Part shown: positions 1 to 28,684 of the stretch, in pieces
Layout of the letters: the number at the start of each line of letters is the position of its first letter
How positions within the stretch are numbered: the first letter of the stretch is position 1
Source of the DNA: a virus
IMG/VR virus record: IMGVR_UViG_3300011113_000176
Coordinates: 1 to 28,684 of that record
Direction: 5' to 3' (one strand)
Length of the DNA: 28,684 nt
The notes under the pieces: generated by a model
Told to the model about the DNA's origin: nothing
Databases searched by the model: none
What the model saw: the letters and a program-made list of their open reading frames with translations, nothing else
Translations under genes and position numbers: made by a program

Positions 1-1306
<1,306 letters not shown>

Positions 1307-1310
<4 letters not shown>

Positions 1311-1597
1311 GAAGCCACCTCTCGTAGTGCTGCTACTGGATCAAGTCCAGTTGTACCAGCGATGTAGTTACACACACCAGCAAGATCTCGCCAGTTACCA
1401 CGAGTCAATCCTGCAATCTCGTTAAGAACTCCTACGATGTCGGTGACGGTAAGAGTAGTAGTGCGGGCTGCTGCCCAAGCACGAGCTGCAGACGCAGCAT
1501 CTAAATAGTTAATGCGAGCAGGGTATGAGCCACCACCATTGGCAAGACGATTGAGTTCGTCCACATAAGTTGAACCAGCTACACCATATGTAGGCAT
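1307..1597 (-). CDS. Conserved-looking small late protein, function unknown
   Basis: 96 aa, ATG at 1597 preceded by an AAAGGGTAAAG ribosome-binding stretch. The protein is rich in alanine, glycine and asparagine. It starts MPTYGVAGSTYVDELNRLAN, has an alanine-rich helix around residues 34-46 (DAASAARAWAAAR), a hydrophobic helix VTDIVGVLNEIAG and a second helix near GVCNYIAG. It has no signal peptide, membrane segment or catalytic motif. It lies between the lysine-rich small proteins and the fibre-proximal beta-sandwich protein, so a minor virion or fibre-assembly role is likely by position only. Confidence 0.65.
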
Positions 1598-1613
1598 TCT
1601 TTACCCTTTCAAA

Positions 1614-2009
1614 TTATCTAAAGCGAGCAGTTTTCTTAGCAATCTTTTTAGGCTGGGCAACAAACTGTTTGCCCTTCTTTGTGCCTTCACGCTTTGCCTT
1701 GCTTGTTGCCGCGTATTCTTTTGCAGTCAAAGACTTGCGGGCTTTCTCCGGCAGATAGCGCTCGCCGGTAGCCTTGGGTCCTTGAGTGCTGGGCTTACCA
1801 GATTTGGTACCCCATTTCTCTTTAGTCCACTTGGACAAAGACTTTTGTTTACTGGTCTTTGCACCGGTATAACCACCACCAGCTTTTTCGTAAGCTTGTG
1901 CTAGTAGTTGTGCTTTACGAGCAGACCATTGTCCTGGCTTGCCACCTTTGGAGCCAGCCATGATTCTATTTTTAATTGCTTCTCGCTTAGAAGGGTCGGT
2001 GTATCCCAT
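1614..2009 (-). CDS. Lysine-rich protein of the DUF5872 type
   Basis: 131 aa starting MGYTDPSKREAIKNRIMAGS. I chose the ATG at 2007-2009 because it forms a TAATG overlap with the upstream gene; a GTG two codons earlier is possible. The sequence is highly basic, with the blocks GGKPGQWSARKAQLLAQ, KSLSKWTKEKWGTKSGKPS, GPKATGERYLPEKARKSL and KGKQFVAQPKKIAKKTARFR. From memory these match DUF5872, a small domain found in phages, cyanophages and large eukaryotic viruses and usually of unknown function. The charge and the position among virion genes suggest nucleic-acid binding or packaging, which is inference. Confidence 0.72.
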   Translation of the reverse strand: MGYTDPSKREAIKNRIMAGSKGGKPGQWSARKAQLLAQAYEKAGGGYTGAKTSKQKSLSKWTKEKWGTKSGKPSTQGPKATGERYLPEKARKSLTAKEYAATSKAKREGTKKGKQFVAQPKKIAKKTARFR

Positions 2010-2308
2010 TACCACTTCACCTTGTCAGCCCAATATGCAGCAGACATAGGACCCTTGGCGATGTTCTTAGCGTGACGAGCCTTAAAAGACGCACGCTTCT
2101 TTTTCATTCTATCGCCTTCTCCAGCTTTAGGAGCACCAGCAGTTTTAGCTCCTTGCTCGCCAAAACGAATCGTCTTTACTTGTCCACCGGATTTAGCAAC
2201 AACGATGTGAGACTTCTTTGGATGATCAGGTGTACGCTTTGGTTTATTGTAACCAGACACGCCAGCCCTAGTTAGTCTAGAGTCTTTCTTCTTTGCCGTA
2301 TTCGCCAT
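2009..2308 (-). CDS. Lysine-rich protein of the DUF6321 type
   Basis: 99 aa, ATG at 2308, stop shared with the next ATG (TAATG at 2007-2011). The recognisable stretches are DSRLTRAGVSGYNKPKRTP, HPKKSHIVVAKSGGQVKTIR, FGEQG, and the C-terminal KRASFKARHAKNIAKG with MSAAYWADKVKW. This pattern recurs in many phages and giant viruses and is classed, as far as I recall, as DUF6321. No enzymatic residues stand out. It overlaps the 47-aa gene upstream by 32 bases, which is unusual beside the one-base overlaps elsewhere in the operon. It is one of several basic mini-proteins; a DNA-condensing or virion-internal role is a guess. Confidence 0.7.
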   Translation of the reverse strand: MANTAKKKDSRLTRAGVSGYNKPKRTPDHPKKSHIVVAKSGGQVKTIRFGEQGAKTAGAPKAGEGDRMKKKRASFKARHAKNIAKGPMSAAYWADKVKW

Positions 2309-2420
2309 ACTTACCTAACACCTCTTTTAGTCTGCCATCTTTGCTAAACCGTACAACCATACCATCTTTAATCTGTAGGGCATTAAACTTCTTGGGTCTG
2401 GTATATTTACCCGAAGACAT
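2277..2420 (-). CDS. Small basic protein, 47 aa, unknown
   Basis: ATG at 2418-2420 shares a base with the TAA of the 60-aa gene upstream (TAATG), and the frame runs 47 codons to TAG at 2277-2279. It starts MSSGKYTRPKKFNALQIKDG and continues GMVVRFSKDGRLKEVLGKYG. The middle (MVVRFSKDGRLKEVLG) looks like a beta hairpin. It overlaps the start of the next gene by 32 bases in a different frame. Without it the operon would have an unexplained gap of about 110 bases, and the coupled start supports translation. No function recognised. Confidence 0.6.
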   Translation of the reverse strand: MSSGKYTRPKKFNALQIKDGMVVRFSKDGRLKEVLGKYGEYGKEERL

Positions 2421-2602
2421 TAGCCCATCTTCTTTCGCACGCCTTTAACCTTCTTCAGATTAGGGTTTGCTTTTACTGCTGCCTTGCTAGCCTTACGAGC
2501 ACCAGCGGCAAGAATTGCGCCAGCACGTTCTTTCGAGATTCCCTGCTTCTTTGCAATCTTTGCTTGCACTGCCTTGAATCCTGGGTGTGCTTTCTTTTGC
2601 AT
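2420..2602 (-). CDS. Small lysine/alanine-rich protein
   Basis: 60 aa, starting MQKKAHPGFKAVQAKIAKKQ, then GISKERAGAILAAGARKASK, AAVKANPNLKKVKGVRKK. The PGFKAV, QGIS-ERAGAILA and ANPNLKKVKG pattern recurs among short phage proteins in my memory. The helix at residues 23-40 resembles a small helical DNA- or protein-binding unit. Both ends are TAATG overlaps (start at 2600-2604, stop at 2420-2422), which makes it part of a tightly coupled series. Function unknown; basic charge suggests nucleic-acid contact. Confidence 0.7.
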   Translation of the reverse strand: MQKKAHPGFKAVQAKIAKKQGISKERAGAILAAGARKASKAAVKANPNLKKVKGVRKKMG

Positions 2603-2727
2603 TACTTGACCTGCTTTCCTGGTGCGCCAGTCTGTAGTGACTCGTAGGTCCCAAACTTTGGCACAACGTCGTACGGCTTAATGTACTCCTCAGATTCCAT
2701 CTCCATACCATTTGGCATATCTTTCAT
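2602..2727 (-). CDS. Small protein, 41 aa, unknown
   Basis: The ATG at 2725-2727 overlaps the TAA of the acidic gene upstream (TAATG), and a GGAGGG Shine-Dalgarno lies about 7 bases before it, inside the end of that gene. The frame gives MKDMPNGMEMESEEYIKPYD, then VVPKFGTYESLQTGAPGKQV plus a final lysine, and its TAA overlaps the next ATG. It is short and methionine/glutamate-rich, with no membrane segment or known motif. Coupled starts at both ends are the main evidence that it is a real gene. A longer ORF in another frame across the same bases looks like a shadow. Confidence 0.6.
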   Translation of the reverse strand: MKDMPNGMEMESEEYIKPYDVVPKFGTYESLQTGAPGKQVK

Positions 2728-2990
2728 TAGTATCCCTCCTCAACATCATCGTCTTCTTCTTCTTCATCTAACTCATAGTCTTCATCTTCGTCATCTTCGA
2801 TGACTTCTTCTTCTATGATTGTTTGTCCGGGGAATCCCCATTCAGGTAATTGACTGATGGTTAGATCTAGCGATTCCTTGCGTGTAAAACCGGCAGCCAT
2901 ATATGACTCCATAAGCTTATGAGCTTCTTGTGCCATAGCAAGCATCGGATTTAACGGCTCCGTCATCAGAACAAAGTTTTGTTCTGCCAT
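2727..2990 (-). CDS. Acidic-tailed small protein, unknown
   Basis: 87 aa, ATG at 2990 after AAAGGAAAACC. The first 55 residues form a compact helical domain (LNPMLAMAQEAHKLMESYMA, then GFTRKESLDLTISQLPEW). The last 30 residues are nearly all Asp/Glu (VIEDDEDEDYELDEEEEDDD). Such tails are seen in chaperone-like and DNA-mimic proteins. Here it sits next to several very basic proteins and could chaperone them, but that is inference. It could also be a minor capsid or assembly factor. Confidence 0.65.
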   Translation of the reverse strand: MAEQNFVLMTEPLNPMLAMAQEAHKLMESYMAAGFTRKESLDLTISQLPEWGFPGQTIIEEEVIEDDEDEDYELDEEEEDDDVEEGY

Positions 2991-3013
2991 TGGTTTTCCT
3001 TTCTCCGTAGTTG

Positions 3014-3304
3014 TTATTCTTTAAACTTTAGAGTAGTACCGTCAAACGCTTTTCCGGCTTCATTAGACAACTTCACGGCTGCGTCTATATCTTTCTGCTG
3101 TGTAGAGCGAGGCTCAATACCCTGACGCACTGCCGAATAATAGGACGATAATTCTCTTTCGTCCTTCTTTACTTTTGTCTGATCATATCCACTCTTAGAA
3201 GGAGTGACACCAACGAACATAGGCATATTCTCTCTCCAGCAATCTGCCTCATTGATGTGATCTTGTGTGGGACAACTTGATTTACAATTTGGATTACGTT
3301 CCAT
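3014..3304 (-). CDS. Small protein with N-terminal cysteines, unknown
   Basis: 96 aa, starting MERNPNCKSSCPTQDHINEA with three cysteines in the first 22 residues (C7, C11 and a later one in ADCWREN), which could bind a metal. The rest is polar and helical (DERELSSYYSAVRQGIEP; DIDAAVKLSNEAGKAFDG). Its ATG overlaps the stop of the preceding gene (TAATG at 3302-3306). It belongs to the capsid-proximal gene group. No function recognised. Confidence 0.65.
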   Translation of the reverse strand: MERNPNCKSSCPTQDHINEADCWRENMPMFVGVTPSKSGYDQTKVKKDERELSSYYSAVRQGIEPRSTQQKDIDAAVKLSNEAGKAFDGTTLKFKE

Positions 3305-3627
3305 TATGCCACCGGGGTTAAGTAATCGCCATACCCTGCTGCTGTGAGAACTGCTGCCTGGGTATCTGAAATTGTGTAGACGTGACCACCCAAGAAGTAG
3401 TAGTCAGCATTTGCCAGATCGTCCTGCGATGGATATTGGTTTTCTACAACTGTAGTTCCAGTAACAAGAAGTGCAACCCCTCTCGGGATATCAGTCATTG
3501 ATATTGGAATACTACCGGTAGATGTGCCACCATTGAATCGACGACCTGATAGGCGCGAGTATGGATCAAACTCATTACGAGCTCCCCATGTCTCATTACG
3601 CCAGGGTCCGTTGAGAATGTATGGCAT
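3304..3627 (-). CDS. Capsid-proximal small protein (possible decoration or head-fibre protein)
   Basis: 107 aa from the ATG at 3625-3627, which has a good AAAGGAAG ribosome-binding site. An upstream in-frame ATG at 3675 would add a peptide encoded by the hairpin region, so I reject it. The N-terminus MPYILNGPWRNETWGARNEF is followed by a serine/glycine stretch, then PRGVALLVTGTTVVENQYPS, DDLANADYYFLGGHVYTISD and a final AAVLTAAGYGDYLTPVA. This looks like a beta-rich virion protein. It is the first gene after the major capsid gene, a common place for a capsid decoration or cement protein, but I cannot name a family. Confidence 0.6.
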   Translation of the reverse strand: MPYILNGPWRNETWGARNEFDPYSRLSGRRFNGGTSTGSIPISMTDIPRGVALLVTGTTVVENQYPSQDDLANADYYFLGGHVYTISDTQAAVLTAAGYGDYLTPVA

Positions 3628-3646
3628 TTCTTCCTTTCTTGTGGTC

Positions 3647-3669
3647 GGGTGGGGCATAACACCCCACCC
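3647..3669 (-). terminator. GC-rich hairpin after the major capsid gene
   Basis: A perfect 8-bp stem (GGGTGGGG with CCCCACCC) encloses a 7-base loop, between the capsid stop at 3685 and the next start at 3627. No T-run follows on the coding strand. It could be an actinobacterial-style terminator without a U-tract, or a 3' stabiliser that raises capsid mRNA relative to downstream genes. Confidence 0.55.
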
Positions 3670-3684
3670 TTCCAAATACGGTTA

Positions 3685-4860
3685 TTAGCCGTTTGATGCA
3701 GCAGACTCGATACGATAGAGTGCTGATTCGCGGAGGCGGTTCCAGCCACCGAACATGTACCAACCGATGGTACGGAAACGACGGAGTGCGTCGATTTCTG
3801 GACCAATAACGGTTGAGATGTCCTGGGCAAGAGCCTCAGCAAGTGCTTCACGACCTGCGATAATCGCACGGTAGTTATTCGTGAAGGTGACAGTTCCTGT
3901 TGCTGCGGCAGACGCAACGTTTGATGCGGTCTTAGCATAGGAGAATGTCGTGGTGGTCCCAACAGCCGTAATGGTGAAGGTACCATTGAAGGTAGCGTCA
4001 ACGCCAGAGACGGTAACGACCTGTCCGACACCAAGACCGTGTGCTACGGAAGTGGTGAGGGTTGCAACGTTGGAAGTAAGTTCCTTGTTGGTTACGGAAA
4101 CAGTTGTGCTGATTCCGGAAGCAAGTGGCATACCATTGAGAACGCGTGGGGTCTCAACAATGTATGCACCTTCGATTGCACCAACTGCACCAGCGACGAA
4201 CGGTGTACGCTCGACATACTTGGTGAGCTCTTGGAATCCGCCAGTACCAGTCTCAGAGCGGAGATCCGCTGATTGACGTGGGTGGAGGTATGCAGCATAA
4301 AGCTCGCCCATACGAGGCAATGCCTTGTTGGTACGGAGTGATACGACTGCGTTGCGGATGTCAGCTACGGTGATAACATCGCTTGGCTCAACAGTTGCTG
4401 AGGACGATGGATCGGTGCTGCCACCGGTTGCGTAGATAACGTTGGTTCCTGCAGAAAGAACTTGACCGACAACGTTGTCGATGCTGTCTGCTGCGTTGTA
4501 GGCGATGATATCAGCAAGTGCTGCATCAACGTCGTTGAACGATGTGAGGTTAAGCTTCTTGGTCGTGGTGACTGCTGAGCCGTACTCATTGAGTGTTACA
4601 GTAACCTGTGATGGGTTACCGAGTGCAATGCTGTTTACATCGGAAGACTCGCTCAAAGTCGAAGTGGCTTGTGCCAAATCTGAATAGATTGAGAAGACTA
4701 CCGAAGAACCTGGCATTGCTTGCTGTACTGGTTTTACATCAGCTAGCGAACGCATTACAGGAATGGAGCGAAGCGCCATTCTTACATACTGATCGTATGC
4801 TGTAGTTACGAGCGCACTGATGGTACTGGATGAGGTTATTGAACCGCCAGGTAGTGCCAT
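3685..4860 (-). CDS. Major capsid protein (N4-gp56-like HK97 fold) with inserted beta domain
   Basis: 391 aa, ATG at 4860. The N-terminal half follows the N4-gp56-type capsid pattern: a helical arm (ISALVTTAYDQYVRMALRSI), PVMRSLADVKPVQQAMPG, SSVVFSIYSDLAQATSTLSE, VTVTLNEYGSAVTTTKKLNL and the helix DIIAYNAADSIDNVVGQVL. The centre has HPRQSADLRS and GAYIVETPRVL. The C-terminus (YRAIIAGREALAEALAQDIS and IGWYMFGGWNRLRESALYRI) completes the fold. Residues about 251-327 form a separate Thr/Val-rich beta module (NVATLTTSVAHGLGVGQVVT, VDATFNGTFTITAV) that resembles modules found in other phage surface proteins, so it probably projects from the shell. The scaffold gene lies just upstream, as expected. 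Confidence 0.85.
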   Translation of the reverse strand: MALPGGSITSSSTISALVTTAYDQYVRMALRSIPVMRSLADVKPVQQAMPGSSVVFSIYSDLAQATSTLSESSDVNSIALGNPSQVTVTLNEYGSAVTTTKKLNLTSFNDVDAALADIIAYNAADSIDNVVGQVLSAGTNVIYATGGSTDPSSSATVEPSDVITVADIRNAVVSLRTNKALPRMGELYAAYLHPRQSADLRSETGTGGFQELTKYVERTPFVAGAVGAIEGAYIVETPRVLNGMPLASGISTTVSVTNKELTSNVATLTTSVAHGLGVGQVVTVSGVDATFNGTFTITAVGTTTTFSYAKTASNVASAAATGTVTFTNNYRAIIAGREALAEALAQDISTVIGPEIDALRRFRTIGWYMFGGWNRLRESALYRIESAASNG

Positions 4861-4884
4861 TAGCGTTTGCCTTTCTTAGTCGGG

Positions 4885-5355
4885 TTATAGTCCAGATTCC
4901 CGAATGATTTGATCCAACTCTTCTCGAGAGTTAGCATTCATAAGACGACGGTGGATATCTTCTTGCCTGTCTGGCGTGATTCCTTGGCTTGTAGCCTGCG
5001 TCATTTTGCTGTAATCCTGAGCGACCTTTGGGTCGACATTCGGGGTTGTTTGCGGAGCTGACTCAAAACCGAATACATCGGAATATTCTGTCAGCCACTT
5101 GGAGATCGCATCTTCTGATGGCTCGATATCTCCTGGGATAAAAGCCGCAATCTTTGCATTCACTCCTTTGGCGGTGAGAGCGTCTTTGATTGCTCTCTCA
5201 CGTTGCGCCTTGGAAAGTCCTTCGAACTGAGACTTCAGTTCAGCAAGTTCTTTTTCCTTTTGCTTGTTAGCCTTACGGAGTTGTTTGACTAGATCACTAT
5301 TCACCTCTGGGGCTGTGTAGTCATCATCGTCATCGTCATCCCATTGATTGGACAT
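4885..5355 (-). CDS. Capsid scaffolding protein
   Basis: 156 aa, ATG at 5355 with a GAGAGGA ribosome-binding site. It begins MSNQWDDDDDDDYTAPE, a run of seven aspartates, followed by a coiled coil rich in Lys/Glu/Leu (residues about 20-55, LVKQLRKANKQKEKELAELK). A middle domain carries GVNAKIAAFIPGDIEPSEDA and WLTEYSDVFG, and the C-terminal helical tail carries NANSREELDQIIRESGL. Acidic start, coiled coil, the AAFIP/IEPSE motif and a position immediately before the capsid gene are typical of scaffolding proteins in actinobacterial phages. It should act inside the procapsid and leave before DNA packaging. Confidence 0.78.
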   Translation of the reverse strand: MSNQWDDDDDDDYTAPEVNSDLVKQLRKANKQKEKELAELKSQFEGLSKAQRERAIKDALTAKGVNAKIAAFIPGDIEPSEDAISKWLTEYSDVFGFESAPQTTPNVDPKVAQDYSKMTQATSQGITPDRQEDIHRRLMNANSREELDQIIRESGL

Positions 5356-5473
5356 AGTTAGTCCTCTCCCATTCTATAGTTGTTTGTCGATAGCCACGTA
5401 TTCACCTGGGGTAGTGGTACGGCTCTATCTACCGGACTCTTACGCTTGTGGGGCCGGTCGATCCACAAGAAAC
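5356..5473 (-). promoter_or_regulatory. Intergenic spacer before the scaffold gene, with hairpin
   Basis: This 118-base spacer is the longest gap inside the late operon. A 7-bp inverted repeat (CTTGTGG at 5445-5451 with CCACAAG at 5463-5469, 11-base loop) sits just after the stop of the 392-aa gene. Downstream, a TATAGAAT stretch lies about 20 bases before the scaffold ATG and could be part of a promoter, but I see no convincing -35 box. A terminator/promoter junction that raises scaffold and capsid expression is plausible. Confidence 0.35.
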
Positions 5474-6652
5474 TTAAAACGCTCCCGCACGTCCTTTTTC
5501 AAATGCGGTTGCTGATAAACCTGCTTGGCCTTCGAAGGCTGCTCTCTCTTGAGAAGCAAGTCTACGACGCTTTCTGCCAGATTCTATTCCACCAACTAAA
5601 CCAAATGCTTCAGCTTCTGCTTCAGCCTGGGTGTATCCTCCGCTATCATATATCTGTGATAGCTTCTGGCTCTCTGGTAAAATATTAGCAATGCTTTGGA
5701 AACCACGTTGAGCTTGTTCTTCAGATACTCCAGCTCCAACAAGTTCACCAATTCGTCCTGCTCCAGGTGCAGCAAGTCCTGCAGTTAATGCAGCTCCACC
5801 TATTTGAGCTCCACGAATTTTTCGTTCAATGTCAACCAATCCAGTTTTAGGATTGAGAACATAGCTTAGTATATCTCCATTTGTTACTTCTGGATAATAT
5901 GCCTTGAGCGATTGCATAACCTGTGGGTTAGCATTAATAACCATTTGAGCAGAAGCAATACGGGTATCTAACTCGTCGGGAGACACATCACCTGAGATTA
6001 ACGCATCAAATCCGGTTTGTTCTCCAAACGGACCTCGTTTCCAGTATGTATCCGGTAGGCCACGCTGTCTCATGACGCCTTGGTATGCATCTTCCATATC
6101 AAGATATGCGGCTTCAGAAACTGGCTGGAGTCCACTGGCAATTCTTGCAGTATTGGCTTTGAATCTTTGTTGATATGCTGGGGTTGCACGAAGTTGAAGA
6201 GTAAACTCTTCTTCTGGCAAGTCAGCTTGTACAAGTCCAACAATAGAATCATAAAGGGATCCAAGATTGCGAGCGTTAAGACGCTCTCTTAACTTATCAA
6301 ATGCTGATACCTTGTTGGTGGTTGTGGTAGTCGTTGCCGGTGGCAATGTGGTACCAGTTGTTGTATCAGTCATTGGTGGTATAAGACCACGAGCCTCTGG
6401 CGGAACTAACGACATTCCCGGGGTGAAAGGAGGCAGGGTTACATTTCCAATTTGTTCACCAGTAGGCAGAGACTTGCCTTCTGAACCAAGTTGTCTTGCC
6501 ATAATTCTATCAATGCCCTTGCCAGCCTGCATAGCAGATGCTGCTGCACTTTCTAAATTTTGGGCTCCACTAGTCTTTAGTTGTTCAATTTGAGTTTGAA
6601 CTTTTTTAAGTTGAGCTTTAGTGTTTGCTAAGGGATCTTTCTTTTTAGCCAT
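5474..6652 (-). CDS. Probable internal virion protein, 392 aa, unknown
   Basis: ATG at 6652 overlaps the stop of the gene upstream (TAATG). It has a coiled-coil N-terminus (LANTKAQLKKVQTQIEQLKT), then a Pro/Thr-rich linker at about residues 75-115 with a run of threonines, then a globular part containing FTLQLRATPAYQQRFKANTA, EAAYLDMEDAYQGVMRQRGL, NGDILSYVLNPKTGLVDIER and GYTQAEAEAEAFGLVGG, and an Arg-rich end (GRKRRRLASQERAAF). I recall similar LRATP-YQ-RF and NGDIL-Y-L-P-TGL blocks in proteins of environmental actinobacterial phages annotated as hypothetical. It is the last of four large genes between portal and scaffold, the usual place for ejection proteins. No enzyme motif is visible. 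Confidence 0.65.
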   Translation of the reverse strand: MAKKKDPLANTKAQLKKVQTQIEQLKTSGAQNLESAAASAMQAGKGIDRIMARQLGSEGKSLPTGEQIGNVTLPPFTPGMSLVPPEARGLIPPMTDTTTGTTLPPATTTTTTNKVSAFDKLRERLNARNLGSLYDSIVGLVQADLPEEEFTLQLRATPAYQQRFKANTARIASGLQPVSEAAYLDMEDAYQGVMRQRGLPDTYWKRGPFGEQTGFDALISGDVSPDELDTRIASAQMVINANPQVMQSLKAYYPEVTNGDILSYVLNPKTGLVDIERKIRGAQIGGAALTAGLAAPGAGRIGELVGAGVSEEQAQRGFQSIANILPESQKLSQIYDSGGYTQAEAEAEAFGLVGGIESGRKRRRLASQERAAFEGQAGLSATAFEKGRAGAF

Positions 6653-8235
6653 TACGCCTCAAATCCAAAATCGCGCAAGATTCTCATAGTTGCATTAGAA
6701 ACATCTTGCTCAGCATTCTTTGTGTACTGCCAACGAGGATCTTTTCTTAGCAACTTTTTGAAGTCAAAAATATTCATTCCGTTGTTTTGTAATCCTAACT
6801 GTACCATTGAATCATTTAGTTTGATAGTATCTGGTTGTAGTTCAAGAACATCTTGCATTGCAGTAATATATGGGTTCGCTATAGCACGCAAGTTGACGCC
6901 TTGGCCAAGTTGATTCTTCACGAAGTCCGATTGGCCAGTAGAGGCATAATTACGCATACCCTGCTCGAATGTTTCTGGAGATTCACCGGCGTTGATGGCC
7001 TGTAGAATTTCATCCATGCTTCTGTATCCCAAGACGCTTGGTATTTCAGACGTCGCTATACCATTCTGGAATGCAGTATCAAGTAACTGTCTGTAATTTT
7101 GTCCACCAGCACCACCGACAGTCGCCCCAGTTGGTGACATGCCGATTCGGATAAACGGACGAATAGCTGCATTGATAGAGAACTCGCTTCTATCTTGTCC
7201 CAGCATATACAGGCGGTCAGCGATTGTCCTTGCTTCCGTGTCGCTAATAGCAGCCCCTGCGTTTTTGGCAAAAGTTTTAACGTTTGCCATAACTTCAAAT
7301 ATATCTTGAGCATATTGGCTATTGCCAGATGCTTGATCTTCTGGGCCCATCTCTTCATATACAGCTTTATTATATTTACGCTGACGGATAGTCTGGCTAT
7401 TTTTTGCCACATAGTCAGATGTAACAACAACATTCTTAAAACGGTCTTGTGTTATCTTACCTTTGACAAAATCCAAATATGCTTGTTTCAACTTTGGATC
7501 TTGTTCGATAATAGCATCAATAAATTGATACTGGTCAAGGATCTGCTCGGCGGTTAGTTCACGGTCCGCCTCGGACTCTTTGGGAGTTGTAGCCTTCTTA
7601 GTCTGTGTACCCTTTTTACTGCTGGCTGCGGGAGCTGCTGAAGCTTGTGTCTGTTGAGGAGTCTCAGGTTGCTGCTCTCCTGTTTTGGCAGATGGTGTAA
7701 TGTCACCTTGTCGTGCAGTTTCTGGCGCAGTAACCACTCTCTTGCCAGTAGACTTTGCAGTTGGCTTAGGTGGTTCCAATTTAGAAAGAGTATTCTTTGC
7801 CGCGTTTACAGCCGCTTTAGCCTCAGATACTTTCTTGGACGTCTCTGCAGTTCCTTCAACAGCATTTGTTGCTTCAGCAACTTCAAGCTGTGAGGTAGCA
7901 AGATCAAGATCTTTTTCTGCTTTTTTCTTTTGCTTTGCTTTGGTCTCTACAGATTTCATCTTACTAGAAATCTCTTTTAGAGCATCAATCTGAACTTTTA
8001 ATTTTTTGTACTCTTCTGCTAGAGCATCTAGTTTCTTTTTTGCTTTCTCGCTCTTAGTGGCTCTTTCAATTAGTGGGCCACCCTCTAAGGCATCACGGCC
8101 ATAGATTTGGTCTTGCAAATCTTTAAGATATCTTTCGCTATCGCCAAGAAGTTCAGCAACATCGTACTTGTCATAGGACTTGGATAGTTCTTCTAATTTT
8201 TCTGGAGTAAAGATTGGCGGTTTTCTATAAGCCAT
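6652..8235 (-). CDS. Probable internal virion protein with long coiled coil, 527 aa
   Basis: ATG at 8235 overlaps the stop upstream (TAATG). Residues about 1-150 are lysine/glutamate-rich coiled coil (LDALAEEYKKLKVQIDALKE; KQKKKAEKDLDLATSQLEVA). Residues about 155-225 are a low-complexity Pro/Thr/Ser/Ala linker. Residues about 230-527 are globular, with QILDQYQFIDAIIEQDPKLK, ARTIADRLYMLGQDRSEF, NPYITAMQDVLELQPDTIKL and a C-terminal LLRKDPRWQYTKNAEQ block before ILRDFGFEA. It has no catalytic motif. Size, coiled coil and position beside the 1597-aa protein suggest a virion-internal or DNA-ejection component; a tail role is the alternative. Confidence 0.62.
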   Translation of the reverse strand: MAYRKPPIFTPEKLEELSKSYDKYDVAELLGDSERYLKDLQDQIYGRDALEGGPLIERATKSEKAKKKLDALAEEYKKLKVQIDALKEISSKMKSVETKAKQKKKAEKDLDLATSQLEVAEATNAVEGTAETSKKVSEAKAAVNAAKNTLSKLEPPKPTAKSTGKRVVTAPETARQGDITPSAKTGEQQPETPQQTQASAAPAASSKKGTQTKKATTPKESEADRELTAEQILDQYQFIDAIIEQDPKLKQAYLDFVKGKITQDRFKNVVVTSDYVAKNSQTIRQRKYNKAVYEEMGPEDQASGNSQYAQDIFEVMANVKTFAKNAGAAISDTEARTIADRLYMLGQDRSEFSINAAIRPFIRIGMSPTGATVGGAGGQNYRQLLDTAFQNGIATSEIPSVLGYRSMDEILQAINAGESPETFEQGMRNYASTGQSDFVKNQLGQGVNLRAIANPYITAMQDVLELQPDTIKLNDSMVQLGLQNNGMNIFDFKKLLRKDPRWQYTKNAEQDVSNATMRILRDFGFEA

Positions 8236-8966
8236 TATATACTAACCCCCAACTGTGACAATAGTATTTGGTATCCACTCATAGCACGCATGCGTTTAGC
8301 TTCGTCAGTTCCGGCAATCTGGTCTATCAGCATTTTCTGAGATCCTGCAGCGTCCATGCCCTGTACACTTAAACCAGTTTTGGGGTTGTAAGTCGACGGA
8401 CTTTCCATTTGCTTTTCTCTGAGGATGGCAGAGTATTTCATCTTGTCCTCATCGGACGCTGGCATACCGGTTAAGTCTCTGAAGATTGTATCGACAAGGT
8501 TTGCTGCTTTTTCTTCACTGTAAACTGTGGTATAAGTTTTTACTCCACCAGCAGTTGAGACGCCTTGAGCCGAAAGTGACAGATAGTCATCTATAGTAAA
8601 AGGTTGGTCTGTGAAGAACTCAGGATCTGACCGTACTGCGTCACTTGCGAATTCACTGAAGCGTCTGTTGGCGTCTAGCCACGCTTCTCGAACCCGTAGA
8701 TCAAAAGCATCAGTAATGGGAACCTTGTATCCTGAAGCCTTAAGTTTCGCAGAGATTGTTTTCTTCAACTCCGGGCTAAGTAATCTATAGGATCTTTTTA
8801 ACTCATCTTCCGAGGTCTGAGTTACACCTATTTGCTTTGTGGCAAAAGGACGGTCGTAGTTTAACGTGACCATAGACGCAGAGGTAATTAATCCTGGGGA
8901 TCCAGTTTGGCCAGCAAAGTCTTCGAATCCACCGGTATTGGTTGCCGCTGGTGTAGTCTCACTCAT
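8235..8966 (-). CDS. Unknown protein of the large-structural cassette, 243 aa
   Basis: The N-terminus MSETTPAATNTGGFEDFAGQ is polar and probably disordered. It is followed by a mostly helical protein with TSEDELKRSYRLLSPELKKT, REAWLDANRRFSEFASDA and YSEEKAANLVDTIFRDLTGM. No motif identifies a function. The stop overlaps the next start (TAATG at 8233-8237) and the gene lies directly after the 1597-aa gene. It probably works with its two large neighbours, in the way small internal proteins accompany large ejection proteins in podovirus-like phages; this is inference from order and size. Confidence 0.6.
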   Translation of the reverse strand: MSETTPAATNTGGFEDFAGQTGSPGLITSASMVTLNYDRPFATKQIGVTQTSEDELKRSYRLLSPELKKTISAKLKASGYKVPITDAFDLRVREAWLDANRRFSEFASDAVRSDPEFFTDQPFTIDDYLSLSAQGVSTAGGVKTYTTVYSEEKAANLVDTIFRDLTGMPASDEDKMKYSAILREKQMESPSTYNPKTGLSVQGMDAAGSQKMLIDQIAGTDEAKRMRAMSGYQILLSQLGVSI

Positions 8967-8967
8967 A

Positions 8968-11900
8968 TTAGTCCCTCAAGAAATTAGCGAATAGAACATC
9001 GAACGCTGAACTTGCATTTGCATCTGTAGAAGCTACTTCTCTCAACTCAATAAGAGCTGCTTCCCTTAGACTCTTTCTGATATTTACATCTTTCTCACTG
9101 CGAGAGTTGTACACAGTTCCTACGTTATACTGATACTCTTCGTAGATGTTAATCATCTTACGTATGGCATTGGCACCAGGAGTATCAATGTCTGTTTCCG
9201 CAAGCATGCGCTTTAGGTCTGCATAGGACTGTTGGCGTTCTACAACTTTGGAAGCAGACTCAGCTAGGTCTAACTCTAGCAATGGTCTTGTGGCCCTGTA
9301 TTCTTGGGACCACAGCCCCCACTTTTCTCTAAGTTGCTTCTTCTGTTGATCGCTTGTTGCGCGGGCCAACATGCTCTCATATACATCTCGTTGTTCAAAG
9401 TAATACTGACGAGATCTGGATACAAATACTTCTTGTAAGAAGTCACCAACAAGTTTGCTCTGTCGGAAACCTTCTGCCTTTAAAGTTTTGTAAGCATCGA
9501 ATGTAAACTCGCCGGTCTGCGGGATTAGGTAACTAGATCCCTCTGGATACTTCTTGACGAGGTCACGATTGTTGGCTACCCATGCAGAAGCTTCTTGGCT
9601 TGTCTTGAACCTACCCATAACACGTGGGTCGGATTCGCTCACGGTGAATGGTACTTGGTCTGGGAACAATCGCACCCACTCGGCCATAGCTCGTCCAACT
9701 GGATCTGGTTTGTCTGCGTATCTGTTGATAAGTTCTAGCCACACTTGCTTAAAGTTTGTTCGTTGGTTATCACGAACCCAGTCTGCCATATCGCTCTGGA
9801 GTTGGATTCCTGGGCTAGCTGGCACAATAAAACCTAAAGCAAACCGAACTCCCAAAATGCTGTGAATGGTTGTCTTGAGTCTGTCTTGGTACTGTTGTAC
9901 TTCACCAGGTGTGGCACCAACTGACGGTGTTTTGCCTGCTGCCTCTAGATATGTGACAGCCTTTCGGAATGCGGAGGCATATTGAGAATCCCTCTCATCC
10001 CTATCCATCAAGTTTAAAGCTTTGTTGATATGTCCTGGTAGGAAAGCATTGACGAGATCTGTATCTTCAGAGTACTTACCAAGAACATACTTCTCAGTAG
10101 ATGCCACCTCTCGACCAGCTCTTGATACAAAAGGAAGATCTGATTCTTCTAATGCTCCAGCTATCTTGTAGATAGTCTTGATGGGAACTGCAGCTAGAGG
10201 ACCGCTGAATGTAGGTATCCAGGAGTTTGGGTCTGCTGATGGCGTAAGCATCTTGATAGATGCACCAAATTGTAATGGCATTGGAGCCACAAACTTGTCA
10301 CCAAGACCGAATACACTTAATGCTTTGTTAACCGCATTGTATACTGGCGCTACACCTGGGTAGATAAAGTACGGTTCGCCCTGGTCATCTCGCTGTACGA
10401 AACCAGCATGGGTTACGCCCTCATATGTCAAGGCTACTTTACGCAGTCCTTCTGGACTGTACCTAGTCACACGGTATAAACGGCGGTAGGCGTCCTCTGT
10501 CGCACGATAGAACCGGGCAAAGTTACGCGTATTCCATGCTAAGTATGAACGCACCTCAGGATTATCTACGAACGATAAAACTCGTTCTACTGCCAAGTTC
10601 TCAGATAGAGCAACTACTTGACGAGTGGCTGCATCTTTGGCATAATCTAGTGGCATTCCGCTCTTGAGAAAAGATTCTTCTAGTTGCTTACGGAATGGTT
10701 CAAGGTCGCGTCGAATGTGAAACGAAGCGTCGATAACAAGACCATCTCGGGAGAACCTAGCGTTGGCCCCTGCTGCTTTGTCCCAACCCCAACGTACCAT
10801 GTCAGCAATATAGTTATCTGACTGAGAAGCTGGTATAAACTTTGGCAAGGTAAGTGCTATTGGAAGATCATCTATGTTCTGTGGTAAATCAGATACCTTT
10901 GTCACACCATTAGGATCGATCTTTAATACGCCATTCTTATCTGGCTTGACCATTTTGTCTAATAAGTTATTATTGATCTCTCCATTACGTCTGCCAAACA
11001 AGACTCGAAGGTCTTGGTATACAGCAGCCGCATGTTGAGATGAAGTATAGTTTAGATCTTGGTATCTTTCCATACCCTTTTTCATCTTCTGAAACTGGGG
11101 TAGGTCATCTATCATCTGTGATAACTCTGCGATAAACGCCTGGCTATCGTTCTGGTGCTTCTTAAGTAATACTATTCCTAGAGATGCAAGTGGATCTCGC
11201 GCTCTTGAACCGAGTTGGAATCCCCAACCAATGGCAGTTTCAGAATCTAATGCTCTAGGCACAAACTCTGAACCGTACATTCTTCGATAGTTCTTATCGT
11301 CAAAGGTGAAGTCTACTACTTTGCCACGCTTACGAGCTTGTCGGCCTACTGTGCTAATAGCATTCTGGCCAAGAGCAAAGTTGTATGCTCCCTCGGCTAC
11401 CTCACCAAGGAGGTTCTCGTAGTTTCCATACATGGAAAACTCGTACGCAAATTGGTCGTATTGATCTTTAAAGACACCTCTTACGGCATCGTCAAACTTG
11501 TCATCTAGTAGACCTTTTGCTAGGATTTGTCGCTTGGCAATATCTTTTTCAGATACTGTAGTAGCCACATTCCCATTGGCAAGCTTATAGGTGCCATTGT
11601 CAACTGCAGCAAACTCATTAGCTATCTCTTTAGACTTTCCGCTACGGACAAGTCTATTGATCATACCCAATTCAAGTTCTTTTGACGCAGTTCTGATCTT
11701 TGTAGCCTCGCGTCGTCCTCGTATGAAACCACGAACAGAGACACTGCTTGCAAATCCTACGATAAAGTCTTCGATTGCGTTACGTATTGGAAACCTTGGA
11801 CCTAGAATGGTGGCAGTTGTCCAGGCATCAATAATATCATCTGAAGCTTTCTTGTATTGCAAGCCCCAAACAGATCCCAAAATACCTTCGCGTGCCATAT

Positions 11901-13761
11901 TCTTATCGATATCATCGAGCGATGGCATTAACATGCCGTCAGCCATTTGATCTGGATAAAGTGCGCTATCTACGCCAGCAGCATTCTGTGAAGGAATTTT
12001 GTATAGACCAGTTACTGGGTCGAATACTGGATTAGAGTACGTTCCCTCACGGCCTAGATTACCTATTGTATCTATAAGCTTCTTTCCACCGGGTGTAGCG
12101 TCTGCTCCACGTACGCGTAGTACTGTAGCTGCAAGGCCTTGGGCAATTAAACGACGTTGACCTAGGTCTGCGATTCGGAAAGTATCTTCAATAATGCGAG
12201 CACCAAAACGACCGTAGATTGGTCGCGCCAACTGTCCGATAGCACGAATGGACTTGTCGCTTTCAAGATTCTGTAAGTCTCGTTGGATAGGAATCCGAGC
12301 AAACTTTGCTGATAGTTTGTCAAGTCTGCGATTAATAGCACCAAGTGCCCACCTGCTTTGGAATATAGCAAGTGCTTTATCTTTGTCTTTGAGGCGCTCG
12401 CCGGTACGAAGACCAGCTTCCTTTGCTGATTCAACTCCTGGTTGACCAACCAAACTTCTAGTCAAGGCTTCGCCAGGAGTAATACCGTTAAGGTCAGCCT
12501 CATCAAAGGCAATGTTACGCATAAAAGCTGCGCTATCTTTATTTAAATCAAAGATGCGAGAGCCTGCAGTATAATATTCTAAACGCTTTTTACGAAATTC
12601 GCTTAGACGTGGCATGTACTTGACCCAGTATCCTGGTTGTCCATACATAAGTGGAGCGATATTCTGGGCATCTGTTAAAAAATTCTTTGCAGTCGTAAGA
12701 CTGATTACGCCATTATAGTTGTCATCTGCGTATTTAATCAAAGATTCGGTTACATTATTGTTCATGAACGCAGGATTTAGACGACGCAACTGGCCAGTTA
12801 CCTCGCCAACCTTCATTGGATCTTTGGCTTTACGAGCTTGGACCAACTCATCTGTCAGACGTGTGTACTCTTCCCAGAATCGCGTGATATTACGACCACG
12901 AACAGTATTGGTATCAAATGCTCGAGCTACATTCTCGGCGCTTCCTGCAGTCTTGGATAAAGCGTACTGGGCGCCTCGATACATTTTAGTTGCTTTACCA
13001 AGAAGTAACGTTGGATCTGCTATAATACGGAATGCTGCATCGCCAGTACCAGATAACCAGGTGTAGATTGGTCCTTGACCCTCAAGATCTTCTGGAAGAA
13101 ATGCGTTAGCAATCTGACGACCAGGAGAATACTTGGCTGCATTTACTTTAGCAATGGCTTCAGTAAGTAAATCATCTTTGTTTTGTGCACCAGCGGCTGC
13201 AATGCGCTTCTGATTATCGTTAGTAGCCTCAGCAATGATCTGATCTAGTGGAATACCAGAAGCAATCTTTTGTGCCACAGCAACTCTGTCAGCACCATAT
13301 GCCTGTATGGCTTTTTGGATTCTATCAGGGTTGAAAACTTGCTCACCACGTGCACCAGATTGTCGCCAAGCATCTGAAAGATTTTTATTTTCTGCAATTG
13401 ATATAGCACCAGTACGGTATATACGCGTAGTCTGGTCGCTTAGCCAGTTAGCTGCATTAAATACAGCCTTGATTGGTTCCACAATAGGGCGACTTATAAC
13501 ATAAGCAGCTTGTTCAATAAAAGAACGTTGTGGTTTGGCAGGATCCTCTTTGCCTGGTCCAAAGAATGCAGCCATTGAGGTTTGCTTTTCTGGAGATAGC
13601 AGACTATATTCTTGTTGTGCCACGTTAGCAGGCATACCAACTAAGCGAGTATGTGCTGAGTACATCTCACTCAGTGAATTTATCTGCTGCATTTGCGCTG
13701 GATTAAGATTAGCTCGTTTGGCAGCTTGATAAATGTTAGCTTTATCAAGGTTCTGTGCCAT
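8968..13761 (-). CDS. Very large probable internal/ejection protein, 1597 aa
   Basis: The longest gene in the window, ATG at 13761 in a TAATG overlap. It is soluble-looking and helix-rich. The N-terminus has ANLNPAQMQQINSLSEMYSA; later blocks include WLSGTGDAAFRIIADPTLLL, GPRFPIRNAIEDFIVGFASS, a YLAWNTRNFARFYRATEDAY stretch and WGLWSQEYRATRPLLELDLA. I see no lysozyme or transglycosylase active-site pattern, no tape-measure-like repeats and no clear membrane helices. Proteins of 1300-1700 aa next to the portal and upstream of the scaffold are typical of ejection or internal-core proteins in podovirus-like phages. A polyvalent injected protein is an alternative. The name is positional only. Confidence 0.6.
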   Translation of the reverse strand: MAQNLDKANIYQAAKRANLNPAQMQQINSLSEMYSAHTRLVGMPANVAQQEYSLLSPEKQTSMAAFFGPGKEDPAKPQRSFIEQAAYVISRPIVEPIKAVFNAANWLSDQTTRIYRTGAISIAENKNLSDAWRQSGARGEQVFNPDRIQKAIQAYGADRVAVAQKIASGIPLDQIIAEATNDNQKRIAAAGAQNKDDLLTEAIAKVNAAKYSPGRQIANAFLPEDLEGQGPIYTWLSGTGDAAFRIIADPTLLLGKATKMYRGAQYALSKTAGSAENVARAFDTNTVRGRNITRFWEEYTRLTDELVQARKAKDPMKVGEVTGQLRRLNPAFMNNNVTESLIKYADDNYNGVISLTTAKNFLTDAQNIAPLMYGQPGYWVKYMPRLSEFRKKRLEYYTAGSRIFDLNKDSAAFMRNIAFDEADLNGITPGEALTRSLVGQPGVESAKEAGLRTGERLKDKDKALAIFQSRWALGAINRRLDKLSAKFARIPIQRDLQNLESDKSIRAIGQLARPIYGRFGARIIEDTFRIADLGQRRLIAQGLAATVLRVRGADATPGGKKLIDTIGNLGREGTYSNPVFDPVTGLYKIPSQNAAGVDSALYPDQMADGMLMPSLDDIDKNMAREGILGSVWGLQYKKASDDIIDAWTTATILGPRFPIRNAIEDFIVGFASSVSVRGFIRGRREATKIRTASKELELGMINRLVRSGKSKEIANEFAAVDNGTYKLANGNVATTVSEKDIAKRQILAKGLLDDKFDDAVRGVFKDQYDQFAYEFSMYGNYENLLGEVAEGAYNFALGQNAISTVGRQARKRGKVVDFTFDDKNYRRMYGSEFVPRALDSETAIGWGFQLGSRARDPLASLGIVLLKKHQNDSQAFIAELSQMIDDLPQFQKMKKGMERYQDLNYTSSQHAAAVYQDLRVLFGRRNGEINNNLLDKMVKPDKNGVLKIDPNGVTKVSDLPQNIDDLPIALTLPKFIPASQSDNYIADMVRWGWDKAAGANARFSRDGLVIDASFHIRRDLEPFRKQLEESFLKSGMPLDYAKDAATRQVVALSENLAVERVLSFVDNPEVRSYLAWNTRNFARFYRATEDAYRRLYRVTRYSPEGLRKVALTYEGVTHAGFVQRDDQGEPYFIYPGVAPVYNAVNKALSVFGLGDKFVAPMPLQFGASIKMLTPSADPNSWIPTFSGPLAAVPIKTIYKIAGALEESDLPFVSRAGREVASTEKYVLGKYSEDTDLVNAFLPGHINKALNLMDRDERDSQYASAFRKAVTYLEAAGKTPSVGATPGEVQQYQDRLKTTIHSILGVRFALGFIVPASPGIQLQSDMADWVRDNQRTNFKQVWLELINRYADKPDPVGRAMAEWVRLFPDQVPFTVSESDPRVMGRFKTSQEASAWVANNRDLVKKYPEGSSYLIPQTGEFTFDAYKTLKAEGFRQSKLVGDFLQEVFVSRSRQYYFEQRDVYESMLARATSDQQKKQLREKWGLWSQEYRATRPLLELDLAESASKVVERQQSYADLKRMLAETDIDTPGANAIRKMINIYEEYQYNVGTVYNSRSEKDVNIRKSLREAALIELREVASTDANASSAFDVLFANFLRD

Positions 13762-14156
13762 TAAAATCCTCTAGATACTGCTTGATCGTATAGTAAGGCT
13801 ATCTCACCATTGGTGTCGTATGGCAACATCTGTGCCAAAATCTTTGATAGTGACTCTTGTCCTTGATTCATGCCAAGGATTTCAGGTCCTGGTCCTGGAC
13901 CGTATTGAGAACCGGTAGTTACTGGCTCATCAGGTCGTTCTGTTGGGGCAAAGAGACCTGTTACTTGTGGTGGATTTTTGGGACGACCGCCAACATTATC
14001 AGCGGCACCACGAGTTCTAGCCTTAGGAGCTCCGCTACTTAGTTCTTGCGTCTCTGTACCTTCGCCATAATATGCAGAAGGCAATGTGTCGGTACGCTTT
14101 GAATAGCGACCTGGGCCGGACACTCCGGCTGCTGGATTCATTGGTTCTGCTGTCAT
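13761..14156 (-). CDS. Small proline/glycine-rich late protein, 131 aa
   Basis: I chose the ATG at 14154-14156 (MTAEPMNPAAGVSGPGRYSK) because AGAGGA lies 4-5 bases before it. A TTG at 14207 would extend the protein through the upstream hairpin and is less likely. The first 80 residues are disordered and rich in Pro, Gly, Arg and Thr. The C-terminus folds into a helical tail (ESLSKILAQMLPYDTNGEIA, LLYDQAVSRGF). Its stop overlaps the start of the 1597-aa gene. The GPGRYSKRTD motif is, as far as I recall, common in short phage proteins near the portal. A head-completion or ejection-complex accessory role is possible. Confidence 0.6.
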   Translation of the reverse strand: MTAEPMNPAAGVSGPGRYSKRTDTLPSAYYGEGTETQELSSGAPKARTRGAADNVGGRPKNPPQVTGLFAPTERPDEPVTTGSQYGPGPGPEILGMNQGQESLSKILAQMLPYDTNGEIALLYDQAVSRGF

Positions 14157-14171
14157 AATTCCTCTGTTATT

Positions 14172-14204
14172 ACGTACCGGCTGATTTTTAGTCAGCCGAT
14201 ACGT
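14172..14204 (-). terminator. 13-bp hairpin after the 42-aa gene
   Basis: Arms 14172-14184 and 14192-14204 pair over 13 bp around a 7-base loop. The single imperfect pair is a G-U wobble on the minus-strand RNA. The stem starts 12 bases after the stop at 14216 and ends 16 bases before the 14156 start. No T-run follows. It may be a U-less terminator or an mRNA processing or stabilising element. Confidence 0.5.
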
Positions 14205-14215
14205 CAATGGTTAAT

Positions 14216-14344
14216 TTACTTCTTGCCTCGTCGTCCTGCTGGCGTGGTACCAAAGTATACCTTTCCGCCTGCTGGCTTGGCGGTATCCTTCTTACCCTCT
14301 ACTGGCTGCGCTACTGGAGCGGCTGCACGTGAACCCTTATTCAT
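14216..14344 (-). CDS. Small basic protein, 42 aa, next to the portal gene
   Basis: ATG at 14342-14344 with one of the best ribosome-binding sites in the window, AGGAGGT six bases upstream. It encodes MNKGSRAAAPVAQPVEGKKD, then TAKPAGGKVYFGTTPAGRRG and two lysines, ending TAA at 14216-14218. It is rich in Ala, Pro, Gly and Lys and probably disordered. The strong Shine-Dalgarno and the fit between portal stop and hairpin support it as real. Function unknown. Confidence 0.65.
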   Translation of the reverse strand: MNKGSRAAAPVAQPVEGKKDTAKPAGGKVYFGTTPAGRRGKK

Positions 14345-14354
14345 TTTGCACCTC

Positions 14355-16082
14355 CTAGGCTCCGCCAATGGCGGCTAGTAATTGACCTATACCAGGTCGT
14401 CCTTGTTGTTGTGGCTCTTGTACTGTTCCTTCTGGCGTCATTGCTTGCGGGCCTTGCGGAACTCCAGGTGCCATCATTTGTTCTTGTGCCATAGGAGCTG
14501 GTTGCTCTACTGGGGCAAAGGCTTTTTCTACAATATTTTCTAGCTGTAGTCCCTTTTGGCGACCTGTAATAACGGAAGCAATGCGTTGAATAATCTGCGT
14601 TGGATCTTGACCTGCTGCAGCAATCTGTGGAATAGCTTGTGCATACTGGGCAATAGCTACTCGTAGTGAGTCACGCATCTCTTCAACATCAATACGTTGC
14701 TCTTCTTGTGTTACGTTGATATCAATCGGAAGTTCTCGTCGTGCATAATCACGAGATACCAACTTATCACTACGCATCTGTAGGAGTGCAATAACTGCAC
14801 GGTTAGGATCCATACCTGACATGATTCCATAGCGAACATCGACTGCATAATCGCCCTTGATATCGCGTGATGGGATATACTTCAAGATATACGGAGTGCC
14901 ATCATCCACACCACGAATAACTTTTTGTTGTGATCCATACATTTTTTCATCTAGCTCAAAGCAGATACCAACGAGCTCGGTGAATAACCGTGCAAACTGT
15001 GCTTGTGCTGATTTGATCTGTGTGTCAAACCCAGCCTGCAGTGCTTGAACACCACGACCGGTGACAACGCTAGCGTCAATGTTACCTGAACGTACTTCTG
15101 GATAACGAGCACCGACACGAAGTTCGCGCTCAAGTACACCAGATTCAGTAAAGACGCCGTTAGGCAACTCGAGTGGTACACGTCGAATCGCTTGTGGGTT
15201 TGCCGAACGCATAATGGAATCAGGGCCGAGTGCCAACTCCTGAACGTCCTGTGGAATTGCGATTGGAGCTTGGATGCTTTTCTCGGCAGCCTGAATCTGT
15301 AATACGGCAAATCGTGCACGCGCTAATTGTACAGAGAGAACGTCATCAAACTGTCCACGTGCTTCACCATCAATAGAAAATCGTGTGGCCACGCGTGCCA
15401 TACACTTGCCAAGAACATTTGGTGTCTTTGAAAGAACCAAGTTTTGGCGTTGTGGGATCATCATAACATCTTGTTCTGCGTCGTGATAACGCACAACTTC
15501 AAGATATGGTGATCCTACTTGCATAGAATTGCGTGGCATGATCTGGTCTGCATACTCTGGGTACTGCATAGCAAGACTCTGCGCGTCCATTTGTAGAACT
15601 TGAGTCAATGATGTTACGCGACCAAATCGATCAATCTCTGGATATGTGCCAAATGGATTGAGCAAACGAATACGTGGTTCGTTGTTTGCGTAATCCATCT
15701 CCACCATTGCTGGTAGCAGACCATATGTGTTAAACCAATCCGCACCGGTATACATCTGCAACTGTAATTCGGATGAGGTAACATAGTAGTTGGCGATACG
15801 GGTGCGGGTATCGGCCGCCTTGCGCTGTGAATCAGATACCATATTGGAAGCTGCACAGTTAAACGAAGGCAGCGGAGCCATTGCCTCAGCAAGATCGCGT
15901 GCGGCAACATCAATAAAGTTTGCGACTAGAGGCTTCGGGTATTCCTCTGAGAACATGGCAGGATAAACTTTACTAATGTCACCTTGACGCACGGAGAGTA
16001 CATCTCGCATACGTTGGTCGCGGGCAGCATAGCGAGTCGTTAGACGTGCTACTTTAGCTGCAATCTCTTTTGCTGTAAGCAA
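14355..16082 (-). CDS. Portal protein
   Basis: 575 aa from a TTG start at 16080-16082, preceded by AAGGAAC; no ATG fits better. Visible blocks are VYPAMFSEEYPKPLVANFID, DWFNTYGLLPAMVEMDYANN with RIRLLNPFGTYPEIDRFGRV, YLEVVRYHDAEQDVMMIP, and the crown-proximal helical part with SAQAQFARLFTELVGICFEL. The C-terminal 50 residues are rich in Pro, Gln and Met and probably flexible. Length, the wing/stem-like organisation and the place between the terminase group and the capsid module fit a dodecameric portal through which DNA is packaged and released. It belongs to the actinophage-like portal group in my judgement; homology was not searched. Confidence 0.8.
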   Translation of the reverse strand: MLTAKEIAAKVARLTTRYAARDQRMRDVLSVRQGDISKVYPAMFSEEYPKPLVANFIDVAARDLAEAMAPLPSFNCAASNMVSDSQRKAADTRTRIANYYVTSSELQLQMYTGADWFNTYGLLPAMVEMDYANNEPRIRLLNPFGTYPEIDRFGRVTSLTQVLQMDAQSLAMQYPEYADQIMPRNSMQVGSPYLEVVRYHDAEQDVMMIPQRQNLVLSKTPNVLGKCMARVATRFSIDGEARGQFDDVLSVQLARARFAVLQIQAAEKSIQAPIAIPQDVQELALGPDSIMRSANPQAIRRVPLELPNGVFTESGVLERELRVGARYPEVRSGNIDASVVTGRGVQALQAGFDTQIKSAQAQFARLFTELVGICFELDEKMYGSQQKVIRGVDDGTPYILKYIPSRDIKGDYAVDVRYGIMSGMDPNRAVIALLQMRSDKLVSRDYARRELPIDINVTQEEQRIDVEEMRDSLRVAIAQYAQAIPQIAAAGQDPTQIIQRIASVITGRQKGLQLENIVEKAFAPVEQPAPMAQEQMMAPGVPQGPQAMTPEGTVQEPQQQGRPGIGQLLAAIGGA

Positions 16083-16091
16083 TGAAGTTCC

Positions 16092-16283
16092 TTACTTCTT
16101 TTTAATCTTCTTTGGCGGACTCTTCTTTGTGGGTTTAGTGTAACCCATACCTGGACCGATTACATCGTAATCTGGTGGAGCCTTCTTGCCCTTGGTTGGT
16201 GGGCGCATGTTACGCTTTAAGTAATCATCAAGCGTAGGATTTTTTGGTAATGGATTTTTTTTTGGTTTTTTAGGAGTGGCCAT
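16092..16283 (-). CDS. Small lysine/proline-rich protein, 63 aa
   Basis: Begins MATPKKPKKNPLPKNPTLDD and ends GYTKPTKKSPPKKIKKK, with about a third of residues lysine. Its ATG shares a base with the stop of the 39-aa gene (TAATG at 16281-16285). A short central segment (DYLKRNMRPPTKGKKAPPDY) may contact DNA or the portal. It is probably disordered. It belongs to the TerL-portal group of basic proteins; no function is known to me. Confidence 0.62.
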   Translation of the reverse strand: MATPKKPKKNPLPKNPTLDDYLKRNMRPPTKGKKAPPDYDVIGPGMGYTKPTKKSPPKKIKKK

Positions 16284-16402
16284 TACTTCTTCTTGCCCAT
16301 CTTCTTCATGGTCATCTTCTTACCAGTCTTCTTAGCTGCCTTCTTGGCTGCTTTCATGCCGGCTGCTGTGTATGGAAATTTCTTACCGTTTACTTCTGGC
16401 AT
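16283..16402 (-). CDS. Very small lysine-rich protein, 39 aa
   Basis: ATG at 16400-16402, stop TAA at 16283-16285 overlapping the next ATG. The sequence is MPEVNGKKFPYTAAGMKAAK followed by KAAKKTGKKMTMKKMGKKK. The M-x-V-x-G-K-x-FPYT-x-x-G pattern followed by a lysine-rich helix is one I recall from several unrelated phages, so it is probably a true conserved mini-protein. The amphipathic basic helix suggests DNA binding or condensation inside the head. Confidence 0.65.
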   Translation of the reverse strand: MPEVNGKKFPYTAAGMKAAKKAAKKTGKKMTMKKMGKKK

Positions 16403-16403
16403 A

Positions 16404-16844
16404 TTAGCGACCCTTCTTCTTTTTGTTAGCTGCTTTCAAAGCACGCTTTTCTACTTTATCGCTTGCTTTTCTATATACTCTTACAGTGCCTCGGTTTGCT
16501 TCATCTGTCATTATTCGAGTTAATGATGGATGGCTCCATGGAGTGTCTATACCAGCAACAACTTTTACGTTTTGTCCAGAACGATCTACTGCATTTGGAC
16601 GTTTCTTATCTTTACCCATAGCTTTAAGAGTAGCGCCCGCTTTCTTACGTTCTGATTTAATATATGATTTTTCTGCTTTGGCTTTTTCTTTCATACCTTT
16701 GCCAAGCTCTTTAAGAGTCGCTCCGGCTTTTTTACGTTCTGATTTAACGTATGCATTTTCTGCCCTCTTGGCAGCTTTCTTAGCAGCACCTTTAGCAGCA
16801 GTTTTTGCAATTGCGTCCAAGATGCCTTTCTTTGGTTGTGGCAT
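16404..16844 (-). CDS. Lysine/alanine-rich protein with internal tandem repeat
   Basis: 146 aa, ATG at 16844. The N-terminus is an alanine/lysine helix (GILDAIAKTAAKGAAKKAAK). A 29-residue unit occurs twice in tandem: AYVKSERKKAGATLKELGK (residues 31-49) and SYIKSERKKAGATLKAMGK (60-78). The second half has a short less-basic domain (VKVVAGIDTPWSHPSLTRIM) and a basic end (VEKRALKAANKKKKGR). The composition recalls histone H1-like or protamine-like proteins. Its place between TerL and portal suggests a virion or packaging role. Confidence 0.65.
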   Translation of the reverse strand: MPQPKKGILDAIAKTAAKGAAKKAAKRAENAYVKSERKKAGATLKELGKGMKEKAKAEKSYIKSERKKAGATLKAMGKDKKRPNAVDRSGQNVKVVAGIDTPWSHPSLTRIMTDEANRGTVRVYRKASDKVEKRALKAANKKKKGR

Positions 16845-16845
16845 G

Positions 16846-17220
16846 TTACTTACCCTTCTTTTTCTTTCTTGTCTTGTTTAGTTTAGGAATAGTAGGAACA
16901 AATGGTTTGATGTTCCTTGTCATTCTTTTTCTTTTTGCTGGATTTGTTTCTGCTAATATTGCCCTAGCTTGGTCGGCATAATGCTTGGCGACTCCAGGAG
17001 GGGTAGCTTTTTTAACAGGTTTTCCTTTGACTACGGCTTTAATTGCTTTGCCGGCTAGCTTAAGCTTTTTAGTTGGAATAGGAATAGCAAGTTGCGCTGC
17101 CTCGAAGGCAGCCTTCTTAATTGCTGCACGCTCTGCAGCTTCTTTTGCTGCCTGTTCGGCTGCCAGTTTTTTACCAGCTTTTTTCCTTCCACCCTTGAAA
17201 GGATCTTTCGGTGCAACCAT
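16846..17220 (-). CDS. Lysine/alanine-rich protein, 124 aa
   Basis: ATG at 17218-17220 overlaps the TerL stop (TAATG). A basic N-terminus (MVAPKDPFKGGRKKAGKKLA) leads into an alanine-rich helix (AAKEAAERAAIKKAAFEAAQ), then a Lys/Pro-rich middle with KAIKAVVKGKPVKKATPPGV, and a basic tail (NPAKRKRMTRNIKPF ... TRKKKKGK). It resembles the 146-aa neighbour in composition but not in detailed sequence. A nucleic-acid-binding head or packaging protein is likely from charge and context alone. Confidence 0.62.
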   Translation of the reverse strand: MVAPKDPFKGGRKKAGKKLAAEQAAKEAAERAAIKKAAFEAAQLAIPIPTKKLKLAGKAIKAVVKGKPVKKATPPGVAKHYADQARAILAETNPAKRKRMTRNIKPFVPTIPKLNKTRKKKKGK

Positions 17221-19079
17221 TATAGGAACGTCCTGTCTTTTTCTTCTAGCAACTCATCAAGGTTAACAACAATACGCTTACTTCTTTCGAAACGCGTCAA
17301 GAATGGGTTGGCAAGGTGTGTCTTACCGTACTGTCCACGATTGAGAATCTCGCGTGCCTTGATCTCGCAGAACCATAGCGCCATGACCATATCGGTTTTG
17401 CCTTTGGTGTTAGGCTCCCAGGTGATCAGCTGCTCAATAAGAGCTTTGATGTTCTCACTCTGGTCGCTGGGCAAGTGTATCAAGTTGTCGCGGTGGTGCT
17501 TACCATCTGCCTGCCGTGTACCAAACAAGGAGGCAAGGGATGCAACACCAAACCCGACATCCCACTTGTTGGCTCCGGTGTGGTGCTCACGTAGGTATGT
17601 GCCCCGGCCAGCAAGGTATTGTCGGATGTTCTCATCTTGTGTGAGAAACTGTTGAAAGGCATTCTTCTCAATGATCCACTCTACAGGTCGGTAGAGGTCC
17701 GTCCATCCCGTAATCAGATCTCGAATCTGTTGTGGCGATGGCTTGGTGATCTTGATGGCATCAAGGATATATCGCTTGTGCGTGCCTGGATGTATCGCAT
17801 ATGCTACTGCAGCAGTGTCCCCCACGATAGCGGGGTCAAGTCCACAGACAACAACCATTCCGTTGATATCTGTTGGGTGGCCCGGGGCGTGGGGAATGAA
17901 TTTGCCATGCTTACGCATGCCGTCGATCGACCCACGCACGCAGACAGGATCGAAGATAGCGTCCTCGGATATATCCTGCTGCTGGTAGATGAGTGCCCAG
18001 GTGGACGTATCCATCTGTTGGCGCTCATTATAAAGATTTCTACCTGACCACCTAGGCCACAATCCTGTATCCGGGTCTTGCTCGGTAGCAGGTTGGCCGT
18101 CAAAGGGTTGGTCTGACTCTGGCCACAACGTCACCCAGTTGTCAGGGTTCTCGTTGGCTTCTAACAAAGCTGGCATAGCTAGATAGGTCCAAGGGCTGAT
18201 GCCTCCTGGATATCTTTCTGAGTTACGCAACTCTCGGTATAGGTCTACCGGGGCTACCCGGGTACCTACAATAATCAACTTGCCCGTCGGGTTGAGACGG
18301 GAACGCACGTCCTGGTTGAGCCACTTGATCTGTCGCTCGAAGTCATTGGCGTTGGCTAGGGTAACAGCGTCGTCCACAATAATCATGTCCGCACGCTTAC
18401 CGTAAATCTGGCCCCCGATACCTACCGCTTCTAGGTTAGGGTCTTTCTCAGAAGACTCGCGGAGCTCGTTACCAAAGACTACACGGGTGGCAGTCCAGGT
18501 AGCAGACTTAGAGTTAAAGCCCACCCCGGCCGCGTATGCGGCTTGGAGCTCTTCATACATCGGGTGTGTCAGTCGTTGCTTGATAGCGTACAAGAAGTCC
18601 GCCGCTAGGCGCTGAGTCTGAGATACTATCAGAATCCGGAAGTTTGGGTTATTACAGATCATCCAGGTGGCATAGTCAATAGTAATCGTCATTGACTTGG
18701 CGTGGTTCGGTGGGATGTTGAGCAGGATCCTGTTGGGCTGTGCCGGTTCGTATTTCATGGCCGGATGGAGCCACCCAGGTTCCCTACCCTCAATCACATC
18801 AATCAGGTTGCGTTGATGGGCGAAGGTCTTGCTGTGGAGGTAGCGTTCTCGGAAGGTAAAGAAGTCTATATCGGCTACTTCGCCTCCGGTAAAGACCTTA
18901 TCCCTCAGGCCCTGCCTGGTTCGATCCATCTTGTCGGCAAATGCTTTGTCAGTTCGCCGGTAGTACTCGTAAGTCTTGTACGACTTGCCTGCTGTCTTCA
19001 CAGCTTCATCGACGGTCATACCGTCAGCTACGCATTTTAAGATTATGCGTTTAGCAATCGTAGCAGAATTCTCTGCCAT
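17220..19079 (-). CDS. terL: Terminase large subunit with N-terminal HTH-like domain
   Basis: 619 aa, ATG at 19077-19079 after CAGGAG. The ATPase carries a Walker A-like loop NIPPNHAKSMT (residues 121-131) and Walker B MIIVDDAV (232-239). The nuclease shows the expected acidic trio: D415 in VVCGLDPAIVGDTA, E471 in WIIEKNAFQQF and D563 in KTDMVMALW. It should translocate DNA into the procapsid through the portal and cut concatemers. Residues about 8-55 (ILKCVADGMTVDEAVKTAG, SYKTYEYYRRTDKAFADKMD) look like the helix-turn-helix of small terminase subunits, and no separate small subunit was found nearby. It is the first gene of the late operon and faces the 1 kb control region. Confidence 0.92.
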   Translation of the reverse strand: MAENSATIAKRIILKCVADGMTVDEAVKTAGKSYKTYEYYRRTDKAFADKMDRTRQGLRDKVFTGGEVADIDFFTFRERYLHSKTFAHQRNLIDVIEGREPGWLHPAMKYEPAQPNRILLNIPPNHAKSMTITIDYATWMICNNPNFRILIVSQTQRLAADFLYAIKQRLTHPMYEELQAAYAAGVGFNSKSATWTATRVVFGNELRESSEKDPNLEAVGIGGQIYGKRADMIIVDDAVTLANANDFERQIKWLNQDVRSRLNPTGKLIIVGTRVAPVDLYRELRNSERYPGGISPWTYLAMPALLEANENPDNWVTLWPESDQPFDGQPATEQDPDTGLWPRWSGRNLYNERQQMDTSTWALIYQQQDISEDAIFDPVCVRGSIDGMRKHGKFIPHAPGHPTDINGMVVVCGLDPAIVGDTAAVAYAIHPGTHKRYILDAIKITKPSPQQIRDLITGWTDLYRPVEWIIEKNAFQQFLTQDENIRQYLAGRGTYLREHHTGANKWDVGFGVASLASLFGTRQADGKHHRDNLIHLPSDQSENIKALIEQLITWEPNTKGKTDMVMALWFCEIKAREILNRGQYGKTHLANPFLTRFERSKRIVVNLDELLEEKDRTFL

Positions 19080-19094
19080 TATACTCCTGTCAGT

Positions 19095-19136
19095 CTAGGG
19101 GCAGTATTGTCCCATCCCCTAGGGGGTTTTAAAGAC
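19095..19136. promoter_or_regulatory. CCCCTAG inverted repeats upstream of TerL
   Basis: CTAGGGG at 19095-19101 is the inverted repeat of CCCCTAG at 19126-19132, and the second arm is itself part of the 10-bp palindrome CCCCTAGGGG (19126-19135). The set lies 16-57 bases before the TerL ATG, so on the TerL transcript it is in the 5' leader. It could be a repressor site or a leader hairpin. Confidence 0.4.
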
Positions 19137-19149
19137 AGACTTCCCCCAT

Positions 19150-19240
19150 ATATATTATATATTAATTATTATTAGGAGGACCGGAGTCCTTAGACGGAGG
19201 GACTCCGTAATAAATATATTACATATATAGATAACCTGTT
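19150..19240. other. AT-rich segment with an embedded hairpin (candidate unwinding element)
   Basis: Two runs of almost pure A/T (about 19148-19173 and 19208-19231) flank a GC-richer hairpin. Its arms are CGGAGTCC (19182-19189) and GGACTCCG (19200-19207), with a 10-base loop. Easily melted DNA beside a stable hairpin, in the divergent region and next to a repeat array, is a usual origin-of-replication arrangement. It could equally be the leader of the TerL transcript. Confidence 0.4.
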
Positions 19241-19243
19241 CAA
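19216..19243 (-). promoter_or_regulatory. Candidate late promoter reading toward TerL
   Basis: On the minus strand TTGAAC (19243-19238) lies 16 bases before TAATAT (19221-19216), a moderate match to the -35/-10 consensus. Transcription would start near 19209, at the base of the 19182-19207 hairpin, and run into TerL. Many AT-rich sequences give such matches, so confidence is low. Confidence 0.25.
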
Positions 19244-19727
19244 ATAGCAAAACCGAACACATCTGATGAAAGAAATTTTTACTACTGGCTTAAATGGCCG
19301 ACTTTAGTCAAAATATTTTCTGAGGGTACACAGTACAGACGGGCGCGTGGCTAAACAAGGGTGGGTGGGTTTTCGGGCATATCCGATATTTCCGACATAT
19401 ACGACATATACATTATGTCCGATTTTGTCTTGTTCGCTGGAATTATGGGGGTTTGGTATCTTCTGGGGGAATTACTAGCAATACGGCATATGTCCGATTT
19501 ATAACCTTTGCCCCAATGGTCGCCATTATCCCTTATGCCCGAATCCAAACCAGCGTGTCCGAATTGTCCAGTATGTCCGATTTGTACAGCTCATCCCGAT
19601 TTATTGTGATCTGTCCTCTTTTGTCATGATTTATCCCAGTTTGTCCTGATCTGTACCTTTTGTCCCTATTCCAGCAATCCTTGTCCAAATTGTCCGTTTT
19701 GTCCATTATGTCCTACTACTGCGAGAG

Positions 19728-19743
19728 TGTGACCGACATCACA
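19728..19743. promoter_or_regulatory. Perfect CRP/GlxR-type palindrome 1
   Basis: TGTGA-CCGACA-TCACA matches the ten fixed positions of the TGTGA-N6-TCACA operator recognised by CRP-family regulators (CRP in enterics, GlxR/Cmr-type proteins in Actinobacteria). The flanks extend the dyad to GTGTGA/TCACAC. It falls between two blocks of the TGTCC array. No CRP-family gene is visible in the window, so a host regulator would be the ligand. Confidence 0.6.
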
Positions 19744-19869
19744 CCCCAGAATCCTTGACGGAATCGAAATGTTCTGGTTGTCCCGATATGTCTGATCTGT
19801 CCAAAATGTCGGATTTTAGATCTAGGCTGTCCGAAATGTCCTGATCTGTCCGTTATGTCGGATTTGATC

Positions 19870-19885
19870 TGTGATGTGCGTCACA
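19870..19885. promoter_or_regulatory. Perfect CRP/GlxR-type palindrome 2
   Basis: TGTGA-TGTGCG-TCACA is a second exact match to TGTGA-N6-TCACA, 142 bases from the first and about 190 bases before the first plus-strand gene. Its spacer differs from that of the first site, so the two are not a simple sequence duplication. A shared operator function is the most economical explanation. Confidence 0.6.
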
Positions 19886-19920
19886 CCTGTCCAATATGTA
19901 CCAATATGTCCGATTTATCC

Positions 19921-20072
19921 GTTTGCGCTCCTGCCCCCGTTGTGGTTCACTTCTCTCATGCTCGCGCAAGCGGGCGTCACTAGGCAGGGTCGCTCCTTGC
20001 GCTTGGGGTTCTTTCCCGCCCCTGTTCTCGCGCTTGGTTCTCGCTCCCGTAGTGCTAACCGAGAGGGTCATC
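19921..20072 (+). promoter_or_regulatory. GC-rich leader before the first plus-strand gene
   Basis: Composition changes abruptly here from the AT-rich array to sequence dense in GCG/CGC words. GCGCTTGG occurs at 19999 and again at 20030, each followed within two bases by TTCT or GGTTCT. The segment ends with GAGAGGG, the ribosome-binding site for the ATG at 20073. An upstream in-frame ATG at 19896 would extend that gene into the array and is not supported by a ribosome-binding site. I see no clear promoter hexamers. Confidence 0.4.
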
Positions 20073-20375
20073 ATGTCTAATTCGATTCTGGTCGCTCCCC
20101 GTTCTGCTCGCGTTACGCGCCAAACGCGCTACGCGCTCGCTGGTTCAGGGGTTCGACATAAGGCTCAACCCGTAACGATTACCTACCCTGACGGGCGGGT
20201 ATTGGTTATGGAACCGACACCTACGCGCAAGCGCAAGGGTCGCAAGCATAAGCCCGCAAGGGTCGCGAAAGTTGCGCCCGTAGTTGATACGCCCGCGAGC
20301 GTGTCGCTGTTTGATAGTGATTTTCGCGAGCGTTTGGCAGGGTTAGGCGGGTACGCGCCAGAGAGTTATCTCTAA
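20073..20375 (+). CDS. Small basic protein, first gene of the plus-strand operon
   Basis: 100 aa, ATG at 20073 with GAGAGGG six bases upstream. It begins MSNSILVAPRSARVTRQTRY, has a short beta segment (QPVTITYPDGRVLVMEPTP) and then a strongly basic block, TRKRKGRKHKPARVAKVAP. It ends with an acidic-to-neutral helix (VSLFDSDFRERLAGLGGYAP). The basic block suggests DNA or RNA binding. The coding sequence is notably richer in GC and in CGC/GCG codons than its neighbours, which hints at separate ancestry. The gene directly follows the control region and so is likely expressed early. Function unknown. Confidence 0.6.
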   Translation: MSNSILVAPRSARVTRQTRYALAGSGVRHKAQPVTITYPDGRVLVMEPTPTRKRKGRKHKPARVAKVAPVVDTPASVSLFDSDFRERLAGLGGYAPESYL

Positions 20376-20377
20376 TC

Positions 20378-20425
20378 GTACTAGGGCGAGTGGGGGTCAA
20401 ACCCCACTCGCTCACGCGGAAGTAC
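20378..20425 (+). terminator. Strong 10-bp hairpin after the first plus-strand gene
   Basis: GCGAGTGGGG (20386-20395) pairs perfectly with CCCCACTCGC (20402-20411) around a 6-base loop, and an outer GTACT/AGTAC pair (20378-20382 with 20421-20425) encloses it. It starts a few bases after the stop at 20375. There is no T-run, so it is either a U-less terminator/attenuator or an mRNA-stability element. Confidence 0.5.
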
Positions 20426-20450
20426 CGCAAGATCAAGAGAGAGGAATATC

Positions 20451-20576
20451 ATGGCGTTGGTCATGGATATTGCCCAATTTACTGTGAAGGAGTTGGGCTT
20501 GAGCAAGGTGGAACCAGCGACAAGAGCCGAGTGGACTTTGATAAACTCGGTCATGAGAGAGAAGGTGGGAGAGTAG
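20451..20576 (+). CDS. Small protein, 41 aa, unknown
   Basis: ATG at 20451 after GAGAGAGG (7-base spacing). It encodes MALVMDIAQFTVKELGLSKV, then EPATRAEWTLINSVMREKVG and a final glutamate. It ends with TAG at 20574-20576, immediately followed by the ATG of the next gene, so the two are probably translationally coupled. The sequence is a single helical unit without known motifs. The strong ribosome-binding site and coupling support it. Confidence 0.6.
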   Translation: MALVMDIAQFTVKELGLSKVEPATRAEWTLINSVMREKVGE

Positions 20577-20777
20577 ATGAGTGAGGAAGTGAGCTTGTCC
20601 GAGTTGATACGGGCTCATCTTGCTTATGGTGGTTTGACTTACTCAATGGAAGTTGAGGAGCCACTCATGCGAGAGATTCCCGTAAGTGATGTGGTAGTAT
20701 CGGTACTCAAAGCGGTTGATGAGTGGTTAGATATTCCACTCGATTCCGATTTGACGGAAGTGGAGTTGGTTTGGTAG
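20577..20777 (+). CDS. Small acidic protein, 66 aa, unknown
   Basis: The ATG follows the preceding stop with no gap. It begins MSEEVSLSELIRAHLAYGGL and has the hydrophobic/acidic stretches MREIPVSDVVVSVLKAVDEW and DIPLDSDLTEVELVW. It is strongly acidic and helical, with no cysteines or membrane segment. Such small acidic early proteins often bind and inhibit host proteins, but nothing here identifies a target. Its TAG overlaps by one base the tRNA-like element described next. Confidence 0.6.
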   Translation: MSEEVSLSELIRAHLAYGGLTYSMEVEEPLMREIPVSDVVVSVLKAVDEWLDIPLDSDLTEVELVW

Positions 20778-20821
20778 CCTTGCCTAGTGGCTCTGCGGGG
20801 GTGCGATTCCCCCGCAAGGTA
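20777..20821 (+). ncRNA. tRNA-like acceptor/T-arm minihelix (possible tRNA remnant)
   Basis: A 7-bp stem (20777-20783 with 20814-20820, one G-U) stacks on a 5-bp stem GGGGG/CCCCC (20797-20801 with 20809-20813). The loop is 7 bases, TGCGATT, which fits the T-loop pattern except G for the second T. This is the geometry of a tRNA acceptor plus T arm. A 13-base linker replaces the D and anticodon arms and contains TAGTGG, as in many D loops. It is not a functional elongator tRNA. It could be a deleted tRNA, a tRNA mimic, or simply a leader hairpin. Confidence 0.35.
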
Positions 20822-20824
20822 CGA

Positions 20825-20847
20825 ACTACCGGCATGGTGTCGGTAGT
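20825..20847 (+). promoter_or_regulatory. 10-bp leader hairpin before the amidoligase gene
   Basis: ACTACCG (20825-20831) pairs with CGGTAGT (20841-20847), and three further inner pairs (G-U, C-G, A-T) close on a TGG loop. It follows the tRNA-like element and lies 30 bases before the ATG at 20877. The two together form a structured leader that could control translation of the next gene. Confidence 0.45.
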
Positions 20848-20876
20848 GTTATCGCTTAGAGAGGCGGTGAAAGAAT

Positions 20877-22058
20877 ATGGCGGAAGTTGAGATTACCAAG
20901 TGCGAAAGTTGCGACATTGAGCTTGATCGCGACAGCAGTTATATGTTGTCTGAATCAACTTATGGTTGCTCATCTTGTTACGATTCGTGTACACGCTGTG
21001 AGGAAGTTCATGAGCAGAACTACCTTGCTGATGTGTATAACCAAGGGTCATGGTGTAACGATTGTCGCTGTGATTACGCTTTCTTTTGTAATGATTGCGA
21101 CAACTTCTACGATTCTGACCGAGTTGGTTCCTACCACTTGTCTTACGGCACTTACTGTGAGGACTGTGTCGGCGATCACTGCTGGTGGTGCGATTCTTGC
21201 GATGAGTACCACGACAACGATGAAGGGTGCGAGTACAGCGAAAGTTCGTATATCAAACCTTACGGCTACAAGCCCGACCCCATCTTCATCGGGGAAAGTA
21301 AGACCAACCTTTATATGGGTTGGGAGCTGGAAGCCGACTGCCCTGCTATCAGTAGGGAGAGTTGTGCTGAGTATGCCTCACCTGTCCTTGAGGGTATCGC
21401 GTATATCAAAGAGGACAGTTCGGTGTCGCGTGGACTTGAGATAGTTACCCACCCCGTTGCCCATAACAAGGTGCGGGAGCTTGATGTGTATTGGGATACT
21501 ATCGAGAAGTTGCGTAGCCAGTTCGGTATGCGCTCTTGGGATAGCGAGCTATCTTGTGGGCTCCATATCCACCTATCCCGCAAGGGGTTTGGTGGTGTGG
21601 CGCATATCCACAGATTTATGCGACTTATCTACGGCAACGCTGAGCTTATGGCTAAGTTTGCTGGGCGTACCACAAGGTATGCCACCTTCCAAGATGTGTG
21701 GGACTTTGACGAGTTCGGTGTGCCACGCAGAACATATATCGGAAAGATCAGCAATACTCGCAGAAGTGGTGGGGAGCGCAATAGTGCGGTCAATACCTAC
21801 CCCGACCACACTATCGAGTTGCGATTCTTTAGAGGGACTATGAGCAAGACGGGTATCCTTGCCTGTCTTGACCTAGCGCAAGCGTGTGTCGAGTACACTC
21901 GCAACATGACTGCCAAAGATGTAATGGCTGGCGCGCTTGAGTGGGAGTACTTGTACGACTATATCGAGCGCAACAATGGTTTGTACCCTGACGCTTACAA
22001 TCGTATGCCCAAGGTACAAAGTATCAACCTATCCAAACGAGAAGTACTCAACGCATAG
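20877..22058 (+). CDS. Amidoligase-like (COOH-NH2 ligase) protein with tandem zinc motifs
   Basis: 393 aa. Residues 9-118 hold about 17 cysteines arranged as repeating CxxC pairs some 18-19 residues apart: C9/C12-C31/C34, C38/C41-C60/C63, C71/C74-C94/C97, C105/C108. These are LIM- or treble-clef-like zinc units. Residues about 145-345 match the amidoligase pattern (PF12224 type, glutamine-synthetase/GCS-like fold): GWELEA (148-153), IKEDSSVSRGLEIVTHP (177-193), CGLHIHLSRKGF (227-238), RNSAVN (301-306) and TIELRFFRGT (312-321). Such enzymes use ATP to join an amine or ammonia to a carboxylate. The next gene is a class II glutamine amidotransferase that could supply the ammonia. The substrate (peptide, cell-wall precursor or protein tag) cannot be inferred. 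Confidence 0.75.
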   Translation: MAEVEITKCESCDIELDRDSSYMLSESTYGCSSCYDSCTRCEEVHEQNYLADVYNQGSWCNDCRCDYAFFCNDCDNFYDSDRVGSYHLSYGTYCEDCVGDHCWWCDSCDEYHDNDEGCEYSESSYIKPYGYKPDPIFIGESKTNLYMGWELEADCPAISRESCAEYASPVLEGIAYIKEDSSVSRGLEIVTHPVAHNKVRELDVYWDTIEKLRSQFGMRSWDSELSCGLHIHLSRKGFGGVAHIHRFMRLIYGNAELMAKFAGRTTRYATFQDVWDFDEFGVPRRTYIGKISNTRRSGGERNSAVNTYPDHTIELRFFRGTMSKTGILACLDLAQACVEYTRNMTAKDVMAGALEWEYLYDYIERNNGLYPDAYNRMPKVQSINLSKREVLNA

Positions 22059-22070
22059 AGAGGAGTGAGT

Positions 22071-22904
22071 ATGTGTCTATTGACTGTGTGCGAACCTAAT
22101 CACACACCAACAAGGGAGCAACTAACAACTGCCTCTTGTAAGAACCCGCATGGGTTCGGGTATGCCATAGTTGCTGGTGATAAGATCATCAGCAATAGGG
22201 GTATGTCTGCCAAGAAAATCATCAACGAGTTCTTGCGTATGCGCGAGCAGTATCCTGACGGATATGCTATGTGGCACGCACGACTAGCAACGCATGGTGT
22301 AAAGAACGAGCTGAATTGCCACCCGTTTATGGTTGGTGGTTCAGATATGACTTATCTAGCGCACAATGGTATGCTGGATATCGAGCCAGCCAAAGATGAT
22401 AAGCGTAGTGATACGCGTATCTTTGCTGAGGAGTGGTTGCCTAGTGTGGGTATCGAATCGCTAGACAACCCGTATATGTTGGAGTTCATCAGTAGTTGGG
22501 CTGACTACAACAAGATATGTATCCTGTCGGTTGATCCCCGATTGACCTACAGTATGTATCTCATCAACGAACACTTGGGCAAGTGGGTTGATGGTATCTG
22601 GTGGAGTAATGACGGGTACAAACCAGCACCCATATACACACCAACCACCACAACTACGACAACTACGACATATACCCCAAGTACGGCGTGGCAAGCTGAT
22701 GAGGAGTGGTACAAGGATTACCCCGAAAGTGAGGAACCTATGTGGGTAACCTGCGATTCCTGCTTACAGGAGACTGACCTGTGGACAGAGGATTATTATT
22801 GTATCTGGTGCGGATCTTGTCTAGACTGTGGTAGTCAATGGCAGACCTGTCTGTGCTACACGCCCAAAGATCGTAGCCAACAGAATAGGTATCTCGAGTG
22901 GTAA
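22071..22904 (+). CDS. Class II glutamine amidotransferase with C-terminal zinc motif
   Basis: 277 aa from the ATG at 22071 (GAGAGGAG upstream). This start puts Cys at position 2, as class II amidotransferases need for an N-terminal nucleophile once Met is removed; a GTG two codons earlier would bury it. Other signature pieces are NPHGFGYAI (25-33), MWHARLATHG (67-76), CHPF (83-86), AHNGML (97-102) and SDTRIF (113-118). The enzyme should hydrolyse glutamine and pass ammonia to a partner. A Thr-rich linker (about 190-200, nine Thr in a row) leads to a cysteine cluster at 228-262 (CDSC, CIWCGSCLDC, CLC), presumably zinc-binding. It lies 12 bases after the amidoligase gene, strongly suggesting a joint reaction. 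The cysteine clusters of both proteins could pair them. Confidence 0.78.
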   Translation: MCLLTVCEPNHTPTREQLTTASCKNPHGFGYAIVAGDKIISNRGMSAKKIINEFLRMREQYPDGYAMWHARLATHGVKNELNCHPFMVGGSDMTYLAHNGMLDIEPAKDDKRSDTRIFAEEWLPSVGIESLDNPYMLEFISSWADYNKICILSVDPRLTYSMYLINEHLGKWVDGIWWSNDGYKPAPIYTPTTTTTTTTTYTPSTAWQADEEWYKDYPESEEPMWVTCDSCLQETDLWTEDYYCIWCGSCLDCGSQWQTCLCYTPKDRSQQNRYLEW

Positions 22905-23002
22905 AGTATTTAGTGCGCCTCTCTCCACCTGAGCAAGTGGATAAACTACTCACAGATTTCGTATGGCGCAGGGTCATACGATTACAAACAAAGGAGCAAT
23001 AA
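22898..23002 (+). CDS. Possible small protein, 34 aa
   Basis: A GTG at 22898 overlapping the end of the amidotransferase gene opens a frame ending at TAA 23000-23002, just before the next ATG. It gives MVKYLVRLSPPEQVDKLLTD, then FVWRRVIRLQTKEQ. It fills the otherwise empty 99-base gap and has a plausible amphipathic helix. The ribosome-binding site is weak, so this remains tentative. Confidence 0.4.
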   Translation: MVKYLVRLSPPEQVDKLLTDFVWRRVIRLQTKEQ

Positions 23003-23003
23003 C

Positions 23004-23294
23004 ATGGGAGAACTCTCCCTTCTCGCGGAATCAATCCGCGAATACGCAACAAACAGCGACAACAATGACTTGCTCATGCTTGTCGAGTTCCACTCACCCA
23101 CGCATGAGCGCGGTGTGATCGTCAAGGCTATCGCTGGCAATGGCCGCTTCGAGGATACCTCGGTGTGGATTAGCCTTGGTGATGGTACTTACCGCCACCT
23201 CTCAGGAGAGAAGGGCTTGATTGCCAAGTACTCTCGCCTTCGTGGATATGTCAAACCTATCTACGACACCAAGCACAATGTGTACTTCGTATGA
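23004..23294 (+). CDS. Unknown plus-strand protein, 96 aa
   Basis: ATG at 23004 after AAAGGAG. It has a helical start (MGELSLLAESIREYATNSD), then a beta-rich body (DLLMLVEFHSPTHERGVIVK, FEDTSVWISLGDGTYRHLSG) and a basic end (KYSRLRGYVKPIYDTK). It has no recognised motif; an SH3-like small barrel is conceivable. Its stop region overlaps the next ATG by four bases (ATGA), so the two genes are coupled. Confidence 0.62.
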   Translation: MGELSLLAESIREYATNSDNNDLLMLVEFHSPTHERGVIVKAIAGNGRFEDTSVWISLGDGTYRHLSGEKGLIAKYSRLRGYVKPIYDTKHNVYFV

Positions 23295-23497
23295 ATCTAC
23301 CAAGCAAGATTCTAGCTACCTACATGGTGGCATACGATACTGATGATCTACCTGCTGATATTGATATCAGTACTGCGGTAGATATGATACGGACAGACCT
23401 ACAAGATAGGTATCCCGCAACCGAGTACGACCACTGGTTCCTGTCGGAGACAGATGGCAAACCAATTACTGCGCCTACGGAATCTCCGTCAGCGTAG
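23291..23497 (+). CDS. Small acidic protein, 68 aa, unknown
   Basis: The ATG overlaps the preceding TGA (ATGA). It begins MNLPSKILATYMVAYDTDDL and is acidic (PADIDISTAVDMIRTDLQ), with a DHWFLSETDGKPI segment. It ends with TAG, which is part of TAGAGAGGA, the ribosome-binding site of the WhiB gene. No motif is recognised. It sits between the predicted ligase system and WhiB. Confidence 0.6.
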   Translation: MNLPSKILATYMVAYDTDDLPADIDISTAVDMIRTDLQDRYPATEYDHWFLSETDGKPITAPTESPSA

Positions 23498-23509
23498 AGA
23501 GGACATACA

Positions 23510-23857
23510 ATGCTCAGTAACCTAGTCGGATTATGTACCGATTATCACGACCCAGACTTGTGGTTCTCGGATACTGACGACACCAAAGGTAAGGGCAGGC
23601 CGCGCAAGCATGAGCTATCTGTACGGGTAGAGAGAACACTCAAAGCCATTGAGATATGTTCTCACTGCCCGATACAGGAGCAGTGCTTAGAACAGGGAAT
23701 GCTACCTGAGAACATTGAGAACGGCGTGTGGGGTGGTGTCATGGCAGGAGAACGCATGGCACTAAGTGGTTATCCACTCAACACTACGCTTACTATCATG
23801 GCAGTAGAGTTTGCTAAGAAGGTGAGATCATTAAAAAGCCTGACAAGCAAAGTATAA
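23510..23857 (+). CDS. whiB: WhiB-like iron-sulphur transcription regulator
   Basis: 115 aa, ATG at 23510 with GAGAGGA. The four cysteine ligands of the WhiB [4Fe-4S] cluster are visible: C9, then C50-x2-C53-x5-C59 (ICSHCPIQEQC). They are followed by the glycine-rich turn GVWGG (72-76) and a modestly basic tail (KKVRSLKSL). WhiB proteins are restricted to Actinobacteria and their phages. They bind the primary sigma factor and redirect transcription; some phage copies repress host whiB2 or protect against superinfection. A 23-residue polar insert (TDDTKGKGRPRKHELSV region) precedes C50. This is the best host-range marker in the window. Confidence 0.88.
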   Translation: MLSNLVGLCTDYHDPDLWFSDTDDTKGKGRPRKHELSVRVERTLKAIEICSHCPIQEQCLEQGMLPENIENGVWGGVMAGERMALSGYPLNTTLTIMAVEFAKKVRSLKSLTSKV

Positions 23858-23877
23858 TCTTTGTAACTCTCTCAATT

Positions 23878-24258
23878 ATGTTAGCTGTGTCGATCATCCA
23901 TGACACAACTACCAAGCCTGTAAGCATACAAGTACCAAGGGAATCGGTACGACCTAGCATTCAGGAGTGGGCAAAGGAAGATAGTAAGACCTATGCCTTT
24001 GGCAAGTTGGGAGTGTGGGTCGAGAGGGAGTGGGTATGTCTTGAGAAGTTGTGGACTAAAGAATCCAACTGGAATCCACGATCTTATAATAAGATAAAAG
24101 TTGATGGGAAGAACGCAGGTGGTATCCCACAGCTTCTCGGACTTGACCCACGCACTCACCCGACATATCAGATAGAGCAAGGGTTGAAGTATATATATCA
24201 CAGGTACGGCACACCATGTAAGGCATGGTCATACTGGAAGGAGCACAAGTGGTACTAA
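23878..24258 (+). CDS. Transglycosylase-type endolysin with signal-anchor-like N-terminus
   Basis: 126 aa from the ATG at 23878. The C-terminal domain fits small lytic transglycosylases (SLT/Rpf-like): LEKLWTKESNWNPRSYN with catalytic Glu62, AGGIPQ (80-85) and IEQGLKYIYHRYGTPCKAW (99-117). It should cleave the glycan strands of the host wall. C54 and C114 could form a disulphide. The ATG lacks a ribosome-binding site and cuts into a hydrophobic run. The same frame is open upstream, reading KKPDKQSIIFVTLSIMLAVS. An ATT at 23830 preceded by AAGGTGAG would give a full signal-anchor and overlap WhiB by 28 bases. I list the conservative start. Confidence 0.78.
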   Translation: MLAVSIIHDTTTKPVSIQVPRESVRPSIQEWAKEDSKTYAFGKLGVWVEREWVCLEKLWTKESNWNPRSYNKIKVDGKNAGGIPQLLGLDPRTHPTYQIEQGLKYIYHRYGTPCKAWSYWKEHKWY

Positions 24259-24452
24259 AAAGTTGGGATAAGGCAGGTGATCTTATCTGCGATTCATGTA
24301 ACAAGATGATCGTTGGTGATTACAATCTAGTAAGCCACATCAACGGCTCGTCTACCTTTGAGGTCTTCCACTTGACACCAATGGACTGTGCTTACGCAGA
24401 CGCACCAATAAAAATATCAAGAAGAAGGAACAAAGGTCATGGCAACCTATGA
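24249..24452 (+). CDS. Small protein with CxxC motif, 67 aa
   Basis: I chose GTG at 24249 because AAGGAG lies six bases upstream. It overlaps the end of the endolysin gene by ten bases; an ATG at 24225 lacks such a site. The sequence has DLICDSCNKMIVGDYNLVSH, so a CxxC (with a possible third Cys in TPMDCAYAD) could bind zinc, and it ends in a basic stretch (KISRRRNKGHGNL). It has no membrane segment, so it is not a holin. Function unknown. Confidence 0.6.
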   Translation: MVLKSWDKAGDLICDSCNKMIVGDYNLVSHINGSSTFEVFHLTPMDCAYADAPIKISRRRNKGHGNL

Positions 24453-24609
24453 GTATGTATGTAGATCATGTACCAATATCTATACGACTACAAGAAGTAT
24501 GCTTGAGGAAGAAGTGATACCACTATGTTGTGGCGAACTGACCTCAAGGATATGGCAACCAACACCAACAGTATTCAAGGGCTCAGGATTCTATTCGACA
24601 GGAGGATAA
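24439..24609 (+). CDS. FmdB-like zinc-ribbon protein, 56 aa
   Basis: ATG at 24439, overlapping the previous gene by 14 bases. It begins MATYEYVCRSCTNIYTTTRS, the classic YEY-C-x2-C start of FmdB-type zinc ribbons. A second cysteine pair follows (IPLCCGEL), and the protein ends PTPTVFKGSGFYSTGG, where FKGSGFY is a family hallmark. These small proteins are proposed regulators or metal-binding adaptors with no firm function, and they are common in actinobacterial phages. It was too short for a simple length cut-off but is convincing by motif. Confidence 0.75.
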   Translation: MATYEYVCRSCTNIYTTTRSMLEEEVIPLCCGELTSRIWQPTPTVFKGSGFYSTGG

Positions 24610-24612
24610 ACA

Positions 24613-24846
24613 ATGAGATTCTTAAGCACATTTTCCGATGGAGAATTACTAGAAAAAGCTAAACAAAAAAAGATGGAAGAACTTTATTCGGATTGGTATT
24701 ATAAATACATTGGCGAGTATGGTGATGAGTTTTCAAGCTTCGTTGAAGAGGAGTTACTTGGGTATCTCAACCCACCCATAAAAGAATTCGCCAAGTTATT
24801 CTATGAAAAGATAGAGAAGGGAACGACAGATGGTGATCCTGTATGA
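24613..24846 (+). CDS. Unknown helical protein, 77 aa
   Basis: ATG at 24613 after the strong site AGGAGG. It begins MRFLSTFSDGELLEKAKQKK and has aromatic-rich helices (ELYSDWYYKYIGEYGDEFSS; LNPPIKEFAKLFYEKIEK). It has no cysteines and no membrane segment. It overlaps the next ATG by 17 bases. No family recognised. Confidence 0.62.
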   Translation: MRFLSTFSDGELLEKAKQKKMEELYSDWYYKYIGEYGDEFSSFVEEELLGYLNPPIKEFAKLFYEKIEKGTTDGDPV

Positions 24847-24991
24847 TTTGACACCGGAAGAAGAAAGACGATTCAGCGATACAAATCCGGACATGACACC
24901 GGAAGAATACTTCTACCAAGAATTTGGTGAGGCTACTTGGTCTGATCCTGCTGAAGAGCCAGACCCAGTACCATATGGTGTTATATGGTAA
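24830..24991 (+). CDS. Small acidic protein, 53 aa
   Basis: ATG at 24830 after GGGA. It encodes MVILYDLTPEEERRFSDTNP, then DMTPEEYFYQEFGEATWSDP and an acidic end before VPYGVIW. The short element LTPEEER/MTPEEYF is repeated within it. It overlaps its neighbours on both sides in different frames, as is usual in this compact operon. Function unknown. Confidence 0.5.
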   Translation: MVILYDLTPEEERRFSDTNPDMTPEEYFYQEFGEATWSDPAEEPDPVPYGVIW

Positions 24992-25065
24992 GCATACTGA
25001 TAGGTGTATCTGCCTGTATGGGCATGACCTATCTGCTACTACTCATTGAGGATAAGCTAAACTAA
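24985..25065 (+). CDS. Possible single-membrane-span micropeptide, 26 aa
   Basis: ATG at 24985 inside the end of the preceding gene, stop TAA at 25063-25065. It reads MVSILIGVSACMGMTYLLLL then IEDKLN, a single hydrophobic span with a charged end. It is the last gene of the operon and overlaps the convergent sigma-like gene by four bases. A tiny holin or lysis accessory is conceivable so near the endolysin. No ribosome-binding site is visible, so it may be chance. Confidence 0.38.
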   Translation: MVSILIGVSACMGMTYLLLLIEDKLN

Positions 25066-25706
25066 TCCTCTAACACCTCAGTCGGTTGGGCTATGTCGTT
25101 ATCTTTGAACGGCTTTAGCCCACCGATTTTCTTTATAAGCTTCTTAATAATCCTTCTGTGCTTCATACGCACAGCATCTTGTGAACCAGCTTTCAAGGTT
25201 CGAGCTATCTCATCAAAGTCCATGCTCTCGCCATGCCTATAAAAAAGCAGTAATTTTTCCTCTTTTTCGAGGGTGTGGTAGGCTGTCTCGATCTCTATCA
25301 ACATGACCATAAGGTTGCCACCCTCAGATGGGGCAGATGGTTTGCCAGGGCGACCAAGGTTTAGTTTCTGTAGCACAGTCATCTCGCCTCGTATAACAGA
25401 GGGAAGTAGTGCTTCTACGATATCGGGTTCGTAATAAAATAAATCACCCTTCTCATAGCCAAGTGTCTTGGCTTTCCAATACTGACAATAATCCAACGCT
25501 TGATTACGAAGTGATCTGTAGATGAGATTCTTTGCGTCCTTCTCACCAATAGATTCCCACTCGTCCAGCTTGTTTGGGTGTTCTACGAACCACTCATACA
25601 AGGACTGACGAATATCCTCAAGCTCCACCATAGGAAACTTCTTGTGATAGTCAGAAGAAACGGCAGTTACTACGAACTCCCACTTCTTGATACGATCCCA
25701 GTCCAT
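25062..25706 (-). CDS. Sigma factor-like regulator
   Basis: 214 aa from the ATG at 25704-25706, which overlaps the metallophosphoesterase stop (TAATG); a TTG three codons earlier is possible. An N-terminal helical region (LEDIRQSLYEWFVEHPNKLD, DAKNLIYRSLRNQALDYCQ) resembles sigma region 2. The C-terminal part (LEKEEKLLLFYRHGESMDFD, EIARTLKAGSQDAVRMKHRR) resembles the region 4 helix-turn-helix that reads the -35 element. Such proteins are often annotated as sigma-like in actinobacterial phages. It could direct RNA polymerase to late promoters. A plain HTH DNA-binding protein is the alternative. Confidence 0.6.
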   Translation of the reverse strand: MDWDRIKKWEFVVTAVSSDYHKKFPMVELEDIRQSLYEWFVEHPNKLDEWESIGEKDAKNLIYRSLRNQALDYCQYWKAKTLGYEKGDLFYYEPDIVEALLPSVIRGEMTVLQKLNLGRPGKPSAPSEGGNLMVMLIEIETAYHTLEKEEKLLLFYRHGESMDFDEIARTLKAGSQDAVRMKHRRIIKKLIKKIGGLKPFKDNDIAQPTEVLED

Positions 25707-26446
25707 TATCCCCAACGCTTCCCGTGTACATAGAATGATCCGTCCCTGTTGATAGGTATAACAGACGGAGTGACTGTGTTGCCATCAACATACAGGATAC
25801 CGAAGCCTTGTTGCCAAGAGAACAAACCACCCTTGACATACAGTGCGTGTTTAGAATCCATAAGGTTGCCAACCTCTAGACCCCACACAGTATGTGCTTT
25901 GCCGCCCATGTATGACTGTGTGAAGTGACTGAGACCCAGTCGGTGTGTATGTCCGCACACAACAGAAGCTCCAGCTTTCTTGGCTAAACCAAGGGCTGTA
26001 AGCCCACCAGTATGATTGACCGAACCCTCATCTCCATGTAGCAGAATCCAACCAGGAGCTAGGTTGAAGGGCTTGCGGTGGTATGTAATACCCAACTCGT
26101 CCAACTTGAGGAATGCTTCAAGGTTCAACTCTGGTAGCCCTAGCAACCCCGGCGAGCGCAACATGACTGTGTTGAACAGCCGGTCAGTATGGTTACTGCG
26201 AATCATGTGGTCGACTTTGAGATCCTCTAAGATACGGACAGTAGTATCTCTGTCCTTGCCAATGCTACGCTCATACTCAAGAGGCGTACCTTTAGCCCAA
26301 CGACTAATCGTTTGCATGTCCATCTCATCGCCAACGGATACTACCATGTCAGGCTTGTAAGCCTTGATGAACTTGGCTAGATTATCAACAGCCTTCTTAT
26401 CATGATACGGCACCTGTAAGTCTGATACACATACTATGGTCTTCAC
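25706..26446 (-). CDS. Calcineurin-type metallophosphoesterase
   Basis: 246 aa. The GTG start at 26444-26446 forms a GTGA overlap with the upstream gene. Metal-binding motifs appear in order: SDLQVPYHD (8-16, with Gln where the usual DxH has His), GDEMD (39-43), SNHTDR (84-89), HGDEG (137-141) and GHTHR (165-169). This family hydrolyses phosphomono- or diesters; phage members are thought to act on nucleic acid ends or nucleotides. The neighbouring nucleotide-associated and primase genes fit a DNA-metabolism role. The exact substrate cannot be read from sequence. Confidence 0.82.
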   Translation of the reverse strand: MKTIVCVSDLQVPYHDKKAVDNLAKFIKAYKPDMVVSVGDEMDMQTISRWAKGTPLEYERSIGKDRDTTVRILEDLKVDHMIRSNHTDRLFNTVMLRSPGLLGLPELNLEAFLKLDELGITYHRKPFNLAPGWILLHGDEGSVNHTGGLTALGLAKKAGASVVCGHTHRLGLSHFTQSYMGGKAHTVWGLEVGNLMDSKHALYVKGGLFSWQQGFGILYVDGNTVTPSVIPINRDGSFYVHGKRWG

Positions 26447-26835
26447 TTATCCCACTTTCCTCGGAGAACCAGGAGCCCAATGATGGCATAGTTGGCCATG
26501 TCCTTAAAAGAATCCTCAATAGATTCATGCTTAGGCTGAAAGCCCTTGGTATCTTTCATGTATTCATATAGATTATTGATACGGGCCAACTTGTCATACA
26601 TTCGAACACGCAGTCCATTAAGTGCACCGCCGGGTGCAGCGGAAATGTTTAGTGGCCCATAATCTTTATGCTTACTAAGAAGCAACTCTTCTAGTTCTCT
26701 GAAAGTAGCTCTGACAGAACGTTCGAAGTCAGTAGTGGGAATCGTAACGTTACGAGCAGGTAATTCGTGCCACGTTTTATACCATTCGTCTCTATCTGCA
26801 GGCCGTTCTTTCTTAGGTAGGTTATAATCTGCCAT
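26443..26835 (-). CDS. Nucleotide modification-associated domain 1 (DUF1599/Nmad1) protein
   Basis: 130 aa, ATG at 26835 after GAGGAGAT. The core matches DUF1599: LEELLLSKHKDYGPLNIS, GGALNGLRVRMYDKLARINN, and the C-terminal IEDSFKDMANYAIIGLLVLR. The family is all-alpha, possibly related to MazG/dUTPase-like nucleotide-binding proteins, and has been linked by gene context to phage DNA base modification. No modifying enzyme (for example a deoxynucleotide hydroxymethylase) is visible in the window, so modification of this phage's DNA is only possible. The reaction is not established. Confidence 0.75.
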   Translation of the reverse strand: MADYNLPKKERPADRDEWYKTWHELPARNVTIPTTDFERSVRATFRELEELLLSKHKDYGPLNISAAPGGALNGLRVRMYDKLARINNLYEYMKDTKGFQPKHESIEDSFKDMANYAIIGLLVLRGKWDK

Positions 26836-26841
26836 ATCTCC

Positions 26842-27210
26842 TCATCTTCCATCTTCTTTATGTTCATCTAATATATCCTTCAACGCTTCGTCAATGTTCT
26901 TCATGGCCCTGAATATCATCTTTTCCTGGAAGAACTGCTCCACATAATCCGGCTCAGTATCCGACAAGTAGAGTGTCATATACGCTGACTCTGCCATGTC
27001 TTTGATGAGCTGCATATCTTTGCGTTTAGCAGCTACAAATATTTCTCTAAGTAATGTACCCAACTTGAGAGAGTAATCACCAGGCAAACGAAGCTGTGGT
27101 TCAAACTTACCCGGCAGTTCTTCGGCTGCCCAGAAGTGGTCAATCGCATCGAATGCGCTATCAAATATTTCACCGCAGTCGGCACATTCATTCATGTTAA
27201 TTTCATCCAT
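26842..27210 (-). CDS. Small protein with C2-H zinc motif
   Basis: 122 aa if it starts at the ATG at 27208-27210, which overlaps the primase stop (ATGGATGA). A GTG at 27261 would add 17 residues and overlap more of the primase. The N-terminus holds NECADCGEIFDSAFDAIDHF, a CxxC followed by a histidine, as in C2H2-like fingers. The rest is helical and acidic (GTLLREIFVAAKRKDMQLIK; EQFFQEKMIFRAMKNIDEAL). It may bind the primase or DNA, judged only from the operon. No family name known to me. Confidence 0.6.
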   Translation of the reverse strand: MDEINMNECADCGEIFDSAFDAIDHFWAAEELPGKFEPQLRLPGDYSLKLGTLLREIFVAAKRKDMQLIKDMAESAYMTLYLSDTEPDYVEQFFQEKMIFRAMKNIDEALKDILDEHKEDGR

Positions 27211-27826
27211 TAAGTTTGGCTCTATCTCTAATGAATCCTGATCCGAATTTTGTATATGCACTGTTTACATCTTCCCCTTCCGGCAATTGTATAATGGTAA
27301 CTGGTAGCTCCCTTGCAAGACCACGTGCGAATTCTGTGCCTGGTTGATCACCATCGGCGAATACATATACACGCTCGAAGTCTGCGAGCATTCTTGTGTA
27401 GTGTTTCTTCCAACTGTTAGCACCAGGAACACCGATGCAAGGAATGCCAACGCAAGAAGACAGAGTGATCGTATCAAGTTCGCCTTCGCAGACTCCAATA
27501 TAATCACCCGCTTTTTCTATGTCCATAACATTGTACATGTGCGTTTCAGCTCCGGTCAAACCCATGTACTTAGGTTCAACAGCAGGGTTAAGAGAACGAA
27601 ACCGTATATCGACAACACCAGACTTAGTAATATAAGGGATAGCAAGCCTACCAATATACGCTTCATGGCCAGGCTCAGGCTCCACGACTACGCCTAATCG
27701 CGCCAGCCGTGCTACTTCCTGAGTTATGCCCCTGTTTTTTAGGTAGTCGTATGCCTGAGAGATATGCTCCGCGTACCTCTCCGCTGCCATCCCCAGTAAT
27801 TCTTTCTGAGAACTTAACTGCTTCAT
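27203..27826 (-). CDS. DNA primase, Toprim catalytic part
   Basis: 207 aa, ATG at 27826 with AGAGGGA upstream. It starts with a helical segment (ISQAYDYLKNRGITQEVARL), then a beta region (AYIGRLAIPYITKSGVVDIR). The Toprim centre is VCEGELDTI with catalytic Glu114, followed by VPGANSW and the metal-binding DGD at 158-160 (VYVFADGDQPG). It should make RNA primers. The zinc-binding domain that normally precedes it is in a separate overlapping frame upstream, giving a two-part primase. It lacks a helicase domain. Confidence 0.82.
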   Translation of the reverse strand: MKQLSSQKELLGMAAERYAEHISQAYDYLKNRGITQEVARLARLGVVVEPEPGHEAYIGRLAIPYITKSGVVDIRFRSLNPAVEPKYMGLTGAETHMYNVMDIEKAGDYIGVCEGELDTITLSSCVGIPCIGVPGANSWKKHYTRMLADFERVYVFADGDQPGTEFARGLARELPVTIIQLPEGEDVNSAYTKFGSGFIRDRAKLNG

Positions 27827-28049
27827 AGATACTTAGTCCCTCTTGTCTTCCAATAATTTGTAAACTGTTTCCAGATATTCCACACGCGAAACACATAAAT
27901 ATTTGCCGGTCGAGGTTTGCTGTACCTGACTGGTGTGTATCGTCATGGAACGGACACTTGAGATTGACCTGCCCAGATGATCTTTTAATACTTGCTCCAT
28001 AATGCTCCAATACTAATTTGATAGATGGCAGGTCACTCAAACAAATCAC
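27675..28049 (-). CDS. DNA primase, CHC2 zinc-binding part
   Basis: 124 aa as annotated from a GTG at 28049; a TTG three codons later (SDLPSIKLVLEHYG) is also possible. The zinc motif is KCPFHDDTHQS (C32, H35) with FMCFACG (C53, C56), the primase template-recognition module, followed by SLQIIGRQEGLSIYEAVKFS. It overlaps the Toprim gene by 152 bases in the frame one base back. The last roughly 40 residues (GAYLSGIRLPKKQGHNSGSS) look like out-of-frame translation of the Toprim gene, so the functional domain probably ends near residue 90. A +1 frameshift would fuse the two. Confidence 0.75.
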   Translation of the reverse strand: MICLSDLPSIKLVLEHYGASIKRSSGQVNLKCPFHDDTHQSGTANLDRQIFMCFACGISGNSLQIIGRQEGLSIYEAVKFSERITGDGSGEVRGAYLSGIRLPKKQGHNSGSSTAGAIRRSRGA

Positions 28050-28398
28050 CCAACCTGAATACTACATAGGAATCTTCTACTGCTTTGCCTCTGGCCTTGA
28101 TGATGACCGCCGGGAGGATTTCAGCTTGTTGTAAAGCTCTTGCTTTAGCATAATTTCCAGCCTCCGTTCGAGCTTCTTTCGTCCAGCCGGAGAGATCGAT
28201 ACGACCTGATTCTCCTGGTGCTTTAGCTTCGATGATTCCGATTTGTCCGAGGAAGTCTTCATGTATGACAACGTCTCCTTCGTCGTTTCGTCCAGCCCTT
28301 GCCAAGCGTTCTGCAGAATATCCACGAGAACGGAAGTAATCTTTGACTTCGATTTCAAACTTTGCCCCTCTACGCTTGTGCGATTTACGGCTCGTCAT
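28033..28398 (-). CDS. Holliday junction resolvase-like PD-(D/E)XK nuclease
   Basis: 121 aa, ATG at 28398. The pattern is SHKRRGAKFEIEVKDYFRSR, then RLARAGRNDEGDVVI, then IGIIEAKA. Active-site candidates are E15, D42 and E57-x-K59, as in Hjc/RecU-type resolvases. It continues with LSGWTKEARTEAGNYAKARA and a final YVVFRLGDLFE. It should cut branched recombination or replication intermediates before packaging. It overlaps the primase zinc gene by 17 bases. A restriction-type or VRR-type nuclease is the alternative. Confidence 0.72.
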   Translation of the reverse strand: MTSRKSHKRRGAKFEIEVKDYFRSRGYSAERLARAGRNDEGDVVIHEDFLGQIGIIEAKAPGESGRIDLSGWTKEARTEAGNYAKARALQQAEILPAVIIKARGKAVEDSYVVFRLGDLFE

Positions 28399-28579
28399 GG
28401 TATGCCACCAAACTTATAATGTCTCGGTATGCGTAAATCAATCCTTTGGTATACTCATGGTTGCGGATAAGCTTATCACAGTTGGGACACTTGGTTAGAC
28501 CAGTAGCGTCCTCTTTGAGAACCTCTTGGTGCAAGTGCAGTTTCTGATGAAGTGCAGCAATAAGTTCTTGGCTATTCAT
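28385..28579 (-). CDS. Small protein with CxxC motif, 64 aa
   Basis: ATG at 28579. It starts with a helix (MNSQELIAALHQKLHLHQEV) and carries a CPNC motif within LTKCPNCDKLIRNHEYTKG, with a nearby His, which could bind one zinc. It ends with a hydrophobic helix (LIYAYRDIISLVAYHDEP). It overlaps the resolvase gene by 14 bases. Function unknown; the context is DNA replication. Confidence 0.6.
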   Translation of the reverse strand: MNSQELIAALHQKLHLHQEVLKEDATGLTKCPNCDKLIRNHEYTKGLIYAYRDIISLVAYHDEP

Positions 28580-28682
28580 TTTTTACCAACTTCCATCCGC
28601 GATGCTCTAGCTCTTCTAGTATCTTGCCAGCCATATATCCTGGCTCGTTAGGCAGGGTTTCTTTCCAGTTGTCCCACAGGAT
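28572..28682 (-). CDS. C-terminal end of a gene that continues past the right edge
   Basis: An open frame from the right edge ends at TAG 28572-28574, overlapping the next ATG by eight bases. The visible 36 residues include WDNWKETLPNEPGYMAGKIL and EELEHRGWKLVKNE. The overlap at the stop matches the coupling elsewhere in this operon. It is too short to name. Confidence 0.5.
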   Translation of the reverse strand: MLWDNWKETLPNEPGYMAGKILEELEHRGWKLVKNE

Positions 28683-28684
28683 AG

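Follow-up and report, generated by a model that had tools for sequence, protein, structure and literature searches.

The window analysed here, a linear viral contig of 28,684 bp that is a fragment, includes an array of TGTCC copies that very probably lies at the chromosome end of the virus, a location assigned by homology. The strongest clue is that the region is, by alignment, homologous to the direct-terminal-repeat junction of cultured Streptomyces podoviruses, a relationship absent from an earlier note on this DNA. That note had described the array and proposed an origin, a regulator array or primase start sites as its function; the observation is confirmed, while the reading is shifted to a chromosome-end array. 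The features discussed below are listed in Table 1.

Table 1. Features of the array region and of the adjacent terminase gene (positions are those of the window).
Feature	Position	Strand	Remarks
Terminase large subunit, 619 aa	17220..19079	-	First gene of the leftward operon; phrog_38, E 7e-66
Terminase residues 1-63, small-terminase-like helix-turn-helix	18891..19079	-	Candidate junction reader; profile matches weak but consistent
TCTGATGAAAGAAATT	19262..19277	.	Degenerate counterpart of the CRP-type site found to the left of the core in the 73 other relatives
Conserved core ACTTTAGTCAAAATATTTTCTGAGGGTACA	19301..19330	+	Shared with relatives, aligned to Streptomyces BF phages
Predicted left edge of direct terminal repeat	~19327-19330	+	From BF phage alignment
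Second conserved block CTAAACAAGGGTGGGTGGG	19351..19370	+	Equivalent to TTAACAA..GGGGTCG in relatives and to TTTAACAACCCCCGGGTCG in BF phages
TGTCC array	19380..19940	+	19 exact copies, spaced mostly 9, 10, 19 or 30 bp
Densest run, four TGTCC	19682..19717	+	Exact 9-bp steps
CRP/GlxR-type palindrome TGTGACCGACATCACA in array	19728..19743	.	Perfect, TGTGAN6TCACA
CRP/GlxR-type palindrome TGTGATGTGCGTCACA in array	19870..19885	.	Perfect, TGTGAN6TCACA

Genome context and relatives

To the left of the array is a leftward operon in which the terminase gene is followed by structural genes, including that of a 1597-aa protein, and to the right is a short early operon that reads rightward; beyond it, a leftward block includes a sigma factor, a metallophosphoesterase, and a split CHC2/Toprim primase. 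The primase is present as two overlapping ORFs, a CHC2-type zinc-finger part and a Toprim part (nucleotides 27203-28049), and is annotated likewise in Immanuel3. The presence of a WhiB gene (nucleotides 23510-23857) points to actinobacterial hosts, and the virus is predicted to be a freshwater actinobacterial phage, a podovirus of the T7 style.

The terminase is encoded by hundreds of contigs in the viral collection. Among cultured phages, the relatives are LanE43-AprE7 and LanE43-AprF5 of Planktophila (OX376640/OX376641, terminase 46% identical) and the Streptomyces cluster BF podoviruses (43% identical). The window is mosaic, as the sigma factor, the primase and the MazG-like gene (25062-28049) have 61-73% identity to those of Planktophila phage F5, against 46% for the terminase; the terminase and capsid are in turn 74-94% identical to those of other freshwater phages. 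A search for closer relatives using the early genes of the window as anchors found none, and DNA polymerase A (Pfam PF00476) was not found in 13 relatives.

The TGTCC array

Exact TGTCC is found 19 times in the 561 bp between nucleotides 19380 and 19940, compared with a mean of 2.3 and a maximum of 8 in 1000 dinucleotide-preserving shuffles, and copies with one mismatch number 39 where 18.4 are expected (maximum 28 of 500), which agrees with the initial description of more than twenty exact or one-base-variant copies at 9-10 bp. As also described, all copies are on one strand: every TGTCC is on the + strand and the inverted copy GGACA is absent from nucleotides 19380-19940. This is the sole TGTCC cluster in the window, with 19 copies per 560 bp and no more than 5 per 560 bp elsewhere on both strands. 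The region has no credible ORF and lies between divergent operons, two further statements that stand, and its repeated sites are of a size suited to a protein. The consensus derived from the exact copies is (A/T)TGTCC(G/A)(A)(T/A)T.

The periodicity of 9-10 bp, which the earlier note proposed to compare with dinucleotide shuffles, was recovered. Self-matches of 4-mers at lag 9 number 27 versus 3.2 expected (z 10.1), with further excesses at lags 18 and 19 (z 7.2 and 7.6, respectively), 30 (z 8.0), and 10 (z 3.3). Two of the finer claims needed correction. The "four exact 9-mers" of the densest run are exact as far as TGTCC and the 9-bp steps are concerned, but the 9-mers differ in their tails. 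The spacing is indeed near-helical, but the best period for near pairs is 9.7 bp rather than 10.5 bp, so that successive copies would rotate by about 30 degrees per step and one face of the helix is not strictly kept; strict 10.5-bp helical phasing of the array was consequently dropped. A CRISPR array, which the first reading had also set aside, is ruled out by the 5-bp core and the 9-10 bp pitch, as opposed to identical 20-40 bp repeats with unique spacers. In scans of the collection, DNA coding for collagen-like Gly-X-Y repeats often gave rise to false 9-bp TGTCC arrays; nucleotides 13-970 of the window consist of such 9-bp periodic DNA.

The conserved core and the chromosome ends of Streptomyces phages

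Directly to the left of the array is a core of about 70 bp with the structure, roughly, of ACTTTAGnAAATATTTATTTGGGGAGTA, a gap of about 23 bp, and then TTAACAA..GGGGGTCG. Counting the window, 74 distinct sequences have this core upstream of terminase. A CRP-type slot (decayed in the window), an AT-rich block, a GGG.. edge, and TTAACAA..GGGTCG can be aligned in the window, the freshwater relatives and the BF phages, and because their junctions align the cores are considered homologous. Contig ends also cluster at the core; this was considered as proof of physical ends and rejected, as it is suggestive but assembly breaks at a conserved sequence would look alike.

The BF phages have podovirus morphology and linear genomes with direct terminal repeats, of 253 bp in a group including FlowerPower (PMC9753666) and of 265 bp in another report (PMC13097060). 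The exact terminal repeats that we measured were 276 bp for Manuel, 264 bp for Kumquat, 263 bp for Stella, 275 bp for Immanuel3, and 253 bp for FlowerPower, and in these five phages the repeat begins at the counterpart of the core (..GGGGACT/CACTCC.., where the slash marks the start). The Abafar record, which shows a 396-bp overlap and shifted edges, was left out of the edge determination. At these junctions the most enriched hexamer is TGTCCG, with 38 occurrences versus 2.3 expected, followed by ATGTCC. Successive TGTCCG copies on the same strand are separated by 7-10 bp in 20 cases and by 19-20 bp in 6, with no cases between 11 and 18 bp, and along complete BF genomes the motif peaks at both ends and nowhere else, with 16-17 copies per 800 bp compared with at most 7-8 in other places. 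It is the combination of a homologous core and TGTCCG with like spacing at the BF ends that leads us to regard the array as a feature of the chromosome end, or concatemer junction.

The resemblance to the junctions of these Beephvirinae (Manuel, Kumquat, Stella, Immanuel3, and FlowerPower) extends to the gene order, with terminase and early genes flanking the junction on opposite sides, and to a motif, TGTCCG, that is spaced at 9-10 and 19 bp and confined to the ends. There are also three differences: the BF copies are fewer per cluster and occur in both orientations, even on one side of the core, while those of the window are on one strand; the CRP-type site is to the left of the core in BF phages but within the array in the window; and the terminal repeat is present in the BF records but only predicted in the window. 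The comparison with relatives that had been proposed at the outset found the core, motif and spacing in common with BF chromosome ends and an array that is patchy among freshwater relatives. The literature searched offered no description of the array in BF phages.

A possible role in end maturation and packaging

The chances are about even that the array consists of tandem sites for a DNA-binding protein that takes part in end processing and packaging. According to this model the linear DNA would carry a short direct terminal repeat with its left edge at the conserved core, predicted at about nucleotide 19330, and the TGTCC copies would occupy the predicted repeat and continue for a few hundred bp in the direction of the early genes. 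Every (A/T)TGTCCG(A) would be one contact site, the protein would load cooperatively along the array, and the bound array would mark the junction as the place for DNA cutting, duplication of the repeat, and packaging. For the window virus we infer the repeat at this place, the identity of the binder, and the effect of binding.

The leading candidate for the binder is the helix-turn-helix (HTH) fused N-terminally to the large terminase, which would multimerise in the manner of small-terminase rings. It was chosen because it is small-terminase-like, because the annotations of FlowerPower and Immanuel3 list no separate small-terminase gene, and because the HTHs in small-terminase rings are about one helical turn apart (PMC4737164). 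The terminase N-terminus of the window matches the small-terminase profile phrog_4044 with an E value of 5e-4, that of Manuel matches phrog_4102 (E 8.5e-5) as well as phrog_1482, and the two align with each other (E 9e-12). Helices are predicted at residues 5-18, 23-29, 34-43, and 45-53, an HTH-like arrangement that is confident only for about residues 1-50, and, of the phages examined, the freshwater relatives and the Streptomyces BF phages have a fused small-terminase-like HTH as well. Foldseek returned no significant match for the terminase N-terminus, a profile search of solved structures no meaningful match, and a fold comparison against a list without canonical small terminases only weak HTH matches, the best with Z 4.8 (2ao9). 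The HTH is nearly invariant, with Y37-R42 identical in 22 sequences, many of which have, in place of TGTCC arrays, 8-11 bp arrays of other units. Its assignment as the binder of the array is therefore tentative and somewhat doubtful. Further points against the model as a whole are the period of 9.7 rather than 10.5 bp, the patchy occurrence of TGTCC arrays on the terminase tree, their low copy number at the corresponding region of Planktophila phage F5, and the existence of nearly identical arrays in phages (L141, L128, and L140) without recognisable relation to the window. We consider it unlikely that the fused HTH reads the near-helical array by a sequence-specific, "nucleosome-like" wrapping of DNA around the terminase and that the array spread as an exchangeable cassette.

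Two known systems invite comparison. In phage T7, CCTAAAG recurs every 13 bp within and next to the 160-bp terminal repeat, forming the arrays known as SRL and SRR; we know of no settled function for them, and nothing on SRL/SRR was found in the literature searched. They resemble the present array in having a short unit on one strand at regular spacing, upstream of early genes. The T7 copies lie within and next to a direct terminal repeat; in the window, spacing and strand match this anatomy, while the place relative to the predicted terminal repeat is assigned by homology. The T7 unit has no sequence homology to TGTCCG, which is spaced at 9-10 bp here, and T7 has its own RNA polymerase. If the chromosome-end reading is correct, the array would be a second case beside T7, unrelated in sequence, of short-repeat arrays at terminal repeats. 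The pac site of SPP1/SF6 and its small-terminase rings are similar in that direct repeats lie near the packaging start and HTHs are about one DNA turn apart (PMC4737164). They differ in that SPP1 and SF6 package by the headful mechanism and have a small terminase that is a separate protein with little sequence specificity, while in the present phages the HTH forms part of the large terminase and, in the cultured relatives, fixed terminal repeats make up the ends.

How small terminases choose viral DNA has been described as open and disputed, chiefly because the known ones bind weakly and with little specificity (PMC9611059). The phages described here have a strong, conserved repeated motif at the ends of widespread freshwater actinophages and of culturable Streptomyces phages, together with a terminase that has its own HTH. 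Since the motif sits at the ends of a culturable BF phage with an HTH-bearing terminase, a direct test would be feasible in such a phage.

Replication, regulation, and other binding proteins

The main rival is an origin, proposed from the start, in which the TGTCC copies would be iterons for an initiator beside a melting AT-rich core, helped by host DnaA. It owes this position to the clustering of DnaA boxes in the same region of the relatives, although we regard it as unlikely. The boxes, TT(A/G/T)TCCACA, number 68 in the 72.8 kb around the core versus 7 in 589 kb elsewhere, an enrichment of about 78-fold, and are present near the core in 32 of the 74 sequences. They are located at about -350 or +110 from the core (for instance in L084, L054, L032, and L005), often as TGTGGATAA pairs 12 bp apart. 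A DnaA-dependent phage origin at the terminal region of the relatives is therefore possible, and replication may also start here. Other points in its favor are the AT-rich core, the TTGTCC that the array unit has in common with the actinobacterial DnaA box TTGTCCACA, a single near-match to that box in the window (TTGTCCAAA, one mismatch), and the location of the unrelated TGTCCCA arrays of L156, L158, and L212 beside a PrimPol/helicase gene. On the other hand, the exact box is absent from the window region and from the BF junctions, the array units lack its CACA half, and the BF copies are in mixed orientation. No initiator gene is recognised beside the array, where most early genes have no known family. 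Cumulative GC skew, recommended initially as a way to locate the origin, follows the gene strand and marks no origin; in five relatives its extremes follow the gene strand and not the core. DnaA-dependent iteron origins of plasmids and phage-plasmids likewise have short direct repeats beside an AT-rich segment, and the relatives have the DnaA boxes, but the window has neither an exact box nor a recognised initiator, and its skew pattern is wrong.

A cooperative array for a transcription regulator controlling the divergent early and late promoters, also suggested early on, is possible but quite unlikely, even though the operons were confirmed to diverge from the two sides of the array. To the left of the core, 69 of the 74 sequences have a CRP/GlxR-type site with no more than one mismatch and 4 more have one with two mismatches, against a background of 3 in 416 kb; only the window, which lost the ancestral site, has none at this place, and two perfect ones lie within its array. 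In relatives, GGACA outnumbers TGTCC by 61 to 10 on the left side of the core, with many copies between the CRP site and the core. Against this reading, the arrays span hundreds of bp, crossing the terminal repeat and continuing past it, their copies point both ways in BF phages, and no regulator gene co-distributes with the array in the genomes compared. The CRP/GlxR-type sites themselves suggest host catabolite-type control of the phage promoters. The palindromes are located about 40-110 bp to the left of the core in L003-L101, and left of the core in BF phages too. Helical phasing of the distance between CRP site and core, which by eye appeared to follow 10.5-bp steps, was rejected, since there is only a weak preference for about 10 bp (R 0.44). 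Packaging, replication, and regulation could coexist in one terminal control region.

Another version keeps the location at the end but assigns the array to a different protein, nucleoid-like or involved in recombination, so that the array would protect or condense the end or promote concatemer formation. The location at the end in relatives speaks for it, and since the terminase HTH is invariant while the array units of the relatives differ, another, more variable protein may be the binder; the HTH may then read the invariant core and the other protein the array. We give this version a low probability: no candidate protein was identified, and the evidence does not separate it from binding by the terminase. 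Strand-specific primase start sites, as once proposed, or an RNA signal such as a rut site are hardly tenable, because the Streptomyces homologues occur in both orientations on one side of the core, which is incompatible with a strand-specific signal, although the window copies are all on one strand, the phage has a split CHC2/Toprim primase, and a bidirectional origin would fit the inverted GGACA copies that relatives have to the left of the core.

Arrays in freshwater relatives and other phages

Significant 8-11 bp periodicity was detected to the right of the core in 35 of 65 of the core-bearing sequences and in none of 69 terminase controls. The repeated unit of these arrays varies among relatives, and many are without TGTCC. 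Arrays of the TGTC type are patchy on the terminase tree, where their distribution requires at least 3-4 changes: four in all, of which well-supported branches force three. L003, the closest relative keeping both terminase and junction (terminase 81% identical), has no such array; the sequence of L001, closer still (90%), stops before the junction; and Planktophila phage F5 has few TGTCC copies at the equivalent region. A general TGYCC motif unifying the differing arrays was considered and rejected, as TGCCC is 5.5-fold enriched but so are G/C-rich words in general. A search for similar arrays in host genomes was uninformative, with matches mostly in Planctomycetes, Lentisphaerae, Chlamydiae, and others and hardly any in actinobacteria.

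Nearly the same ATGTCCGAT arrays are present in intergenic regions of L141, L128, and L140, which have no recognisable homologues of the window, and a shared host factor or an exchanged cassette is a possible reason for this near identity in unrelated phages. The arrays of L141 and L128 adjoin an hsp20-like gene. Arrays of TGTCCCA(A/G)TT, the type found beside the PrimPol/helicase gene in L156, L158, and L212, are common to these three and to L201, L178, L170, L137, and L125, many with the spacing 10, 20, 15, 10, 10, 9. In L156 and L158, those examined, they are accompanied by inverted GGACA copies and a short hairpin.

Follow-up and report, generated by a model that had tools for sequence, protein, structure and literature searches.

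A near-obligate amidoligase–glutamine amidotransferase gene pair and a tRNA-like RNA element in freshwater actinophage early regions

The locus and its two enzymes

The window analysed here is the whole of a 28,684-base virus record (IMGVR_UViG_3300011113_000176). It carries two co-directional genes, separated by 12 nt, that specify an amidoligase (AL) and a class II glutamine amidotransferase (GAT), an arrangement that agrees with the operon described in the original prediction; upstream of them lies an anticodon-less, tRNA-like RNA element (TLE) (Table 1). The GAT start was placed at the ATG at 22071, the listed GTG at 22065 being mechanical, since all 41 of 41 aligned GATs begin with Met-Cys. 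WhiB is encoded nearby, as had been stated (nt 23510, 45.4 bits). The neighbour read as an endolysin is present (nt 23878, about 1 kb downstream of the pair), but PHROGs identifies it as a lytic-transglycosylase-like protein. No DNA modification genes, as a hypermodification reading would call for, were recognised among the window proteins scanned, and AL, GAT and four neighbours gave no match to the PADLOC anti-phage defence models at E 0.01.

Table 1. Features of the AL–GAT locus and its upstream region (window coordinates)
Feature	Position (nt)	Strand	Basis or remark
Gene for a small basic protein, 5' of the first-TLE position	20074–20375	+	Relatives have similar basic proteins ahead of the TLE
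Perfect 10-bp hairpin at the first-TLE position of relatives	20386–20411	+	Fold z −6.9; follows the basic-protein gene
TLE, anticodon-less tRNA-like RNA	20777–20820	+	Model R2, covariation; 56 nt upstream of AL
TLE acceptor stem, 7 bp	20777–20783/20814–20820	+	Followed by ACG (20821–20823)
TLE linker with GG, 13 nt, D-like hairpin	20784–20796	+	
TLE T-stem, 5 bp	20797–20801/20809–20813	+	
TLE T-loop, 7 nt, UGCGAUU	20802–20808	+	
Hairpin directly 3' of the TLE	20825–20847	+	Leader fold z −3.7
AL, GCS/glutamine-synthetase-fold amidoligase, 393 aa	20877–22058	+	ATG to stop; Pfam, AlphaFold2, fold matches
AL residues 9–118, 15 Cys in CxxC pairs, about four putative zinc modules	20901–21230	+	Conservation, model
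AL catalytic core (E150, E152, E188, H230, H232, R235, R264, N306, E314, R316)	21324–21824	+	Invariance
GAT, class II (Ntn) glutamine amidotransferase, 277 aa	22071–22904	+	ATG to stop; Pfam, AlphaFold2, fold matches
GAT residues 228–262, 8-Cys tail, two putative zinc sites	22752–22856	+	Conservation

AL scored 25.2 bits against Pfam Amidoligase_2 (PF12224), above the gathering cut-off of 22, and a protein with 39% identity to it is already labelled as an amidoligase in BFVD. AlphaFold2 models of AL and GAT were built from 47 and 42 sequences, respectively, all from the window and viral contigs. The AL model (mean pLDDT 88.5) matched, over residues 141–393, YbdK (1r8g, Z 13.9), plant glutamate–cysteine ligase (2gwc, Z 12.8), glutamine synthetases (Z about 12, for example 12.3) and Dop (Z 10.8), so that a fold of the glutamine synthetase/GCS type is found where it had been predicted. 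The catalytic-core residues, including the ExE, HxH and ExR motifs, are invariant across 52 aligned ALs, down to 18–31% identity. YbdK, glutamate–cysteine ligase and glutamine synthetase share this fold and these motifs with AL but are only 9–13% identical to it, and AL differs from them in having an N-terminal Cys-rich array. The pupylation enzymes PafA and Dop, glutamine-synthetase-fold proteins that act on protein carboxylates in actinobacteria, also resemble AL (Foldseek E 1.4e-4 for PafA, Z about 10.8 for Dop); unlike them, AL pairs with a GAT, and it is closer to YbdK and glutamate–cysteine ligase (Z 13.9).

GAT scored just at the Pfam cut-off for GATase_4 (23.0 bits, cut-off 23) and fell below that for GATase_6 (24.4 bits, cut-off 27). 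In its AlphaFold2 model (pLDDT 82.8) residues 189–220 are disordered, while residues 2–188 matched the glutaminase domain of GlmS (1xff, Z 14.8), EgtC (Z 13.5) and PurF (Z about 13). The modelled class II fold includes C2, which together with R71, H84, N99, G100 and D114 is invariant across 47 aligned GATs. Sequence, predicted fold and catalytic residues agree for both proteins and bear out the original assignments, an ATP-dependent carboxylate-amine ligase and an ammonia-releasing amidotransferase. As the catalytic residues are invariant in both alignments, the AL and GAT of the window look like working enzymes.

Both proteins carry the Cys motifs that had been predicted, N-terminal in AL and C-terminal in GAT, and these modules presumably bind zinc. 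The 15 Cys of AL are invariant in close relatives; in the model the region forms beta-hairpin repeats, and a Foldseek search returned a weak match to a LIM domain (4jcj, E 0.085).

Distribution of the gene pair

The AL–GAT pair belongs to an already described type of phage gene pair. According to PMC10580990, phage pairs of an amidoligase and a class II GAT were described by Iyer et al. (2009), whom it cites for phiEco32, and the pair of phage Marvin by Mageeney (2012); the amidoligase work of Aravind and co-workers, to which a link had rightly been drawn earlier, is its reference 58. The OM43 phages MEP401/402 carry an AL–GAT pair as well (PMC10580990). All these pairs resemble that of the window in consisting of the same two families, adjacent and co-directional. 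The GAT of Marvin-like phages has the same 8-Cys tail, but their proteins are 31–37% identical to those of the window, the Cys array of the window AL is longer, and the phage family differs. LUZ24-like phages also carry AL and GAT, in their case with an ATP-grasp partner (UFV-P2 has this extra enzyme and an HNH gene between the two), whereas the window has a simple pair without one.

Among IMG/VR loci found via GAT, AL lies directly upstream in 48/48. Conversely, when AL alone was used to find phage loci, GAT lay downstream at a spacing of −1 to 15 nt in 75 of 77, the other two being contig ends. The pair, for which a wider search had been proposed, recurs in other viruses. A GAT-like ORF was also present at 76 of 80 AL loci in bacterial genome assemblies, and 74 of 77 such ORFs were on the same strand as AL and within 900 nt of it, these being counts from assembly contigs, which can hold viral DNA. 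One example of the latter is L197, filed under a Rhodobacteraceae metagenome assembly, which has the AL, GAT and TLE of the present phage lineage and is probably a misbinned phage contig. Judged by record title, the assemblies are mostly of Clostridia, with Coriobacteriia, Planctomycetes and Bacteroidetes also represented, and nearly all of the homologues show 24–33% identity. AL and GAT are near-obligate neighbours, and since common phage synteny cannot account for pairing at this level of divergence, functional coupling is the best reading of the sequence data.

Several loci depart from the simple arrangement. In an Atopobiaceae assembly (L208, nt 3689–5935), AL and GAT are joined in one frame, which would make the GAT Cys internal; an internal start, processing or an assembly error are candidate explanations. 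Butyricicoccus pullicaecorum has at least six separate AL–GAT loci in one genome (L227, L232, L242, L245, L252, L253), which suggests repeated copies of a mobile element. Stenotrophomonas phage StenR_269 (L055, nt 2953–10327) has a cluster annotated as gamma-glutamyl cyclotransferase, amidotransferase, glutamine synthetase, ATP-grasp/D-Ala ligase, amidoligase and a second amidotransferase, and is a richer version of the AL–GAT chemistry. ALs without an adjacent GAT were found in Clostridioides phage AR1086-1 and contig MT839723, a point against the two-subunit reading given below: AL may take free ammonia or some other amine as well. In AR1086-1 (L050, nt 4743–6932) the amidoligase is followed by a gene for an RlaP-type nucleotidyltransferase (RNA repair), with kptA close by.

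Cultured relatives of the window's lineage are E7 and F5 (OX376640, OX376641), phages of 'Ca. Planktophila' (PMC10202952), with identities of 46% (terminase), 42% (capsid), 65% (sigma factor) and 74% (primase). From these two we infer the host of the lineage. Neither AL nor GAT was found in the E7 and F5 genomes, and the gene pair is therefore accessory in this phage family.

A tRNA-like element upstream of the pair

The window TLE matched the TLE model R2 with 49.2 bits (E 4.5e-10) and was the only clear match in the window. When about 1 Mb of locus sequence was scanned for the pattern, 47 TLEs were detected, all on the AL strand and all upstream of AL, with none downstream of AL, none on the other strand and none in shuffled sequence. 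The seed alignment (n = 11) retains 97% of pairs and has two-sided changes in 9/12, with covariation of 0.794 versus 0.228 in shuffled and at most 0.206 in slid alignments; the seed is a subset, a MAFFT alignment of all TLE types having misaligned the 5' arm. An alignment of 54 distinct TLEs, which was fitted to the model and so leans towards it, gave 96.8% of pairs kept, two-sided changes in 10/12 and covariation of 0.594 versus 0.166. The linker contains GG in 53/54 and its central hairpin folds in 41/54; it is about 11–21 nt long with at most one small hairpin, and there is no anticodon arm. A search of whole records with AL and GAT returned a TLE in 35/35, as one copy in 31 and as two copies within 600 nt in 4. 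Locus L194 has TLEs at nt 1387–1434 and 2163–2208, both on the minus strand. In E7 and F5, TLEs scoring 25.7, 25.0 and 21.7 bits were detected near the terminase gene, and the two E7 elements have fold z values of −3.9 and −3.6. BLASTN returned no match to the TLE in named phages, a method that is uninformative for a fast-changing RNA. Within the one phage family covered by the detailed tests, the TLE is a well-supported structured RNA family of the freshwater actinophage early region.

In the loci examined, the TLE starts about 6–9 nt past a stop codon, usually that of a gene for a small basic protein (L036, L066, L003, L002, L058, L132 and L068), while the window TLE overlaps the stop of an ORF at nt 20577–20777. 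The corresponding basic-protein gene of the window is followed instead by the 10-bp hairpin, which is not matched by model R2 and may tentatively be seen as a TLE that has lost its D-like part. By eye, a second hairpin follows most of the TLEs inspected in relatives. Also by eye, a −35/−10-like promoter sequence (TTGACx, 17 nt, TATACT), with the −35 within an inverted repeat, lies directly after many TLEs (for example at about nt 3085–3125 of L003, and in many related loci).

A known tRNA, tmRNA or Rfam family was rejected as an identity for the TLE: no Rfam family reached its gathering cut-off in 14 loci, ARAGORN found no tRNA in the phage loci, and the best Rfam tmRNA match in the window, at 11 of 84 bits, was below gathering. 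The TLE shares with tRNA and the tRNA-like domain of tmRNA a 7-bp acceptor stem, 5-bp T-stem, 7-nt T-loop and elbow GG, but it lacks an anticodon arm and an encoded CCA. Covariation on both strands of the acceptor stem, and matches in the loci that without exception read in the direction of the early operon, also make a phage attachment site derived from a tRNA 3' end unlikely. At lax thresholds, the nearest Rfam model was mascRNA-menRNA (RF01684), matched over its full length with 21.1 bits (E 0.021) in L003 and with 13.4 bits in L064, its gathering cut-off being 42.5 bits. These RNAs have a tRNA-like acceptor stem and T-arm with T-loop, a reduced D-arm with GG and a length similar to that of the TLE; the TLE differs in its phage mRNA context, in having no anticodon-like stem and in a score half the curated cut-off.

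Possible functions of the enzymes and the RNA

The best explanation of the computational evidence, namely both folds, the intact catalytic residues and the near-obligate pairing, from which we infer catalysis, ammonia transfer and zinc binding, is that AL–GAT is probably a two-subunit, glutamine-dependent, amide-forming enzyme. GAT would cleave glutamine via Cys2 and free ammonia, AL would use ATP to activate a substrate carboxylate as an acyl-phosphate, in the manner of glutamine synthetase and GCS, and the ammonia would capture the activated carboxylate to give a primary amide. The modified target may be a host protein, a wall precursor or a product of the mobile element itself. A role of this modification in the establishment of a mobile element is likelier than a core viral function, because the pair is accessory in the phage family and has mobile-type neighbours in bacteria: in the four bacterial loci scanned these included a type IV secretion system coupling protein, conjugation genes, resolvases and a replication protein. 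The module would thus aid mobile elements in particular hosts, outside the making of virions and replication.

Two narrower accounts of the enzymes appear less probable. MurT-GatD and LtsA/AsnB amidate peptidoglycan precursors, and a similar activity of AL–GAT could change the wall so as to exclude other phages or tune lysis. The actinobacterial phage lineage (WhiB) and the transglycosylase-like gene downstream fit this account, as does the published suggestion that the phiEco32 pair provides superinfection exclusion by wall modification (PMC10580990). It is nonetheless unlikely: the AL fold is that of GCS and glutamine synthetase rather than of Mur ligases, the transglycosylase-like gene is also found in E7 and F5, which are without AL–GAT, and one bacterial copy of the pair adjoins conjugation genes. 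The other account, part of the original prediction, has the two enzymes kept in one complex by mutual binding of their zinc modules. Both modules are retained in this lineage and in Marvin-like phages, but their distributions do not match as those of docking partners should. At least four CxxC motifs precede the active site in 78 of 83 AL ORFs of bacterial assemblies, and this near-universal array is therefore a general part of the family. The 8-Cys tail of GAT is kept in 43 of 47 aligned GATs, mostly from phages, yet it is restricted almost entirely to this lineage and to phages like Marvin. Among the bacterial partners, 68 of 77 lack any CxxC after residue 190; MW202733 combines a Cys-rich AL with a GAT devoid of all eight Cys, and the MEP401 GAT also lacks the tail. 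Mutual docking is thus quite improbable, and presentation of a macromolecular substrate is a likelier task for the Cys modules of AL than the docking of GAT.

A joint system, in which AL–GAT acts on the TLE or on something attached to it, was also considered, as the association looked perfect: besides the 35/35 whole records with AL and GAT, 39/39 contigs that had been picked solely with two RNA patterns and that extended 1 kb or more downstream of the RNA contained AL there. It was rejected as extremely unlikely, since E7 and F5 have TLEs and neither enzyme, and since the genomes of this lineage keep a common gene order, so that genome-wide synteny explains the association. Nor was a convincing TLE found at the AL–GAT of Marvin-like phages, of MEP401 or of the tested bacterial loci, the phage contig L197 excepted. 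(At bacterial locus L203, a weak R2 match group includes an ordinary tRNA-Leu.) With TLEs present where the enzymes are absent, and no convincing TLE at other AL–GAT regions, the best reading is that the TLE is a family-wide early-region element separate from AL–GAT. As for the role of the RNA, RNase P and RNase Z release human mascRNA from MALAT1, recognising the elbow that the T-loop makes with two guanines of the D-loop (PMC11693755). That the TLE is a comparable signal in early phage mRNA, where a cut at the base of the stem would free the 3' end of the upstream mRNA and the next cistrons, has a prospect just short of even. The stack of 12 bp formed by the acceptor and T-stems, the T-loop and the almost invariant linker GG would supply the elbow read by RNase P/Z (PMC11693755), and the position of the TLE just past or overlapping a stop codon and the nearest Rfam model are in keeping with it. 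Against it, ACG instead of CCA follows the stem, and the −35/−10-like sequence seen after many TLEs makes termination or regulation possible instead.

AL–GAT is a widespread and unexplained pair, and its near-obligate association and intact active sites, common to phages and bacterial assemblies, narrow the assays by which its activity might be sought; relatives without it, such as E7 and F5, offer a comparison. The TLE reaches no Rfam cut-off, and a literature search found no paper on such a tRNA-like element in phages, which is not proof of its absence elsewhere. By analogy with mascRNA, we propose more tentatively still that a new class of tRNA mimic, excised by host RNase P/Z, may be carried by early mRNAs in this abundant family of freshwater actinophages. 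If so, a phage would make mRNA 3' ends in the mascRNA style, by a route that either converged on tRNA or was captured from it, and the use of tRNA mimics in mRNA processing would be known from phages too.
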